NCBI GenBank assembly: GCA_903882935.1
Contig: CAIRZB010000084.1
Coordinates: 1 to 64,000, forward strand
Direction: 5' to 3'
DNA length: 64,000 nucleotides
Source of the DNA: an uncultured Parafilimonas sp.
Lineage (GTDB): Bacteria > Bacteroidota > Bacteroidia > Chitinophagales > Chitinophagaceae
Part shown: in pieces, positions 1 through 64,000 of the stretch
Layout of the letters: each line of letters opens with the position of its first letter
How positions within the stretch are numbered: position 1 is the stretch's first letter
Position numbers and translations under genes: made by a program
The notes under the pieces: generated by a model
Told to the model about the DNA's origin: nothing
Seen by the model: only the letters and a program-made list of their open reading frames with translations
The model's database searches: none

Positions 1-85
1 GATATTCCAAGCAAGAATCGTCATCCGTAAACCGCTTATGAAAATTTATAGAATTCACGCCTTTGAATTTATCCAACATATCCAT
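1..85 (-). CDS. IS1595-like transposase, N-terminal fragment cut by the window edge
   Basis: Reading the minus strand from the ATG at 85 gives 28 residues that run off the window, starting MDMLDKFKGVNSINFHKRF and followed by an acidic stretch and a cysteine (DDDSCLEY). This pattern (FKG...F.KRF....C..Y) resembles the N-terminus of IS1595/ISXO2-type DDE transposases, where a zinc-ribbon follows; that is family knowledge, and the catalytic part lies outside the window. A second in-frame ATG is at 79. A TATATTTG element ends 4 bases before the ATG, suggesting a nearly leaderless transcript. I cannot tell whether the element is intact, and I did not identify its terminal inverted repeat with confidence. 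Confidence 0.55.
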   Translation of the reverse strand, partial: MDMLDKFKGVNSINFHKRFTDDDSCLEY

Positions 86-89
86 GTCG

Positions 90-97
90 CAAATATA
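90..97 (-). promoter_or_regulatory. TATATTTG -7 element before the transposase
   Basis: On the minus strand TATATTTG matches the Bacteroidota -7 consensus TAnnTTTG. It lies 4 bases upstream of the ATG at 85, so the transcript would start at or next to the start codon. No clear -33 TTTG partner was seen. Confidence 0.4.
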
Positions 98-567
98 AAT
101 CTTCTAATTTTAAAGTGCGACCTAAGTGCTAATTCCTAACTTTGCAATTACAAAATGGGTTTGCACTATGTTGCCTTATCCCGAAATCAATATCGTTTAC
201 GGGGTATCTACATGGCACTTAGCGCAACCCAGTTTTTAGGGCCAATTTCGTTTAGTTAAACCCATATTTTCGGTTGTGGAGACACAACCGAAGGCACCCG
301 CCCGGATTTGTGTCTTCACAAATCCCCTAACTAAATGGCATTGGCCTTTAGGCTTGGGCATAATCAATAAAAGACTTATTGAAAAGACTTTCACTAAGCT
401 TTCGGCAAACCCTTTTCTATGGTAGATCTCAGCGGTTTTTACCAACTATTTTTCAGTAATATGCCCTTTGCTATTTGGCATAAACGAAAAGGGTCCCTAA
501 AAAGGAACCCTCATAGTAAACCAAAACTTAGTGATAAAAAAAGTGCACTAAAAAAATCGATCATATT
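98..567. other. Intergenic region, no gene seen
   Basis: Between the transposase start and the GH127 stop I see no convincing gene. A short minus-strand frame at 236-445 only translates the hairpin repeat described separately and has no recognisable protein features. TAACTTTG at about 149-156 on the plus strand matches the -7 consensus but has no gene behind it; the end of the insertion sequence may lie here. Confidence 0.5.
269..325. repeat. Paired hairpin repeat, copy A
   Basis: Two adjacent perfect hairpins. The first has a 10-bp stem (TTCGGTTGTG, loop GAGA, 269-292). The second has a 9-bp stem (GGATTTGTG, loop TCTT, 304-325). A related copy lies at 36982-37025: ACACAACCGA is shared, and the second hairpin there keeps the TCTT loop while its stem bases have changed in a paired manner. 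No T-tract follows, so a simple terminator is unlikely. It belongs to a dispersed intergenic repeat. Confidence 0.65.
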
Positions 568-2946
568 TTACTCCACCACCCATTCATGTATACCTGTTGA
601 ATTATCAACCGGCAATTGTACTTCTAATTTTAAAGCGGTGGTGGTAACAGGTTCGAATGTTACTGCGTTAAATTTATCTTTCGCAATTTCGTAAGCAGTG
701 GTGTTTTTAACCGGTACCCATTCCCCATCTTTCTTGTAATATATTTTCCACGAGGCGGGTATGCGGCAACCACCCCATGGGCTGTCATCAAACCAGTACA
801 CCATACTGGATGATACGGTGTGCGATGCATTAAAATCGTATACCACCCACTCAGTAGTATCCTTTTTTGGCCACCAATGAAAATAAGGCACCGTATTATC
901 TTTTGAATCTACCGGCTCAAGCTGGTCGTTTATGGCCCTTATGCTTTTAGATTTTATTGAAGCGCTAACCTTACTGGTGTTAGCCACTGTTGGCGCGGGT
1001 TGCGGCCTTGAAACGGCTTGTGTAAAAGGCACCCACACTTCCATTTCGCCACTGCCACGGTTATCCCATGCGTAATATGGTATTGCCGTAACATTTTGCT
1101 TAGAAGTAAGTAACTCGGCTGAGTTTAGCTGGCGTTTTGTGCCTACGCCTGTGGTAGTAATGGTATTTATGCCATTAAGCAAACTGCTGTTATAACTTAC
1201 CTGTAATGGCGCTGTTTTATCTATTACAATATTCTGCACAAGGCTGTCTTTATTATCAACACCTTCCAGGCAATAAACCACGGGGCCATACTGTATGGCA
1301 AACCTGCCGGTATCTGCTTTAACCTTACTGTTGGCAAGTATATGCAATGGCTGCATAGGCAGCTCAACGGTAACCTTATCGCCCTTCTTCCAGGTGCGTT
1401 TAATTACAGCGTACCCTTTTTCAACCGTATAGGCAAAAGGCTGTCCGTTAACCGTAAGCACAACGGGTAATTTATTTTCAACAGATGCATACAAATCGCC
1501 CGGTATAGGCTGCTGCTGTGCCCAGCCTGGAATGCGTACCCTTACCGTAAATGCAGATGATTTTTCAGGGGTAACAGCAAGATCAATCCTGCCGTTCCAT
1601 GGGTAATTGGTTGTTTGTTCAATATGTACTTTTCCGCCGGTTAACTGTATGTTGCTGCTGTTGCTCATAAACAGGTTAACATACAGGTCGTTATTGTTTT
1701 GTGCGTACACATAACCGGGTACGGAGGGTAAAAACCTGGTCATGTTCGAGATGCAGCAGGCACACGAAAACCAGCCGCTACGGTCGTGCTGGCCCATAGA
1801 TGCCAGCGGATTGGGATAGAAGAATTTATCGCCATGCAGCGATACGCCGGAAAGCAAACCATTGTACAGCGTACGCTCCAGCACATCAATATACTTTGCA
1901 TCGCCATGCAGTAAAAACATGCGGTTGTTCCAGTACACGTTGGCAATGGCAGCACAGGTTTCAGCATAGGCACTCATATTTGGCAAATCATACGCATCGC
2001 CAAAAGCCTCGCCGTTATTGGTAGCGCCAATACCGCCGGTGATGTATATTTTTTTATTCACCACATCTTGCCAAATAGCATCAATTGCTTTTAAATAGTT
2101 GCTGTCGCCGGTAAGTGCAGCAACATCGGCCATACCGCTGTACATATACGTAGCCCTTACAGCATGCCCTTCGGCCTCTTCCTGGTTTATTACTTTTTTA
2201 TCTGCCTGATTGTATGCATCGCCTTTAGGCCCCCTTACATCAAGAAAAAACTTGGCAAGGTCAAGGTATTTTTTATTGCCTGTTATGCGGTATAATTTTG
2301 CAAGGCCAATTTCAACTATCTGGTGGCCAGGGTATTCTTCTTCCTTTCCATAACCAAAATCCTTCACCAGCAAATCGGCATTTTTTATAGCAATGTTCAG
2401 CAAGCTCTTTTTGCCGGTAGCATTGTAATGGGCATAAGCAGCCTCGTATAAATGCCCCGCATTGTACAACTCATGGCTTAATATTTCTTCGTTCACCCAA
2501 CGCTTATCCCCTACCCACTCATGTGGTTTTTCGGGCTTAATACTCCTGAAGGTGTACAAATAACCATCAGGCTCCTGTGCATCGCCAATAATAGCAATCA
2601 ATGTGTCCAGGTATCTTTCCAGTTTGGCGTTTGGCTCCACCTGCAAAGCATAGGAGGCACCCTCTATCCATTTATACAAATCAGTATCATCAAAAGGGAA
2701 CTCAGAGTTAAGCTTGCGAGGCTTTTTACCGGCAGCAGCCAAAAAGTTATCAATCCTGCCGTTCTCCCTGCATTTCTGTAAAATATAAGGAATGGTAACA
2801 TCGGCATTGGTTTGCATTTTAGGCCTCCAAAATGCATCGTTAACCTTCACTTTTGTAAAAGGCACCGGCTGTATGGGGTAATCTCTTTTCTGTGCAAACA
2901 GCACGGTTGCCGAAATAAAAGAAAATGACAATAATATTCTTTTCAT
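568..2946 (-). CDS. Secreted GH127-type beta-L-arabinofuranosidase (DUF1680)
   Basis: A 792-residue protein with a signal peptide (MKRILLSFSFISATVLFAQ). The central part is the (alpha/alpha)6-barrel of the GH127/DUF1680 family, which removes terminal beta-L-arabinofuranose. The characteristic metal-thiolate site of the Bifidobacterium enzyme HypBA1 (E-x-C and a CC pair) is visible: E329, C331, C397 and C398, the last pair in WFSCACCISN; one of these cysteines is the nucleophile in characterised members. Residues from about 690 look like an extra C-terminal beta-sandwich (motifs YFHWWPK, DSPWGGCRIPASWKIYY), absent from the neighbour. The upstream gene ends 76 bp before this start on the same strand, so the two are probably co-transcribed. 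Exact linkage specificity cannot be read from the sequence. Confidence 0.9.
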   Translation of the reverse strand: MKRILLSFSFISATVLFAQKRDYPIQPVPFTKVKVNDAFWRPKMQTNADVTIPYILQKCRENGRIDNFLAAAGKKPRKLNSEFPFDDTDLYKWIEGASYALQVEPNAKLERYLDTLIAIIGDAQEPDGYLYTFRSIKPEKPHEWVGDKRWVNEEILSHELYNAGHLYEAAYAHYNATGKKSLLNIAIKNADLLVKDFGYGKEEEYPGHQIVEIGLAKLYRITGNKKYLDLAKFFLDVRGPKGDAYNQADKKVINQEEAEGHAVRATYMYSGMADVAALTGDSNYLKAIDAIWQDVVNKKIYITGGIGATNNGEAFGDAYDLPNMSAYAETCAAIANVYWNNRMFLLHGDAKYIDVLERTLYNGLLSGVSLHGDKFFYPNPLASMGQHDRSGWFSCACCISNMTRFLPSVPGYVYAQNNNDLYVNLFMSNSSNIQLTGGKVHIEQTTNYPWNGRIDLAVTPEKSSAFTVRVRIPGWAQQQPIPGDLYASVENKLPVVLTVNGQPFAYTVEKGYAVIKRTWKKGDKVTVELPMQPLHILANSKVKADTGRFAIQYGPVVYCLEGVDNKDSLVQNIVIDKTAPLQVSYNSSLLNGINTITTTGVGTKRQLNSAELLTSKQNVTAIPYYAWDNRGSGEMEVWVPFTQAVSRPQPAPTVANTSKVSASIKSKSIRAINDQLEPVDSKDNTVPYFHWWPKKDTTEWVVYDFNASHTVSSSMVYWFDDSPWGGCRIPASWKIYYKKDGEWVPVKNTTAYEIAKDKFNAVTFEPVTTTALKLEVQLPVDNSTGIHEWVVE

Positions 2947-3022
2947 GTTCTAATTTTTAATGTAGCCATTAGCATCTGGAGGCTGTACAAAAACCTGCCA
3001 ACACTTAGTTGTATTTAATCTT

Positions 3023-5377
3023 CTACTTAATAATCCTGCATCCAAACAACCTTCCCGCAGTTTTATTATATGGTGCTTCTATGCGGACAGTAATTGTTTT
3101 TTTGCCTTTAACAAGCTCGGCAGGTATGGCATATTCTTTATCATAAAAACGGCCTGTTTCACCACCCGCCCATTCAACTTTTACCAGTTTTACTCCATCA
3201 ATTAAAATATCAAAAGCCCTGTTTTTATCATCGCCAATATAAGTACAAAGCAGCGTGTTTGGCAGTGTTTCATCTACCTTCATTTCAAACGAAAAGAAGC
3301 CGCCGCCACGTGCCTCGCGGCCTAGCCTGCCCAGCGCATCGCTTACATAACTATTTTCTGAGGATTTTACATTATGGTCCCTTTCCGGCTGCATTTCGCC
3401 TAAGCGCACCACATCAATTGTTTTTTCTTCAATCTCCTTCTGGAGAAGCTTTTCAGCCTTGTATTCCGCTTCCCTGCCTGCCCACTCATCCTTGGTGAAA
3501 TAATCCCAGTACACGCTGTAGTAGCGGTGGTGCATACTGTAAAAAGGCGACAGGGTTGCGTCAAGCGGTTTGCCTGCACCTTGCATTACAAAAGTTAGCG
3601 GCTTGCCTGCTACGGGCTTTACCCAATTGCTAACATTGCGGTCGCTGGTAAGCAGTACAGGGGTGCCATACACAGGGTCGGGCATGGTTGTACCCAGGTC
3701 GCCCGCCAGTAAAACCGGGCCATACAACAATGCAATACGGTTTTTATTATCAGGCATGCTCTCAGTGTAAAGGTTCATGTTAAAAACAACCTGCACTTTG
3801 TCGTTGTTCTTCCATGTTCTGTTCAAGGTTAAATACCCATTATCAGCTTTTACAGCCTCAACAGGTTTGCCATTTACTGTAATAGTTACATTGTTGCCAG
3901 CCCACCAGGGGTTGCGTATATACAATGGAAACTTAGCCGCTTTTGCAGTAGTTATTGTAAGATTGGTAACATTACTTTCGGGGAATGATGTTTGCTGATC
4001 AACCTGTATCCCTTTTTGCTTCCAGTTTAAATGTGATGGTATGAAAAGGTTTACAAACAACCCACCATCGGCACTGCGGTAGTAGATGGCTTCGCTGTAC
4101 TTGGAGTGGTTCTCCATTCCAGAACCTACGCAACACCAAAACGAGTTAAACTTATCTGAATACTGTTTCTGCCCACCCATGCGCAACGGAACAAAATAAC
4201 ACATCATGCCGCTGTCTTTTTCCTGCGTGGCCAGTATGTGGTTGTACAAAGCACGCTCGTAAAAATCAGCATACTCTGCTTTTGGGTTAACAGAAAAAAG
4301 GTGCCGTGTTAACTTAAGCATGTTGTACGTGTTACAGGTTTCAGTGGTGTTGTCACTCAGCCTGTCGTTAAGTTTATCTTCATCACCCAAGTACTCATAG
4401 TTGCTGTTACCGCCATTTACATAACTGTGATGGTACACAATGGTGTGCCAGAAATAATCGGCGGTGGCGCTGTCGCTTGATGAACCTGTAAGCTCATACC
4501 TTCTTTCGCAACCAATTATTTTAGGGATGTTGGTATTGCTGTGCCTGCCCTGCATTACATCTCTCTGGTGCGCTAACGAATCAAGCACTGCTTTATGATG
4601 AAATTTATAGGATAACTCCAAATAGTTTTTGTTGCCTGTAATAGCGTACATATTTACCAGGGCTTCATTCATACCGCCATGTTCACAATCAAGCATTTTT
4701 TGCAGTTGTGCATCGGTAAGGTTTTTTAATTCGCCGTTTATCCAAACACAAATTTTATTCAGCACCTCAAGGCTCTGTGTATTATCGCAATACAGGTACG
4801 CATCCATTAAGCCTGCCATCACTTTGTGCATGGTGTACCAGGGTACCCAGGCACCGTTAAGGTCAAATCCTTTTGAGCGTATATCTCCGCGCGCCACCTG
4901 TGCAAATACAGTATCCTCATTGGGCACGCCGCCCACATAACCAGTTTTGCGGGCCTGCTGGCAACGGGCCAGCTCGCTAACCATATAATCAACCCTTTCT
5001 TTAAAACGCTTATCCTGCGTGGAGGCAAACATCATGGCACAGGCAGACAGGTAATGCCCCAGCGTGTGGCCCGAAATGGTTTCGCTTTCCCAGCCGCCGT
5101 ATATGTCGCCTTTGGTGGGCAGCCCCGCATACTCGTAAAACCGGTGCAGCAGGCGGTTGGGTTCAAGCTCCAGCAGGTAGGCTGCATCCAACTGCATGGC
5201 CTGCTTAAAAAGTCCTCCGGTTACCTGTACATCCTTAATATCAAACGCATAGGCTTTAACCGGCACTATGGGTTTTACCTTTATTTTGGTATTGTTCAGT
5301 TCCGGCACATAGCTTTGGGCAACAATGCTGCCAGCGATTGTGCAAAAAACAAGTATGGAGAGCGTAAGCTTTTTCAT
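3023..5377 (-). CDS. Secreted GH127/GH146-type beta-L-arabinofuranosidase
   Basis: A second DUF1680-superfamily glycosidase. I place the start at the ATG at 5377 (784 residues) because MKKLTLSILVFCTIAGSIVA is a clean signal peptide; an upstream in-frame start at 5398 would put seven extra residues before it. The E-x-C and CC metal-thiolate residues are present: E346 and C348 in TTETCNTYNMLKL, C415 and C416 in FWCCVGSGMENH. The N-terminal run with YAGLP...YGGWE and ISGHTLGHYLSA is typical of the branch that includes Bacteroides BT0349 (GH146) rather than classical GH127, so I favour GH146. The residues after about 640 probably form a further beta domain. It precedes the GH127 gene in the same direction, suggesting joint action on arabinosides such as pectic side chains or arabinosylated hydroxyproline. 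Confidence 0.87.
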   Translation of the reverse strand: MKKLTLSILVFCTIAGSIVAQSYVPELNNTKIKVKPIVPVKAYAFDIKDVQVTGGLFKQAMQLDAAYLLELEPNRLLHRFYEYAGLPTKGDIYGGWESETISGHTLGHYLSACAMMFASTQDKRFKERVDYMVSELARCQQARKTGYVGGVPNEDTVFAQVARGDIRSKGFDLNGAWVPWYTMHKVMAGLMDAYLYCDNTQSLEVLNKICVWINGELKNLTDAQLQKMLDCEHGGMNEALVNMYAITGNKNYLELSYKFHHKAVLDSLAHQRDVMQGRHSNTNIPKIIGCERRYELTGSSSDSATADYFWHTIVYHHSYVNGGNSNYEYLGDEDKLNDRLSDNTTETCNTYNMLKLTRHLFSVNPKAEYADFYERALYNHILATQEKDSGMMCYFVPLRMGGQKQYSDKFNSFWCCVGSGMENHSKYSEAIYYRSADGGLFVNLFIPSHLNWKQKGIQVDQQTSFPESNVTNLTITTAKAAKFPLYIRNPWWAGNNVTITVNGKPVEAVKADNGYLTLNRTWKNNDKVQVVFNMNLYTESMPDNKNRIALLYGPVLLAGDLGTTMPDPVYGTPVLLTSDRNVSNWVKPVAGKPLTFVMQGAGKPLDATLSPFYSMHHRYYSVYWDYFTKDEWAGREAEYKAEKLLQKEIEEKTIDVVRLGEMQPERDHNVKSSENSYVSDALGRLGREARGGGFFSFEMKVDETLPNTLLCTYIGDDKNRAFDILIDGVKLVKVEWAGGETGRFYDKEYAIPAELVKGKKTITVRIEAPYNKTAGRLFGCRIIK

Positions 5378-5815
5378 ATTACCAATTTTACCAGCCAAAC
5401 GGAAGTCGTGTTTAATTTATTGAGCATAAAAATGGCTAAATATCCGCGATACTGCGTGTCGTATTTTCACGAAAAGTTATCAATAAATACCCATTTTTTT
5501 GCACTCCGGCAATCTTTAGGGGCAAAATAAGTAAAGGAACAGTGGAATGCAGGTAATAAGCGGTGCTGGCTGACTGGAAAAATGGCTTTATGAGCCTATT
5601 TTAAAAATTTGGCAGGCATAGCTTAGCCGGGGGATACAAGCCGTACGAGTATATTGGTGTGTGGCCTAGAAAGCGGCGCTATTTGACATAGTGGTTTCAT
5701 GCAACAACATTCCCTGCCAAGGCCCGCTTAAAACATCCGTTATGCAACACAATCTTGGCTATGTAACTATTGGGCAAAACCCTGCACCATGGGGTATAAA
5801 TGCGGCGCAAAAAAC
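5378..5815. other. Intergenic region, no gene seen
   Basis: This stretch holds the upstream region of the GH146 gene and the 3' flank of the hydroxyproline operon. The open frames crossing it are antisense continuations without protein-like composition. I see no strong terminator, repeat or promoter consensus. Confidence 0.4.
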
Positions 5816-7066
5816 CTATGAAAACCTTTCTGGGCTAAAGGGTTCAAGTGCAACGGAGGCAGGTTTGCCGTTCACCAGTTCCTCTACCAGCTTGCCTGTT
5901 GCTGGGCCTAGGCTAAGGCCGCTCATAGCATGGCCGCCTGCAATAACCAAGTTGCTTATTTTTTTTGAGAACCCTATGTAAGGCAACCCATCGGGCGTGC
6001 AGGGCCTGAAGCCATACCAAATATCTTTTTCAGCAGGCACCTGTAACTGTATGCCGGGAAAGAAATCCCGCACCCCGTTTACAATGCCTTCTACACGTTT
6101 AATATTAATCTTATCGTTTACAGGGGCTATTTCCATGGTGCCGCCGTAACGCATGCGGCCGCCCATGGGTGTAATAGCCACCCTGGCCTCACATAATATG
6201 GCAGGCACATTCAGTTTTTGTTCCGGATGCTCAAACGTAAAAGAATAGCCTTTGCCCGGCATAAGCGGTATAGAAACACCCGCCATTTTGGTTAACTGGG
6301 GCAACCAAGAGCCACCTGCCATTACTACCACATCGCCCTCGTCCTCGCCTGCCGCAGTAACTACTTTTTTTATTTTGCCACCTTGTGTCACTATTTTTTC
6401 AACAGCATGGCCTGTTTTAAAAACCACGCCTGCTGCCTTTAGGTGTGCAATTAACTGGGGTATTAACTGGTTAGGGTATAAATGCGCATCGCAACGGTAA
6501 TGCACCGCACCAAGGGCATTTATCTTCGTTTCGGGCTCAAGGGCCTGTAACGCGGCTTTATCCAGTGCTTCTACATCCAGCCCCATCGCCTGCGCCTTTT
6601 CAGCCAAGTGTACTTCCTCCTCGCCTACCTTCTCGGTTTTGTAATACATTAAAATACCCTTTTTCTCCATGGCAAAACCAAAGCCCGGCGTGGCCGCTAG
6701 CTCCTCGTACAATGCTTTGCTAAAAAGGTTTATATCGCGTAGAGGTATGGCCGAATCTTCCAGGTGCTTTGGGGTGGCACTCTTAATAAATTTCAGTCCC
6801 CAGGATATCAGGTCTAGGCTTAATGATGGTTTTACATAAAAAGGGCTGCGGCTGTTAAACATCCACTTTATGCCCTGCGACACCATGCCGGGTGCTGCCA
6901 GCGGTACAAAATGACTGGGTACTATCATACCCAGGTTGCCGAAGGAGCAACTGTCTGCCAAATCGGTTTTGTCAATAACAGTAACATTCCAGCCACCCTG
7001 CTGCAGGTAATATGCGGCGCTAAGCCCCATGATACCGCCCCCTATTATGATTGCCTTACCAGCCAT
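5816..7066 (-). CDS. FAD-dependent D-amino acid dehydrogenase (DadA/DAO family), probable cis-4-hydroxy-D-proline dehydrogenase
   Basis: A 416-residue flavoprotein. The N-terminal dinucleotide-binding motif GGGIMG sits in MAGKAIIIGGGIMGLSAAYY, and the C-terminal FAD contact region reads YGFRPCTPDGLPYIGFSKK...GHAMSGLSLGPATG, both typical of the DadA/DAO superfamily. The frame is open for 54 more codons upstream to 7228, but that extension runs through a heptamer repeat array and looks artificial, so the ATG at 7066 is preferred. In the hydroxyproline pathway such an enzyme oxidises cis-4-hydroxy-D-proline to 1-pyrroline-4-hydroxy-2-carboxylate, the product consumed by the DapA-like neighbour. 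Last of three co-directional genes; substrate is inferred from the epimerase beside it. A general D-amino acid dehydrogenase is the alternative. Confidence 0.85.
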   Translation of the reverse strand: MAGKAIIIGGGIMGLSAAYYLQQGGWNVTVIDKTDLADSCSFGNLGMIVPSHFVPLAAPGMVSQGIKWMFNSRSPFYVKPSLSLDLISWGLKFIKSATPKHLEDSAIPLRDINLFSKALYEELAATPGFGFAMEKKGILMYYKTEKVGEEEVHLAEKAQAMGLDVEALDKAALQALEPETKINALGAVHYRCDAHLYPNQLIPQLIAHLKAAGVVFKTGHAVEKIVTQGGKIKKVVTAAGEDEGDVVVMAGGSWLPQLTKMAGVSIPLMPGKGYSFTFEHPEQKLNVPAILCEARVAITPMGGRMRYGGTMEIAPVNDKINIKRVEGIVNGVRDFFPGIQLQVPAEKDIWYGFRPCTPDGLPYIGFSKKISNLVIAGGHAMSGLSLGPATGKLVEELVNGKPASVALEPFSPERFS

Positions 7067-7080
7067 ATTTTTGTTTTTGT

Positions 7081-7219
7081 GAAAAGAGAAACATGAAACG
7101 TGAATCGACAATCGTGAATCGACAATCGTGAATAGTGAAACGACAATTGCGAAACTTGGATCCTTGCCCGAACCATGCACTGGGGCGGGGTGAATCGTGA
7201 AACGTGAATTTTCAATCGT
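7081..7219 (-). repeat. Degenerate 7-bp-periodic repeat array, copy 1
   Basis: Between the epimerase and the dehydrogenase the sequence falls into heptamers. Plus-strand units GAAACGT, GAATCGA, CAATCGT and GAATCGT run in register from 7081 to 7157 (11 units), then a non-repeat stretch containing ATGCACTGGGGCGGGG, then four more units at 7192-7219. On the coding (minus) strand these read as ACGTTTC, ACGATTC and ACGATTG, the same family as the array at 62506-62645. The array ends 14 bases before the dehydrogenase ATG. Confidence 0.85.
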
Positions 7220-7314
7220 ACACACCAAAACCTGAAAAGTTGAGCTATCCTCCGAAATCCGTACGTGATTGGATTGACAAAACCAGTAACCAGCAACTTG
7301 TACCCTGCAACTGG

Positions 7315-8319
7315 TTAAATAACCTGAAAACCAAACGCATAGGGGTCATCCTCATCATCTATGCTAATGGTGTTATACCCGTATATACGCGCCCAACCTT
7401 CAATACCAGGCCTTATGGCAGGCCTGCCTGCAACAGTAGTTTCTTCCTCAATCGTACCAATAAACTTTGAACCGATAATGCTTTCGTGTACAAAAGCATC
7501 ACCTATTTTAAGTTTACCCTTTGCATACCACTGCGCCATACGTGCCGAAGTACCTGTGCCACAAGGGCTGCGGTCAATTGCTTTGTCGCCGTAAAATACC
7601 GCATTGCGTGCTGTGGAGGTTTTATCCAGCACAGCACCGGCCCACAATATGTGCGAGCAGCCGTTAATGGTAGGGTTATCGGGATGTACAAACGTGTATT
7701 TCTCGTTAATGCGCTTACGCAGTTCCCTTGCCCAGGCTATCAGTTTATCGGCACTGTAATGTTCCAGCCCTTTAAAGTTTTTCTGTACATCTACAATGGC
7801 GTAAAAATTACCCCCATAGCTAACATCCACCACCAGTTCGCCCAACTCGGGGCATTCGGCGGTTAAGCCTTCTGCATCCAGGTACGAGGCAACATTGGTA
7901 AGCTTTACACTTTTAACCTTTTTGCCTTCCTGCTTGTAACTTATCAGCACCAGCCCTGCTGGTGCTTCCATGCGTATGATGCCTGGTGTTTTTGGGGTTA
8001 TCAACCCTTCTTCCACTGCAATGGTAATGGTGCCGATGGTGCCATGGCCGCACATGGGCAGGCACCCGCTTGTTTCAATAAACAATACCGCCACATCATT
8101 GGCAGGGTCGTGCGGGGGGTATAGTATGCTGCCACTCATCATATCGTGGCCGCGTGGTTCAAACATAAGCCCTTTTCGAATCCAGTCAAATTCACGTAGA
8201 AAATGTTGGCGCTTTTCGCTCATATTACCGCCTTGCAAAAAGGGGCCGCCGCCAGCCACCAGCCTTACGGGGTTACCGCAGGTATGCGCATCTATACAAA
8301 AGAATTTTTTTGAAGCCAT
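7315..8319 (-). CDS. 4-hydroxyproline 2-epimerase (proline racemase family)
   Basis: A 334-residue member of the proline racemase superfamily. Both catalytic cysteines are present: C90 in LPMCGHGTIG and C253 in DRSPCGTGTSARMA. This separates it from the trans-3-hydroxyproline dehydratase branch, in which one cysteine is replaced by threonine. The RGHDMMSGSILYPP stretch resembles hydroxyproline epimerases. It interconverts trans-4-hydroxy-L-proline and cis-4-hydroxy-D-proline in the cytoplasm. The start is set at the ATG at 8319 (MASKKFFCIDAHTCGNPV); an upstream in-frame start at 8346 adds nine residues the family does not need. It lies between the DapA-like gene (105-bp gap) and the FAD dehydrogenase (248-bp gap holding a repeat array), which supports hydroxyproline over proline as substrate. 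Confidence 0.9.
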   Translation of the reverse strand: MASKKFFCIDAHTCGNPVRLVAGGGPFLQGGNMSEKRQHFLREFDWIRKGLMFEPRGHDMMSGSILYPPHDPANDVAVLFIETSGCLPMCGHGTIGTITIAVEEGLITPKTPGIIRMEAPAGLVLISYKQEGKKVKSVKLTNVASYLDAEGLTAECPELGELVVDVSYGGNFYAIVDVQKNFKGLEHYSADKLIAWARELRKRINEKYTFVHPDNPTINGCSHILWAGAVLDKTSTARNAVFYGDKAIDRSPCGTGTSARMAQWYAKGKLKIGDAFVHESIIGSKFIGTIEEETTVAGRPAIRPGIEGWARIYGYNTISIDDEDDPYAFGFQVI

Positions 8320-8424
8320 GTTTTGCTTTTTACAACCTAAAAACATTGTTTAAAAACGCTAGCCTACGGTTAACCTATGCCAGCGTTTAAACTTTGCGCC
8401 GTAGCGGGCATAATACCTTAAATA

Positions 8425-9327
8425 TTAAGACAGTTGCGGCCTTGTGCTTATAGCCTTGTTTATAATACCCAATATCCTTTCCCTTTCGGCGCCTTCTAAC
8501 AACAAACGCGGGGCGCGCACAAACTCAGTGCCTATGCCTGTTTGTGTTGCTGCCAATTTTATATACTGCACCAGCTTAGGTTGTATATCCAGCTCCAACA
8601 CCGGTAAAAACCACCTAAAAATGGCAACAGCCTCTTGGTAGCAACCTGCCTTCATAAGGTTGTACATTACTACGGTTTCTTTGGGAAAGGCATCTACCAA
8701 ACCGGCCACCAAGCCGTCGGCACCAAGGGCCAGTTCCTCCAGTGCCAGCGTGTCAACACCGCAAAGTATTTTAAACCTGTCGCCAAAACGGTTTTTCATG
8801 CGGGTTAAATTGGTTACATCCCTTGTTGATTCCTTCACAGCCTGTATGTTTGGCAAAGCGGCAAGCTCCTCAAACATATCAAGCGTAACCTCAATTTTAT
8901 AATCATAAGGGTTGTTGTAAATCATAATGGGCAACGATGTACTTTGTGCCACCGCCTTTATAAAGGCAACGGTTTCGCGGTCATCGGCCTTATACCGTTG
9001 CGGGGGCAACATCATTAAACCGTCGGCACCGTTCTTTTCGGCTTCAATAGCACAGTTTACGGCTACCTTGGTTGCCTGTTCAGCAATATTTACAATTACA
9101 GGCAATGTACCGTTCAATACTTTTTTGGCAAAAACAAGCAGCGAAGTTTTTTCTTCCAACGTTAAGGTGCTGGTTTCGCCAAGCGAGCCGGCAATAATAA
9201 TACCTGCCACACCGGCGTCTGCCTGGGCTTTGATGTTTTTTTCAAACATATCAAAATCGATGCTGTCATCGCTGTAAAACGGGGTAAGCATTGCGGGATA
9301 AACGCCATGCCAGTTAATTGCGGCCAT
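8425..9327 (-). CDS. DapA/NAL-family lyase, probable 1-pyrroline-4-hydroxy-2-carboxylate deaminase
   Basis: A 300-residue TIM-barrel enzyme of the dihydrodipicolinate synthase / N-acetylneuraminate lyase family. The Schiff-base lysine is K165 (IQAVKESTRD), the conserved tyrosine is Y137 (MIYNNPYDYK), and the N-terminal carboxylate-binding motif is GSLGETSTL. Alone it could be a DHDPS or another aldolase, but being first in an operon with a hydroxyproline epimerase and a D-amino acid dehydrogenase makes the deaminase of bacterial hydroxyproline breakdown most likely; that enzyme gives 2,5-dioxovalerate (alpha-ketoglutarate semialdehyde). The aldehyde dehydrogenase for the last step is not in the window. 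A TAATTTTG element 22 bases upstream of the ATG is a plausible promoter for the operon. Confidence 0.82.
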   Translation of the reverse strand: MAAINWHGVYPAMLTPFYSDDSIDFDMFEKNIKAQADAGVAGIIIAGSLGETSTLTLEEKTSLLVFAKKVLNGTLPVIVNIAEQATKVAVNCAIEAEKNGADGLMMLPPQRYKADDRETVAFIKAVAQSTSLPIMIYNNPYDYKIEVTLDMFEELAALPNIQAVKESTRDVTNLTRMKNRFGDRFKILCGVDTLALEELALGADGLVAGLVDAFPKETVVMYNLMKAGCYQEAVAIFRWFLPVLELDIQPKLVQYIKLAATQTGIGTEFVRAPRLLLEGAERERILGIINKAISTRPQLS

Positions 9328-9348
9328 ATTAAATTGTGTTATAGCCTA

Positions 9349-9356
9349 CAAAATTA
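9349..9356 (-). promoter_or_regulatory. TAATTTTG -7 element of the hydroxyproline operon
   Basis: Minus-strand TAATTTTG fits TAnnTTTG and lies 22 bases before the DapA-like ATG at 9327, giving a short 5' UTR. It is the only such match in the gap to the TolC-like gene. Confidence 0.4.
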
Positions 9357-9526
9357 GGCATCGGCACTTTATTGCTATTGATTTTAAATGCCAGCTTATA
9401 AACATATTTTACCCCAATTAAAATATAAAAAACGCCAAACAGGCTATTTTTTATCGCGATACAAGTAAAATGCCCGATGCTAAGAGCAGACAGCTAATTG
9501 CCAATGGCGGTACTATGTTGGATAAT

Positions 9527-10960
9527 TTATTGGGCTGGTAAGCCCACAACCAATGTACCAGCGGCCCATTTAGCCGCATAAATTGCCTTTTGGTATTTTA
9601 CATGCAGTTCATTCTTTTTTTGCAACAACTCAATCACTTTGTTCTCCCTGCTGTTTACTAAGAAAAGCGCACTTTCACCCTGCCTAAATTTAAGCAGTTC
9701 GTTCTGTAGAAGCCCCCAATAACTGTTATACACCTGCTGTGCGTTTAACAGTTGTTGGTAAACCAATTGCTGTTCATTTAAATACAGCTTTATTTTATTG
9801 AGCAGTTGTTGCTTTTTGTACATAAACTCCAAGTTAGTTTCACTTATTTTAAGCTGTGCTTTTTTATACTCCCCCCTGGCCTCCCTTAAAAACAAAGGCA
9901 TGCTAAATTGAATGGAAAACTTATTATTGTTGGCCACGAAGTCGGGCGTTAGGTTTTTAAAAGGCTGGTATTCTTTGTTTAAAACGTTATACTTTAACGC
10001 CACATAGGGCAAGAGAGATTGAAATTTTAATTTTTTCTCGGTGCCGAGCCAGGCCAGCTTGTGGCGGTAACTTTCTAAGGTAGGGTTTTTGTCTAAACCG
10101 GGGGCAATTTCTGTTGTAGCAACGGGCGTACCCTCATGCACGGTTGTTAACATAGTGCTGTCGGGCAAATAGTTTTGGGGCAGCTGGTAGGCCAAATTAT
10201 CTTCAGCCCATAAAAAATTAGACAACTCAAGCTCCGCCTCCCTCAGCTTCAACTGCGCCTCATTTTGCTGCATGGCGTAACTTTGTAATTGTGCAAAAGC
10301 CTCCAAAGTGTCTGCCCTAGCTCTGTCGCCTTGGTCATATCCTATTTTTACCAACCTAAGGCGTTCCTGGGCAATGCCCATAAACCTATCATAAATTTTT
10401 ACCAACTGGTGGCAGCCAGCCCATTGCCAATAGGCTTTATAGGCATCAAAAAAAAGGTCGTTTAATACAGCCAGGCGCTCCTGTTCGCTTTGCTTTACAA
10501 ACGTTTTTGCCTTTTGTAAGGCGGCCCTACGCTTATCTGTAACCAAGCCGCTTGCCAATGGCAATTCAACCCCCAAAAAGCTCGACTGGCCTTTGCTTAG
10601 CTCTGTCAATAAATAATCCCCTTTATTGTTCTCAATGCCGGCAGATAGGTTGCCCACCGGCAAGGGTATTTTAAGCCCCGCGTTTTGGTACTGGTAATAG
10701 TCTTTGCCCGTAAAGGTTTTTCCACTGGCGGCAACGGTTAGTTCAGGGTCAAAGTTTCCCGATGCCGCCAACAGGCCCGCCTCTGCACTTTGCAACCTAA
10801 TGGCACTTTGCTTTGCAATTGGGTGGTGTTGCCTTATTAAATGGATAAAATTATCTGGGGTTAATATTTGCACATCGTTTTGTTGCGTAAAGCAGGCGGG
10901 CATAACCAGCATAGCCATTAATACCAAAAACGCCGCCCTCACAAATGTTTTCAGCCTCAT
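9527..10960 (-). CDS. TolC-family outer membrane efflux protein
   Basis: The start is the ATG at 10960, one base after the stop of the HlyD-like gene, so the two are translationally adjacent. This gives 477 residues with an N-terminal hydrophobic signal (MRLKTFVRAAFLVLMAMLV). The rest consists of long amphipathic helices (for example 200-290 and 380-465) alternating with beta strands, the two-fold repeated TolC/OEP pattern. It would form the outer-membrane and periplasmic tunnel of the exporter encoded by the operon 12338-14005 (ABC), 10962-12308 (HlyD) and this gene. The signal ends near a cysteine (VMPACFTQQ), so a lipoprotein form is possible. Substrate unknown. Confidence 0.85.
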   Translation of the reverse strand: MRLKTFVRAAFLVLMAMLVMPACFTQQNDVQILTPDNFIHLIRQHHPIAKQSAIRLQSAEAGLLAASGNFDPELTVAASGKTFTGKDYYQYQNAGLKIPLPVGNLSAGIENNKGDYLLTELSKGQSSFLGVELPLASGLVTDKRRAALQKAKTFVKQSEQERLAVLNDLFFDAYKAYWQWAGCHQLVKIYDRFMGIAQERLRLVKIGYDQGDRARADTLEAFAQLQSYAMQQNEAQLKLREAELELSNFLWAEDNLAYQLPQNYLPDSTMLTTVHEGTPVATTEIAPGLDKNPTLESYRHKLAWLGTEKKLKFQSLLPYVALKYNVLNKEYQPFKNLTPDFVANNNKFSIQFSMPLFLREARGEYKKAQLKISETNLEFMYKKQQLLNKIKLYLNEQQLVYQQLLNAQQVYNSYWGLLQNELLKFRQGESALFLVNSRENKVIELLQKKNELHVKYQKAIYAAKWAAGTLVVGLPAQ

Positions 10961-10961
10961 G

Positions 10962-12308
10962 CTATTTGTTTTTCTTTTTATAGGTACTTTCCGAGGAAAC
11001 TGGGGTATAATAATCTGGGGGAAAACCATTGATGTTGCGCCATAGTTCGTAACCAATCAACACATCCTTCATAAGTGCTATGCCGCTTGCACCGGTACCC
11101 AAAGACAGTTTGGCCGGCCAAGGCTTGTCAGATTCGTCCGCCTGTACCAAAACCCTGTATTTCCCATTATCGCTTATAGTGCCTTCAATGGCCGATACCT
11201 TGCCACCAAAAGTGCCATAACTGTTTTTGGGCCAGCCGCTAAATACAATTGCCGGGTAGCCGTCAAAAACAAACCGCAATTTTTGGCCAACGTTAAAAAG
11301 GGGCAAATCCATCGGCTCCACGAATATCTCCACGGCATTGGCAACATTACGCGGCACAATTTCCGCCACGGTTTCCCCTTCCTTTACCAGTTCGCCCAAG
11401 CCCTCCTTTTTCGCTTTGGTAACTTGCCCGCTTTGGGGGGCTACCAAGTAATACAACTGGTTTCGTACGGCATAGCTTGCCAGCAAGCTTTTCAACTTGT
11501 ACACCTCAGCTTGTGTGGCTGATGCGCTGGATAAAGCACCATAGCTATCCCCTTCTGCCTTGGCAATTTTATCTGCCGCCTCCTGCGCCGCCCGTTGCTG
11601 CTCAATTTGAATGTTTACAAGTTCTTGTTTACTTTGGTTGTACTTGTTTTCAGCACTTATTTTTTTGCCTAGCCCACTTTGGTAATTAGCTTTTCGCTTT
11701 TCAAATTCGGTTAAAGCTATCGCGCCGCTGTCGAGCATTATTTTTGCTGCGGTAATTTGCCTTTCGTAAATAGCCAGCTCATTAACTGCTGTTAGCACAT
11801 CCATGCTATCGCTGGCTGCTTTTAGCTTCTGCTGGCCTTTTTTATTGGCAAGCGCTTGTAGTTTAAAGCCTATTTCTTGCTCAAGGGCCGTTTTTTGGTT
11901 GTCGGATGCACCAGATTTTTTTTGGTAGTTGTACGCACTCTCCTCCTTGGCAGTAATCTGTTCCTGCGTACGCGCAAGCAAATCGGGGTCAAAGTAATCT
12001 GTTTTCACCTCAGCCAGTTGTAAAATGGTGTCTCCTTTGTTTACAAAATCGCCCTCCTTAACATACCATTTCACAATTTTGCCCGCTATAATACTATTTA
12101 AATCCTGCGGCCTTTGTTCTTGCCGCATAGTGGTTACCTTGCCTTTGGTGCGTATATTTTGTGTCCAAGGCAATAACATAACACATGGCAGCACTGCCAG
12201 TACACCCCAAAGCCAGCGGCGCACCAGTTTGGTACGGCCAGCTTTGTATATTTTGGCATATGCGGTTGGCTGGTATTGGTTAGATTGTAGAAATACTAAT
12301 TTACCCAT
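10962..12308 (-). CDS. HlyD-family membrane fusion protein
   Basis: A 448-residue periplasmic adaptor. One transmembrane segment lies near residues 32-52 (WLWGVLAVLPCVMLLPW), followed by a lipoyl-like half motif (IAGKIVKWYVKEGDFVNKGDTILQL), a long coiled coil (about 130-270, rich in Q, K and E) and the second lipoyl half (LVAPQSGQVTKAKKEGLGELV), then a beta-barrel domain. This is the order seen in HlyD/MFP proteins that bridge an inner-membrane ABC exporter to TolC. It lies 29 bp after the ABC gene and directly before the TolC gene. Such three-gene sets in Bacteroidota often export peptides or proteins; the cargo here is not identified. Confidence 0.88.
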   Translation of the reverse strand: MGKLVFLQSNQYQPTAYAKIYKAGRTKLVRRWLWGVLAVLPCVMLLPWTQNIRTKGKVTTMRQEQRPQDLNSIIAGKIVKWYVKEGDFVNKGDTILQLAEVKTDYFDPDLLARTQEQITAKEESAYNYQKKSGASDNQKTALEQEIGFKLQALANKKGQQKLKAASDSMDVLTAVNELAIYERQITAAKIMLDSGAIALTEFEKRKANYQSGLGKKISAENKYNQSKQELVNIQIEQQRAAQEAADKIAKAEGDSYGALSSASATQAEVYKLKSLLASYAVRNQLYYLVAPQSGQVTKAKKEGLGELVKEGETVAEIVPRNVANAVEIFVEPMDLPLFNVGQKLRFVFDGYPAIVFSGWPKNSYGTFGGKVSAIEGTISDNGKYRVLVQADESDKPWPAKLSLGTGASGIALMKDVLIGYELWRNINGFPPDYYTPVSSESTYKKKNK

Positions 12309-12337
12309 ATATAGATGGTTGTTAAAGGTTGGCGGAA

Positions 12338-14005
12338 TTATTTGTTTTGCACCGCGGTTATATGAAAACTAATATCAAAAAGTCCGGCGAGGCCACTGTC
12401 TTCCGATGTGATGATGATGGTAGTGTTTTTCAGCTGCCTTAGCAAGGCAATTAATGCGGTGCGGTCTGCGCCGTCCAAATACGCAAAAGGTTCCTCCAGT
12501 AACAAAAGCCTGTGGTAACCCAACAGGGCCCGGATGAGCAATATTTTTTGCCTGGTGTTGCCGGGTAACTTTTTGCCGCCTGGGTATAACTGGCTGTACA
12601 AACCCTCTTTTTGCGCCTGTATAAATGGCAGCAAATTTAATTTTTCGGCCAGGTGGTTTACCTCTTTAATTGTTACATTGGCATTACCCATGGTAATATT
12701 TTCCAACAAACTGCCGTAGAAAATGTCCTGGCTGCTTAGCATTACGCCGGTGGCGGCACGCAGGCTATCTAGGTTATAATTGTTAACCGCCAAACTGTTT
12801 ACCATAATACTGCCGCTGTAATTACTGTACGCACCGGTTAAAAGCCGCAACAACGTAGATTTTCCCGCCCCAGAACGGCCATGTATCAAAGCCATTTGGC
12901 CGGGCAATATGCGCAACGTTAACTGCGACAACACGGCACCTGCGCCGGGGTAAGAAAACGCCACATTGTTAAATTGTATATCCAGCCCCTCTTCCTCCGC
13001 GTCTAAAAGAATTTCTCCGCTGGCCTCTTCCTCCGCCTCTGCTATTTTATCTAATTTTTTTATTGAAACCAAAGCATCATACACTTTATCGAGGCTAAGC
13101 ACAATTTTCTCAACCGAATTGATAATGGCAAGGATTATTATGTCTGAAGCAATAAACTGGCCTATGTTTATCTGTTGGTTAACAAGCAGTATCGTACCCA
13201 CAATAAGCATGGAGGCGGTGATGACAATCTTAAAACTGGTTAGGCTCCAAAACTGCACTAACAATACTTTAAAATACTTGGTGCGCGACTCAACGTAACC
13301 ACACGCCAGTTCATCAGTTTTGGAGAGATGCAGGCTGCCGCTTTTTATGTATTTGAACGATTTTACCATTCTGGCAACTTCCTGCAACCATGCAGCAATG
13401 CTATATTTATATTCGCTGGATTGAAGCGCAAGCGAAAAACCACGCGGCATGGTAAACACCATTATAAGCACTACAATGGTTAACAAAAGAACGCCAAAGC
13501 CAATAAAAACCGGGTGGTAAAAGGCTAACAGAATCAAGCCCAGAAATACTTGTATAACTGCCGCTGGTAGGTCTAACAACAACTTTTCCAAGCCCTTTTG
13601 CAATGATACCGTGTCAAAAAAACGGTTTACCACCTCAGGCAGGTAATACTTATCTAACTTCTCTACGTTTAGCTTTGGCAGCCTACCGGCAAATTCAAAA
13701 GCGTACCGCAAAAAAATACCTTGTTTTAGTTTTTCCAACACCTGCAACTGCCTAACCTGCAGTAGGCCGTCAACAAAAGTGCCAAGCACTACTAATATTA
13801 TTAAAACAACGATAGAGGTAGACACAGAGCCTGCCATTACAAAGCTTATCACTGTTTGTATACCTAAGGGCAACGAGAGTTGTACCAAACCTGCTAAAAT
13901 AGCCAAAATATATATGGCATAAATTTCAGTGCGGTCTAATTTCAACAAGTTGTAAAAGTTCTTTAGCGCCGTGCGCACTGTTATATTGCTGCTTTTGTCC
14001 ATCAT
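12338..14005 (-). CDS. ABC exporter (fused membrane and ATPase domains) with degenerate ATPase motifs
   Basis: A 555-residue half transporter without an N-terminal C39 peptidase domain. Transmembrane helices occupy about 27-310 and the nucleotide-binding domain about 340-550. Walker A is canonical (GRSGAGKST, 376-384) and the Q-loop glutamine is present (SSQD, Q426). Other motifs depart from consensus: the signature LSGGQ is LPGNT (480-484), Walker B ends LLLLEEP with E504 in place of the usual Asp before E505, and the switch histidine is replaced (ITSED, Ser at 534). The frame is intact, and the downstream HlyD and TolC genes look normal, so this is a divergent functional type rather than a pseudogene. 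MMDK offers two start Mets. It probably works as a homodimer in type I export. Confidence 0.87.
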   Translation of the reverse strand: MMDKSSNITVRTALKNFYNLLKLDRTEIYAIYILAILAGLVQLSLPLGIQTVISFVMAGSVSTSIVVLIILVVLGTFVDGLLQVRQLQVLEKLKQGIFLRYAFEFAGRLPKLNVEKLDKYYLPEVVNRFFDTVSLQKGLEKLLLDLPAAVIQVFLGLILLAFYHPVFIGFGVLLLTIVVLIMVFTMPRGFSLALQSSEYKYSIAAWLQEVARMVKSFKYIKSGSLHLSKTDELACGYVESRTKYFKVLLVQFWSLTSFKIVITASMLIVGTILLVNQQINIGQFIASDIIILAIINSVEKIVLSLDKVYDALVSIKKLDKIAEAEEEASGEILLDAEEEGLDIQFNNVAFSYPGAGAVLSQLTLRILPGQMALIHGRSGAGKSTLLRLLTGAYSNYSGSIMVNSLAVNNYNLDSLRAATGVMLSSQDIFYGSLLENITMGNANVTIKEVNHLAEKLNLLPFIQAQKEGLYSQLYPGGKKLPGNTRQKILLIRALLGYHRLLLLEEPFAYLDGADRTALIALLRQLKNTTIIITSEDSGLAGLFDISFHITAVQNK

Positions 14006-15212
14006 ATAGTCGTTAATAAAAAGTCAACCATTTGCTACCTAATTTTGCCTGCCCCACAATAATTACGCTCTACAGTTTACAAAAAATCACCTTTTACCCC
14101 CTAACCCTTGCCGCGTACAACCGTCGTGTACTTTGCCATTACGGTGTTTTGTAATCTTAGGGTGCGGCATCCTTTTCTTTTTTGGGCACCAAGCAAAAAG
14201 CACCTAAAACGCCTTCTCCCCAGTGCGCATCATATAGGCGAGCTGAAACGAAACCCAAAATCTGCCAAGCCATGCTATTAACATAACAGAGGCTAACTGG
14301 ATTGCTATTTTAATATAGCCTCTAAGGCAAAAAAACCAGCCACCACCAATGCAACAACAACACCATCACCCAATTATTTATTTGCCAGAGCAAAATTGCC
14401 AAGTTTAATTCAATTATTTTTATTAATAATTCTTATGTTTACCATAAGTATATCTAATACCCAAAACGGGGAATACGGAGGGCAAAATCATAAAAATTGA
14501 AACCGTAACAGCCGAAATGGCACTGGATAAAATAGATAAAAGTTGGCATTGAGGCAGATAAGTAAATGAATAGCATATCCATTTAACCAAAGTATGGGTC
14601 CAGGTGGCATAAATGCAGCCTACAAAAAACAACCCTAACAGCCTAAGAAATATTCGGCTACTATTACAGCTGGTTATATAACACATTGTGAAAAACCACC
14701 CGAATATCATGCAGCTGGTACAATTGCAAGCCAAGCAATTAAAAGGAGTTAAGAAGTTCTACAACAAAGCTCCCATGCGGTAATTGCCGAGGCCAAATAA
14801 GCAGCACAACCGAATACTGAACAGTAACAAAGGCATTTGCCGCTAATTTTAAAATAACATTTCAGAAGCTTTAGACGTAATATGCTGAAGCGAAACAGCA
14901 ACCTAAAAAAAATTGCTACCCCACGGCAAACATTGCTAACAAGTAGGCTGTTACAACAAAAATCAGTCGTTATATGGCCAACCCTCCCTTAAAATTATTG
15001 GTTGTATACAGTTAACTAAACCAACCAAAACAGGCTGTTAAAAAAATATTTTATTTGGAAAGCCGATTAATACATATACCTTCACTATGTTAATTTGAGT
15101 TATACAGCACTCAGTAAGTGATATTTTCCGCCAAGCACCAATCATGCTCCGAGTTAATTTTATTTTGCTCTGCTTTTTTTCTCAAGTATTTTACATCATT
15201 CAATTTCATACA
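14006..15212. other. 1.2-kb AT-rich region without a convincing gene
   Basis: No long frame here is convincing. The 103-codon minus-strand frame at 14423-14734 starts with TTG, is cysteine- and aromatic-rich, and has no family resemblance. Short plus-strand frames have protein-like runs interrupted by stops, including a segment ending YHAAGTIASQAIKRS and another ending VLQQSSHAVIAEAK, which could be decayed coding sequence or tiny peptides. TAATTTTG at about 14039-14046 is a -7-like element pointing into the region. It sits upstream of the exporter operon, where peptide cargo genes are often found. Confidence 0.35.
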
Positions 15213-15515
15213 ATGAACATTTATGTGTCTAACCTAAGCTTCTCTATTACAGATGAAGACTTAATGGCTGCGTTTAAAACTTATGGCGACGTATCTTCTG
15301 CAAAAGTTATTATTGACAAATTCAGCAACCGCAGCAAAGGCTTTGGTTTTGTTGAAATGCCCAATGATGAAGCAGCTGAAACAGCCATCAAGGAATTAAA
15401 CAACACGCATATGGACAACCGTGCCATCAATGTGTCTGTTGCAAGGCCTAAGGAAGACAAACCAGGCGGCGGCGGAGCAAAACGCTCTTTCAGCGGCAAC
15501 AACTCAAGGTGGTAG
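15213..15515 (+). CDS. RRM-domain RNA-binding protein
   Basis: A 100-residue protein that is almost entirely one RNA recognition motif. RNP2 is IYVSNL at the N-terminus and RNP1 is KGFGFVEM in the middle (about residues 43-50). A glycine/serine-rich tail (PGGGGAKRSFSGNNSRW) follows, as in the cyanobacterial and Bacteroidota single-RRM proteins, several of which are cold- or stress-responsive. The ATG at 15213 gives a start at the beginning of the domain; an upstream in-frame start at 15144 would add 23 hydrophobic residues unlike the family. A hairpin with a T-tract begins 31 bp after the stop. It stands alone, with a convergent desaturase downstream. RNA targets unknown. Confidence 0.92.
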   Translation: MNIYVSNLSFSITDEDLMAAFKTYGDVSSAKVIIDKFSNRSKGFGFVEMPNDEAAETAIKELNNTHMDNRAINVSVARPKEDKPGGGGAKRSFSGNNSRW

Positions 15516-15545
15516 TAGTAACTGCTTAAGCAACTTACTTATAAA

Positions 15546-15573
15546 GAAGGGCGTTTTATACGCTCTTTTTTTA
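15546..15573 (+). terminator. Rho-independent terminator of the RRM gene
   Basis: A 6-bp stem GGGCGT / ACGCTC (one G-T pair) at 15549-15554 and 15560-15565 is followed by seven or more T residues. Position and T-tract fit termination of the plus-strand RRM transcript. Confidence 0.75.
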
Positions 15574-15580
15574 TTTATGC

Positions 15581-15625
15581 AAATGCCTGCGCAGTTTGGT
15601 TTATACCCAAACTGCGCAGGCATTT
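15581..15625. repeat. 19-bp perfect hairpin between convergent genes
   Basis: Left arm 15581-15599 begins AAATGCCTGCGCAG and the right arm 15607-15625 is its exact reverse complement, with a 7-base loop TTTATAC. It sits between the RRM terminator and the desaturase stop at 15635. A T-tract is lacking on both sides, so it may block readthrough or stabilise 3' ends rather than act as a classical terminator. Confidence 0.7.
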
Positions 15626-15634
15626 TACATTTGT

Positions 15635-16420
15635 TTATACCCTGTTAAGCGCCACACCTTCACTTGCACCTACAACAGTTGCAAGTTGGGGTTGCAATTT
15701 CTTTATACGGATGATATGCAGTTTATGCATTACCAACATTACAAAATAGGCGGCATCAAACTCAAACCATTTAACGGCATTGTTAGGCCTTGATGGGTTT
15801 TTGTGGTGGTTGTTATGATAAGCTTCACCCCAAAATAGCACATCGAACGGCAAAATATTTTTGGAGGTGTTATCCATTTTATAATTCTCGTAGCCAAATT
15901 TATGGGCCCACCAGTTTACTGCAGCACCCTGCACACTGCCAATGGCAATGGTAAAAGGCAGAAACAAAAACATCCACCAAGCAGTGGCGAAGTATATGTA
16001 CAACGAAACATAAATGGCAATCCAAACCAGCCTTGTAATCCAGTTGTGCGCAATTTTATCAAAGGCCTTCCACTCGGGCAAGTTGGCCCGGTATTTGTCT
16101 TCAACTACAGTTTTACCCTTAAAAATATCATGGTAGCTGTTTCTTGTTTGCCACATGGTAGCTAAAAAACCGGGCGAGTTAAGCGGCGAATGCGGGTCAT
16201 CAGCATCATCGGTATGTGCATGGTGCAGGCGGTGCATGATGCCATACGAATTTGCACTGATGTAAGACGAGCCTTGCGTTATAAAGCAACAAACATAGAA
16301 AAACTTCTCCCATCCTTTTGACATTACAAACAACCCATGGGCGGCATACCTGTGATGAAAAAAAGACTGGAAGAACAACGAGGCATACCAATGGAAAAGG
16401 ATGAGCAATAAAAGTATCAT
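15635..16420 (-). CDS. Fatty acid desaturase (acyl-CoA/acyl-lipid delta-9 type)
   Basis: A 261-residue integral membrane di-iron desaturase. All three histidine boxes are visible: HHRYAAH (22-28), HRLHH (63-67) and HNNHH (202-206). Hydrophobic pairs flank them (1-20, 35-55, 130-165), and W-W-H and GEAYHNNHH match the stearoyl-CoA desaturase type. It would introduce a cis double bond into membrane acyl chains with O2 and an electron donor, a usual means of adjusting membrane fluidity. It is slightly shorter than many homologues, which have an extra N-terminal helix. Monocistronic, convergent with the RRM gene; a link to cold response through that neighbour is only a suggestion. Confidence 0.92.
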   Translation of the reverse strand: MILLLLILFHWYASLFFQSFFHHRYAAHGLFVMSKGWEKFFYVCCFITQGSSYISANSYGIMHRLHHAHTDDADDPHSPLNSPGFLATMWQTRNSYHDIFKGKTVVEDKYRANLPEWKAFDKIAHNWITRLVWIAIYVSLYIYFATAWWMFLFLPFTIAIGSVQGAAVNWWAHKFGYENYKMDNTSKNILPFDVLFWGEAYHNNHHKNPSRPNNAVKWFEFDAAYFVMLVMHKLHIIRIKKLQPQLATVVGASEGVALNRV

Positions 16421-16854
16421 TAAATATGTTTTGGGTGAATGTATAATTTAATTGCCGCTTTAAACAGTATACAGCTTTCATTAACCTTAAAATAGGTTTA
16501 AAGTTTATAAAGTGTACATTTCTCCGCTATCCAAACCACTAGTATTCTTAAACAACACACCTATAACGTTTATGTTTAAAGCCACTTACACCGGTAAACT
16601 CATTTAATGCTTAAACAATACAAAACAGGTTGTTAATTGCGTTAAACCGCTATAGCTAAGCAGCCAGTAATGCTATGCCAAACCATTTGGTTTACAATTT
16701 CTACAATAAAACCATCCTAATCATTTACCTTTAACGGCAAAAGTTTACTTTACTAGTGTTTGGTTAGCAATTATTACACATTTGTGTTTAACTAAACAAA
16801 GGTTTGCAGCTAAGTAGCCTGCCTATTAATTTTTACAATAGAAATATAGATACA
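16421..16854. other. Divergent intergenic region, no gene seen
   Basis: AT-rich region between the divergent desaturase and the small gene at 16855. It presumably holds both promoters, but I find no unambiguous TAnnTTTG element next to either start and no stable hairpin. Confidence 0.35.
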
Positions 16855-17118
16855 ATGAACGTACAAGAAGTTGAAAAGTTTTTAAGCAGGCAAAAACTTG
16901 GCCAAGGCCAGCGTGTTAAAATTGCGTTTAAAAAGCGGGATGCAATATTTGGGTTGTTTGTAGAAGGCAAAGACTATAACGACCTGAAGGCCAAGAATTT
17001 TTGGCGTATTGTTACGGCAACTAATATTGAGGCATGGACAAAGTCGAAAGACATTAACCTGGCAAAAATATTCAGCGGTTTTGAGTTTTCTAACCTAACG
17101 CTTAATGACAAAGGGTAA
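16855..17118 (+). CDS. Small protein of unknown function (87 aa)
   Basis: From the ATG at 16855 the frame encodes 87 residues (MNVQEVEKFLSRQK...), lysine- and aromatic-rich, without signal peptide, membrane segment or cysteine. Composition and regular alternation (QRVKIAFKKRDAIFGLF, KNFWRIVTATNIEAW) suggest a small beta-rich cytoplasmic fold. An in-frame start at 16804 would add 17 residues. I do not recognise the family. The AT-rich flanks contrast with normal codon use inside, which supports a real gene. It is isolated between the desaturase and the large histidine kinase, with 627 bp to the latter, so context does not indicate a role. Confidence 0.65.
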   Translation: MNVQEVEKFLSRQKLGQGQRVKIAFKKRDAIFGLFVEGKDYNDLKAKNFWRIVTATNIEAWTKSKDINLAKIFSGFEFSNLTLNDKG

Positions 17119-17745
17119 TCAGCATTTCCGCACCAAACAGCTTTAAACCAACCGTGGTGTAACTTACAAGCACCGATGCCTAAAACATTGATTGGTAATT
17201 TTGGGTGTGCAAGTGGCTGCCTTTTGTTGCGCTAAAAGTTTGTGAGCAATCAAATAACCGCCAAGTAACTTATAACACTGCTTTGCATTTTTGGCGTTGG
17301 CATGGTGCTATTGCTGTATGTAACACTACCAGAAGTTTATACAAAGGCCGCTTGGTGGTTTTAATGCTGCCTACCCAACGCATGTACAAACCAAACCCAT
17401 TTTTTACAAAAAACCATAATTTATTCAGCCTAGCCTTGTAAGGCACACCGTTCACCCGCTTGCCCCCAATGAATTGAGCATACAATATATAAAAAAACCC
17501 AAAACCATAGGCAGCTACCCCAGTTGCGTAACCGACCCAAAGCCGTGAGGGTTACAAACCTTTTATTTAAACCAAGCGCATTTTAAGCCTTACATCTTAA
17601 AAAAATTAATTTTAGAATACTTTGGGTTAATAATAAACAAATTTATTAACCTGATATTAAGTATTATTTATAACTTTATTCTCACTAACAAAGGCTTCAA
17701 AACGGCAAATAGTACTACCAAAAAAAACAATGCGGGATTAACCGT
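17119..17745. other. Intergenic region before the histidine kinase, no gene seen
   Basis: Two short overlapping frames on opposite strands (17205-17441 plus, 17270-17485 minus) have no recognisable features. The last 170 bp are very AT-rich and probably contain the promoter of the kinase operon (TAACTTTA near 17670), without a good consensus match. Confidence 0.35.
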
Positions 17746-20700
17746 ATGGAACCAACCAATTATTTTGCCAATATTTTCGATGCTTCACCGCTTCCCAGCC
17801 TTTTGTTAAAGCCGGATGCACCACTGTTTTCCATTGTAGAAGCAAATGCCGCCTATCTAAAAATAACAGGCACCACGCGTGGGGATTTGGTTGGCAAAGG
17901 TATTTTTGAAGCATTTCCAGACAATCCCGACAACCCCACCGCAGACGGTGTTAGAAACCTAAACACGTCTCTGCAAGCTGTTATTAAAACCAAACTGGCC
18001 CACAAAATGGCCACCCAGCGGTACGACATACCCGTAAGGGGTACCCAACTTTATACCGAAAAATACTATGCGCCCGAAAATGTGCCCGTATTTGATGGTG
18101 GATGCGACTTGGTACTGATCATGCACACGGTAACTGACATTACCGAAAAAATACTGCTTGAAAAAAAGCAGCAATTGTTAGAGGAGCAGTCCTCCGCCAT
18201 TAGTGCCGAATTAGAACACCTAAAAAAAACATCGGAAACCGGCAGTTGGGAATTTGACATTGGAACAAACGAATTTTACTGGTCAGACGAGTACTTTAAT
18301 ATGTTCGATTTGCAGGCTGGCAGTTTTACGCCTACCCTGGAGCAGCATTTTGAGATGGTACACCCCGACGACAGAACCAAGGCAAAGGCCGCCTTTTACA
18401 CCGCAGCCCAAACCGGCAACAGTTACAGGATTGAAAAAAGAATAAAAGGCGGTAACGGCGCTACACTGCAAGTATTGTTGACAGTGGCAGCCATCAAAAA
18501 CCAAGCAGGCATACCCATAAAACTAACCGGGCTGGTGCAAAACCTTACCGGCAGTAGGCAAATGGAAAAAATGCTAGGGCAAACGGTTGCCATGCTTAAC
18601 CGCAGAAACAACTTTATTGAAACCATTTTGCATAACCTGCCTGTAGGCATCGCAGTAAATAAAATAAGCGACGGCAAACCCACCCTGGTTAACAAGCAAT
18701 TTACGGATATATATGGGTGGAACGCCCAGGACATGGAAGACATGGCAGGGTTTTTACAAAAGGTTTATCCAGACAAAGAGTACAGAGAAAAGTTATCGGC
18801 CCAAGTGTTGGCCGATATTTTAAGCGGCGATGCCCGCAGGATGCAATGGAAAGGCTTGCAAATAACAACCAATACCGGCGAGAGAAAAATTGTTGACGCA
18901 AAAACATTTTTGTTGGCTGACCACGACGTAATGATTTCAACAAGGCTTGACGTTACTGACAGAGAAAATGTTTTGAGGGAATTGAACGAGAGCAATTTGC
19001 GCTACCATTATCTTACCAAAGCAACTTCCGACGCTGTTTGGGACTGGGATTTAAACAAACAAACGCTTTTGTGGGGAGAAGGGTATACGACGATATTTGG
19101 CTATGAACATGATGAAATAACAACCGACTTAACCAGTTGGGCCAAGCATATACACGCTAAAGATGCAGATAGGGTTATTGAAGGCATTTACACATTTGTG
19201 AATGGCACCGACACAAACTGGGAAGACCAATACCGCTATTACAAGGCTGACGGAACGATGGCTTATGTTATTGACAAGGGTTTTGTGATAAGAGACGACA
19301 ATGGCAAGGCAACAAGGATGGTGGGCGGCATGCGCGATATTACCACACGAAAAGAAGAGGAGCTGAGAATTAAGCTGCTACAATCGGTAGTTACCAACGC
19401 CACCGATTCCGTACTGATTACGGAAGCCGAACCTTTTGAAGAGCCCGGCCCGCGAATTATTTATGTAAACGAAGCGTTTACCAAAATGACGGGGTATGCT
19501 GCTGAGGAAGTAATTGGCAAATCACCACGCATTCTACAAGGGCCCAACAGCGACCACGAAGCATTGGCAAAACTGGGTTCGGCCCTAAGAAGGTGGGAAC
19601 CTTGCGAATTGACTGTGCTGAATTACAAAAAAAACGGTGAAGAGTTTTGGCTTGATATGTCAATAAGCCCCGTAGCAGATGAGACAGGTTGGTATACGCA
19701 TTGGATTGCCATAGAGCGCGACGTTACGGAACAAAAACTTACGGAGATTAAACTAAAAGAAGCAGCAGCCCAACAAGCACTGTTTGTATCAATCGTAACA
19801 TCCTCGGATGACGCCATTATCAGTAGAACATTAAGCGGCCAAATAACAAGCTGGAACCATGGTGCAGAAAAATTACTAGGCTATACTGCGAACGAAGTAA
19901 TTGGTAAACATATCAGCCTAATCATTCCCGAAGCACTTGTTGGCCAAGAGCAAGAAATTATCGACCGGATTGCCCAAGGGGAATATGTAAAGCATTTTGA
20001 AACCGAACGGCTAAGAAAAGATGGAAGCCATGTCAATGTTTCCCTAACAGTTTCACCAATTATTGATGAAAAAGGCCTTATCGTTGGTGCCTCAAAAATT
20101 GCAAGGGATATTACGGAGAAAAAGAAAGCCGAGGACGCCATACGCCTTAGCAACGAACGGTACAACCTGGTAGCAAAAGCCACTAGCGATTCTATTTCCG
20201 ATTGGGACCTCATAACCAACAAAATAACACGCACAGGTATTGGGTTTAAGAAATTGTACGGGTACGACCTTATGGATTTGGAAGACCATGGTGGGTTTAG
20301 GCTAAAGTTGGTACACCCCGAGGATATAGAGAGATTTAGTGAAAAACAACAGCGCATTTTTAATACCCCGAACGAGTTTTATTGGGAAGATGAATTTAGG
20401 TTATTAAAAGCCGACGGAAATTACGCGTATGTGCATGCAAAGGGCTACATTGTAAGAGACCATACGGGCAGGGCTATACGCATGATTGGCGCAACCCGTG
20501 ACATGACCAAACAAACGGAGCAACTGATTGAAATAAGGCGGATACAGCGAAACCTTAACGCCCTTATTAACAATACCAAAGACATGATATGGTCGCTAAA
20601 TACCGACCTTAAAATAATTACTGCCAATAAAGCCTACAGGGATGCGATATATATGTTTACCCAAAAACCCGTTAGTGAGGGCGATGATGTGATTGTGGAG

Positions 20701-21648
20701 GCTTTTGGCGATGAAATGATTGCAACATGGAAAGGCCTGTACCAAAGGGCCTTGAACGGAGAAACGTTTAGCTTTGAAGAAACCCTTGCCGACCCATCGA
20801 CTGGCGAAGCCATACACAGCATTATTTCTTACTCCCCCATTATAAACAGAGAGGGCACGATTACAGGTGTTGCTTGTTTTGCAAAAGACATAACAGAATT
20901 GAAAAAAGCATCTACCAGAATGGAGGAAATGAACAGGGATTTGCAAAAAAAGGCGAATGAATTGGCCATCTCAAATGCAGAATTGGAGCAGTTTGCCTAT
21001 GTTGCCTCTCACGACCTGCAAGAGCCGCTCCGCATGATCACCAGTTTTTTAACGCAACTAGAAAAAAAATATTTCGATATTATTGATGAAAAAGGCAAAC
21101 AATACATAAATTTTGCTGTAGATGGCGCCAAGCGGATGCGCCAAATAATATTGGATTTACTGGAGTTTTCCCGCGTGGGCAGAGGGGATGACTACCAACA
21201 AAACATTGACTTAAACGAATTGCTGGCTGAAATAAAAATTTTGTTCCGTAAAACCATTGAGGGAAAAAAAGCGGTAATCAAAGCCGGGTACCTACCGGTG
21301 ATTCACAATTTTAAGTCACCGGTAAGGCAGGTTCTACAAAACTTGGTTGGCAATGCCTTAAAATATTGCAGTAAACAGGTGCATCCCGTTATTAAAGTGT
21401 CGGCCATTGAGTTTAACACACATTGGCAATTTGAGGTAGCAGATAACGGCATTGGCATTAACGAAGAATACTTCGATAAAATTTTTATCATTTTTCAACG
21501 CCTGCATAACAAAGATGATTATTCAGGAACCGGCATGGGGCTTGCCATTGCCAAAAAAATTATTGAGAACCTAGGCGGCAAAATTTGGGTTAAGTCATTG
21601 GAAGGCCAGGGCAGCAGTTTTTATTTTACAATTCCTAAAACCAAATAA
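17746..21648 (+). CDS. Multi-PAS sensor histidine kinase (about eight PAS domains)
   Basis: A 1300-residue soluble sensor kinase with no signal peptide or membrane segment. By eye eight PAS/PAC units follow each other at about 5-130, 155-270, 290-405, 415-540, 545-665, 675-790, 800-920 and 930-1050. The fifth resembles a LOV domain, but the flavin-binding cysteine position is proline (GKSPRILQG, P594), so it should not form the photoadduct. A coiled coil leads to a HisKA domain with phosphoacceptor H1089 (VASHDLQEPLR) and a HATPase domain with N-box (NLVGNALKY), G1 (ADNGIGI) and G2 (GTGMGLAIAKKI). The DLQEPLR type is common with Rcp1-like regulators, and exactly such a gene begins at the next base. 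It probably integrates several cytoplasmic signals; ligands unknown. Confidence 0.93.
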   Translation: MEPTNYFANIFDASPLPSLLLKPDAPLFSIVEANAAYLKITGTTRGDLVGKGIFEAFPDNPDNPTADGVRNLNTSLQAVIKTKLAHKMATQRYDIPVRGTQLYTEKYYAPENVPVFDGGCDLVLIMHTVTDITEKILLEKKQQLLEEQSSAISAELEHLKKTSETGSWEFDIGTNEFYWSDEYFNMFDLQAGSFTPTLEQHFEMVHPDDRTKAKAAFYTAAQTGNSYRIEKRIKGGNGATLQVLLTVAAIKNQAGIPIKLTGLVQNLTGSRQMEKMLGQTVAMLNRRNNFIETILHNLPVGIAVNKISDGKPTLVNKQFTDIYGWNAQDMEDMAGFLQKVYPDKEYREKLSAQVLADILSGDARRMQWKGLQITTNTGERKIVDAKTFLLADHDVMISTRLDVTDRENVLRELNESNLRYHYLTKATSDAVWDWDLNKQTLLWGEGYTTIFGYEHDEITTDLTSWAKHIHAKDADRVIEGIYTFVNGTDTNWEDQYRYYKADGTMAYVIDKGFVIRDDNGKATRMVGGMRDITTRKEEELRIKLLQSVVTNATDSVLITEAEPFEEPGPRIIYVNEAFTKMTGYAAEEVIGKSPRILQGPNSDHEALAKLGSALRRWEPCELTVLNYKKNGEEFWLDMSISPVADETGWYTHWIAIERDVTEQKLTEIKLKEAAAQQALFVSIVTSSDDAIISRTLSGQITSWNHGAEKLLGYTANEVIGKHISLIIPEALVGQEQEIIDRIAQGEYVKHFETERLRKDGSHVNVSLTVSPIIDEKGLIVGASKIARDITEKKKAEDAIRLSNERYNLVAKATSDSISDWDLITNKITRTGIGFKKLYGYDLMDLEDHGGFRLKLVHPEDIERFSEKQQRIFNTPNEFYWEDEFRLLKADGNYAYVHAKGYIVRDHTGRAIRMIGATRDMTKQTEQLIEIRRIQRNLNALINNTKDMIWSLNTDLKIITANKAYRDAIYMFTQKPVSEGDDVIVEAFGDEMIATWKGLYQRALNGETFSFEETLADPSTGEAIHSIISYSPIINREGTITGVACFAKDITELKKASTRMEEMNRDLQKKANELAISNAELEQFAYVASHDLQEPLRMITSFLTQLEKKYFDIIDEKGKQYINFAVDGAKRMRQIILDLLEFSRVGRGDDYQQNIDLNELLAEIKILFRKTIEGKKAVIKAGYLPVIHNFKSPVRQVLQNLVGNALKYCSKQVHPVIKVSAIEFNTHWQFEVADNGIGINEEYFDKIFIIFQRLHNKDDYSGTGMGLAIAKKIIENLGGKIWVKSLEGQGSSFYFTIPKTK

Positions 21649-22080
21649 ATGAACCCGATACACATTCTGTTAGTGGAAGACAACGAAGGCGACATACTGC
21701 TTACCACAGAAGCATTGCAGGAAGGCAAAATATTAAATAAAATCACTGTAGCCAGGGATGGCAGGCAGGCTGTTGATTTTTTATCCAAAACTGGAGAGTA
21801 TGCTAACGCAGAAGCACCCAACCTGATTTTGTTAGATATTAATTTGCCAAAAAAAAACGGGCATGAAGTGCTACAGTTTATTAAAACAAACGACAAGCTG
21901 AAGCTTTTGCCAGTTATTATGCTCACGACCTCATCCGCCGAAAGGGATATAAGCATGGCATATAACAATCATGCAAACTGCTACATTACAAAACCTGTAG
22001 ACGTTGACGATTTTATGGAGGCTGTACTAAAAATGGAGGATTTTTGGATTAACATCGTTAAACTGCCCAACACCAAATAG
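21649..22080 (+). CDS. Single-domain response regulator (Rcp1/CheY-like)
   Basis: A 143-residue receiver domain without an output domain. The acidic pocket is LLVEDNEGD, the phosphoacceptor Asp lies in LILLDINLPKKNG, the switch Thr in MLTTSS and the conserved Lys in ITKPVD. The ATG follows the kinase stop directly with no spacer, so translation is coupled. The DNEGD...INLPKKNG pattern matches regulators of bacteriophytochrome-type kinases (Rcp1 family). Its most likely role is to accept phosphate from the kinase at 17746 and pass it to another partner, possibly the REC-PAS-DHp protein encoded 7 bp downstream. Confidence 0.93.
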   Translation: MNPIHILLVEDNEGDILLTTEALQEGKILNKITVARDGRQAVDFLSKTGEYANAEAPNLILLDINLPKKNGHEVLQFIKTNDKLKLLPVIMLTTSSAERDISMAYNNHANCYITKPVDVDDFMEAVLKMEDFWINIVKLPNTK

Positions 22081-22087
22081 CTGTTAT

Positions 22088-23101
22088 ATGCAAAAACACA
22101 AGGCAACATTTACAATATTGGTGGTAGAGGACAACGCGGGCGATTTTGCGTTGATAGAAGACTATTTGTTAGAACAAATTGCATCCCCAAACATCCGCCA
22201 TGCAAAAAACTACCAGGAAGCCTCGGCTTTACTACGCGACGCTGAAGCATATTTTGACGTTACGCTGCTTGACTTAACACTGCCCGACAAATCAGGTACT
22301 GAATTAATCACAAACATTTTAACGCTGTCACCGGATAACCCGGTAGTAGTATTAACAGGCCATGCCGATAGTTCTTTCGCTATCAGGTCTCTTGCCTTGG
22401 GTGTGTCCGATTACTTGTTAAAAGACGAAATGGCTCCGTCTTCGCTATATAAAAGCATTATCTACAGTATTGAGCGCAAAAAAACCTTGCGTCGATTGGA
22501 AGATTCTGAGAAAAAATACAGCGATTTGTTTCAACTTAGTCCGCAACCCATGTGGGTGTACGATTTGGAAACCTTAAGCTTTTTAAGGGTAAACAGCGCT
22601 GCTGTAAAACATTACGGTTACAGCGAGGAAGAATTTCTTTCGATGACCATAAGAGACATAAGGCCCGCGCAGGATGTGGCGTTAATTGAACAATCGGTTG
22701 CCTTCATAAAACAACATGACCAACATTATTCCAGTGGTACTTTTAGGCATACCAAAAAAAATGGCGAGTTGATTTATGTTGAAATCCAGGGCAACATTAT
22801 TCAATTTGACGGAAAAAAGGCGGAATTGGTATTGGCAAGCGATATTACTGAGCGGTTTGAGCATGTTAATGCCATAGAAAAACAAAATGAAAAGTTACGG
22901 GAAATTGCTTGGACACAGTCGCATGTAGTAAGGGCGCCTTTGGCAAGAGCGATGGGGATAGCGACATTAATTACTGAATTGAAAGCAGAAAGCACAGAAT
23001 GCTCTAATTTACTAGGTTACCTATTAGCGTCATGCGCGGAGTTGGACATTATCATCCGCGATATTGCCCAAAAAGCGAGCCTCGTTAACGCAAAGGCGTA
23101 A
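22088..23101 (+). CDS. REC-PAS protein with a C-terminal DHp-like domain but no ATPase
   Basis: A 337-residue protein with three parts: a receiver (about 5-125, Asp in VTLLDLTLPDKSG, Lys in YLLKDE), a PAS domain (about 145-262) and a helical region with the DHp-like motif WTQSHVVRAPLARAMG, in which H279 is the candidate phosphoacceptor. The protein ends 59 residues later, so there is no HATPase domain and it cannot autophosphorylate as a normal kinase. No frameshift or ATPase remnant is visible before the convergent gene at 23189-24307. It could be a phosphotransfer intermediate, a phosphatase or a dimerising scaffold within the pathway of the two preceding genes. Related truncated architectures occur in Bacteroidota. 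Confidence 0.88.
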   Translation: MQKHKATFTILVVEDNAGDFALIEDYLLEQIASPNIRHAKNYQEASALLRDAEAYFDVTLLDLTLPDKSGTELITNILTLSPDNPVVVLTGHADSSFAIRSLALGVSDYLLKDEMAPSSLYKSIIYSIERKKTLRRLEDSEKKYSDLFQLSPQPMWVYDLETLSFLRVNSAAVKHYGYSEEEFLSMTIRDIRPAQDVALIEQSVAFIKQHDQHYSSGTFRHTKKNGELIYVEIQGNIIQFDGKKAELVLASDITERFEHVNAIEKQNEKLREIAWTQSHVVRAPLARAMGIATLITELKAESTECSNLLGYLLASCAELDIIIRDIAQKASLVNAKA

Positions 23102-23188
23102 CCCGAGTACGCGCCTAAAATCATCAAACCTTTCGCAATTTTTAAAACCCAAAGCCATTATAGCAACAGTAACCCACACATGCCCCCG

Positions 23189-24307
23189 CTATAATGCCAA
23201 TGGCTCTTTTTTACCTGTTTTTGTGGCTTTAAAAATGGCATCTACAATTTTCAGGTCTTTTACAGCTTCTTCACCATCCACTGGTACTAAAGGTTTGTTG
23301 CCTTCCAAAATTATCCCAGCCATTTCGTCCATCTGCACAGTTTGGTGGGTAACATGCGGCTGCGTCAACTCCCCCTTGCTGGTACGGCCTTGTATGGGGC
23401 CATAACCTGTGGCAGGGTATAATTCGGCAAAACCCTCCGTACCGTTCAGGAAAAACCTGTCAAGGTTATCCAGGCTGTAGGTTGAGAGGCAGGATGCCAC
23501 GGCACCGCTGGGGAAGCCCAACTGAAACTGTATTGTTTCGTCAATGCCTTCCTTAAATTTCACCGGGTCAGTTTTGGTTTCCTGCGCAGTAACCCAGATG
23601 GGGTCCTCTCCGATCATATACCGGGAGCCGTTAACAGAGTAAATACCAATATCCATCATGGCACCGCCGCCCGATAGTTGCCTGTTCAGCCGCCATTGGG
23701 TGGGGTCGCCAATAATAAAACCGCTCAAACCTTGAAAAAATAACACCTTACCAAACGCCCCCGCATTCCGCTGCCTTATAATCTCCAAGGTCTTAGGCTC
23801 AAAATGCATGCGGTACCCTACCAGCAACTTAACACCTGCTTGCTTGCAGGCATCCACCATTTCCTGCCCTTCCTTTGCATTTACCGCCATCGGCTTTTCG
23901 CAAATAGCATGCTTGCCCGCTTTTGCAACGCGTATTACCTGGCTGTGGTGCAAGGCGTTGGGTGTAATAACATACACTGCGTCAATATCTGGGTTGTTCT
24001 TTATCTCGTCAAAGTTTTCGTAGTTGTAGCAGTTCTTTTCCGGTATGCCGTATTTAGCCTGCCAGGCTTTCACCTTTGCAGGCGTGCCGCTAATAACCCC
24101 TGTCAATTTCGCTTTTTTGCAAGCCGCCATGGCATCGGCAACCCTTGTGCCATAGCCGCCCAAACCCATAATGGCCACTTTTAACACAGGCCCGTTGTAT
24201 GCTTCATCAAAAGGGCTTTTATTGGCGGCTGCACCATGCAATTGTGCTAGGGGCAACGCTATGGCTGTGGCGGTAAATTTTTGCAAAAAATCGCGGCGGC
24301 TGTGCAT
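23189..24307 (-). CDS. Gfo/Idh/MocA-family oxidoreductase with Tat-type leader
   Basis: A 372-residue NAD(P)-dependent sugar-type oxidoreductase. The N-terminus SRRDFLQKFTATAIALPLA has the twin-arginine motif and hydrophobic core of a Tat signal, common in periplasmic glucose-fructose oxidoreductase-like members. The Rossmann motif is GLGGYGTRVA, and the active-site lysine motif is CEKPMAVN. The C-terminal part (GGGAMMDIGIYSVNGSRYM...) matches the family substrate domain. It probably acts on a sugar or polyol in the periplasm with tightly bound cofactor, but the substrate cannot be deduced. It is monocistronic and convergent with the signalling operon. Confidence 0.9.
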   Translation of the reverse strand: MHSRRDFLQKFTATAIALPLAQLHGAAANKSPFDEAYNGPVLKVAIMGLGGYGTRVADAMAACKKAKLTGVISGTPAKVKAWQAKYGIPEKNCYNYENFDEIKNNPDIDAVYVITPNALHHSQVIRVAKAGKHAICEKPMAVNAKEGQEMVDACKQAGVKLLVGYRMHFEPKTLEIIRQRNAGAFGKVLFFQGLSGFIIGDPTQWRLNRQLSGGGAMMDIGIYSVNGSRYMIGEDPIWVTAQETKTDPVKFKEGIDETIQFQLGFPSGAVASCLSTYSLDNLDRFFLNGTEGFAELYPATGYGPIQGRTSKGELTQPHVTHQTVQMDEMAGIILEGNKPLVPVDGEEAVKDLKIVDAIFKATKTGKKEPLAL

Positions 24308-24439
24308 ATGGCAAATATTTTAGGCTGGTGGCTTGATAAAAGTAAATACTTGGCAATATATTTAATATTCAGGCTATTGTAAAATCGAGAGGTACTCATT
24401 TATTAATTTGTAGCGGCAATATTGTACTTTCAACCAACC

Positions 24440-25015
24440 ATGCGAAACCTTTTGGACCAAATAAAACAATGCCAAGTTTGCAAAACAAATTTGCCTGGGC
24501 CACCACGCCCCGTGTTGCAAGCAAGTCCAATGGCAAACATTGTAATTATCGGCCAGGCGCCAGGCAAAAAAGTTGACACAACAGGCATACCTTGGGATGA
24601 TGCGAGCGGCGATGAGTTAAGGCGGTGGCTGGGCGTTACCAAGCAACAGTTTTACAACAATGGCCTATTTGCATTGGTACCCATGGGGTTTTGTTACCCC
24701 GGCAAGGGTAATTCGGGCGATTTGCCACCACGGCCTGAATGTGCCCCGCTATGGCACCAACCTCTTTTGCAAAATATGCCACGGGTAAAGCTAATTTTAT
24801 TGATTGGCCAATACGCACAAAAACACTACTTGGGGGATGCCTTACAGCCTACGTTGACAGAAAATGTAAAAAACTTTAAGGCATTTTTACCTAGGTACCT
24901 GCCCTTGGTGCACCCTAGCCCACGCAACAGCATTTGGCAAAAGAAAAACCCTTGGTTTGAAGCCGAAGTGGTACCCGAATTACAGGCCCTTGTAAAAAAG
25001 ACGATTGACGATTAG
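24440..25015 (+). CDS. Uracil-DNA glycosylase superfamily protein with four-cysteine (Fe-S type) spacing
   Basis: A 191-residue protein from the ATG at 24440. The superfamily motif 1 reads IIGQAPGKK and motif 2 HPSPRN near the C-terminus. Cysteines at 11, 14, 85 and 101 (CQVC, then GFCYPGKG and RPECAPL) have nearly the spacing of the 4Fe-4S cluster in family 4 UDGs such as the Thermus enzyme, so a cluster is plausible. It would remove uracil or related bases from DNA. An in-frame start at 24422 adds six residues and overlaps a TACTTTC promoter-like stretch, so I prefer the internal ATG. It stands alone between two minus-strand genes. Confidence 0.85.
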   Translation: MRNLLDQIKQCQVCKTNLPGPPRPVLQASPMANIVIIGQAPGKKVDTTGIPWDDASGDELRRWLGVTKQQFYNNGLFALVPMGFCYPGKGNSGDLPPRPECAPLWHQPLLQNMPRVKLILLIGQYAQKHYLGDALQPTLTENVKNFKAFLPRYLPLVHPSPRNSIWQKKNPWFEAEVVPELQALVKKTIDD

Positions 25016-25145
25016 TATGCAATTGAAGAAGCAAAAAATCTTGGTTTCCGGAAGGATTAAAAAACTTGGGCTAGCCTTCCGCATTAGCGTTGTACCACAA
25101 ACAAAAAATACCGTTACCAACAATGCTTGGCAACTTAAAACTAGT

Positions 25146-25190
25146 CTCCCCGGTACCCCTGCGGTCGATGGCATGGTAAGTACCGGGGAG
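25146..25190. terminator. 11-bp inverted repeat between the UDG and trxB 3' ends
   Basis: CTCCCCGGTAC (25146-25156) and its exact complement GTACCGGGGAG (25180-25190) flank a 23-base loop. It sits 10 bp past the trxB stop between convergent genes; the T-tract on the minus strand is short (AGTTTTAAG), so terminator function is probable but not certain. Confidence 0.5.
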
Positions 25191-25200
25191 CAGACCAACT

Positions 25201-26154
25201 TTAAACCACCCCTTTCGCACTCAAATACCGCTCGGCATCCAACGCCGCCATACAACCGCTGCCCGCGGCAGTTACGGCTTGGCGGTAAATTTTATCTTGC
25301 ACGTCGCCTGCTGCAAAAATACCTTCAATATTAGTTTTGGAACTGCCTGGTACGGTTTGTATGTAACCGGCATCATCCATATCAATCCATTCTTTAAAAA
25401 TATCACTGTTGGGCTGGTGGCCTATGGCTACAAAAAAAGCACTCACTGGCACCTCGTCCAATTCGCCTGTTACCACATTTTTAATTCGCACGCCATTTAC
25501 TTTGTTTTCACCCAGCACTTCATGCGTTTCGCTGTTCCAGTATATTTTAATGTTGGCGGTGCTTTTAACCCTGTCCTGCATAACCTTGCTGGCCTTCATG
25601 GCATGCTCGCCTTTGCGTACAATCATGTGCACTGTGGTAGCCAGTTTGCTAAGGTATAATGCCTCTTCGCAAGCAGTGTCGCCCGCGCCTACAATCGCCA
25701 CCTCTTTGCCACGGAAGAAAAACCCGTCGCATACCGCGCAGGCACTCACACCGTAACCGTTTAAACGCTGCTCACTTTCCAAGCCAAGCCATTTGGCCGA
25801 AGCACCGGTGGAAATTATAACCGCATCGGCCTCAATCCATTTTTCTTCGTCAATCTGCACCCTATGCACCGGGCCACTAAAATCGACTTTGGTAGCCAAG
25901 CCGTAGCGTATATCGGTGCCCATGCGGGCGGCCTGTTTTTCAAAATGTACCATCATTTCCGGGCCTTGTATTCCCTCCGGGTAACCCGGATAGTTTTCTA
26001 CTTCTGTGGTTATCGTCAACTGGCCGCCCGGTTGTATGCCCTGGTATAACACCGGTTTCATATTAGCCCTGGCTGCATAAATGGCCGCCGTATACCCGGC
26101 CGGCCCCGAGCCTATTATTAAACAATGCACATGCTCTGTGGTTCCTGTTTCCAT
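25201..26154 (-). CDS. trxB: Thioredoxin reductase
   Basis: A 317-residue low-molecular-weight thioredoxin reductase. The FAD motif is IIGSGPAGYTAAIYAAR (about 13-29), the redox-active pair is C139-A-V-C142 followed by DGFFF, the NADPH motif is IVGAGDTACEEALYL, and the C-terminal FAD motif reads GIFAAGDVQDKIYRQAVTAAGSGCMAA. Length and motif order are standard. It transfers electrons from NADPH to thioredoxin in the cytoplasm, supporting ribonucleotide reductase and disulfide reduction. A TATTTTTG element 22 bases upstream is the likely promoter. Probably monocistronic. Confidence 0.97.
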   Translation of the reverse strand: METGTTEHVHCLIIGSGPAGYTAAIYAARANMKPVLYQGIQPGGQLTITTEVENYPGYPEGIQGPEMMVHFEKQAARMGTDIRYGLATKVDFSGPVHRVQIDEEKWIEADAVIISTGASAKWLGLESEQRLNGYGVSACAVCDGFFFRGKEVAIVGAGDTACEEALYLSKLATTVHMIVRKGEHAMKASKVMQDRVKSTANIKIYWNSETHEVLGENKVNGVRIKNVVTGELDEVPVSAFFVAIGHQPNSDIFKEWIDMDDAGYIQTVPGSSKTNIEGIFAAGDVQDKIYRQAVTAAGSGCMAALDAERYLSAKGVV

Positions 26155-26176
26155 ACGCTGTTTTATGTAATGACGG

Positions 26177-26184
26177 CAAAAATA
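26177..26184 (-). promoter_or_regulatory. TATTTTTG -7 element of trxB
   Basis: Minus-strand TATTTTTG matches TAnnTTTG and lies 22 bases upstream of the trxB ATG at 26154, a typical distance for short-leader Bacteroidota transcripts. Confidence 0.45.
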
Positions 26185-26347
26185 CTAAACCTTGCAGTTA
26201 TTTGGCACGGTTATAAAAAGCCGCCGCCGTTTGGGGATAACAAGCTTGAAAATACTTTGGCTGCCGGCTGTAGTTTTTCATGGAATCGCCTCTTGCGTCG
26301 CGCTCTTATACGGCTTTAGCTTTGCGGAGCTTTCCCCGCATTATTTC

Positions 26348-26394
26348 AAGGGACTTTAGGGACATTAAGTGCCTTTTACGTCCTAAAGTCCCTT
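26348..26394. repeat. Long imperfect hairpin upstream of the repeat mosaic
   Basis: AAGGGACTTTAGG (from 26348) pairs with CCTAAAGTCCCTT (ending 26394); the inner part adds two pairs after a bulged G. The loop is about 16 bases and no T-tract follows. It opens a 0.8-kb gene-free stretch full of hairpins. Confidence 0.6.
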
Positions 26395-26474
26395 AAAAAT
26401 TAAACAAACTTACCCACAGAAGACATCCTTTAAAGCAGGTCATATGTTATCTGCGCCATGTACATCAATCACAA

Positions 26475-26697
26475 ACCCCATTAGGGGCGGCATGTTAGTA
26501 GCCAGTTACACAAAAATGTTTCAATTAGCTCCGTATGGAGCGGCATGTGAACATCCGCAAACCTTAAAGCTAAGCGTAATGCCGTTTGTAACTTTTGGCA
26601 TTTATGTTGCCCGCGTAACGTTACACGTCGCTCCATACGGAGCTTGCTTTGCAATCTTTGCCTGATTCTACTAACATGTAGCCTCTATGAGGCTAAG
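26475..26697. repeat. BIME/REP-like mosaic of four hairpins in two orientations
   Basis: Four small hairpins each carry a CATGT-type tail on one side. Forward: CCCC-ATTA-GGGG then CGGCATGTTAGTAG (26476-26501), and GCTCC-GTAT-GGAGC then GGCATGTGA (26528-26550). Reverse: GCTCC-ATAC-GGAGC (26630-26643), the exact complement of the second, and TAGCCTC-TAT-GAGGCTA (26679-26695), whose complement is followed by CATGTTAGTAG as in the first. The order is forward, forward, reverse, reverse, as in bacterial interspersed mosaic elements. No coding capacity was seen. Confidence 0.7.
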
Positions 26698-26743
26698 TTA
26701 GATAACTGTGAACAGTTTGTAATTTTCGACAGCATGTCTGAAG

Positions 26744-26799
26744 TTTACAGCCTTTAAACCGTCGCCACAGGCGACAGCATATAACTGCGGAACTGCAAG
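26744..26799 (+). repeat. 56-bp direct repeat, left copy
   Basis: Runs from TTTACAGCCTTTAAACCG through a GTCGCC-ACA-GGCGAC hairpin to GGAACTGCAAG. It is identical base for base to 31783-31838 and in the same orientation. Sequences on either side of the two copies differ. Together they bracket the SDR/AraC block at 27163-31689. Confidence 0.85.
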
Positions 26800-27162
26800 C
26801 CTGCCTGCCGGCAAGGGCAGGTGCCCAACCACTACCCATTCAACTCGCCGATAATTCCAGCCAATCACTAAAAAGAGAAAACCCTGAATTTGTATACAAC
26901 AATCAGTAATTAGTGTTAATAGCAGCCCGCAAAGCCCGCCCACCTTTGTATAAATAAAATGAAAAGATATCTAACACTAATAATTTGGGGAAGACCAATG
27001 AAATAAAAAAAGTCTCAGCCAACTCATGGCTTACATACATATACACTTTAACAACTCTTTTCCGGTATCGGACAACGACTGTGTCCAAAAATTTGAGATC
27101 GCAAAAACAAGTACGGGACCCGTTTGGTAACTGAAATTTCTAAATAACATTACCACAAAAAA
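26800..27162. other. Gene-free upstream region of the SDR block
   Basis: Contains a CTGCC/GGCAG inverted repeat just after the 56-bp repeat (about 26800-26822) and then AT-rich DNA leading to the first SDR gene. A GGACA/TGTCC hairpin lies near 27069-27085. No clear promoter consensus and no credible gene were found. Confidence 0.4.
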
Positions 27163-27975
27163 ATGAACATGCAAAAGATAGTATTGATAACCGGAGCTTC
27201 ATCAGGCATAGGCAAAGAAGGCGCCAGACAATTGATTAAAGACGGTCATAAAGTTTACGTAGCAGCAAGGCGTATAGAAAACATGAACGACTTAAAGCAG
27301 ATGGGCGGCTTGCCAATGCAAATGGATATAACGAACGAAGGAGACATTGAGAAAGTTGTAAATACTATTATTAAAAACGAGGGAAAGATTGATGTATTGT
27401 GGAATAACGCAGGCTATGGCTTATATGGTGCTGTGGAAGACATTTCAATAATTTACGCTAAAAACCAATTTGACGTAAATCTTTTTGGGTTGGCAAGTAT
27501 CACGCAAAAAGTAATTCCGTTTATGAGAAAAGCTAAATCGGGTACAATTATCAATACTTCATCAATGGGCGGAAAAATGTATTCTCCCTTAGGTGCTTGG
27601 TATCATGCTACAAAACATGCTTTAGAAGGCTGGAGTGACTGTTTGAGACTTGAATTGGCTTCTTTTAATATTAAGGTTGTGATTTTGGAACCAGGTATAA
27701 TTAAAACTGAATTTACCGATGTAATAACAGGGCCTATGGTAAAATATTCAGGCAAAGGTGCATATTCCAACATGGTAAATTCTATCATTAAATCAACCAC
27801 TACGGTTAAAATGTCTCCTGCATCGGTTATTTCAAATACTGTTTCCAAAATTATAAACACAGCTAATCCCAAAACAAGATATAGAGTTGGTGCCTGGGCT
27901 AAGCCAATGGTGTGGATACGTATTTATTTAGGCGACATATTGTTTGATAAACTAATAATGAGCCAAATAAAATAA
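27163..27975 (+). CDS. Short-chain dehydrogenase/reductase, paralogue 1
   Basis: A 270-residue classical SDR. The cofactor motif is TGASSGIG near the N-terminus, NNAG follows at about 90, the catalytic Ser is in IINTSSMGG, and Tyr/Lys in WYHATKHALEGWS. It probably uses NADP(H) to oxidise or reduce a carbonyl or alcohol; the substrate is unknown. Base composition is clearly AT-richer than in flanking housekeeping genes. The start may be the ATG at 27163 or 27169, the latter matching the next gene, which begins MQKVVLITGAS. It is followed 10 bp later by a paralogue with roughly 60-65% identical residues, so this is a tandem duplication. Member of the block bracketed by 56-bp direct repeats. Confidence 0.9.
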   Translation: MNMQKIVLITGASSGIGKEGARQLIKDGHKVYVAARRIENMNDLKQMGGLPMQMDITNEGDIEKVVNTIIKNEGKIDVLWNNAGYGLYGAVEDISIIYAKNQFDVNLFGLASITQKVIPFMRKAKSGTIINTSSMGGKMYSPLGAWYHATKHALEGWSDCLRLELASFNIKVVILEPGIIKTEFTDVITGPMVKYSGKGAYSNMVNSIIKSTTTVKMSPASVISNTVSKIINTANPKTRYRVGAWAKPMVWIRIYLGDILFDKLIMSQIK

Positions 27976-27985
27976 TACAACCAAT

Positions 27986-28792
27986 ATGCAAAAAGTAGTT
28001 TTAATAACAGGAGCCTCACAAGGGATGGGTAAAGAAACAGCAAGGCTGCTAATTTCCAAAGGGCACAAAGTTTATGCAGCAGCAAGAAGTATTGATAAAA
28101 TGAACGAATTAGCAAAAATAGGCGGATTTCCAATTCAAATGGATATCGCTAATGAAGACGATATACAAAAAGTGGTAGATACAATTATCCAAAAGGAAAA
28201 CAAAATAGACGTATTATTCAATAACGCCGGCTTAATTTTAAATGGTGCAATTGAAGATATTGGGATTGAAGAAGCACGATATCATTTTCAAGTAAATCTT
28301 TTTGGTTTGGCTAGCCTTACGCAAAAGGTAATTCCATACATGCGAAAAGCCCAATCAGGCACTATCATAAATACAACTTCTGTAGGGGGAAAAATGTATT
28401 CACCGTTGGGAGCTTGGTATCATGCTTCTAAACATGCCTTGGAAGGCTGGAGTGACTGTTTACGATTGGAGCTAAAGCCATTCAATATAAAAGTGGTAAT
28501 ACTAGAGCCGGGTGCTATAGAATCCGAATTCGGAGACGGACTTGAATCGCAACTGACAAGGAATTCCGGGAAAAGTGCCTATTCATCAATGGCTCAATCA
28601 TTAATAAAATCAGGAGGTTCATTAAAAAGGTCTCCACGGTCAGTGATTGCAAAAGCGGTAGATAAAATAGTAAACAACAGCAACCCTAAAACACGTTATG
28701 CCATAGGAAATTTAGCTAAAACCCTAATTTGGCTACGTGTTTATTTAGGCGACACATTGTTTGATAAACTAATAATGAGCCAAATAAAATAA
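27986..28792 (+). CDS. Short-chain dehydrogenase/reductase, paralogue 2
   Basis: A 268-residue SDR with motifs TGASQGMG, NNAG, INTTSVGG and YHASKHALEGWS. It is the tandem copy of the preceding gene, with divergence concentrated in the N-terminal and substrate-loop regions, while the last 53 nucleotides including the stop differ at one base only. That contrast suggests recent gene conversion or selection at the 3' end. Short spacers (10 bp upstream, 9 bp downstream) indicate an operon with the propeller protein that follows. Substrate unknown. Both copies keep the catalytic Ser-Tyr-Lys, so both should be active. Confidence 0.9.
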   Translation: MQKVVLITGASQGMGKETARLLISKGHKVYAAARSIDKMNELAKIGGFPIQMDIANEDDIQKVVDTIIQKENKIDVLFNNAGLILNGAIEDIGIEEARYHFQVNLFGLASLTQKVIPYMRKAQSGTIINTTSVGGKMYSPLGAWYHASKHALEGWSDCLRLELKPFNIKVVILEPGAIESEFGDGLESQLTRNSGKSAYSSMAQSLIKSGGSLKRSPRSVIAKAVDKIVNNSNPKTRYAIGNLAKTLIWLRVYLGDTLFDKLIMSQIK

Positions 28793-28801
28793 ATAATTAC
28801 A

Positions 28802-29956
28802 ATGAAAAAAATATCAATAAAAATAGCACGTATCCTCTTTCTAAGAATTGTGCCTGTCTTGGTGGGCATTGTTGTTGTCGGGTTAATCGTCATCAAGATA
28901 AAGTATGGCACAGGCAAAACTTACACAGATATTGGAACAGAAAATCCTGAAGGGAATAAACACCTTGAAAAATTAATAAAGCTGGATTATCCGCCTGGTA
29001 ATGTTGCCATAGGGGAAAACGGGCATGTGTACTTTAATTATCATCCGTTAACCCATCCAACGCGGTTTAGTAATGCAACAGTTTTTGAATGGGCCGACGG
29101 AAAAATTACCCCGTTTCCTTCTGCTGACATGCAAAAGAATTTTCAGGGAACTTTTGGTTTAACTGTTGATAAGCAAAATCATCTTTGGTTAGTTGAGCCT
29201 GCAACGTTAGATTTTAAACATACCCGTGTTTGGGCGTTTGATTTAACCACGAAGAAAACTTTTCATTACTATGAATTTCCTGAAGGCGTTGCAAAGCAGG
29301 CGGAAGATATCCGCGTTACCGGAGATGGCAAATATGTTATCTTTCCTAACCCCGGCATTTTTAGGTTTACCAATTCGCAACTGCTGGTTTATTCTGTAGA
29401 TGACCATAGTGTGAGAGCCGCCATTGATGGCGACCCGAGTGTGACTGCCGAAGATTGGACAATGCAGATAAATGGTAAGCCTTATCGTCTTGCTTACGGT
29501 TTGTTTAACTTTGATGTTGGTATTGACGGCATTGAAATTAGCGATGACCAACAGTGGTTATACTTAGCTTCCATGACCAATTCGCATTTGTACCGTGTGC
29601 CGTTGGCAGATGTGTTGAATAAAAATATTACCCCCAAAGATGTTGCAGCCAAGATTGAAAATATAGGTGCAAAGCCCATGAGTGATGGGATAACGCTTGA
29701 TAAAACGGGCAATGTAATTATTACCGATGTTGAGCATGGCGGCTTAATGTCATTTAATATTGCCACTAAAAAAATAGCTACGCTGGTACGTAATAAAGCA
29801 ATAGTTTGGGCAGATGGTGTAGTTGTTGGCGCTGATAATACAATCTACTTTAATGATAGTGCAATTCCATCATACATTGGGCAGTTTGCTGCGCCACCTG
29901 ATGTAAATTTATTACTTCAACATAAACCGTATTACATTTATAGGCTGAAACAATAA
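28802..29956 (+). CDS. Membrane-anchored MRJP/yellow-type beta-propeller protein
   Basis: A 384-residue protein with one N-terminal transmembrane segment (about 12-32, IVPVLVGIVVVGLIVI) and an extracytoplasmic domain. The domain resembles the major royal jelly/yellow family, a six-bladed propeller related to SMP-30/gluconolactonases: VDKQNHLWLVEP, GIDGIEISDDQQWLYLASMTNSHLYRVP (quoted in parts), SDGITLDKTGNVIITDVEHGG and VWADGVVVGADNTIYFND are typical blade motifs. Bacterial members are mostly uncharacterised; a hydrolytic or ligand-binding role is conceivable. It lies 9 bp after the second SDR and 20 bp before the AraC gene, so it is probably part of one operon. Confidence 0.78.
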   Translation: MKKISIKIARILFLRIVPVLVGIVVVGLIVIKIKYGTGKTYTDIGTENPEGNKHLEKLIKLDYPPGNVAIGENGHVYFNYHPLTHPTRFSNATVFEWADGKITPFPSADMQKNFQGTFGLTVDKQNHLWLVEPATLDFKHTRVWAFDLTTKKTFHYYEFPEGVAKQAEDIRVTGDGKYVIFPNPGIFRFTNSQLLVYSVDDHSVRAAIDGDPSVTAEDWTMQINGKPYRLAYGLFNFDVGIDGIEISDDQQWLYLASMTNSHLYRVPLADVLNKNITPKDVAAKIENIGAKPMSDGITLDKTGNVIITDVEHGGLMSFNIATKKIATLVRNKAIVWADGVVVGADNTIYFNDSAIPSYIGQFAAPPDVNLLLQHKPYYIYRLKQ

Positions 29957-29976
29957 GCCGTTTTAAAATTCAAAAC

Positions 29977-30885
29977 ATGAAAGAGGTACATCACATTGAG
30001 AGCATTAGTGCGTTAAATAAATTGTTGAACCAGGAAAAACCAACGCATCCATTAGTTTCTGTTGTTGATTTATCAAAAGTTGAGCGTTGTGGGGAGAATA
30101 ATGTAAAAACAACTTTAGGCTTTTATACCATCATGCTTAAAAACAATTATTGTGGCAGACTGAAATATGGCAGGGAATATTATGATTTTGAGGAAGGCAC
30201 TTTAGTTTGCATTGCACCCAACCAGGTTGCTTATATTGACAATGAAGGCGGAGAACAAACCGAAGTAGAGGGTTGGGGATTGTTCTTTCATCCCGACCTG
30301 ATAAGAGGAACTTCGTTAGGAAGTAAAATGAAAGCCTACAGCTTTTTTTCTTATGAGGTAAATGAAGCCCTGCATGTATCCGAGAAAGAAAAACAAACGT
30401 TGAATGATTGTATTACAAAGATTGAAACTGAACTTTCGCAAAACATAGACCATCATAGCCGCAACTTGATTGTTTCAAATATTGAATTGCTGCTGAATTA
30501 TTCTTTGCGGTATTACGACAGGCAGTTTATAACACGGAAAACCAAAAATCAGAACATACTAATGAAGTTTGAAAATGTGCTGACAGATTATTTTCAATCA
30601 GACAAACTAAAAAACAATGGCTTGCCAACAGTAAAATATTGTGCTGAACAGCTTTTTTTATCATCTAATTATTTAAGCGACTTATTAAAAAAGGAAACAG
30701 GCAAAAATGCACAAGACCATATTCATCACTACCTGATTGAAGAAGCCAAAAACAGTTTACTCAATTCAAAAGCCACTGTTAGTGAAATTGCATTTAACCT
30801 TGGCTTTGAATATCCGCAATATTTTAGCAAACTTTTTAAAAGCAAAACCGGCACAACCCCTGCTGAATACAGAAACCTAAGTTAG
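29977..30885 (+). CDS. AraC-family transcriptional regulator
   Basis: A 302-residue regulator. The C-terminal part (about 205-300) has the two helix-turn-helix motifs of AraC/XylS proteins: TVKYCAEQLFLSSNYLSDLLKKETG and VSEIAFNLGFEYPQYFSKLFKSKTG (given in segments), ending with TTPAEYRN. The N-terminal half is a probable ligand-sensing beta-barrel. It lies inside the SDR block and most likely controls it, perhaps together with the SDR gene 24 bp downstream. Composition is AT-rich like the three preceding genes. The inducer cannot be deduced. Confidence 0.9.
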   Translation: MKEVHHIESISALNKLLNQEKPTHPLVSVVDLSKVERCGENNVKTTLGFYTIMLKNNYCGRLKYGREYYDFEEGTLVCIAPNQVAYIDNEGGEQTEVEGWGLFFHPDLIRGTSLGSKMKAYSFFSYEVNEALHVSEKEKQTLNDCITKIETELSQNIDHHSRNLIVSNIELLLNYSLRYYDRQFITRKTKNQNILMKFENVLTDYFQSDKLKNNGLPTVKYCAEQLFLSSNYLSDLLKKETGKNAQDHIHHYLIEEAKNSLLNSKATVSEIAFNLGFEYPQYFSKLFKSKTGTTPAEYRNLS

Positions 30886-30909
30886 CATTCACAATTAAAA
30901 GATACAAAA

Positions 30910-31689
30910 ATGGAACTCAACAAAAACACTATATTAATAACAGGCGGCACCAGCGGTTTCGGTTACGAATTTGCAAACCGGCTGCTTGCGCTGGGCAATA
31001 CAGTCATTATCACAGGCCGCGACCAGGCAAAGCTCGACCTCACTAAAAAGAAGCTGCCCGGCGTTTATACCTTCCAAAGCGATGTAAGCGACCCTGAGGC
31101 CATTGAAAAGCTATTTGAAAGGGCGACCGCGCAATTTCCGCAATTAAATATACTCATCAACAACGCGGGCGAAATGCGAAAGATAGACCTGCAGGATGAA
31201 TCTATCGATCTGGATAATATCGTCCGCGAAATCAATATCAACCTGTCCGGCCCTATCCGCATGGTGCAGGCTTTCCTGCCACATTTAAAAACAAAAAGCA
31301 ATGCGGCTATATTAAATGTAACCTCAGGTCTCGCGCTGATACCATTTCCATTAACGCCCATATATGGAGCCACAAAAGCAGGTTTGCGTTTTTACACCAA
31401 ATCACTGCGTGTGCAATTGAAAAATACAGGAATCCGCGTATTTGAACTCGTCGCACCCGGCTCCAGTACGCCATTGCACGACAAATTTTCCGGCGATGTG
31501 GATGACAGCAGGTTGATGGACCCGGTAAAGCTGATAGATGTAGCCATTAAAGGCCTCCAAAGCGATAAGTTCGAGATATATCCGGGCCTTGCTAAAGTCA
31601 TGAATATCGTCAGCCGTATCGCTCCATCGGTTATTTTTAACCAGCTGAAGAAGATCACCGAAAAGTCGCTGGCCAAAACAAAAGCATAA
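30910..31689 (+). CDS. Short-chain dehydrogenase (DltE-like)
   Basis: A 259-residue SDR with TGGTSGFG, NNAG, NVTSGLA and YGATKAGLRFYTKSLR, the last being the Tyr-x3-Lys motif. The TSGFG...FANRLL pattern and the C-terminal half resemble the DltE-like group. It is not close to the two paralogues upstream, and by eye its GC content is near 50% against under 40% in the four preceding genes, so it probably has another origin. It is the last gene before the right copy of the 56-bp repeat. Function and substrate are unknown beyond NAD(P)-dependent oxidoreduction. Confidence 0.88.
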   Translation: MELNKNTILITGGTSGFGYEFANRLLALGNTVIITGRDQAKLDLTKKKLPGVYTFQSDVSDPEAIEKLFERATAQFPQLNILINNAGEMRKIDLQDESIDLDNIVREININLSGPIRMVQAFLPHLKTKSNAAILNVTSGLALIPFPLTPIYGATKAGLRFYTKSLRVQLKNTGIRVFELVAPGSSTPLHDKFSGDVDDSRLMDPVKLIDVAIKGLQSDKFEIYPGLAKVMNIVSRIAPSVIFNQLKKITEKSLAKTKA

Positions 31690-31782
31690 TTTTATAATTA
31701 TCTATATGAACGTAAGTTCGGTCTAAGCAGCCAGATAACGTTGTTTATTATTATCTTCAAATTGTATGTAGCACTTCTAAAT

Positions 31783-31838
31783 TTTACAGCCTTTAAACCG
31801 TCGCCACAGGCGACAGCATATAACTGCGGAACTGCAAG
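31783..31838 (+). repeat. 56-bp direct repeat, right copy
   Basis: Identical to 26744-26799 over 56 bases. Here the end is extended by TTCCGC, so that GCGGAACT-GCA-AGTTCCGC forms an additional perfect 8-bp hairpin that is missing in the left copy. It lies 22 bp from the cysK stop and could also help terminate cysK. Confidence 0.85.
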
Positions 31839-31860
31839 TTCCGCAGCGCGTAGCAAAACC

Positions 31861-32775
31861 TTATGCAAACAGCCCGTCAATACTCAAATAGCGTTCGCCA
31901 GTGTCGTAGTTAAATATCAGCACCTTGCTGCCCGTTGGTATTTCGCTTAGCTTTTTAGCCACTGCTGCCATGGTTGCCCCGCTGGATATGCCTTGAAAAA
32001 TACCTTCTTCCTTAGCCGCGCGGCGGGCGTACTCAAACGCTTCATCCTTGCCTACGGTTATAACCCCGTCAAGTACATCAGTATGCAGGTTGGTAGGTAT
32101 AAAACCGGCACCTATGCCCTGTATTGGGTGCGGTGCGGGGCTGCCGCCGCTAATAACGGGCGACAATTCTGGTTCCACGGCAAACACCTTCAGGTTTGGG
32201 AAATGCCTTTTTAATTCCTCACCAACCCCGGTAATATGCCCGCCGGTACCCACGCCTGTAATTAAAAAATCAACCCCTTCAGGAAAATCAGCCAAAATTT
32301 CCTGCGCGGTTGTTTTTATATGCACGTCAATATTCGCTTGGTTGTCAAATTGCTGTGGCATCCAGGCGTTGGGAGTGGAAGCTACCAGTTCTTTCGCTCT
32401 TTCAATGGCGCCTTTCATCCCCTTTTCACGCGGGGTTAATTCAAATGTGGCCCCGTAAACGCTCATCAGCCGCCTACGCTCAACGCTCATGCTTTCTGGC
32501 ATAACCAACACCAGTTTATAGCCCTTTACCGCAGCCACTATGGCCAAGCCAATACCTGTATTGCCCGATGTTGGCTCAATTATAACGCTGTTGGCGTTAA
32601 GCAACCCCTTTTTTTCTGCATCCTCTATCATGCTTAATGCAATACGGTCTTTTATACTGCCGCCTGGGTTGGCACGTTCCAATTTACTCCACACCTCAAT
32701 GTTGGCGGGGTATAAACGGTTAATGCGCACGTGCGGTGTATTCCCAATGGTTTCTAAAATGCTGTTCGCTTTCAT
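31861..32775 (-). CDS. cysK: Cysteine synthase A (O-acetylserine sulfhydrylase)
   Basis: A 304-residue PLP enzyme. The PLP lysine is K42 in [12 protein letters not shown], the substrate loop is TSGNTGIG, and the phosphate-binding loop is [17 protein letters not shown] near the C-terminus is also standard. It makes cysteine from O-acetylserine and sulfide in the cytoplasm. It lies 186 bp downstream of cysE in the same direction, so the two steps of cysteine synthesis are together. The gap includes a 14-bp tandem repeat (32806-32833), so an internal promoter is possible. The C-terminus ends [12 protein letters not shown]; CysM is less likely from motif form and size. Confidence 0.95.
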
Positions 32776-32805
32776 TATTTTTTGTTTTATGTGCCTTTTT
32801 TTTGG

Positions 32806-32833
32806 TTTTATGTTCGGTGTTTTATGTTCGGTG
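32806..32833. repeat. Tandem 14-bp repeat in the cysK leader
   Basis: TTTTATGTTCGGTG occurs twice head-to-tail without spacer between cysE and cysK, ending 31 bases before the cysK start. It may be a simple duplication or an operator pair. Confidence 0.6.
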
Positions 32834-32961
32834 TACGCAGCCTTTCTGCATGTAGTGCAATTGGCCGCAGTAAATATACCTTATTGCAATAGCCAACCAT
32901 CTGTATTAAAAGCATCCCGGTGTCCTCATTTCTTTCCCAATCCCCAATAATCCCAGTTCTC

Positions 32962-33771
32962 CTAAATGATGAAATTTATAGGCTCTTCAAAGTCGCGCCG
33001 GTCATTTACCACTGTTTGGTTTTTGTGGTAAACCACACTAAATGGCGGTATACTTTTAGTTATCCAAGTGTTGCCGCCAATGATGCTTTCCCGGCCTATC
33101 ACCGTGTTGCCGCCCAATATGGTGCTACCTGCATAAATAATCACATTGTCTTCAATGGTTGGGTGCCGTTTGCTTTTGGCGTCTTCCTTCCGCACGGCCA
33201 GTGCGCCCAAGGTAACACCTTGGTATATTTTTACGTTGTTGCCAATTACCGCTGTTTCACCAATTACAACGCCGGTGCCATGGTCAATAAAAAATGGGCA
33301 TCCAATGTGCGCACCGGGGTTAATGTCAATGCCTGTTTTACTGTGCGCCCATTCGCTCATCATACGGGGTATCAACGGTACCCGGGCCTGATACAGGGCA
33401 TTCGCGAGCCTATGCACGGTTATGGCCGAAAAGCCAGGATATGAAAGTATTACCTCTTCAATAGACGATGCTGCCGGGTCAAAATCCATAATTAACTGCG
33501 CATCCTCCAGCAACTGGTCTTTTATCGCCTCCAACCCGCAAAAATACTCAAACACAATCGTGTTATGGTCAAGCAACAATGCGTTGTCAACTGATTTGAT
33601 TAAGGCCAACAGCTTTTCCTGCATTTTTTGCTGCTGTTCATAATGGTGTAGCAAAAAATCGTCCACATGGTTGGTTACATGAAAAAGGTAACGGGTCAGT
33701 TCATCGGTAAACCGGCAAACGTCGTCCTTGCTCGGCAGTATGTGGCTTAAAATAAAACCAGGGTATTTCAT
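32962..33771 (-). CDS. cysE: Serine O-acetyltransferase
   Basis: From the ATG at 33771 the protein has 269 residues. The C-terminal half is the left-handed beta-helix of hexapeptide repeats ([42 protein letters not shown] in segments) with the catalytic histidine in FIDHGTG. The N-terminal helical part is longer than in short SAT forms and similar to the enteric type. It acetylates serine with acetyl-CoA, the committed step to cysteine, and classically binds CysK through its C-terminal Ile; the last residues here are NFII, which fits. An in-frame start at 33804 lies within a hairpin/T-tract and is unlikely. A terminator-like structure precedes the ATG. Confidence 0.94.
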
Positions 33772-33790
33772 ACAAGCTACTTGTTTGAGT

Positions 33791-33859
33791 AAAAAAAATC
33801 CCACCTAAGCGGCGGGACGTATAAAGGTAAAACATAGCAAACCTTGCCCCGCTAAGGTG
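33791..33859 (-). promoter_or_regulatory. Candidate terminator/antiterminator (attenuator) in the cysE leader
   Basis: On the minus strand TCCCGCC (33817-33811) and GGTGGGA (33805-33799) form a 7-bp stem with one G-T pair and a 5-base loop, followed by eight T residues (33798-33791), 19 bases before the cysE ATG. Upstream, CACCTTAGCGG (33859-33849) is complementary to CCGCTTAGGTG (33812-33802) at 10 of 11 positions, overlapping the loop and right arm of the terminator, so the two structures exclude each other. This is the layout of transcription attenuation. Which signal it would sense is unknown. Confidence 0.5.
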
Positions 33860-33913
33860 TAAAACAACATGCACAACAAATGGTTTGGTACATCATTTTA
33901 TAATAATTGGCCA

Positions 33914-33921
33914 CAAAAATA
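33914..33921 (-). promoter_or_regulatory. TATTTTTG -7 element, possible cysE promoter
   Basis: Minus-strand TATTTTTG fits TAnnTTTG and would give a leader of about 135 bases containing the attenuator elements. A weaker TACCTTTA at 33829-33822 would start inside the terminator hairpin. Confidence 0.35.
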
Positions 33922-34035
33922 GTAGACTAATTTTGAATTAAACGTTAAGCGTTTTACAATAATTACAAAAATTCCCATTTTCAAAAAGCTTCGGGCAATT
34001 GCGTAGTTTTAGGCGCAGTGTTTAAACAAGCACAG

Positions 34036-35361
34036 ATGAAAGAAACAGCCAGCAACGCAGCAATTTCAATTTTTAAAGCGGCCGTAAAAGCGGTGCAGCC
34101 ACAAGTATTGATGCCGGCGTATATAAAAAAAGGTAACGGCACGCTACAAATTGGTGGCGACAAACTGCTGGTAAACAGCTTTGACAGCATCTATTTGCTG
34201 TCGGTGGGTAAGGCTGCCTCAGCTATGGCTTGGGAAGCAGAAAAAATTATAGGCAACAGCCTAACAGCTGGGTTGGTGGTAACCAAATACCAACACAGCC
34301 AGCCGCTGCGGTATTGCAAAACCATTGAGGCTGGCCACCCCGTACCGGATGAGAACAGCCTTGCAGCGGCACACGCCATCAACAATTTTTTGGCACGCCT
34401 AACGGATAAAAGCTTGCTGCTATGCTGTATAAGCGGGGGTGCCTCCGCACTTATTGCAGATTGTGCCGAGGGCATACCCTTGGCCGACATGCAGGCTGTT
34501 TCAAGCCTTTTGCTGCATTGCGGTGCGGATATACACGAAATAAACACCGTTCGCAAGCACCTGTCGTTTTTAAAAGGCGGCCAGTTGGTTAGGCTGGCAA
34601 AAGGTGCGGCGGTTTATTCTCTCATTATCAGCGACGTTGCAGGTGATGACACTAGCATTATTGCGAGCGGCCTTACCGCGGCCGACCCATCAACTTTTAA
34701 CGATGCCTTGACCGTGCTTGACAAATATGGGCTTACCCAAAAAATATCCACTACCGCGCGGGCGCACCTGCTTAAAGGCATAAACGGCGATGTTGGCGAA
34801 ACACCTAAGCCTGGTGACGCACTATTTGCCAAAGTGCATAACCAAACCATAGGCAATAACCAGCTAGCATTGCGCGCGGCTGCGTTGCTGGCAACTGCAC
34901 TTGGTTTTACTGTTACCACCGTGGATGGCTTGTTAACTGGCGAGGCAAGGCATGCTGGGGAGCGTTTTGTACAAATACTTACAAGCTATACCGGCAAGCG
35001 GCCTGCTTGTTTTTTGGCCGGCGGCGAAACAACGGTAACCATACGCGGCACAGGCAAAGGCGGGCGTAACCAGGAGTTTGCCTTGGCAGCACTGCGCAAA
35101 TTAATAGCCGCGGGCATTGCACCAAAGTATTGGCCTGTTATACTTTCTGCTGGCACCGACGGTACTGACGGACCTACGGAGGCTGCAGGCGCAATCGTTA
35201 ACATTAGTAATTTTTTACATGTTTTAAAAACACCGGAAAAAGCTATTGATTTTTTAAATAATAATGATTCATTTCATTTTTTCGAGTCGATTGGGGCATT
35301 AATAAACACGGGTACTACACAAACAAATGTAATGGACATTGTTATTGGCTTACTTTATTAA
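34036..35361 (+). CDS. Glycerate 2-kinase (MOFRL/GckA type)
   Basis: About 441 residues. The N-terminal part has LLSVGKAASAMAWEAE and IEAGHPVPDENS, then CISGGASALIADCAEGI and HEINTVRKHLSFLKGGQL; the C-terminal MOFRL domain has FLAGGETTVTIRGTGKGGRNQEFALAA and SAGTDGTDGPTEAAGA (in segments). All are landmarks of the class II glycerate kinase family (GckA/TtuD). It phosphorylates D-glycerate to 2-phosphoglycerate, feeding serine, glyoxylate or tartronate-derived carbon into glycolysis. The ATG at 34036 is preferred over a GTG six codons upstream. Divergent from cysE and apparently monocistronic; a strong terminator stands 168 bp downstream. Confidence 0.93.
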   Translation: MKETASNAAISIFKAAVKAVQPQVLMPAYIKKGNGTLQIGGDKLLVNSFDSIYLLSVGKAASAMAWEAEKIIGNSLTAGLVVTKYQHSQPLRYCKTIEAGHPVPDENSLAAAHAINNFLARLTDKSLLLCCISGGASALIADCAEGIPLADMQAVSSLLLHCGADIHEINTVRKHLSFLKGGQLVRLAKGAAVYSLIISDVAGDDTSIIASGLTAADPSTFNDALTVLDKYGLTQKISTTARAHLLKGINGDVGETPKPGDALFAKVHNQTIGNNQLALRAAALLATALGFTVTTVDGLLTGEARHAGERFVQILTSYTGKRPACFLAGGETTVTIRGTGKGGRNQEFALAALRKLIAAGIAPKYWPVILSAGTDGTDGPTEAAGAIVNISNFLHVLKTPEKAIDFLNNNDSFHFFESIGALINTGTTQTNVMDIVIGLLY

Positions 35362-35696
35362 ATTATATAAATATTATATATAAAACATGCTATGCGTCAT
35401 ACAAAAAAAAATTACTTTTTCATTTGGCGGTTTAAAAAAATCATCTACATTTAACAACTGTTTAGTCAAAATTTACCTCTTGCCACTTAACTAAACAACA
35501 GGCCTCTTCGATTGCAATACCATAATAGAGCTCCACCGCATCCGGTGGAGCTTAATTTTTTTGCCCACCCCGGCCCAAAAAACACAGGTTATGGCTTTAT
35601 TTTGCCCACCACAATAAGCCATAAAACAACTCATTGTTTAGCATGTTTTATGGTTTGGCTGATAAATTATCCCGAATACACCGCACCTTTGCAGCA
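35362..35696. other. Intergenic region between glycerate kinase and MFS genes
   Basis: Very AT-rich first half with no gene. The terminator at 35529 lies in the middle. The last part carries CACCTTTG 6 bases before the ATG at 35697, similar to the element before the alcohol dehydrogenase at 55214. Confidence 0.4.
35529..35562 (+). terminator. Rho-independent terminator
   Basis: Perfect 10-bp stem AGCTCCACCG / CGGTGGAGCT with loop CATC (35529-35552), followed by TAATTTTTTT. It is the best terminator in the window and probably ends the glycerate kinase transcript. Confidence 0.85.
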
Positions 35697-36863
35697 ATGC
35701 TTACTTCTACAGGCAACAAAACATTTGTACCCGCCCGGCTAAATAGGATAGCCGTTTCGGTGTTTTTCTTTATCGCAGGGCTAACATTTGCCAGCTGGGC
35801 AAGCCGCATACCAAACATAAAACTAAAGCTTGGCTTAAGTGAAGCCGCACTTGGCTCGGTGCTGTTTGCCCTGCCCGCCGGGTTAATGGTAAGCCTGCCA
35901 ATTTCGGGCTATTTGGTTACCCGCTTTGGCAGCAGGCGCGTAGTTACGATGGCCGCATTGTTATACCCAATGGTGCTTATACTGTTGGGGGTAGCCGCAT
36001 CCGCTTGGCAAATGGCTGCCATCTTATTTCTTTTTGGGCTTTTGGGCAACCTCTTTAATATATCCGTTAATACGCAAGCTGTTGGTGTTGAGTTAACGTA
36101 TGGCCGGTCAATCATGGCCTCCTTCCACGGGCTTTGGAGCCTAGCAGGTTTCGGTGGTGCCGCCACGGGCGCTCTCATGGTGTTTTTGCAAGTGCCGCCG
36201 GCCTACCATTTTTGCATAATATTTAGTTGTGCAGCCTTATTGGTGTTGGTTTTTAGGCAGTATGCACCCAATAAAGACACCGGTTCGGCAAAACAGCAAA
36301 AACTTTTCACCAAACCAGATGCCACTATTTTAAAACTGGGCATAATTGCTTTTGGCTGCATGGTTAGCGAAGGTGCCATGTTCGACTGGAGCGGCATCTA
36401 TTTCCAAAAAGTATTACAAGTACCGCCCAACCTGGTATCGTTTGGTTTTGGCGCATTTATGAGCACCATGGCAGGCGGCCGGTTTGCGGGGGATACCCTC
36501 ATCACCAAATTTGGCGTTAAGCGCATGTTGCAGGTAAGCGGCATATTCATTGCCGGCGGGCTTTTAACAGCGGCCATATTCCCTTATTTCTATAGTTGTA
36601 TGGTAGGCTTTATGCTGGTAGGCTTTGGCGTATCGTCGGTGGTACCCATGGTGTACAGCCTGGCAGGCAAATCAACAACCGTGCCGCCGGGCGTAGCCAT
36701 CGCATCAGTGTCGTCAATTGGTTTTCTGGGATTTTTCATTGGGCCACCCTTAATTGGCTTTGTAGCACAGGCACTTAACTTAAGGGCTTCTTTCGCGTTG
36801 GTGGCGGTGCTGGGGTTTGGCACCACCATTATGGCATCCTTCGTTAACAACAAACAGGGGTAG
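35697..36863 (+). CDS. Major facilitator superfamily transporter (YbjJ-like)
   Basis: From the ATG at 35697 about 388 residues with 12 predicted transmembrane helices. The first is IAVSVFFFIAGLTFASWASRIP; the loop GYLVTRFGSRRVV is the MFS motif between helices 2 and 3, and ASFHGLWSLAGFGGAATGALM is typical of the YbjJ/fucose-permease-like branch. It likely moves a small solute or drug by proton coupling; the substrate is not predictable. A longer frame begins at 35634, but CACCTTTG just before 35697 suggests a nearly leaderless start there. The gene stands alone downstream of a terminator. Confidence 0.87.
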   Translation: MLTSTGNKTFVPARLNRIAVSVFFFIAGLTFASWASRIPNIKLKLGLSEAALGSVLFALPAGLMVSLPISGYLVTRFGSRRVVTMAALLYPMVLILLGVAASAWQMAAILFLFGLLGNLFNISVNTQAVGVELTYGRSIMASFHGLWSLAGFGGAATGALMVFLQVPPAYHFCIIFSCAALLVLVFRQYAPNKDTGSAKQQKLFTKPDATILKLGIIAFGCMVSEGAMFDWSGIYFQKVLQVPPNLVSFGFGAFMSTMAGGRFAGDTLITKFGVKRMLQVSGIFIAGGLLTAAIFPYFYSCMVGFMLVGFGVSSVVPMVYSLAGKSTTVPPGVAIASVSSIGFLGFFIGPPLIGFVAQALNLRASFALVAVLGFGTTIMASFVNNKQG

Positions 36864-36964
36864 GTTCACAAGCTGGCAAATGCCTTACTGCGCGGTTTCA
36901 TTGGCAAACCAAGGCGCAGCATCAGTGTGTTTAATTTAAGCCGTTATATTCCGTCGTCCAAAAA

Positions 36965-37062
36965 ACTCCGTTGGAGTGGGCACACAACCGACACCAGCCG
37001 CCTTTGAATTGTGTCTTCACAATTCCATTAATGCGATACCTGTAGGCGCAGCATGTTAAATT
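36965..37062. repeat. Composite hairpin repeat, copy B
   Basis: Starts with the hairpin ACTCC-GTT-GGAGT (36965-36977), then ACACAACCGA shared with copy A, then a hairpin GAATTGTG-TCTT-CACAATTC (37006-37025), and ends with CCTGTAGG followed by CGCAGCATGTTA, similar to the CATGT-tailed hairpins at 26.5 kb. It occupies most of the MFS to lnt gap, where no gene was seen. Confidence 0.6.
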
Positions 37063-37137
37063 ATCTGCAATCTCAAACACCTTGGCCTATATGCAATCAG
37101 AATATTTACGACCTTTCGCCCTCAAAAAAACTGCTGC

Positions 37138-38745
37138 TTGAAAAAATATAAGTTGTTTGGCCTGGGCTTATTGTCGGGTCTCTTGCTTTGGGCCGCATGG
37201 CCAATGTCGCCGCTCACCTGCCTAATATTTATTGCCTTTATACCTATGCTGTACTTGGCTGAGGTGGTTGAAAACAAACGCTATTTCTTTTTAGTTACGT
37301 TTACAGCCATGCTGGTTTGGAATGTTTTGTCCACCTGGTGGGTATGGAACTCCACCGCTGAAGGTTCAGTGGCGGCTTTTATTGCAAACAGCCTTATTAT
37401 GTGCCTGCCTTGGTGGGGCTACAGGGTGTGTAAACGAAAACTAGGCGACCGCATGGGCTTTGCCGCACTGGTGTTGTTTTGGATGGGCTTTGAATACATA
37501 CATTTAAACTGGCAGCTTAGCTGGCCCTGGCTTACCTTGGGCAATGTTTTTGCCAGCCACCCTGGTTGGGTACAGTGGTACGAGTACACCGGCAGCAGCG
37601 GCGGAACGCTTTGGGTTTTACTAGCCAACATAGTTTTGTACCAATTGGTTAAACGTTATATAACAACTACCAATACCGGCATTGAAAAAACCAGCGCAAC
37701 AGCCGGACCCGCTATCGCGGGTGCTGTGTTGGTATTGGCATTGCCCTTTATTATTTCAAGGATGGTGCAACCAAGTGATGCCAGCATAAAAGGCAATGGA
37801 ACGGCCAACGTGTTGATTATACAGCCTAATATTGACCCCTATGGCAAAAATGACCAAAACTCCATTGCCCAGCAGGTGCAAACATTACTGCAATTGACTA
37901 ACAAGAATATTGACTCCAACACAAAGCTGGTCGTTTGGCCCGAAACAGCCCTGTCTGCCGAAGGTGTTTTTGAAGACCAGGCAGCCAATTACCCCCCTTA
38001 CCAGCCAGTGTACCAGTTTGTTTGGCAACACCCCCAAACAACGTTGGTAACGGGCATTCAGATTTTAAAAAACTACGGGCCCGATAAAAAAACAAACTCC
38101 GCCATGCCCTATGGCGGCGGGGCTGGCTATTACGATGCGTTTAATGCCGCGGTTTGTTTTAAACTAGGCACCCAGCCCACCTATTACTATAAAAGCAAAC
38201 TGGTGCCTGGTGTGGAAACGCTACCGGACTTTTTACGGTGGATGGCACCCATTTTTGAAAAATTTGGCGGTACTACAGGCGGCTATGGCACACAGGAAGA
38301 AGCCTCCGTGCTGCAGCAGCCGGGCCAACCTTACGTAGTGGCACCCATTATTTGCTACGAAAGTATTTATGGCGAGTATGTTGGCACCTATGTTAAAAAA
38401 GGCGCAAACCTGCTAACCATAATGACCAACGACGGCTGGTGGGGCAACACCCCCGGCCATAAGCAGCACCTGCAATATGCGCGGCTGCGTGCCATAGAAA
38501 CCCGCCGCTGGGTTGCCCGCAGTGCCAATACAGGTATAAGTGCCGTTATTGATGCCAATGGGGAAATAAAAGAAACCCGGCCTTGGGATGTGCCTGCGGC
38601 TATGAAATACAACATACCCATGCTTACAGGAGAAACCTTTTATGTACAGCATGGGGACGTACTGTCTAAAATAGCGTTGGTGCTGGGTGGCATTTTGTTG
38701 GCTTGGCATTGGCTGGTATTGGTTAAAAGCCGTTTTGCACAATAG
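37138..38745 (+). CDS. lnt: Apolipoprotein N-acyltransferase
   Basis: A 535-residue inner-membrane enzyme that adds the third acyl chain to lipoproteins. Several transmembrane helices fill the first 200 residues. The nitrilase-like domain follows, with the Glu-Lys-Cys triad visible: E269 (VVWPETAL), K352 (YYKSKLVPGVE) and C406 (PIICYESIYGEYV). The start is taken as TTG at 37138, giving MKKYKLFGLGLLSGLLLW; no better in-frame ATG is available nearby. It is longer than the E. coli protein by about 20 residues, mainly in loops, as usual in Bacteroidota. It presumably matures lipoproteins such as the GH130 protein at 61202. Confidence 0.93.
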   Translation: MKKYKLFGLGLLSGLLLWAAWPMSPLTCLIFIAFIPMLYLAEVVENKRYFFLVTFTAMLVWNVLSTWWVWNSTAEGSVAAFIANSLIMCLPWWGYRVCKRKLGDRMGFAALVLFWMGFEYIHLNWQLSWPWLTLGNVFASHPGWVQWYEYTGSSGGTLWVLLANIVLYQLVKRYITTTNTGIEKTSATAGPAIAGAVLVLALPFIISRMVQPSDASIKGNGTANVLIIQPNIDPYGKNDQNSIAQQVQTLLQLTNKNIDSNTKLVVWPETALSAEGVFEDQAANYPPYQPVYQFVWQHPQTTLVTGIQILKNYGPDKKTNSAMPYGGGAGYYDAFNAAVCFKLGTQPTYYYKSKLVPGVETLPDFLRWMAPIFEKFGGTTGGYGTQEEASVLQQPGQPYVVAPIICYESIYGEYVGTYVKKGANLLTIMTNDGWWGNTPGHKQHLQYARLRAIETRRWVARSANTGISAVIDANGEIKETRPWDVPAAMKYNIPMLTGETFYVQHGDVLSKIALVLGGILLAWHWLVLVKSRFAQ

Positions 38746-38939
38746 GTATGGCACATATGGGGCTGGCTATTTTTGGGCGAGATCTTTTATACTTACATCC
38801 TAGATCAACGGATTAAATATCGTACACATAGGCCCATACATTAGATTTTTTGGGGAAACCAAACCGCAACATGAACAAAATTGCGAGCAGACTAGGGTGC
38901 AACGGGATAACAGTTGCATGTTAAAAAAACAGGTGGGTT

Positions 38940-39749
38940 ATGCAAAAACAATTTGAGTTCAAAGGATCAATAATAAGTTACGTGGACGAAGGCACTGGCA
39001 GCCCCATAATGCTTGTTCATGGCTTTGCCGAGGATGCCAAGGTGTGGCGCGCGCAGATTGACTGTTTGGCGGCACATTACCGGGTACTTGCGCCAGATTT
39101 ACCGGGCAGTGGCAATTCGCTGTACAACCCTTTATTCACCACCATCACCGATTTTGCTGGCGCAATGCAGGCGTTGTTGGAACATGAAAACATTACCCGC
39201 TGCATCATGCTCGGCCATAGCATGGGCGGTTATATAACATTGGCCTTTGCCGACACATACCCACAATACCTACAAGGCTGGGGGCTTGTACACTCCACCG
39301 CCTTTGCGGACAGTGAAGAGAAAAAGCAGAACCGTGCAAGGGGCATACAACTTATTGAAAACCATGGGGCGTTCTCTTTTATTAAAAACACCACCCCTAA
39401 CTTATTTACCGCCGCGTATAAAAGCCAATTTGGGAACAAAGTGGCAGAACTGGTTGAGAAAGGCAACAATTTTTCTAAAGAAGCGCTGGTGCAATATTAC
39501 ACGGCGATGATGAACCGGCCTGACCGCACCCATGTTTTGCGCCAAAGCCACGTGCCCGTGCTATTTGTTGCAGGTAAAGATGATGTGGCCGTGCCGTTTA
39601 GCGACAGCCTTAAACAACTGCACATGCCTGCCACAACACAAATATGCTTACTGGAACAATCGGGCCATATGGGTATCTGGGAAGAACAAGGCAAAACAAA
39701 CAACGCCATAAAAGCGTTTGTTAAATATGTAACAGAACTTAGGGGTTAA
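38940..39749 (+). CDS. Alpha/beta hydrolase
   Basis: A 269-residue cytoplasmic alpha/beta-hydrolase fold protein. The nucleophile elbow is LGHSMGGYI, the oxyanion region HGFAEDAKVW, and the acid and histidine of the triad are probably in VAGKDDVAVP and EQSGHMGIWE. The family includes esterases, haloperoxidase-like and MhpC-type C-C hydrolases, so the substrate is open. No signal peptide. The gene stands alone between lnt (194 bp) and the first T9SS protein. Confidence 0.9.
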   Translation: MQKQFEFKGSIISYVDEGTGSPIMLVHGFAEDAKVWRAQIDCLAAHYRVLAPDLPGSGNSLYNPLFTTITDFAGAMQALLEHENITRCIMLGHSMGGYITLAFADTYPQYLQGWGLVHSTAFADSEEKKQNRARGIQLIENHGAFSFIKNTTPNLFTAAYKSQFGNKVAELVEKGNNFSKEALVQYYTAMMNRPDRTHVLRQSHVPVLFVAGKDDVAVPFSDSLKQLHMPATTQICLLEQSGHMGIWEEQGKTNNAIKAFVKYVTELRG

Positions 39750-39834
39750 AAGAGATACCTTTCTGCAACACCCAATAACAATTTAATGTACTTTCATACC
39801 ACCGTGTGGATGCTTAAACCCAACCGCTTAAAAA

Positions 39835-42702
39835 ATGAAATATTGCAAAATTTATAGCGTAATTTTTTTACTGCTGTGGTCAAAAATGGCCATGGCCTCG
39901 CATATTTCGGGTGGGGAGGTCTTTTACAAATATATTGGGCCTGGTGCAACACCCAATACGGATGAATACCGCGTAACAGTGCGCCTTTTTAGGGAGTGTA
40001 CCTCCAACGGCCAGGCACTTAATACAGAGGTTGTAAATATTGGTATATTTGCTGCGGCCAATAACACGCTTTTTACCATACTGCCACTCAATAAGTTGTG
40101 GCAAAACGATCCGCCAGTATTACAAAACACGCCCGGTGCCATACCCTGCTTAACTGGCGATGGCAGCCTTTGTTACCAGATGGGTCTTTTTGACAGTGTT
40201 ATCGATTTGCCCAGAAGTGCCACTGGATATACCCTCAGCTGGGTACGCTGCTGCCGCCAGCAGGTAATTAATGTAGAAAACACGCCTTACCCCGACAGTG
40301 CCAAGGGGTCAACATTTATTACCCACATACCCGGCACGAATGAACTGCCCAACGGCTTTAACAGTTCAGCCGAATTCGTGGTGAAAGACACGGTATTGGT
40401 TTGCGCTGGCCGCCATTTTAAATTAGATTTTAGTGCTTTTGACCCCGATAACGACTCGTTGGCGTACACCTTTTGCACTGGCTATTCGGGTGCCACGCCA
40501 GGCAACCCAAACCCCTTGCCCGCGCAAATACTTTCATTAAACCCATTGCCTTATCTTACGCCCTATTCAGGGGGTTCCCCTTTGGGCAGTACGGTTAACA
40601 TCAATGCCCTAACCGGTATCATAAGCGGCATAGCACCCGCAACACCCGGCAAATATGTGGTTAAAGTTTGTGTGGAGGAATACCGAAAAGGCAGGCTCAT
40701 TAACACACACCACAAAGATTTTATTTTAAAAATTGCCGACTGTAGTTTTGCTTCCGCACAATTAAACCCCGCCTATTTAACCTGCAATGGGTTTGGGCTG
40801 CAGTTTGAAAACCAATCGTCTTCGCCATCCATATATTCTTATTTTTGGGATTTTGGTATACCGGGGGTTGCCAACGACACTTCTTCCCAGCCCCAACCGT
40901 TTTACAATTACCCTGATAGTGGCACATACACCGTTAAACTGGTGGTTAACAGGGGCGGCAGTTGTGGCGACTCCACCACCACATTGGCAAAAGTGTACCC
41001 AGGCTTTGCCGCCAACTTTGGCTTTGTGCCAAAATGCCTGCCTGACCTTACAGCATTTATTGACTCCAGCACCACAAAATATGGGCAGGTTGCCACCTGG
41101 AGCTGGGATTTTGGCGACACCTCAGGCACCTCAAACGCCCAAAACCCATCATATACATACCAAACTGCAGGCACCAGAAACGTAAAACTTACCGTAACCA
41201 ATACAAAAGGCTGTACGGACACGTTAACCAAACCGCTTACGGTGCGCCACAAGCCGGTGTTAAGCCTAACAGTGAAAGACACGGCCATTTGCGTGCGGGA
41301 CAGCCTGCAAATTCACCTTTCCGTAAGCCCAGCTAGTACCGTTGTATGGCAGCCCGCTAACTATATTGACAGCTTGCATGCTTTGTCGCCTATTGTATAC
41401 CCCACAAGCACCACCACGTATGTTGTTTTGGTTGATGATGGGCTTGGCTGCACTAACACCGATAGCGTTAAGGTGCGAATAAATAGTTTACCCAGGGTTA
41501 TTACCATACCCGACACTGTGACGTGTACTGGTACACCCATACAATTGCTAACAATTGGCACCGCTGCAAGTTACCAATGGCAACCTGCAACAAGCCTCTC
41601 AAATGCAACAACCCTTAGCCCGGTAGCAAACCCAACGGTAAATACCCGGTATATAGTAACAGCCACAAGCACCGCAGGTTGCTTGGCCAACGACACAGTA
41701 TATGTAAAGGTTAATACCTCACCCACGGTAGGCACCTCAGCGGATTCGCTCATTTGCGTAGGGGGTACTGCCAGGCTTTTGGCAAACTCCCCAGAAAATG
41801 TTTCGTACAGCTGGCTACCAACAACGGGGCTTGATAACCCCTACACCGCCGCTCCTTTTGCATCCCCGGCACAAACCACGGTTTACAAGGTAACCATTAG
41901 TGATAGCAACGCATGCACCGCCCGCGACTCGTTGACCATTACCGTTGTACCCCAAGCGGCGTTTGCCGTTACGCCACCCTACAAAAACATCTGCCGTGGC
42001 GACAGCCTGCAGTTTGCCGCCTCTGGTGGCCAGCTGTACCAATGGTACCCAGTAACAAACATTATCAACCCCACTGCGGCCACGGTAACCGTGTACCCGC
42101 AAAGCACCACAGCTTACAGGGTAGTTATAACCAGCACCACCTGCAACACCCGCGACACGCTGAACGCAACGGCAATAGTGAGCCTGCCTTTTAAGCTAAC
42201 CGTAACCAAACTGAACGATGTTGATTGTTTCAACCCGCAGGTTAGGCTTAGCGTAACCGGCGGTGCCCAATATGTATGGAGCCCCACAGCAACGCTTGAC
42301 AACCCCTACTCAGCCAACCCAATTGCAACACCCATTGCCAACACCACTTATTATGTTACGGCAGGCAACGGAACTGCTTGTTTTGAACGGGACAGCATAC
42401 AGGTAAAGATATTAACCACCGGCAACCCCAACAGCTACTACCTTGCCTCTGCCTTTACGCCCAATGGCGACGGCCACAACGACTGCTTTGGCGTTAAGGA
42501 TTGGGGAGGGATAAAATCCATCCAATTCTCTGCATATAACCGCTGGGGCGAAAGAGTTTTTTACAGCGAAAGCCCCATTGGCTGCTGGGATGGCACGTAT
42601 AAAGGCGTATTGCAGGCATCCGGCACCTATGTTTACCAAATTTGGGCCAACACGGTTTGCGGTGCGGTGTACCGCAAGGGTACGGTAGTTTTGGTACGGT
42701 AA
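39835..42702 (+). CDS. Large secreted protein with PKD-like repeats and T9SS type B sorting domain, paralogue 1
   Basis: A 955-residue secreted protein. Signal peptide to about residue 21, then an N-terminal domain starting SHISGGEVFYKYIGPG and VTVRLFRECT, a form frequent in Bacteroidota surface proteins (SHIxGGE...YRDC). Two PKD domains lie near 310-475 (SYFWDFG, TWSWDFGDTSG), then five tandem modules of about 76-80 residues, each with a C-x-G/R-D core and WxPxxxLxNPxxxxPxAxPxxTTxY pattern. The end is SAFTPNGDGHND...YNRWGERVFYS...GTYVYQIWA...KGTVVLVR, the gliding-motility-associated C-terminal (type B) sorting domain. It should be exported through T9SS and act as an adhesin or structural surface protein. 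A paralogue follows after 256 bp. Confidence 0.9.
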   Translation: MKYCKIYSVIFLLLWSKMAMASHISGGEVFYKYIGPGATPNTDEYRVTVRLFRECTSNGQALNTEVVNIGIFAAANNTLFTILPLNKLWQNDPPVLQNTPGAIPCLTGDGSLCYQMGLFDSVIDLPRSATGYTLSWVRCCRQQVINVENTPYPDSAKGSTFITHIPGTNELPNGFNSSAEFVVKDTVLVCAGRHFKLDFSAFDPDNDSLAYTFCTGYSGATPGNPNPLPAQILSLNPLPYLTPYSGGSPLGSTVNINALTGIISGIAPATPGKYVVKVCVEEYRKGRLINTHHKDFILKIADCSFASAQLNPAYLTCNGFGLQFENQSSSPSIYSYFWDFGIPGVANDTSSQPQPFYNYPDSGTYTVKLVVNRGGSCGDSTTTLAKVYPGFAANFGFVPKCLPDLTAFIDSSTTKYGQVATWSWDFGDTSGTSNAQNPSYTYQTAGTRNVKLTVTNTKGCTDTLTKPLTVRHKPVLSLTVKDTAICVRDSLQIHLSVSPASTVVWQPANYIDSLHALSPIVYPTSTTTYVVLVDDGLGCTNTDSVKVRINSLPRVITIPDTVTCTGTPIQLLTIGTAASYQWQPATSLSNATTLSPVANPTVNTRYIVTATSTAGCLANDTVYVKVNTSPTVGTSADSLICVGGTARLLANSPENVSYSWLPTTGLDNPYTAAPFASPAQTTVYKVTISDSNACTARDSLTITVVPQAAFAVTPPYKNICRGDSLQFAASGGQLYQWYPVTNIINPTAATVTVYPQSTTAYRVVITSTTCNTRDTLNATAIVSLPFKLTVTKLNDVDCFNPQVRLSVTGGAQYVWSPTATLDNPYSANPIATPIANTTYYVTAGNGTACFERDSIQVKILTTGNPNSYYLASAFTPNGDGHNDCFGVKDWGGIKSIQFSAYNRWGERVFYSESPIGCWDGTYKGVLQASGTYVYQIWANTVCGAVYRKGTVVLVR

Positions 42703-42958
42703 AAGAATTGCATAGAAACATGGTACCCTGCTTGCCAAAAATGCTATGTAACGAAATATAAAAAAGGATAATGGCCAAACCAAACACCCGTTGATGCGTA
42801 TATCTATTGTGTTACACCGTTAAAACATTTTAACACAACAAAATACTGCGGAAAAACGTATTACTTTCATACACTGTTAAAATAAAATACCCGCATGGGC
42901 AGTACTTAGGCAACCTGTACACTGCTAACCTGCGTTTTAACACCGGGGGCTTACATTA

Positions 42959-45634
42959 ATGAAAAAATATATTATATTACTTATATGTATTGCTGTTGCC
43001 AGGCCATGCTTGGCTTTACACATTTCGGGTGGCGAGCTGTACTATAATTATACTGGGCCTGGTGCTGCGGCCAATACCGACAATTACAAAATAACGCTTC
43101 GGCTTTTTAGGGAGTGTACCCCGGTAACCCCCAACGGACAAACGGCTGCCCCCATGCCGACCGAAGTGGAGCTGGGTATTTTTATAAACACCGCCGGCGG
43201 CGGCACCCTGTTGCAGCCAGTAATAGTAACCCGCACAGAGTATGACGTTATAAGGCTACAATCACCCGTTACCTGCATTACAAACCCACCCGTGGTTTGC
43301 TACCAAATTGGTTATTTTACAATGGCCATCGATTTGCCCAAACAGCCTTATGGCTATACCATTGCATACCAAACCTGTTGCCGTTCGTTCAGCATACAAA
43401 ACATTGAGTTTTTTCTCATCCAGGGGCAAAACACACCAGCAGAAGGCGCCACCTACAGTTGCACGATACCCGGCACCAACCTACTCGGCAATACTGAAGT
43501 AAATTCAAGCGCTGTTTTTGCCGTGAAGGACACCGTATTGGTTTGCCAGCAAAAAAAAATAACGCTCGACTTTAGTGCCACCGACCCCGACACAAAAAAC
43601 CCTCTGTATAAGGATTCGCTGTCTTATTCCTTTTGCGATGCCTACGACAGGGGGGCCGCCCAAGGCTCTGGCGATGTAATACCTTCCCCACCCCCATATA
43701 ATTCGGTTACGTATTCAGGCAACTACAGCGGCGATGCACCGCTAGGCCCACAGGCGGTAATTAACCCTGCTACAGGCATCATTACCGGTTATATAGGTGC
43801 CTCCGGGGGGTATGTGGTAAACGTATGCGTTACTGAATGGCGGCATGGCAAAGTTATCAGCGTACACCGCAAGGATTTTCTACTGCGGGTGGCCGCCTGC
43901 GATTTTGCGGCCGCCGATTTAAAGCCATCGTATATAACCTGCAATGGCTATAACCTTTCGTTCCAAAACGAGTCAACGTCGTCTTCCATCACATCGTACT
44001 ATTGGAATTTTGGTGTGCAAGGCACCAACTCCGATACTTCCATCAGCCCCACCCCCACTTATACTTTCGCAGATACTGGCACCTACGTGGTAAAACTGGT
44101 GGTAAACAAAGGCCAGCAATGCTCCGACTCGGCCACGGCATTGGCAAAGGTTTACCCCGGTTTTAAAGCCAATTTTGGCATTGTCGGCAACTGTTTGCAA
44201 ATCCCCTACCATTTTATTGATTCTTCGGTGTCTAAATATGGTGTTATAACAAGTTGGCTTTGGAATTTTGGAGACAATACGGCCACCAGCTTCACCCAAA
44301 ACCCAGCCCACCAGTACACAGCCCCTGCCACCGTTACCGTATCGCTCACGGTTAACAACAGCGAAGGCTGTACCGATACGTATACCAAGCCGCTTATTGT
44401 AAGCGAAAAGGCCACCATCTACCTGCCTTTTACCGACACGCTTATTTGCAACGTGGACACACTGCGGCTGTTTGCCAGCACCAGTGCCGCTTCAAACTTT
44501 ACATGGTCGCCCAGTTACAATATTATAAACCCAGCCACGGCAAGCCCCTTGGTGTACCCACAAACAAAAACAACCTATACCGTGCTTTCTGATGACGGCC
44601 ATGGCTGTACCAACACAGGTACCGTAACGGTGAATGTGGCCACACAAGTAAACATACGCCTAGGTAACGATACCACTATTTGCGCGGGCGATACCGTGCA
44701 AATAAAAAACTATACAAATGCTTTGTATTTTGCCTGGCAGCCCGCGCTTGCCCTAAACAGTGCATCGGTTATTCAACCTTTGGCATCGCCCACAAACGCA
44801 ACAACATATACCGTGTTGGCCAGCATCAGCAACAAATGCACCGCAACGGCAAGCATAAATATACGCACTGCACCCTACCCATTGGCCAAGGCTGCACCCG
44901 ATACAAGTATCTGTTTTGGCAAAACTGTTCAGTTAAAAGGCTCCGGCAATGGCTCGTCTTTTGCGTGGTCACCAACAAACTCATTATTTAATGCCAACAC
45001 GTTAACACCTATTGCAGGGCCGCAAGCCACCACCATTTACAGGCTGGCTGTGTACGACACGGTGGGTTGCCCAAAACCGGGGCTGGCCTATGCCACAGTC
45101 AGCGTTTCGCAGCCAGTTAATGCCTTTGCAGGCCACGACACCGCTATTGTAATTAACCAGCCGTTACAACTAAATGCCACCGGCGGTACCAATTATACAT
45201 GGTCGCCTACCAACGGGCTAAACAACGCCGGCATACCCAACCCGGTGGCTGTATTGAATGGCAGCGAGGCTGATTCCATCACCTATACCGTTAAAGTTAC
45301 CAACGCAGGTGGCTGCACCGGGTATGCCCATGTTACCGTGCGTGTTTTTAATACGCAACCGCAAATTTTTGTGCCATCGGCATTTACACCCAACAGCGAC
45401 AGTAAAAATGATGTTTTAAGACCCATTGTGGCGGGTATGCGTACTTTTAACTACTTTAAGGTATTTAACCGCTGGGGAAACCAGCTTTTTAGCAGTGGCG
45501 ACCCACAAGCGGGATGGGATGGCAGCTTTGCAGGCAAACCCCAGCAAAGCGGTACCTATATATATCTGGCCCAAGCGATTGACTACCTTGGGCATATTTA
45601 TAACAAAAAAGGCACTGTAGTGTTAGTTAGGTAA
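42959..45634 (+). CDS. Large secreted protein with PKD-like repeats and T9SS type B sorting domain, paralogue 2
   Basis: An 891-residue protein with the same plan as the preceding gene: signal peptide (MKKYIILLICIAVARPCLA), N-terminal domain (LHISGGELYYNYTGPG, ITLRLFRECT), two PKD domains (TSYYWNFG, TSWLWNFGDN), four instead of five tandem Ig/PKD-like modules, and the type B sorting domain (SAFTPNSDSKND, FNRWGNQLFSS, KGTVVLVR). The upstream regions of both genes contain TACTTTCATAC, so promoter and gene were probably duplicated together. Many paired cysteines suggest disulfides outside the cell. Ligand unknown. Confidence 0.9.
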   Translation: MKKYIILLICIAVARPCLALHISGGELYYNYTGPGAAANTDNYKITLRLFRECTPVTPNGQTAAPMPTEVELGIFINTAGGGTLLQPVIVTRTEYDVIRLQSPVTCITNPPVVCYQIGYFTMAIDLPKQPYGYTIAYQTCCRSFSIQNIEFFLIQGQNTPAEGATYSCTIPGTNLLGNTEVNSSAVFAVKDTVLVCQQKKITLDFSATDPDTKNPLYKDSLSYSFCDAYDRGAAQGSGDVIPSPPPYNSVTYSGNYSGDAPLGPQAVINPATGIITGYIGASGGYVVNVCVTEWRHGKVISVHRKDFLLRVAACDFAAADLKPSYITCNGYNLSFQNESTSSSITSYYWNFGVQGTNSDTSISPTPTYTFADTGTYVVKLVVNKGQQCSDSATALAKVYPGFKANFGIVGNCLQIPYHFIDSSVSKYGVITSWLWNFGDNTATSFTQNPAHQYTAPATVTVSLTVNNSEGCTDTYTKPLIVSEKATIYLPFTDTLICNVDTLRLFASTSAASNFTWSPSYNIINPATASPLVYPQTKTTYTVLSDDGHGCTNTGTVTVNVATQVNIRLGNDTTICAGDTVQIKNYTNALYFAWQPALALNSASVIQPLASPTNATTYTVLASISNKCTATASINIRTAPYPLAKAAPDTSICFGKTVQLKGSGNGSSFAWSPTNSLFNANTLTPIAGPQATTIYRLAVYDTVGCPKPGLAYATVSVSQPVNAFAGHDTAIVINQPLQLNATGGTNYTWSPTNGLNNAGIPNPVAVLNGSEADSITYTVKVTNAGGCTGYAHVTVRVFNTQPQIFVPSAFTPNSDSKNDVLRPIVAGMRTFNYFKVFNRWGNQLFSSGDPQAGWDGSFAGKPQQSGTYIYLAQAIDYLGHIYNKKGTVVLVR

Positions 45635-45758
45635 GGCTAGTAAAAAAATCATTGTATGGCTTCTGCTAATGGCATGGTTTATTTTAAATGGATTTATGCC
45701 ATGCAATTAAGTCCCAAACACGGACAAGTTGCAACGTTTCATCAACTATTTTCGCACT

Positions 45759-46520
45759 ATGGATAAAATTATACTAGTAACAGGGGCCACATCGGGGTTT
45801 GGAAAAGCCATTGCCGAAAAATTTGCCAGCCAAGGCTGGAACTGCATTATAACAGGCAGAAGAAAAGAACGATTGGACGAACTGGCCGCCACCCTAACAG
45901 ATAATTATGCGGTAAAAGTGCTGGCTTTGCACTTTGACGTACAAAAAAAGGCTGAAGTATTTGCTGCGTTACAAGGCCTACCTGCCGCTTGGCAATCCAT
46001 TGATGTTTTGGTAAACAATGCGGGCCTTGCAGCCGGCAGGGATAGTTTTGACAACGCATCATTAGAACACTGGGAGACAATGATTGACACTAACGTGAAG
46101 GGCTTATTATATGTGTCTAAGGCGGTGGTACCGTATTTTATTGCGGCAGGCAAAGGCCATATTATTAACTTAGGCAGCACTGCCGCCAAGGAAGTGTACA
46201 CAAACGGAAACGTATACTGCGCCACTAAATCTGCCGTTGATGCTATCAGTAAGGCACAACGTATTGACTTGTTGCCACATAAAATAAAAGTTACTGCCAT
46301 ACACCCGGGTGCTGCCGAAACTGAGTTTTCTATGGTGCGGTTTAAAGGAGACACAGCAAAGGCAAACGCAGTATATGATGGCTATGAGCCGCTAAAGGCA
46401 GAGGATATAGCCGACACTACATGGTACTGCGCCAGCCTGCCGCCACATGTTTGCATTAACGATTTGGTAATTACCTGCACAGCACAAGCAAATTCGTATT
46501 ATACCTATAAGGGGGCCTAA
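45759..46520 (+). CDS. Short-chain dehydrogenase (YdfG-like)
   Basis: A 253-residue SDR from the ATG at 45759. Motifs are TGATSGFGKAIAEKF, NNAGLAAG, NLGSTAAKE and YCATKSAVDAISKAQRID, with Ser, Tyr and Lys conserved. The NNAGLAAG and HPGAAETEFSMVRF runs match the YdfG group (3-hydroxy acid / L-allo-threonine dehydrogenases, NADP-dependent). A TATTTTCG element 4 bases before the ATG indicates a very short leader; an in-frame start at 45729 lies upstream of it. Convergent with the OstA-like gene. Confidence 0.9.
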   Translation: MDKIILVTGATSGFGKAIAEKFASQGWNCIITGRRKERLDELAATLTDNYAVKVLALHFDVQKKAEVFAALQGLPAAWQSIDVLVNNAGLAAGRDSFDNASLEHWETMIDTNVKGLLYVSKAVVPYFIAAGKGHIINLGSTAAKEVYTNGNVYCATKSAVDAISKAQRIDLLPHKIKVTAIHPGAAETEFSMVRFKGDTAKANAVYDGYEPLKAEDIADTTWYCASLPPHVCINDLVITCTAQANSYYTYKGA

Positions 46521-46555
46521 GCCATTACACCAAAGCCGGGTAGTACAATACACCA

Positions 46556-48277
46556 TTATTTTTTTACTGGGGCTTTGGTAACTGGCGTTTTTTCTATTTC
46601 TGGTAAAAGTGCAGGTAGCAAATCAAACTTGCTTTTTGGCCGCAGTGCTTCGTTCCATTTAAAGCCGCGCAAGCGTATTTCTTGATGGTTTACTTGCCGC
46701 ATGGGAAATGCCGTGCCTTCAACACTGCTGCGAAACACCACTTTTTGTGGTTTTTTCTCATTAAAATACATGTCGATAATATCCGACTTCGCCTTATTTA
46801 CGCTGATAAATTTATTTCTTTCGTCCTGCCCATAATAAACACTTTCAGCATTGCCCTTTGCGTGCATATAGTCAATATCGCCATTTTTAAAATAACCATT
46901 TATTGTCCTGCCCTTTAATTGGTTAAAATATACGGTGTCGGCTGCATTCAACGCCAAGGCGTTTTCAAACACGTACATCCTAGCCGGTTTCTTGTTTTTA
47001 CTGTATAAATAAATGGTATCACCGGTAATTTGGCTGGCCTTGGCCCACAAAATGGGCTGTTTAAAAAGCCTGAAAACAGAATCCTCGCCTGAGTAAAATA
47101 GACTGTCGCCAACGGCCTGCAACGAATCGGAAAATATGCGCACATGGTAATACGCTTCAAAAAAACGGTTACTGCTGTCCCTTTCCAGTTCGGTGCTATC
47201 TTTTTGCCGCATGGAATCAATCACCGTCGGCACATTCCGGTATTTCCTAAGGTCGGTAAGCTTTGCAGAGTATAGTGTGTCGGCTGCAATAAAAAGAGAG
47301 TCCCCTTCTTGCTTCAGCACCAACACGGGTTTTAAGGTTGCCAGCAACGACCCTTCCTTTCTATTGGTTTTAAGGTTATTGCAAAAAAGGTTGATGCCTT
47401 GGGCCGTGTCGTGGTACACTACCTCCCCCCTAGCCTCGCCAAAGCCGCTGGAGTCGGAAGCAACCTCGTTCGCAATCAATACTGTTGTGCCGTCGTGTAT
47501 CTCGGGGCGTTTGCTAAAATAGGCTTTCCTATTCTGCATGTCGTAAGTACCGTCGCTGGTGTACACCTTTCTGTTATCGCCGCTGGTGATAACAGTGGGC
47601 ACAGTAAATGTTGCAATATTGGTGTTCGTATTGTACAACAGCGTGTCAGTTTTAACAGTATAGTCACTGTCCACCATCAACACTTTCTTCTTAAAATAAA
47701 TATCGCGGGTTTCACCATAATAATAGGCCTCTTTGCTGGTAAGTACAGAACGCTGGGTAACCACTTTGCCATTGTTTGTATAAATGCCTATTTTGGTGTT
47801 TACATCATAGTCAAGGTCGGGTGTGCTAAGTGTGCTTTTGGTGTCTGTTAGCTTCACATTGCCTTGCAGGTGGGCCTTTTTCTCTTTCGATAAGTATTTT
47901 AAGTAATCGGAGTAAATATGAATGCTGTCGCGGTCATTGATATGCACGTGGCCAAAAGCCTCCAATATGTTCTTCGATTTATTTAGCAAGATGCTGTCGG
48001 CAAAAAAAAGCGTGCTGTCCTGTTGCACTTCGGCATTGCCACCCAAAGAGGTAAGCTGGGTGGTGTCATTCGCTTTTTGCATGTTCAGCCGGTCGGCATG
48101 TATAATAATTACCTGCGTTTTAGCGGAAGGGTCTTCACCGCCACCCTGTTGCGCCTGGGCTAAAGCACACAGTGTTGCAAAGTATATACAAAGCACCCAT
48201 TTGCTGCTTGATCCAATCTTCCGTAACAGCTCGCTTATACTTGCAGGCACAACCCATAGCTTAGTAAGTTTATCCAT
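46556..48277 (-). CDS. OstA-like (LptA/LptD N-terminal domain) periplasmic protein
   Basis: A 573-residue protein with an N-terminal hydrophobic segment (about 26-43). Repeated beta-strand motifs of the OstA/LptA fold follow: HADRLNMQ, LGGNAEVQQDSTLFFADSILL, EAFGHVHINDRDSIHIYSDYLKY and LQGNVKLTDTKSTLSTPDLDYD (in segments). Such beta-jellyroll proteins form the periplasmic bridge for LPS between the inner-membrane Lpt complex and LptD. The C-terminus (VTKAPVKK) is basic. It lies near mlaD-like, amidase and lptD genes, an envelope cluster that supports the role. It is much longer than E. coli LptA, as usual in Bacteroidota. Confidence 0.87.
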   Translation of the reverse strand: MDKLTKLWVVPASISELLRKIGSSSKWVLCIYFATLCALAQAQQGGGEDPSAKTQVIIIHADRLNMQKANDTTQLTSLGGNAEVQQDSTLFFADSILLNKSKNILEAFGHVHINDRDSIHIYSDYLKYLSKEKKAHLQGNVKLTDTKSTLSTPDLDYDVNTKIGIYTNNGKVVTQRSVLTSKEAYYYGETRDIYFKKKVLMVDSDYTVKTDTLLYNTNTNIATFTVPTVITSGDNRKVYTSDGTYDMQNRKAYFSKRPEIHDGTTVLIANEVASDSSGFGEARGEVVYHDTAQGINLFCNNLKTNRKEGSLLATLKPVLVLKQEGDSLFIAADTLYSAKLTDLRKYRNVPTVIDSMRQKDSTELERDSSNRFFEAYYHVRIFSDSLQAVGDSLFYSGEDSVFRLFKQPILWAKASQITGDTIYLYSKNKKPARMYVFENALALNAADTVYFNQLKGRTINGYFKNGDIDYMHAKGNAESVYYGQDERNKFISVNKAKSDIIDMYFNEKKPQKVVFRSSVEGTAFPMRQVNHQEIRLRGFKWNEALRPKSKFDLLPALLPEIEKTPVTKAPVKK

Positions 48278-48362
48278 TTCAGCTTTTAATAATGATGCAA
48301 AAAGATTGATAGCACGAAATACTTAAACAACAACCAGCTTTATCCTGTGGCAATGCCCCAAG

Positions 48363-49385
48363 CTAAGGGGCGGTGGGTGCCGCTTTTGCCTTCGTGCTGT
48401 CGTTCAAAGGGCTAATTAAGTAATTTCCTTTCTCTTTTTTGCCAAAAACCGAAATATTAACATAACGCTTTGGGTGTACGCGCAAATCATCCATCAAAGT
48501 GTTAAGGCTACGCACCGAATTGTTAAGGTTGTTGTACAAATCTTTGCTGTTGATTAAAGCACCGATGGAACCATTGGAGGAGTTGGCCTTGGCCAATATG
48601 TCGTTCAACTGCCCAGCTGATTGCTTGAAATTATTAACCACGCCTTCCAAATCTGCCTTCGACAAGTGCGTGGTAGTACTGTCGATGGTACTCAACACAT
48701 GCGATATTTTATCGTTGTTATCGGCCAGGTTCTTAGTAAAATGGTTCACATTATCCAACGACTTTGACAACGCACCTGTTTGGGTATTCAACAGGCGCTG
48801 GAGCGACTCGCTGGAGGTTACCATATTGGCGGCTGCCTTGCTCAAGCTGCCAATAACACTCTGCAGGTTGCCTTTGGTGGTGGGGTCCAAAACAGTGTTT
48901 ACGTTTTTCAACACTGCGTCCAACGAGGTTAACGTGGCTTTCAGTTGGTCTGCAACCGGCGTTAACTTGCTTTGCAATTGGTCCATCAAGCCGGGGTCGC
49001 TGATACTGGGTATGGTATCGCCCGATTGCAGGTAACGGGTGCTGTTACCAAGTGTGATAGAAATATCTGCGCCGCCCAACAGGCTTGATTCAATGGAAGC
49101 CGTTGAGTTATCGGGAATTTTATAGGCTGCGTTAAGTTTGATGGACACGATTATGCTGGATAAATCATTGTCGCGCGTTTCTGCCTCTTCCACGCTGCCC
49201 ACCTTAAACCCGTTTATGAACACGGGGTCGGAAGGGGCAACTTTTTTTGCGTCCGGATATTTTGCGTACAAATAATTACCTGTTTTAAAAAGGCTTTTGC
49301 CTTTGAGAAAATTAAACCCAAGAATAAAAAATGTAACTGCAATTACGGTAAGCGCACCTATTTTGGTTTCGTTCGATATTTTCAT
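48363..49385 (-). CDS. MCE/MlaD-family lipid transport protein
   Basis: A 340-residue protein with an N-terminal membrane anchor (IGALTVIAVTFFILGFNFL) followed by one MCE domain (about 38-125: LYAKYPDAKKVAPSDPVFINGFKVGSV quoted in parts, SSLLGGADISITLG) and a long helical region with many S/N/D residues that would assemble into a hexameric tube. This is the substrate-binding component of an ABC-type lipid transporter between inner and outer membrane. The permease and ATPase (MlaE, MlaF) are not in the window. It is flanked by the amidase upstream and the OstA-like gene downstream in the same direction. Confidence 0.9.
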   Translation of the reverse strand: MKISNETKIGALTVIAVTFFILGFNFLKGKSLFKTGNYLYAKYPDAKKVAPSDPVFINGFKVGSVEEAETRDNDLSSIIVSIKLNAAYKIPDNSTASIESSLLGGADISITLGNSTRYLQSGDTIPSISDPGLMDQLQSKLTPVADQLKATLTSLDAVLKNVNTVLDPTTKGNLQSVIGSLSKAAANMVTSSESLQRLLNTQTGALSKSLDNVNHFTKNLADNNDKISHVLSTIDSTTTHLSKADLEGVVNNFKQSAGQLNDILAKANSSNGSIGALINSKDLYNNLNNSVRSLNTLMDDLRVHPKRYVNISVFGKKEKGNYLISPLNDSTKAKAAPTAP

Positions 49386-49580
49386 TGTCTTTTATTTTGT
49401 AGGCCAGTTTGGCCCCAAAGCATACTGCTTTAAAATGAAAAATTTAGGCAAATGTAGGCCATATTGGGTTTGGCAAACTGCGCCAAAATTGCCCTCAACT
49501 ATTTTTTAAAAACACAACCAGCCATCATACATGTAATAAACAGGGGTAGAATAAACAACGCTACAACATGGCTACCAAAA

Positions 49581-50525
49581 CTATCTGCCGCCTTCAATAT
49601 TTTGCCTGTAACGTATAACGGCATTGTAAATACAGTTGGTCATTTCGTTCTGGCCCTTCTCACTATTTAAATACTCCTCTTCTGATGGGGTACAAATAAA
49701 GCCGGTTTCCACTAGTATACTTGGCATGGCGGTTGCCTGCAACACCCATATACCTTCCCAATCGCGCTGAAATACACCCCAGCTACGGCGGCTGGTGTTC
49801 GCAATTTCGTCCTGCACATACCCTGCAACAAGTAAGCTGTTGTTAAAATATTTTTGGGTACGTAGCGACGCCAAAATTTTAGCCTCCGGGCTGTCAAAAT
49901 ATTGAAAAGTGCTGTCAACCTTCTCCCCAAGCCCAAACATATCTTCCTCTTGGCCATTTACTGCCTCAATTTTTTTATCGTTTTTGCCCACCGCCCAAAT
50001 ATAGGTTTGCGTACCGGTAACAGTGGCCGGCAGTTTGGTGTAGCGTATTATGGGCACCGTGCGGGTATGCTTTTTGCGTTTTTTACCTTTGCCAGTGTAG
50101 TAGGTTTCTTGCTTGTGGCCAACAATATCTTTTTTATAGGGGTGGTTTGAGTCGTTAACGTGTATGGCAATAAACAGGTCGCCGTGGTTTTCGTTGGCAA
50201 TCTTGGCACGTAGCCTGTTGGCCACGTTGTGGTCCATCAACCCGCCGGGCAGGTCATGGTCTTTGCGGGTATACACAATTTTGCAGTCGGGAAGGGAGTC
50301 TTCCAGTAATTTCCCCAATTTCAATGCAATAGCCAAGGTTATATCCGCTTCATTGCTGTATTCACCAACCGCCCCCTCATCCGGCCCACCGTGGCCCGCA
50401 TCTATTATAATTGTTTTTAGTTTGTGCTGCCGGGCATGCTTTATTGTACCGGGTGCAGCTTTAAAAGAGGTGAAAGCACAGAAAATTACAGGATACAGAA
50501 GCGTTAAAAAAATGTTTCTTAACAT
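49581..50525 (-). CDS. N-acetylmuramoyl-L-alanine amidase (Amidase_3)
   Basis: A 314-residue secreted zinc amidase. After a signal peptide (MLRNIFLTLLYPVIFCAF) the catalytic domain begins IIIDAGHGGPDEGAVG, with zinc ligands His and Glu (GHGG, EADI), the third His in AIHVND and the catalytic Glu in ILVETGFICTPSEEEYL. It cleaves the bond between peptidoglycan glycan and stem peptide, needed for cell separation. It has an insertion (about 130-210) with KRKKH and NTSRRSWG that is common in Bacteroidota homologues. Divergent from lptD with a 70-bp gap, in the conserved envelope cluster. Confidence 0.92.
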   Translation of the reverse strand: MLRNIFLTLLYPVIFCAFTSFKAAPGTIKHARQHKLKTIIIDAGHGGPDEGAVGEYSNEADITLAIALKLGKLLEDSLPDCKIVYTRKDHDLPGGLMDHNVANRLRAKIANENHGDLFIAIHVNDSNHPYKKDIVGHKQETYYTGKGKKRKKHTRTVPIIRYTKLPATVTGTQTYIWAVGKNDKKIEAVNGQEEDMFGLGEKVDSTFQYFDSPEAKILASLRTQKYFNNSLLVAGYVQDEIANTSRRSWGVFQRDWEGIWVLQATAMPSILVETGFICTPSEEEYLNSEKGQNEMTNCIYNAVIRYRQNIEGGR

Positions 50526-50595
50526 AAATACAGTTCATTAAAATTATTCTTCACAATTCATTTATCCTTTAAGCCCTATTTTTGTTTCAACACGT

Positions 50596-53298
50596 ATGCT
50601 GTACAAACGTAAAGTTACTGCAAAATATATACTTCCGGGGCTAATAATGCTTATGCTTATGGCTTTAACCTTTAATATGGATGCTAAAGACAAACATTTT
50701 AAGGGAATTTTGAAATCGTTAACAGATGAAGACGCTGATACCACCAAGCCTAAGCAGCGGAAACCGCAAACCATATTGAACGATACTATCAACAAAAACG
50801 CTGCCGACACACTTGCGAACGACTCTGCCCGCAAAGCAGCTGCTGACACGCTCACCTTTTCAAAAGACTCGCTGGATGCACCGGTGGCTTACAAAGCTGA
50901 AGATTCTGCCGTGCTTATTATTCCCACAAAACAGTTTTACTTATACGGCAAAGGCAACGTGGCTTATAAAGACCTTAACCTGGATGCCAACACCATACAG
51001 TACGACCAGGAAACAAAGCTTATAAAAGCCTTTGGTGGTACAGACACCGGCAATAACCCGCTGAACCTGCCAAAACTAAAACAGGGGCAGTCGGAATCTA
51101 CTTCCGACACAATCATTTATAATTTAAACAACCAACGCGCCCTAACCAAGAACACGTACTATAAAGAGGGCGAATTGTTTGTACATGCCGAAAAAGTAAA
51201 AAAAATTAATGCCACTACCGAGTTCGCCTACAAAGGCCGCTTTACCACCTGTAATTTAGATACGCCCCATTTTGCTTTTGTTGCTAGGAAGATTAAAATA
51301 ATCAACAACAAAATAGCGGTAACCGGCCCCGCCATACCCGAGTTTGAAGGCGTGCCCGTACCGATTGTAATACCGTTTGGCATATTTCCGTTGGAACGTG
51401 GGCGCCATTCAGGCATTTTGGCACCCGCCTTCACAAACGATTTCAGCAAGGGCCTGGGGTTACAGGGTTTGGGCTACTACAAAGTGGTGAACGACAATTG
51501 GGATGTTACCGTACGATCGGACATTTATACCTATGGCGGCTGGACATTGGACATTAAACCGGATTATTTTAAGCGGTATAATTATAGGGGCACCTTTGAC
51601 CTGTCGATCCAAAAAACGAAAACCCTGAATACCACAGGGCTTAGCACCGAGGAGTTTTCGACGGCCCAAACGTATTTCCTAACCTGGAGCCATTCCACCG
51701 ACCAAAGGGCAAGGCCCGGCACCTCGTTTTCGGCCAGTGTTAGGGCAGGCAGTAGCAAGTACAACAAACTGCAAACTTTCCAATCGTTCCGCAATTACGA
51801 TAACCAGCTGGCATCTTCCATCACCTACAGCAAATCGTGGGGCAATGGCAAATACAATTTAAGTGCAGCCGCAAACCATAATCAAAACAATAACTTAGGC
51901 TTAATTAATATACAATTGCCCACGCTCAACTTTACGGCCAGCACCATATACCCTTTTCAGAAAAAAGACCAAGTAGGTACCCCAAAATGGTACCAAAAAA
52001 CGGGCATCTCCTACAGTGGCGAGTTGCTTAACCAATTTGCGTTTTACGATTCCATCTTCAGCTTTAAAAAGATGCTTGACACGGCCATGTGGGGTGCAGA
52101 CCACCGCATACCCATAAGCCTTACACTGCCTGCGTTGGGGCCTTTTTTGGCATCGCCCTCAATTTCGTATGAGGAGCGCTGGTATGGGCAGCAAACCATA
52201 AAAACATTTGATCCCAAACACGACACCCTGCTAACAAGAATAAACCGCGGCTTTTTTACTGCGCGGGAAATAAGTTTTGGCTTTTCAGTAAACACCCGCC
52301 TTTTTGGCACCTATAAATTTAAGAACAGCAATCTTGTGGCCATTAGGCATGAGGTTAAACCGTTTATAAGTTTTAACTATAAGCCCGACCTTGCGGCAAG
52401 CAGCTACCGAACCGTAAGGATTGACAATCAAGGCGACTCTTCGCGTTATTCAACATTAGCGGGCGGTGTTATCGGTGCTTTTTCTGAGGGTAAATTTGGC
52501 GGTATCTCTTTTGGTATCGACAACCTGCTTGAAATGAAAGTAAGGGATAAAAGTGACACCACATCCTCAGAAGACGGCACCAAAAAAGTACGCCTGTTGG
52601 ATGGGTTTGGTATTACCGGCGGATACAACTTTTTGGCTGACAGCCTGCAATGGACGCCATTGTCGTTAAATGTACGCAGTACACTTTTTGGCAAAGTAAA
52701 CATTACCGGGGGGGCAACGATTGACCCCTATGGAGTAGACAGCCTAGGAAAAAGGGTAAACAATTTTTTGTGGGGCAAAGGCAATTTAGGGCGATTTACA
52801 GGGGGTAACTTGGCCATATCAACGCAACTAAAAAGCAAATCGACCGATACGAAAAAAGATGCAGGCAGAATAACGCCCGATGCAACCCTAACGCCAGACG
52901 AGCAGCAACGCCAACTTGACTACGTTCGCCAAAACCCCGCAGAATTTGTTGATTTCAATATACCCTGGTCATTGCAGTTGTCACTGGCCATTAATTTCTC
53001 AAGAATACAGGCAGCCAACCTGCGCAGCTATACTACACAAATAAACAGCAACCTTAACGTAAACGGCGATTTTAGCCTAAGCCCCAAATGGAAAATAGGC
53101 GGGGGAACGTATTTTGACTTTAGGCAGTTGAAGATTAACGCCATTAACATGTTCCTCACTAGGGAAATGCATTGCTGGCAAATGTCTATTAATGTTCAAT
53201 TGGGCTCGTATAAGTCATTCAGCATCGTAATTAACCCTAAATCGGGCATATTGCGGGATCTCAAAATAAACAGAACAAGATCGTTTGCAAGTTATTAA
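50596..53298 (+). CDS. lptD: LPS-assembly outer membrane protein
   Basis: A 900-residue protein with an N-terminal hydrophobic segment (YILPGLIMLMLMALTF), an OstA-like periplasmic domain (about 95-230: FYLYGKGNVAYKDLNLDANTI in segments, then YKGRFTTCNLDTPHFAF) and a large beta-barrel domain of alternating aromatic strands to the end. The motif VPIVIPFGIFPLERGRHSGIL is diagnostic of the LptD family. It inserts LPS into the outer leaflet together with an LptE partner. The OstA-like gene at 46556 could supply the periplasmic bridge. The divergent amidase shares the promoter region. Confidence 0.93.
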   Translation: MLYKRKVTAKYILPGLIMLMLMALTFNMDAKDKHFKGILKSLTDEDADTTKPKQRKPQTILNDTINKNAADTLANDSARKAAADTLTFSKDSLDAPVAYKAEDSAVLIIPTKQFYLYGKGNVAYKDLNLDANTIQYDQETKLIKAFGGTDTGNNPLNLPKLKQGQSESTSDTIIYNLNNQRALTKNTYYKEGELFVHAEKVKKINATTEFAYKGRFTTCNLDTPHFAFVARKIKIINNKIAVTGPAIPEFEGVPVPIVIPFGIFPLERGRHSGILAPAFTNDFSKGLGLQGLGYYKVVNDNWDVTVRSDIYTYGGWTLDIKPDYFKRYNYRGTFDLSIQKTKTLNTTGLSTEEFSTAQTYFLTWSHSTDQRARPGTSFSASVRAGSSKYNKLQTFQSFRNYDNQLASSITYSKSWGNGKYNLSAAANHNQNNNLGLINIQLPTLNFTASTIYPFQKKDQVGTPKWYQKTGISYSGELLNQFAFYDSIFSFKKMLDTAMWGADHRIPISLTLPALGPFLASPSISYEERWYGQQTIKTFDPKHDTLLTRINRGFFTAREISFGFSVNTRLFGTYKFKNSNLVAIRHEVKPFISFNYKPDLAASSYRTVRIDNQGDSSRYSTLAGGVIGAFSEGKFGGISFGIDNLLEMKVRDKSDTTSSEDGTKKVRLLDGFGITGGYNFLADSLQWTPLSLNVRSTLFGKVNITGGATIDPYGVDSLGKRVNNFLWGKGNLGRFTGGNLAISTQLKSKSTDTKKDAGRITPDATLTPDEQQRQLDYVRQNPAEFVDFNIPWSLQLSLAINFSRIQAANLRSYTTQINSNLNVNGDFSLSPKWKIGGGTYFDFRQLKINAINMFLTREMHCWQMSINVQLGSYKSFSIVINPKSGILRDLKINRTRSFASY

Positions 53299-53336
53299 TA
53301 ACGGAAGTTGGTAAACACTATGACACCAATGTATAA

Positions 53337-53358
53337 CTACCCATTTTAAAACGGGTAG
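53337..53358. other. Small hairpin between convergent lptD and small membrane gene
   Basis: CTACCC and GGGTAG enclose TTTTAAAA with one mismatch. No T-tract follows on either strand in the right position, so it is at most a weak bidirectional terminator. Confidence 0.35.
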
Positions 53359-53375
53359 CAAAAAAACCTCAATGC

Positions 53376-53624
53376 TCATTTGCCCAGCTCAGCGTGGCCG
53401 CCTAATGACATGTTCTGCTTTTCAAGGTCAGCGATTTTTTCCTTTAACCCCGTTATTCTGGCCTTGTTTAGTTCAGACTCTTTGTGCATTTTCTCAAATT
53501 TGGTTTTCCCTTGTTTGGCATTTCGTCTGATAAAAAAGCCTAACAAAAAACCAATTATAATAAAAATTATCAATGTAAAAACACTAACATCCGCGAAAAA
53601 AAAGTTGTTGGCAAGGTGTGTCAT
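53376..53624 (-). CDS. Small membrane protein with coiled-coil tail
   Basis: An 82-residue protein from the ATG at 53624. One transmembrane segment (about 12-33, VFTLIIFIIIGFLLGFF) is followed by RRNAKQGK and a charged heptad-like helix (KMHKESELNKARITGLKEKIADLEKQN in segments). This N-in, single-span plus coiled-coil plan is seen in small Bacteroidota proteins of unknown function and resembles LapA-domain proteins in layout only. Convergent with lptD. A role in envelope organisation is only a guess. Confidence 0.75.
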   Translation of the reverse strand: MTHLANNFFFADVSVFTLIIFIIIGFLLGFFIRRNAKQGKTKFEKMHKESELNKARITGLKEKIADLEKQNMSLGGHAELGK

Positions 53625-54248
53625 AAGCAAAACAAGAAAGGGTAACAGTAAATAAATTCTACAGCAACAATCTGTTGCTTGTAAATTAATAAACTTTTAT
53701 CAAAAAAAATACCAAATTGAATTTCATTGGAGTTTTTTTTTACTTTTTTTCAAAAAAACCCTGAAATTAGCTGGTTGTTATAGTGCCAACCAGGCTTCAT
53801 GTACCAAAAACCCAATGTAAAACCAGCTATTTGCATATACGTAGCATTTTTATTTTGGGATTGGCGATAATACCACAACCTTTAGCGGCTTACACCAATA
53901 TTATACAATTCACGTGTACAAAATTCTACAATACACCACATTGTTAAATAATTTGCATGTGGTAAGCAAACTGAAACAAACATGTTAAAACGGCCGGGCG
54001 TACCCTAAATTTCAGAGCAGCCCCACATAGTTTTATACTGGTGCCCATTTCTTATACTCCAGCCTAACCATCTCAAATTTTAGCCGTATGGCAACTATAT
54101 TACAAACAATAGGAATACCGCCGCAAGTAAAATCGGTATCGTAAACGCACCAAAAAGGCACGGTACAGCCCGCTTGTAAGCAAAAAAAATGCAGTTCAGA
54201 ACTGTTTGCATCTAACTTACGGTCATTTGATTTTCTTAACTTCGCACC
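53625..54248. other. Intergenic region before the AraC gene, no gene seen
   Basis: AT-rich DNA with homopolymer runs near 53700-53760. A small hairpin CTGGTTG / CAACCAG lies at 53771-53793. The minus-strand frame at 54033-54287 overlaps the AraC start and has no protein-like features. TAACTTCG shortly before the ATG at 54249 resembles the element before the SDR at 45759. Confidence 0.4.
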
Positions 54249-55136
54249 ATGACAACAAAGGAAATTGAGGTAAGGGGAGCACACCATAAAAACACTGTTC
54301 CCACCAACGTTGGGCAGTTTAATGTTTTTAGGTTGATGGATTTTTGCAACAAGCCAACGCCTTATGTTCGCAGGGATTTTTACAAAATTTCGCTAATCAC
54401 CACCCATGTAAAAGTTAACTATGCCGATAGGGGCATTGAAGTAACCAGCCCCGCCCTTATGTTTAGCAATCCGCTTATACCTTATTCTTGGGAGCCCATA
54501 GGCCCTATGCACGGAGGCTATTTCTGCATTTTTACTGAAGCATTTTTAACAGGCCAAACCCGCAATGAGAGCATAAACCACTCCCCGCTATACAAAACAG
54601 GCAGCAATCCGTTGTTTTTTTTAGCAGAAACCCAAGTGGGGTTCATTACCGGCCTATTTGAAAAAATGCTGTCGGAGATTGAGACTGACTACCCTTACAA
54701 ATACGACCTGTTGCGCAACTATGTTAACCTTATTATTCACGAGGCCCTAAAAATGCAGCCCAGTACCGCGTATTTTAAACATAAAAATGCCGCTGAAAGA
54801 ATCGCCACCCTTTTTGTGGAGCTGCTAGACAGGCAATTTCCCATTGATTCGCCGCAAACACCGCTAAAACTAACGTCGGCTAACGACTTTGCCCTACACC
54901 TTAACGTACATGTAAACCACCTTAACAGTGCGGTGCGTAAAATTACCGGCAAAACCACCACCGCCCATATTACTGACAAAATAACCCAGGAAGCCAAGGC
55001 CCTTTTGCTGCATACGGACTGGAGCGTTGCCGATGTTGCGTTTAGCCTAGGCTTTGAATACACCACCTATTTCAACAATTTTTTTAAAAAGCAAACAAGC
55101 CGCACACCACTTTCTATACGAAAGCCGGTTATTTGA
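54249..55136 (+). CDS. AraC-family transcriptional regulator
   Basis: A 295-residue regulator with a cupin-like N-terminal sensing half and C-terminal AraC DNA-binding domain (about 195-290). The two HTH units are visible around NDFALHLNVHVNHLNSAVRK and VADVAFSLGFEYTTYFNNFFK (in segments), ending KKQTSRTPLSIRK. It lies 77 bp upstream of a zinc alcohol dehydrogenase in the same direction and most likely regulates it, as in many AraC/aldehyde-reductase pairs in Bacteroidota. The signal would be an aldehyde or alcohol, which is inference. Confidence 0.92.
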   Translation: MTTKEIEVRGAHHKNTVPTNVGQFNVFRLMDFCNKPTPYVRRDFYKISLITTHVKVNYADRGIEVTSPALMFSNPLIPYSWEPIGPMHGGYFCIFTEAFLTGQTRNESINHSPLYKTGSNPLFFLAETQVGFITGLFEKMLSEIETDYPYKYDLLRNYVNLIIHEALKMQPSTAYFKHKNAAERIATLFVELLDRQFPIDSPQTPLKLTSANDFALHLNVHVNHLNSAVRKITGKTTTAHITDKITQEAKALLLHTDWSVADVAFSLGFEYTTYFNNFFKKQTSRTPLSIRKPVI

Positions 55137-55213
55137 ATTGTTTACTTTTTACTTTTAATAATATTAGTTTGCTACATTTATTGGCTGCACCTTTGCCATC
55201 TAAAAATTAATCT

Positions 55214-56257
55214 ATGATTCAAGCAAAGGGATACGCGGCGCAATCACCCACCACTGATTTGGCGCCTTGGAGCTTTGAAAGACGTGAAGTTGGCCCACAT
55301 GATGTGCAGTTTGAAATATTGTTCTGCGGCGTTTGCCACTCCGACTTGCACCAAATTAAAAACGACTGGTTCCCAGGTATATTCCCCATGGTACCCGGCC
55401 ACGAAATTGTAGGCAAGGTTACCAAAGTAGGTGCCCATGTTAAGAAATTTAAAGAGGGCGACCTTGCTGGCACCGGCTGCCTGGTAGACTCCTGCCGCGA
55501 ATGCGAAAACTGCAAGGAAGGCCTTGAGCAATACTGCCTTAATGGCAGCGTACAAACCTATAACGGTGTAGAGAGAGACGGCAAAACACCCACCTACGGC
55601 GGCTACTCAAACACTATTGTGGTGCATGAGGATTTTGTTTTACACCTGAGCGACAAATTAGACCTTGCAGCAACCGCGCCCTTGCTTTGCGCGGGCATTA
55701 CCACCTACTCCCCATTAAAACATTGGAAGGTAGGCAAAGGCCATAAACTTGCTGTACTTGGCTTGGGTGGTTTGGGCCACATGGCGGTAAAATTTGGCGT
55801 GGCATTTGGCGCTGAAGTTACCGTGCTTAGTACATCCCCAAAAAAGGCAGAAGATGCCAAAAAATTGGGCGCGCACAAGTTTGTAGTAACTACCGACCCC
55901 GGTCAAGTAAAAGGAGTTACTGGCTATTTTGACTTTATTTTAGATACGGTTTCGGCGGAACACGACCTCCCATTTTATATGTCGTTGTTAAGAACCAACG
56001 GTGTGCATATTTGTGTAGGTGCACCGTCTGTTCCTTACCAAGTGCCAGCCTTTAGCCTATTGGGTGGCAGAAAGAGTGTTGCAGGTTCCGGCATTGGCGG
56101 CTTGCCCGAAACACAGGAAATGCTAGATTTTTGTGCCGAACGCAACATTGTTTCGGATATTGAATTAATTGATATTAAGAATGTACATGCAGCCTACGAC
56201 CGTATGGTTAAGGGCGATGTACGCTACCGCTTTGTAATTGACATGGCCACTTTATAA
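55214..56257 (+). CDS. Zinc-dependent alcohol dehydrogenase / aldehyde reductase (YahK/CAD-like)
   Basis: A 347-residue medium-chain dehydrogenase. Catalytic zinc ligands are in CGVCHSDLH and the GHE motif (VPGHEIVG); the structural zinc site is C-x2-C-x2-C-x7-C in CRECENCKEGLEQYC; the cofactor motif is GLGGLGHMAVKF. The pattern matches the YahK / cinnamyl alcohol dehydrogenase group, which reduces broad aldehydes with NADPH. CACCTTTG 15 bases before the ATG is the probable -7 element. A strong terminator follows the stop. The regulator upstream belongs to the AraC family. Detoxification of aldehydes is the likely use. Confidence 0.94.
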   Translation: MIQAKGYAAQSPTTDLAPWSFERREVGPHDVQFEILFCGVCHSDLHQIKNDWFPGIFPMVPGHEIVGKVTKVGAHVKKFKEGDLAGTGCLVDSCRECENCKEGLEQYCLNGSVQTYNGVERDGKTPTYGGYSNTIVVHEDFVLHLSDKLDLAATAPLLCAGITTYSPLKHWKVGKGHKLAVLGLGGLGHMAVKFGVAFGAEVTVLSTSPKKAEDAKKLGAHKFVVTTDPGQVKGVTGYFDFILDTVSAEHDLPFYMSLLRTNGVHICVGAPSVPYQVPAFSLLGGRKSVAGSGIGGLPETQEMLDFCAERNIVSDIELIDIKNVHAAYDRMVKGDVRYRFVIDMATL

Positions 56258-56277
56258 ATGGTTATTGTTTAAACGCT

Positions 56278-56317
56278 AACCCCGCGCAGAAAAAGCTGTG
56301 CGGGGTTTATTTTTTCT
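56278..56317 (+). terminator. Rho-independent terminator of the alcohol dehydrogenase
   Basis: CCCCGCGCAG and CTGTGCGGGG form a 10-bp stem with one G-T pair and a short A-rich loop, followed by TTTATTTTTT, about 20 bases after the stop. Confidence 0.85.
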
Positions 56318-56522
56318 GCGGCATAGCAGGTTAACAGCAACCAGCACGGGGGGGCATCTACCGTTAAGTTAATTGTTAGCGTAAGGTTTGTTTCCATTAG
56401 CAAATAGCTTTGATGATTATAAGCATATTTTAATAGAATGTTTTAGAAATTTTTATGCTGTTTTAAGCTGGCAGTATAAAAACTCCCCTAATTTTATCCC
56501 ATCCAATAAATCCAACAATTCC

Positions 56523-56951
56523 ATGAAAAAGCTAAACCAAATCGTCATCATTGACGACCATCAACTGTCTGGTGTAATTAATGAGCTGTTAATTATGCAA
56601 TTTAACTGCGTTGAAAACATTGTAGTATTTGACGACCCCTACATCGCAATCGACTATTTTACCGACTTAAAAAACCAATCACTTTTTGAGGATGTTATTT
56701 TCCCAGAACTAGTACTTACAGATTTTAACATGCCCGGTTTAAACGGTTTTGAAGTTATACAAGCCATTAAAAATTTGGAGCTGCCCCAAACAGTCAATTG
56801 TTGCTTATTATCTGCCTCTATTGACAGAATTGACCCCATTATTTTACAACAACACCATGTATTTAAACAGCTGTCTAAACCTTTGGAAAAAAAGGAATTT
56901 ATGGCGGTGCTGGATTTGCTTGAAAACAGCCCTGAATATTCCCAAGCGTAG
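56523..56951 (+). CDS. Single-domain response regulator, duplicate 1
   Basis: A 142-residue receiver-only protein from the ATG at 56523. The acidic pocket is VIIDDHQ, phosphoacceptor Asp lies in LVLTDFNMPGLNG, the switch residue is Ser in LLSAS and the Lys in LSKPLEKKEF. It lacks an output domain, so it must act through partners. A close paralogue follows at 57432, and their upstream leaders are also similar. No kinase is adjacent. The frame extends upstream to 56388 without domain content, so the internal ATG is preferred. Confidence 0.88.
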   Translation: MKKLNQIVIIDDHQLSGVINELLIMQFNCVENIVVFDDPYIAIDYFTDLKNQSLFEDVIFPELVLTDFNMPGLNGFEVIQAIKNLELPQTVNCCLLSASIDRIDPIILQQHHVFKQLSKPLEKKEFMAVLDLLENSPEYSQA

Positions 56952-57190
56952 GCTGCGTTTGCCTTTGTGTTTCAGCCTTTGTGTATGTTTAGGCGCATCT
57001 GCAAAGGTGGCATGGTGCAAAACTGTTATGCGAAGTTTTTAATGTAAGCGCCGTTATGCCTGCAACCCATAGCGTAACCCCCAATGGTTGCCCGCCTGCT
57101 GTATTTTTATGTTGTATTTGGCAGGGGTGGCAATCCATTTGGGTTAGCAGGCATGCGTTATTGATGCCTTATGTGGGCAAAAAATAACGC

Positions 57191-57236
57191 ATTAACAGGT
57201 GCCTTAACCTCAATTGAGGTTAAGGCACCTGTTAAT
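57191..57236. repeat. 46-bp perfect palindrome
   Basis: Left arm from 57191 starts ATTAACAGGTGCC and continues to the centre at 57213/57214; the right arm is its exact complement, 23 bases each with no spacer. It lies in the 480-bp gap between the two response regulator genes, which otherwise contains no gene. There is no T-tract. As a hairpin it would be very stable, and as DNA it offers a two-fold symmetric binding site. Confidence 0.85.
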
Positions 57237-57431
57237 CGGCACTGCACCATTAGCCTTTGGGATGGGCATCAGGCTATTTGGACTGCCCCAACGGTAGATT
57301 TACGATAGTGGCACTGGCACGTACTGCTGTTTAAACCCCTATTAGGTGGGCTTTTGATATTTTATGCTGCTTTTAAGCCCGGGGTAATAAAATCGAGCTA
57401 CCTTTATGTAATCCAATTAATCCAAATTTCC

Positions 57432-57851
57432 ATGCAAAAACTGCAACAAGTCGTTATTATTGATGACGACGAATTATCCGGCGTTATAAACGAGCTTCTT
57501 ATTAGGAAGTACAACTGCGTTGAAAAAATCGTTGTGTTTGATGACCCCCACGATGCCATTGATTATTTTGCTGCTTTAAAAAACAAGGCACGAAGCGAAG
57601 AAGTTACTTTCCCAGAATTGGTGTTGACAGACTTTAACATGCCAGGCATGAATGGTTTTGAAGTAATACAAAGTATTAGAAACCTTAACCTGCCCCAAGA
57701 AGTAAGTTATTGTATCTTGTCAGCATCTATCGACAGGATGGAACCTGCCATTTTACAAAAGCACCACGTACTTAAGCAGCTTATTAAACCCCTTGAAAAA
57801 AGAGAGTTTATGGAGGTGTTGGAATTACTTACCAATACATTGGTTTGCTAA
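57432..57851 (+). CDS. Single-domain response regulator, duplicate 2
   Basis: A 139-residue receiver-only protein, about two thirds identical to the gene at 56523 by eye. The pocket is VIIDDDE, Asp in LVLTDFNMPGMNG, Ser in ILSAS, Lys in LIKPLEKREF. The leader before the ATG repeats that of the first copy (TTTATGCTG, TTTTAAGC, ATCCAAT, AATCCAA, TTCCATG in the same order), with TAnnTTTA in both as a possible -7 element. Duplication of gene plus promoter is therefore likely. Partner kinase unknown. Confidence 0.88.
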   Translation: MQKLQQVVIIDDDELSGVINELLIRKYNCVEKIVVFDDPHDAIDYFAALKNKARSEEVTFPELVLTDFNMPGMNGFEVIQSIRNLNLPQEVSYCILSASIDRMEPAILQKHHVLKQLIKPLEKREFMEVLELLTNTLVC

Positions 57852-58035
57852 ACTGCGTGGGGCTTACATTTAAAACGGCGAGTTACTAAGGCATTTTTTG
57901 CCTTAGGGTTCTATCATTTTGGGTGACAGCCGCACACTTTTGGCAATTTTGGAATATCACATTTTTCTCAGCCCAAAAAAACCTTTATCCAAATGAACAA
58001 GTTTAGGCATCTTGCCCAACCCTGCCAAGTGCTTT

Positions 58036-58791
58036 TTACTGCATTTCCGAAAGCATTTGCTGCCCTTCTGCTTTTATGGGCAGGTCATTGGGCGAACGTG
58101 TGGGCAATTTCACCAGCCGCCCTAGCACTTCTATAGCCTGGCCGGGTCTGTTTTTAAAACGGTAGGCCTTTGCCAAGTACAAATAGTTGGGCACAAAATA
58201 CTGCTCCAAACTGCGGCATTTTTCCATGTAAAAAATAGCGCTGTCAATATCAGGGTCAGGAAATTTTTTAAATAATGTTTTTGCCTCTACCCTTTTTACT
58301 AACGATATATTCAGCATATCGAAATTCCATTTGCCATTCAAAAAATTAGCCCTTGGCTGCCCTGGGTTAAGGGCCAATGCCTTGTTGGTATATGTTTTAA
58401 CCTGCCTTTCTAACTCCAGTATCCTTTCATTTTTTGTTTCAAACTCTATCGTTTTATCCAGCACCAGTGCCATGGCATAGTTGGCGTCGGCGTTGTTGCT
58501 GTCAATGGCAAGCGCCTGGCCCGCAAACTGCTGAGCAGATAGGTAATTGCTTTGCTTATCCACTTTTTTTGCCTGCCTGCCGCCAATGTTGCAATATATT
58601 TCGGCGCATTTTACCAGCACTGCAATGTTTTTAGGGTCGGCCGCCGCCGCCTGTTGGTATTTGTCAACCGCTTCCACGTCCTTTAACTGCCGCTCAAGGT
58701 TAAGGCCTTCCTTAAACAACACGTTGGCATCCTGCGCAAAAACAAAAACAGCCCCAAAACAACAAGCTAAGGTCAATATCAAGTTTTTCAT
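58036..58791 (-). CDS. Secreted TPR-type protein
   Basis: A 251-residue protein from the ATG at 58791. It has a signal peptide (MKNLILTLACCFGAVFVFAQ) and tetratricopeptide-like helices: AVDKYQQAAAADPKNIAVLVK, AQQFAGQALAIDSNNADANYAMAL, YTNKALALNPGQPRANFLNG and LYLAKAYRFKNRPGQAIEVLG (each given in part). The order and spacing resemble the RMD1/regulator-of-microtubule-dynamics-like group present in many bacteria, whose bacterial function is unknown. It probably acts as a periplasmic protein-interaction scaffold. Start 45 bp from the folB stop, same direction. Confidence 0.82.
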   Translation of the reverse strand: MKNLILTLACCFGAVFVFAQDANVLFKEGLNLERQLKDVEAVDKYQQAAAADPKNIAVLVKCAEIYCNIGGRQAKKVDKQSNYLSAQQFAGQALAIDSNNADANYAMALVLDKTIEFETKNERILELERQVKTYTNKALALNPGQPRANFLNGKWNFDMLNISLVKRVEAKTLFKKFPDPDIDSAIFYMEKCRSLEQYFVPNYLYLAKAYRFKNRPGQAIEVLGRLVKLPTRSPNDLPIKAEGQQMLSEMQ

Positions 58792-58836
58792 GCCAAAACA
58801 AAATTTACCGGCCATGCCGGGCAGCGTTAATATAAT

Positions 58837-59205
58837 TTATTGGGCAATATCACCCCTGTTTAACACGCAAGTAACGCCCACGGTACCCCTAAACGCAATA
58901 ATGGGCGGGTTTATTTTTTTAATATTGATGGATACCTGCTGCGCCATTAAAAACGTTTCCAAAATCTCTTGAGCAATCGTAGTGGCCAGGGTTTCCAATA
59001 ACTGCGTCGGCTTTTCCATCTTATTTTTAATAATTTCAAACACCAAAGTATAATCAATCGTACCCTGTATCTGCCTTACAGGTATGGTGGGTACGGTATG
59101 TTGCACAACCGCATTTACCTCAAACGTGCCGCCAAGTGCCTTTTCTTCTTCGTAAAACCCGTGGTACCCATTAAAAACAAGCCGTGTCAACTCTATTGTT
59201 AGCAT
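58837..59205 (-). CDS. folB: Dihydroneopterin aldolase
   Basis: A 122-residue enzyme from the ATG at 59205. The T-fold motifs include ELTRLVFNGYHGFYEEEKALGG at the N-terminus (in segments), TIDYTLVFEII, LLETLATTIAQEIL with the substrate-anchoring Glu, and the catalytic Lys region VSINIKKINPPI. It converts 7,8-dihydroneopterin to 6-hydroxymethyl-dihydropterin and glycolaldehyde in folate synthesis. A TTG two codons upstream is less likely as start. Length is standard for the family. It is upstream of the TPR gene in the same direction. Confidence 0.93.
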   Translation of the reverse strand: MLTIELTRLVFNGYHGFYEEEKALGGTFEVNAVVQHTVPTIPVRQIQGTIDYTLVFEIIKNKMEKPTQLLETLATTIAQEILETFLMAQQVSINIKKINPPIIAFRGTVGVTCVLNRGDIAQ

Positions 59206-59420
59206 ATGCAAAACTAATATTTTAAACCATTAGCCGATGCTTATTTAACCACGGCAACACTGGGCCAAACACAAGAGTTTGCAGTATTGTTATACAGAAC
59301 CGCAAACGCTGTAGGTTGCAAATTTTTCCTAAAATACCTCGGTGCGGCAATTTATTAACACTGTAACCGTTTCTTTGTAATTACTTACTACTTTAGCAAT
59401 CTTCAATAAAAAAACAACGG

Positions 59421-60110
59421 ATGGGCATTCTATTACAGGTTGATTCTACGAAAATAGCCGCAGCGGCCGCGGATGCAGCGTTGGCTGCGCAAAAAATTAA
59501 CTTTTTGGACCTATTGTCAAAAGGCGGCTGGATTATGTACCCCTTATATGCACTTTTTGCAACCGCCGTTTTTATTTTCTTTGAGCGTTTGATTGCCATC
59601 AACAAAGCTTCGAGGGTTGACCCAAATTTTATGAACATCATCCGCGACAATATTGTTTCGGGCAACATAAATGCGGCCCGAAGCCTAAGCAAAAACACCG
59701 CCAACCCTGTGGCCCGCATGATTGACAAGGGCCTACAGCGCATAGGCAAGCCGATTGACGCTATAGAAAAAAGTATGGAAAACGTTGGCAAACTGGAAAT
59801 GTATAAAATGGAACGCCGCATGAACGTGCTATCGCTGATTGCTGGCATTGCCCCCATGTTTGGTTTTTTGGGTACCATTGCCGGTATGATACAGTTGTTT
59901 TCAGAAATAAACCAGACCGGCAAGTTTGAGCTGAACGTTATTGCGGGTGGTATTTATGTAAAGATGATAACCTCTGCCTCGGGCCTGATCATCGGCTTGA
60001 TAGCCTACGTAGCCCATAACTTCCTAACCTCCCTGGTTGATAAAACAGCCAATAAGATGGAAGCTGCCAGCGCAGAGTTTATTGATATTTTGCAGGAACC
60101 CACCAGATAG
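59421..60110 (+). CDS. exbB: MotA/TolQ/ExbB proton channel protein
   Basis: A 229-residue membrane protein with three transmembrane regions: about 38-56 (YPLYALFATAVFIFF), 135-157 (VLSLIAGIAPMFGFLGTIAGMI in part) and 175-200 (SASGLIIGLIAYVAHNFL). The GFLGTIAGMI motif and Pro/Thr residues of the proton path are typical of ExbB/TolQ. With ExbD, encoded 78 bp downstream, it would form the motor that couples proton flow to a TonB or TolA protein. No tonB gene is nearby. The gene follows a 209-bp divergent gap with folB. Confidence 0.93.
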   Translation: MGILLQVDSTKIAAAAADAALAAQKINFLDLLSKGGWIMYPLYALFATAVFIFFERLIAINKASRVDPNFMNIIRDNIVSGNINAARSLSKNTANPVARMIDKGLQRIGKPIDAIEKSMENVGKLEMYKMERRMNVLSLIAGIAPMFGFLGTIAGMIQLFSEINQTGKFELNVIAGGIYVKMITSASGLIIGLIAYVAHNFLTSLVDKTANKMEAASAEFIDILQEPTR

Positions 60111-60188
60111 GCTGCGCCATTGGGCTTGGATACAGGGATTTTGGGCTTTGAAGTTGGAATTTTATTTAGGAATTTTATATAGTGTACA

Positions 60189-60590
60189 ATGAACATACGA
60201 AAGAGATTACGCTCGCATCCTGAGGTGCACACCGGTGCGCTGAATGATATATTGTTCATATTGGTAATGTTTTTCTTAATTGTGTCAACACTGGCAAACC
60301 CCAATGTTATTAAGGTGAACAACCCCAAAGGCAAATCAGACACAAAAGCCAAACAAAACATTGTGGTATCCATTGACAAAGACAATAAAATATACATGGG
60401 TCAGAAAGAGATTCCGCTTTCCATGCTTGATTCGGCCATTGCACAGGAAGTAACCAAAGCAAAGCTGCAAATTGACACCCCCTCTGTGGTGGTTAATGCT
60501 GACACCATTTCATTCACAGGCGGTTTTTTCAAAGTGCTTGCTTCGGCAAAAAAAGCCGGTGCCAAGGTGGTGGCCAACGTAAAGCAGTAG
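60189..60590 (+). CDS. exbD: ExbD/TolR-family biopolymer transport protein
   Basis: A 133-residue protein with one N-terminal transmembrane helix (about 20-37), in which the essential Asp lies in LNDILFILVMFFLI. The periplasmic domain is short and ends VLASAKKAGAKVVANVKQ, typical of ExbD. It partners the ExbB protein upstream. In Bacteroidota several ExbB/ExbD pairs serve TonB-dependent SusC-like uptake, but the client of this pair cannot be told from the window. Confidence 0.92.
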   Translation: MNIRKRLRSHPEVHTGALNDILFILVMFFLIVSTLANPNVIKVNNPKGKSDTKAKQNIVVSIDKDNKIYMGQKEIPLSMLDSAIAQEVTKAKLQIDTPSVVVNADTISFTGGFFKVLASAKKAGAKVVANVKQ

Positions 60591-60608
60591 GCAAGCCCCC
60601 TTAACCTA

Positions 60609-60633
60609 GGAAGGGTAATAAGACCCTCCCTTT
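60609..60633 (+). terminator. Weak hairpin after exbD
   Basis: AGGGT and ACCCT (60612-60627) pair around AATAAG, extended by two GC pairs across a bulge, then CTTT. It may partly terminate the exbB-exbD transcript. Confidence 0.4.
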
Positions 60634-60663
60634 AAGTATTTGATGTTAAAATTTTATTTCACC

Positions 60664-61161
60664 ATGTTCACAAACCCGCTTAAAAAATCATCCCAAAACA
60701 TCGTTTTCACTTTTATAATATGCCTGTCGTTGGCAAGCAAAACCCAAGCCCAAACCATATCAGATTCTTTGCTGCATGCAATAGTTGGCCGTTTTGAAAA
60801 CCAAGGTTTTAAAAAGGAAAGGGTGATAAAATCGGTAAATAGCAGAACAGACGGGTTGCCGCCAGACGTGGATGCACCCTGCCGAACCGGAAAAGAAATG
60901 CTTGTTGTGGCCGTGTTTGGCACAAAACCCCAAAAGCCTTTTGCCCGTATGCTGGTAGTAAAGCACTACCATAAGAAAAATGCGTTTGATGAGCATTTTT
61001 TTCAACCTGTAATGTATGATGAAGGTTTAAACATTTATTACGCCCTTGCCAATGTTGCCTTTCCGGCAGAAGCCAACAAGCTTAACTGCGGCACCAATCT
61101 ACAGGTATTTGACAAAGCGGCCCCCCAGGCAAAAGTTTGGCTGTTGGTGTTCTCCAAATAA
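60664..61161 (+). CDS. Secreted protein of unknown function
   Basis: About 165 residues from the ATG at 60664, with a clear signal peptide (MFTNPLKKSSQNIVFTFIIC then LSLASKTQAQ). The mature part has two cysteines and motifs RFENQGFKKERV, FGTKPQKPFARMLVVKHYHKK and VWLLVFSK. An upstream ATG at 60643 would add seven hydrophobic residues. I do not recognise the family. It follows exbD and precedes the GH130 lipoprotein in the same direction (40-bp gap), so it may belong to the same transcript. Periplasmic location is the only supported inference. Confidence 0.65.
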   Translation: MFTNPLKKSSQNIVFTFIICLSLASKTQAQTISDSLLHAIVGRFENQGFKKERVIKSVNSRTDGLPPDVDAPCRTGKEMLVVAVFGTKPQKPFARMLVVKHYHKKNAFDEHFFQPVMYDEGLNIYYALANVAFPAEANKLNCGTNLQVFDKAAPQAKVWLLVFSK

Positions 61162-61201
61162 GCCCCATATTTGCAAGTCACCGGCATTGCAACAACAGCA
61201 T

Positions 61202-62380
61202 ATGAAAAAAAATGTAGCATTCTTTTTATCCATTATACTTTGCATCATCCTTTTTTCGTGTACCAACGGCCCTAGCCAATCGGGGCAGGAAACACAAAAA
61301 AATACCGGTGACACAACGCGGCCTTCTTGGGCACTTCTGCCTTTTGTTAAAACTGATTCCGCAAATCCTATATTAACACCTGGCACCGGCACCTTTTATT
61401 GCCCTGTAAAAAAAGCAAATGTTTTATGGGAGCAAAAAGACGTGTTTAACCCTGCGGTGGCTGTACGCAACGACTCTTTGTTTTTATTATACCGTGCGCA
61501 AGACAAAGTGGGCAAGCCAGCCGGCACATCCCGCATTGGACTGGCCGTAAGCACTGACGGCGTAAATTTCACCCGCATGCCCCAACCCGTGCTTTACCCA
61601 AACAACGATGCTTTTAAAAAATATGAATGGGAAGGCGGCTGTGAAGACCCCCGGCTGGTACAAGACAGCACCGGCACTTATTTTATGACCTACACGGCCT
61701 TTGACGGCAAAAATGCCAGGTTGTTGGTGGCATCATCGCAGGATTTGGTGCATTGGGTTAAACACGGGCCTGTTTTTGCAAAAGCGTTTGGTGGCAAATA
61801 CCTCAACGCTTGGTCCAAATCGGGTTCAATTGTATCCATCTATTCCAAAGGCAACATTACTGCCGCCAAAATAAACGGCAAATACTGGATGTACTGGGGC
61901 GACAAATACATTTGGGCAGCCACGTCGGATGACTTATTAAACTGGCAGCCCGTGGAAAAAGAAGCAACGGACACGACGACAAGTGCCATGCCTTTTTACG
62001 GGGCCGACATACACTTGCTTAAGCCCGTAATTAAACCACGAAATGGAAAGTTTGACAGCGACTTGGTTGAAAGTGGCCCACCGGCCATACTAACACCTGC
62101 CGGTATTGTACTATTGTACAACGGCCGCAATGTTACCGCCGTGGGCGACAAACAATTGGGCGAAGGTGCCTACGCATCGGGCCAGGTGCTGCTGGACAAA
62201 GCCAACCCATTAAAAATAATAGACCGTTTAGAAAACAATTTCTTAAAGCCTGATAAGCCGTACGAGTTTACCGGCCAGGTAAACCAGGTATGTTTTATTG
62301 AGGCATTGGCCCAGTTTAAAAACAAATGGTGGCTGTATTACGGCACCGCCGACTCCAAAATAGCCGTAGCAACAAAATAA
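61202..62380 (+). CDS. GH130-family lipoprotein (mannoside phosphorylase/mannosidase type)
   Basis: A 392-residue lipoprotein from the ATG at 61202; the lipobox is ILFSC with the acylated Cys at about residue 20. The five-bladed propeller shows GH130 features: DVFNPAVAVRNDSLFLLYRAQD and WEGGCEDPRLV, whose Asp is the catalytic acid of the family, then YMTYTAFDG and YWMYWGDKYIW. GH130 enzymes phosphorolyse or hydrolyse beta-mannosides; lipid-anchored versions in Bacteroidota include hydrolytic forms. It is surface or periplasmic. An in-frame longer frame from 61046 overlaps the previous gene and is unlikely. Next genes: heptamer array and recR. Confidence 0.88.
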   Translation: MKKNVAFFLSIILCIILFSCTNGPSQSGQETQKNTGDTTRPSWALLPFVKTDSANPILTPGTGTFYCPVKKANVLWEQKDVFNPAVAVRNDSLFLLYRAQDKVGKPAGTSRIGLAVSTDGVNFTRMPQPVLYPNNDAFKKYEWEGGCEDPRLVQDSTGTYFMTYTAFDGKNARLLVASSQDLVHWVKHGPVFAKAFGGKYLNAWSKSGSIVSIYSKGNITAAKINGKYWMYWGDKYIWAATSDDLLNWQPVEKEATDTTTSAMPFYGADIHLLKPVIKPRNGKFDSDLVESGPPAILTPAGIVLLYNGRNVTAVGDKQLGEGAYASGQVLLDKANPLKIIDRLENNFLKPDKPYEFTGQVNQVCFIEALAQFKNKWWLYYGTADSKIAVATK

Positions 62381-62505
62381 GGTCATTAGGTCAATGGTCA
62401 GAAAGGAGTATTCATGCATATGGTTGAGGCATCGCAGTGAAAAAGCTGTTGAATGGTGCAAATGACGCCGGCTTAATATTCATGACTCCTGGCTGCCTAT
62501 TCAAG

Positions 62506-62645
62506 TTTCTCCATTCACGATTGACGTTCCACGATTGACGATTCCCGTTCCACGATTGACGATTCCCGTTTCACGATTGACGATTCACGTTTCTCGTTTC
62601 ACGTTTCACGTTTCACGTTTCTCGTTTCCCGTTTCACGATTGCCC
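62506..62645 (+). repeat. 7-bp-periodic repeat array, copy 2
   Basis: Twenty consecutive heptamers without register shift, from TTTCTCC to ATTGCCC. Typical units are TTTCACG, ATTGACG, ATTCACG, ATTCCCG, TTCCACG and TTTCTCG, with the CG at positions 6-7 and TT at 2-3 nearly invariant. The array ends 20 bases before the recR ATG and reads in the same sense as that of copy 1 relative to the gene behind it. No spacer structure, so it is not a CRISPR. Confidence 0.92.
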
Positions 62646-62653
62646 TATTGGCT

Positions 62654-62661
62654 TATCTTTG
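62654..62661 (+). promoter_or_regulatory. TATCTTTG -7 element of recR
   Basis: Perfect TAnnTTTG match, only 4 bases before the recR ATG at 62666 and just after the heptamer array. The transcript would be leaderless or nearly so. Confidence 0.5.
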
Positions 62662-62665
62662 CCCA

Positions 62666-63283
62666 ATGCAATTTCCTTCAACGTTATTAGAAAATGCGGT
62701 AAACGAGTTTGCCAAGTTACCGGGTATTGGTAAAAAAACTGCCCTGCGAATGGTATTGCATTTGTTGAAACAAGACGTTGCAGCCGTGGGCCATTTTAGC
62801 GAAACGATTGCCAAAATGCGCACCGATATTAAATTTTGTACCCGTTGCCACAACATAAGTGATGGCAACTTGTGTTCCATTTGCGCCAATACCCTACGCA
62901 ACCAGCAGCTTATTTGCGTGGTGGAAAACATACGCGATGTTATTGCCATTGAAAACACCCAGCAGTTTAACGGCACTTACCATGTATTGGGCGGCATTAT
63001 ATCGCCCTTGGATGGCATAGGGCCAGACCAATTAAATATTGAGCCGTTGATAGCCCGCGTGGCGCACGAGCAAACAGAAGAACTGGTGTTTGCGTTAAGC
63101 CCTAACATACAAGGTGACACCACCATTTATTATATACAAAAAAAACTACAAAAGTACCCCTGCCGCATCACCACTATTGCCCGGGGCATCGCCTTTGGCG
63201 GAGAGTTGGAGTATGCCGATGAAATGACCCTTGCCAGAAGTCTGGCCAAACGCCTGCCTGTGGAACAATACATGAGCCATTAA
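62666..63283 (+). CDS. recR: Recombination protein RecR
   Basis: A 205-residue protein with N-terminal helix-hairpin-helix (FAKLPGIGKKTALRM), a zinc finger with C58, C61, C70 and C73 (CTRCHNISDGNLCSIC), and a Toprim domain (ICVVENIRDVIAIE, HVLGGIISPLDGIGPDQL). The C-terminus VTTIARGIAFGGELEYAD region is standard for RecR, which loads RecA on gaps with RecF/RecO. The TTG six codons upstream at 62648 overlaps the promoter-like TATCTTTG and is less likely as start. It stands next to an ECF sigma factor. Confidence 0.96.
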   Translation: MQFPSTLLENAVNEFAKLPGIGKKTALRMVLHLLKQDVAAVGHFSETIAKMRTDIKFCTRCHNISDGNLCSICANTLRNQQLICVVENIRDVIAIENTQQFNGTYHVLGGIISPLDGIGPDQLNIEPLIARVAHEQTEELVFALSPNIQGDTTIYYIQKKLQKYPCRITTIARGIAFGGELEYADEMTLARSLAKRLPVEQYMSH

Positions 63284-63443
63284 TTGCATTTGCACTGCAA
63301 AATGTTAAATGATGATGGCTTGCCTTTGTAAAGGGTGAGCGGTAAACTTACTTGCGTATTTTTGCGCAACCCCCAATTACAAACAAATTTATATGTTATA
63401 CACATCCGCATGTTCGTATAAAAGCAGTTCCCCTTAGTGCTTT

Positions 63444-63451
63444 TACCTTTG
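63444..63451 (+). promoter_or_regulatory. TACCTTTG -7 element before the sigma factor gene
   Basis: Matches TAnnTTTG exactly, about 80 bases before the start at 63532. Another match, TATTTTTG, lies at 63357-63364. Confidence 0.4.
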
Positions 63452-63531
63452 AAAAGTATTTACAGGCGGTAAACCTTTTCAGTTTTTGTGTCGTTATCCC
63501 TATTAAATAATATTGTAAGTGTAATAGCCGG

Positions 63532-64000
63532 TTGGAAAATTTGTTACATACTATCCGAAAGTGTATTGAGCAGGACAGGGTGTACCATCGTAAATTTTAC
63601 GACAGGTACTTTGGTTTTGCCATGAAGCTTGCTTTTAGGTATGTTACTGATTACGACAAAGCCAAGGACATTGTGCATGACAGCTTTATTAAAATATTTA
63701 ATAACCTACAGCACTTTACCAACAAAACAGAAAGCAGCAATGTGGAATATGCGCTGATGGCATGGATGAAACGGATTGTGATTAACACAGGTATTGACCA
63801 AATGCGCAGGCAACGGGGAACACTTGCCGTAACTGAGTTGACCGAAAACATTTGGGATGAACACGAAACGAGTGTCTCGCCAGACGACCACTTGCTTTAT
63901 AAGGAGCTGTTGCTTGAGCTTAGCAGTTTGCCGCCAACCTACAGGGTAGTTTTTAACCTACACGCGGTTGATGGCTATACACATAAGGAAATTGGCGAAA
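63532..64000 (+). CDS. ECF-type RNA polymerase sigma factor, cut by the window end
   Basis: The frame opens after a stop at 63508 and begins with TTG at 63532 (MENLLHTIRKCIEQDRVYHR). Region 2 is visible (FRYVTDYDKAKDIVHDSFIKIF) with the helix that binds the -10 element, then a linker, and region 4 begins before the edge (LPPTYRVVFNLHAVDGYTHKEIGE, given in two halves here). 156 codons are inside the window. The pattern matches Bacteroidota ECF sigma factors; an anti-sigma gene would be expected next but lies outside. No ATG is available that keeps region 2. Confidence 0.9.
   Translation, partial: MENLLHTIRKCIEQDRVYHRKFYDRYFGFAMKLAFRYVTDYDKAKDIVHDSFIKIFNNLQHFTNKTESSNVEYALMAWMKRIVINTGIDQMRRQRGTLAVTELTENIWDEHETSVSPDDHLLYKELLLELSSLPPTYRVVFNLHAVDGYTHKEIGE

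Follow-up and report, generated by a model that had tools for sequence, protein, structure and literature searches.

Two REP-like repeats, probably sister copies, flank an accessory AraC/SDR gene block between trxB and cysK

Results

The gene block and its flanks

The window is a stretch of 64,000 nucleotides from a 5.5-Mb Chitinophagaceae-like genome in 114 contigs. Between trxB and cysK it contains five open reading frames and two directly repeated elements, as follows (R1 and R2 are two models of the repeat, described below).

25201–26154, minus strand: trxB, left flank
26155–26743, no strand: palindrome-rich spacer upstream of trxB, with the conserved trxB upstream sequence at 26160–26191
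26744–26799, plus strand: copy 1, REP-like, hairpin 1 intact at 26761–26775; 40.9 bits with R1, 36.3 bits with R2
27163–27975, plus strand: SDR1, short-chain dehydrogenase of the PRK06182 subfamily, NF004826 over cut-off; GC3 0.333
27986–28792, plus strand: SDR2, related to SDR1 and in tandem with it, above the NF004826 cut-off; GC3 0.287
28802–29956, plus strand: MRJP/SMP-30-type propeller, putative N-terminal hydrophobic segment; GC3 0.352
29977–30885, plus strand: AraC-family regulator; GC3 0.341
30910–31689, plus strand: SDR3; GC3 0.533, GC as in the surroundings
31783–31853, plus strand: copy 2, intact REP-like, hairpins at 31800–31814 and 31824–31846; 68.5 bits with R1, 69.2 bits with R2
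31861–32775, minus strand: cysK, right flank

The gene content given in the original prediction, three SDRs (two of them in tandem), a propeller and an AraC regulator, is borne out by the reading frames and by profile matches. The prediction had also described four of the genes as AT-rich. Against a GC3 of 0.503 (sd 0.028) for the 31 other ORFs of at least 200 codons in the window, SDR1, SDR2, the propeller and the AraC gene (0.287–0.352) are indeed foreign in composition, and the third SDR (0.533) is not. An AraC gene adjoins the SDR3 homologue in 6 of the 11 loci examined. As had been foreseen, no integrase or transposase family was matched by any of the five block proteins (Pfam, E ≤ 0.001); the recombinase search covered these five proteins, with the rest of the genome searched for Y1_Tnp only. 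The longest ORF in the spacer at 26160–27160 does not exceed 81 amino acids, and no tRNA was found in the window. Propeller homologues are rare in the family, with one match at E ≤ 1e-30 in the own genome and no relative found in a scan of named genomes. Among 72,556 plasmid records 14 contain a homologue, all below 60% identity, with 29% the best among the 10 listed.

The repeat pair

Positions 26744–26799 and 31783–31838 are identical at 56 of 56 bases, in direct orientation and with a start-to-start distance of 5039 bases. Upstream of the 56-mer a further 9 of 13 bases match, giving a 69-base ungapped alignment from 26731 and 31770 with 94% identity, beyond which the flanks diverge. The identical direct repeats with differing flanks that the original prediction reported are therefore confirmed. 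The core CGTCGCCACAGGCGACAGC with up to three mismatches is found at two places in the window, both of them the repeats, and since the count was 0 in each of 100 shuffles the pair is not due to chance. A blastn search of the 114 contigs found the exact 56-mer twice in the genome, the remaining nine matches having 80–87% identity across 37–49 bases, and because the exact sequence was found only twice we regard copies 1 and 2 as sisters.

The two copies differ in their hairpins. Copy 2 folds well (z-score −4.32). Hairpin 2 of copy 1 (26785–26799) ends after the 5′ arm, the loop and 2 nt, and copy 1 with its flank folds no better than shuffled sequence (z −0.70). Copy 2 lies between the convergent SDR3 and cysK genes, 110 nt from the SDR3 stop and 14 nt from the cysK stop. 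It was rejected as an intrinsic terminator, for although the hairpin is stable there is, by eye, no adjacent T-run on either strand; it may nevertheless be a candidate transcript-end hairpin.

The site in relatives

Among 80 cysK loci fetched, three have trxB nearby, in the same order and orientation as in the window. In all three a DUF4249 gene lies in between (Pfam 90.6–91.8 bits, cut-off 28.5) and both the block and the repeat are absent, so that none of the three offers an empty site with one copy. The gene block is thus accessory at the cysK–trxB site, and the conservation in relatives that the original prediction had named as evidence against a cassette was not observed. It is extremely unlikely that a short-read assembler fused unrelated stretches at a repeat of k-mer size. 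The genome is in 114 contigs and the 56 bases of the repeat are close to a common assembler k-mer length, but the three relatives indicate that the outer flanks are correctly linked across the block.

Conservation beside trxB ends at 26230–26240, approximately 500 bp outside copy 1, and these positions are probably a remnant of the end of a lost DUF4249 gene. The match is 11–12 bases and weak alone (E 0.12–0.47); we give it weight only because it is collinear with the conserved trxB upstream sequence, from which it is separated by 49 bases in the window, 51 in L095 and 50 in L096. The third relative, L098, departs from this spacing (70 against 57), and its match upstream of trxB is just 9 bases long. 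A tblastn search of 26100–27170 for residual DUF4249 coding sequence gave a best E of 0.3. With a probable DUF4249 trace some 500 bp outside the repeats, the changed stretch would begin elsewhere than at the repeat. Of four further palindromes in the trxB spacer, looked for in own-genome loci representing a small fraction of the genome, only the core CTGCCGGCA recurred, at one locus.

A related cluster is found on contig C41 of G008, a genome from another genus of the same family. Here too an SDR, a propeller and an AraC gene follow each other in this order on one strand, with identities of 66, 67 and 59% respectively, though the cluster has one SDR and an extra 166-aa ORF where the window block has two tandem SDRs, lacks a close relative of SDR3 and has different neighbours. 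No R1 match was found within 15 kb of this cluster.

These comparisons bear on whether the block arrived together with a REP on a circular molecule that entered the REP beside cysK by homologous recombination, so that the block is now bracketed by two copies and could still be deleted. The copies are direct and perfectly identical over 56 bases, removal of the block with one copy would leave a single intact REP beside cysK, and four foreign genes are missing from three relatives. Such recombination would, however, need the same 17 to 30 flanking bases on both the incoming and the resident REP, the conserved trxB-side sequence ends about 500 bp outside copy 1, and the G008 cluster has no REP in 15 kb. 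We consider this origin unlikely.

A dispersed repeat family

The genome contains at least 58 REP-like matches to model R1 at E ≤ 1e-6, a lower bound as 150 of 2370 candidates were scored. With roughly 150 candidates scored in each genome scanned, absences in such scans are likewise soft. The pattern GTCGCCACAGGCGAC with up to two mismatches occurs at 43 places, compared with 6 for the reversed control. A common dispersed element that happened to lie on both sides was the alternative offered by the original prediction, and it is supported by these counts. The dozens of genome copies that it had set against a cassette are present as family members, though not as exact copies of the 56-mer.

The repeat unit consists of two hairpins with 9 nt between them. 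Doublets were analysed for 58 of the 76 R1 matches, those of at least 39.9 bits, and 34 of these 58 copies fall into 17 inverted doublets; copies 1 and 2 of the window are direct singletons. Helix 2 of R1 was in the wrong register, so R1 scores depend on sequence and helix 1; R2 is the corrected model. On the window R2 returned the same two elements, plus a weak hit (E 0.0064) to the other strand of the copy 2 hairpin, and in 20 other loci it gave no match at E ≤ 0.1. Alignment A3 comprises 20 hand-picked copies, 18 from the GTCGCCACAGGCGAC pattern search and two (L002 and L007) from blastn, and as most were picked by pattern, selection accounts for part of the helix 1 pairing. For hairpin 2, 89% of cells pair compared with at most 44% when slid, and nine cells have changes on both sides, a number equalled in 1 of 500 shuffles. 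Two measures did not go beyond shuffling: the number of pairs altered in both arms (two; as high in 263 of 500 shuffles) and pair types (seven; 139 of 500). The covariation score was 0.077 for the structure and 0.085 when slid by +3. No fixed GT[AG]G foot was seen across the 20 copies, the motif being scattered on either strand.

Comparison of 30 REP loci, leaving out copy 1, gave 22 pairs with at least 50 exact shared bases, each within one local cluster, a list inflated by pairs from one doublet, whose flanks overlap. The 5-kb gap of the window pair is larger than the spacing of near-identical pairs elsewhere, and four other separated REP comparisons were all less identical, the best, on C3, having 87% over 115 nt at a distance of 3 kb. 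As the window pair is both more distant and more identical, repeat and block may yet be causally connected.

Alternatively, one copy of a REP subfamily might have inserted twice independently, on either side of the block and with no history in common with it. The family is dispersed, and part of the left flank (TTTAA...CC) is found again in copies on C10 and C114, so that a mobile unit of more than 54 bases is possible. We think this quite unlikely, as a third near-identical copy was not found in the genome, where the other nine blastn matches are at 80–87%, and both copies are singletons. In Pseudomonas fluorescens doublets move and singlets appear immobile, according to the part of PMC3116915 available to us.

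A RAYT amid the repeats

Contig C39 carries a gene for a REP-associated tyrosine transposase (RAYT) at 43114–43659 (NF047646, 111 bits, cut-off 80). Nine REP-like copies lie in C39:42472–43869, six on one side of the gene and three on the other. The protein has 181 amino acids and the motifs NHLH, WQ and YIHNNP, with 83 residues from NHLH to YIHNNP. This RAYT presumably propagates the REP-like family in trans.

If the direct two-hairpin REPs served the RAYT as the two termini of a composite single-strand element of IS200/IS605 type, the five-gene block would be its passenger, and a domesticated REP transposase would be a vehicle for gene transfer. The ends of IS200/IS605 elements are in direct orientation, as is the window pair, which in this differs from the 34 of 58 family copies in inverted doublets, and a RAYT is available in trans. 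This is nonetheless a very unlikely explanation: half of hairpin 2 is missing in copy 1, the single propeller match (E ≤ 1e-30) in the own genome means that there is no second composite copy, and the G008 cluster is without REPs in 15 kb.

Discussion

It would seem likely that the 56-base repeats are sister copies of a REP-like family, propagated by a RAYT, that lie around an accessory, mostly AT-rich AraC/SDR operon and are not dedicated cassette ends. One REP and its flank may have been duplicated locally to give two copies, as in the other REP clusters of the genome, and the block may have arrived by horizontal transfer between or beside REP copies, in an order not readable from one genome. 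Copy 1 would have lost part of hairpin 2 afterwards. The arrangement looks like ordinary genome traffic and not a new type of excisable cassette. It is possible that the repeat pair allows a rare deletion of the block by short-homology recombination.

Of the original prediction, the idea of an inserted block stands in so far as the block is accessory and, in four genes out of five, foreign in composition. A cassette with the repeats as its boundaries is not supported: conservation breaks off about 500 bp outside copy 1, the G008 cluster has no such repeat within 15 kb, the five block proteins lack a recombinase, and none of the three relatives shows an empty site with a single copy. The repeat is accounted for by the REP-like family, and an unknown excision system is no longer needed.

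Integron cassettes and att-bounded islands likewise have identical direct repeats at the ends of a block of mostly foreign composition. Both were rejected because the block proteins include no recombinase, the window has no tRNA and the repeat is dispersed (at least 58 matches); a further difference from both is that the break in conserved sequence at the window site is not at the repeat. The CGTC-tagged superfamily, as far as it is described in the part of PMC3733652 available, was also considered and rejected. Only 8 of the 20 copies have the C before hairpin 1, stems and loops differ, and no adjacent transposase was found for the CGTC repeats in that account.

The closest likeness is to REP/REPIN systems, with which the window family shares inverted doublets, many genome copies and a RAYT amid the copies, although REPINs are doublets and the two window copies are singletons in direct orientation. 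In the portion of PMC6006769 accessible to us, RAYT (TnpA_REP) subclass 2.6 (RAYT group 5, Bacteroidetes) has a length of 179, the motifs NH[LIV]H, WQ and YIH[QN]NP and a median HuH–Y distance of 82, and the C39 RAYT agrees in length, motifs and HuH–Y spacing. REPs of this subclass are without GT[AG]G in the same portion, so the missing foot rules out canonical REPs but not subclass 2.6. Its repeats are termed there atypical secondary structures, with no sequence given, and the window family has a two-hairpin unit. Our analysis thus offers a concrete repeat family and a probable transposase for a subclass whose repeats are otherwise, in that portion of the source, called atypical, and the two-hairpin unit could aid in defining the recognition target of subclass 2.6.

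The repeat pair bracketing the five-gene block

The features considered here are as follows.

26744-26799, copy 1 of the 56-bp repeat, on the trxB side
Between the copies, SDR1, SDR2, an MRJP/SMP-30-type propeller, an AraC regulator and SDR3
31783-31838, copy 2, in the same orientation as copy 1, on the cysK side (intact element, 31783-31853)

The 56 bases of the two copies are identical, as originally predicted, and the five genes between them are those that had been named, three SDRs, a propeller and an AraC regulator. The ungapped match reaches 69 bases at 94%, with 9 of the outer 13 bases identical, a likeness seen in 0.15% of pairs of random 13-mers from the window. Copy 2 is intact, scoring 68.5 bits with R1, a covariance model of the repeat, and folds strongly (z -4.32). 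Copy 1 breaks off within hairpin 2, next to a different hairpin; its R1 score is 40.9 bits, and folded together with its flank it is no more stable than shuffled sequences (z -0.70). The two genes beside copy 2, cysK and SDR3, converge on it, and their stop codons are 14 nt and 110 nt away, respectively. According to PMC3733652, REPs are mostly found between unidirectional and convergent genes, and in two species most of those at convergent sites are no more than 20 bp from either 3′ end.

The spacer upstream of trxB that holds copy 1 (26155-26850) contains many other palindromes (26527-26548/26623-26644, 22 nt at 91%; 26348-26394; 26679-26695; 26800-26821), which may belong to further repeat families. 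Elsewhere in the window, potential hairpin-forming sequences at 305-330 and 37006-37031 are alike (GATTTGTGTCTTCACAAATCCCCTAA, 85%), possibly another small palindromic repeat; a degenerate 21-nt unit forms a tandem array at 62473-62654, and the 300-nt direct repeats at 56519-56818 and 57428-57727 (71% identity) are perhaps tandem paralogous genes.

The repeat is a REP-like element

Copies were counted genome-wide, as the original prediction had proposed. A blastn search of the genome (5.54 Mb, 114 contigs) with the 69 bases gave 11 matches, of which the nine other than the window pair are 80-87% identical over 37-49 bases; by far the nearest kin of each window copy among all copies found is the other. 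A pattern search for the hairpin GTCGCCACAGGCGAC with at most 2 mismatches gave 43 places in the genome, and the reversed control gave 6. With R1, whose helix 2 is misregistered, scoring of 150 of 2370 candidates gave at least 76 matches at E<=0.01 and at least 58 at E<=1e-6, 34 of these 58 falling in 17 inverted doublets. Among 38 relatives, with at most 148 candidates scored per genome, there were at E<=1e-6 at least seven matches in G001, two in G020 and one in G011, and none among the candidates scored in the other 35.

In aligned copies the unit consists of two hairpins 9 nt apart, both with 3-nt loops; the first has a stem of 6 bp and the second one of 10 bp. This structure pairs 89% of cells, and no sliding of the partners gives more than 44%; 9 cells are changed on both sides, a value reached by 1 of 500 shuffles. 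The numbers of pairs changed on both sides (2) and of pair types (7) are within the range of shuffling, and sliding the structure by +3 gives a slightly higher covariation score. The kind of repeat is a known one, a REP-like element.

When 30 loci, including copy 2 and leaving out copy 1, were compared pairwise, 22 pairs shared at least 50 exact bases, a list inflated by shared flanks within one doublet, and every pair lay within a single local cluster. PMC3116915 describes ordered clusters of REPINs (inverted REP doublets) as tandem repeats whose unit takes in flanking sequence. Related copies in direct orientation also occur a few kb apart elsewhere in the genome, such as two on contig C3 (87% over 115 nt, 3 kb apart). 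The window pair is still somewhat special, because it is more similar than the four other separated pairs compared.

The site in relatives

We compared the best 80 named cysK loci from the genome collection. trxB (>55% identity) lies within the compared stretch at three, L095 (a soil MAG, 'soil' being read from the isolate name, and evidently the same as G002), L096 (UBA4407) and L098 (Chitinophagaceae bacterium DXS). As 60 of the 80 stretches extend at least 3 kb past cysK and 47 at least 9.9 kb, the closeness of the two genes is confined to near relatives. G001 (L083, evidently the same record as L097) has an LplA/LipB-type gene after cysK; a search of this genome, which is 63% complete, gave no trxB match at E<=1e-60.

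In L095, L096 and L098 a DUF4249 gene stands between cysK and trxB (Pfam 91.5, 90.6 and 91.8 bits, cut-off 28.5); the block genes are all missing there, and none of these loci has a match to R1 or its corrected version R2. None of the 80 loci has a propeller or AraC match at E<=1e-10 or an SDR match above 38% identity. The L095 sequence upstream of trxB has a match at 26160-26191 of the window (32 bases, 91%), and the DUF4249 gene end of each of the three relatives has one in TTATCCCCAAA at 26240-26230. In this genome the best match to the relatives' DUF4249 protein is 30% identical and on another contig. The ancestral DUF4249 gene has thus probably disappeared from this site.

The operon formed by the block is accessory. 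The original prediction of a cassette holds in this respect, the block being missing in the three relatives, but probably not as to the repeats being its ends: conserved sequence on the trxB side ends about 500 bp outside copy 1, and therefore the changed stretch is not bounded by the repeats there. It is very improbable that the block was carried as a composite mobilised by a REP-associated tyrosine transposase (RAYT).

Genes of the block

Four of the five genes had been noted as AT-richer, which GC3 bears out: SDR1, SDR2, the propeller and AraC have 0.29-0.35, while SDR3 (0.533) resembles its surroundings, the figure for 31 other ORFs of the window being 0.503 (sd 0.028). To judge by composition, the block appears to have been assembled from at least two sources. 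SDR1 and SDR2 (27163-28792) are tandem relatives; the likeness of their 3′ ends (87% over 78 nt) points to duplication or gene conversion.

The propeller is found in 3 of 294 family genomes at E<=1e-30 and in 2 of 395 phylum genomes at E<=1e-50, this genome counted in both. One relative, G008, has an SDR (66% to SDR1), a 166-aa ORF, a propeller (67%) and an AraC gene (59%) in the order of the block with other neighbours, and no R1 match within 15 kb. Of the 294 family genomes, 16 have SDR3 homologues (E<=1e-60), again counting this one, and at 6 of 11 loci a nearly full-length AraC homologue stands beside them, with a partial one at one more (1.5 kb flank). Because of the G008 cluster and this pairing, the block looks like a functional AraC/SDR neighbourhood; from the gene families, our guess at its role would be reduction of carbonyl compounds under AraC control.

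A candidate transposase for the repeat

Five Y1_Tnp matches were found in the genome, one of them on contig C39 inside a nine-copy cluster of the repeat. Against NF047646 (REP-associated tyrosine transposase; cut-off 80) this 181-aa ORF reaches 111 bits; its scores on PF01797 (24.7 bits, cut-off 23) and against the solved TnpA-REP 4er8 (E 0.018) are weak. The cluster (G000:C39:42472-43869, L093) is REPtron-like: the RAYT gene has three copies of the two-hairpin repeat on one side and six on the other, the six forming a tandem row of three similar inverted doublets. It is probable that this RAYT moves the repeat family. In 20 copies of the repeat examined, no GT[AG]G foot was seen at a fixed place. 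RAYT subclass 2.6, in the account of PMC6006769, is mostly from Bacteroidetes and has repeats lacking this foot; the motifs NHLH, WQ and YIHNNP of the C39 protein, and the 83 residues from NHLH to YIHNNP, fit that subclass as described there.
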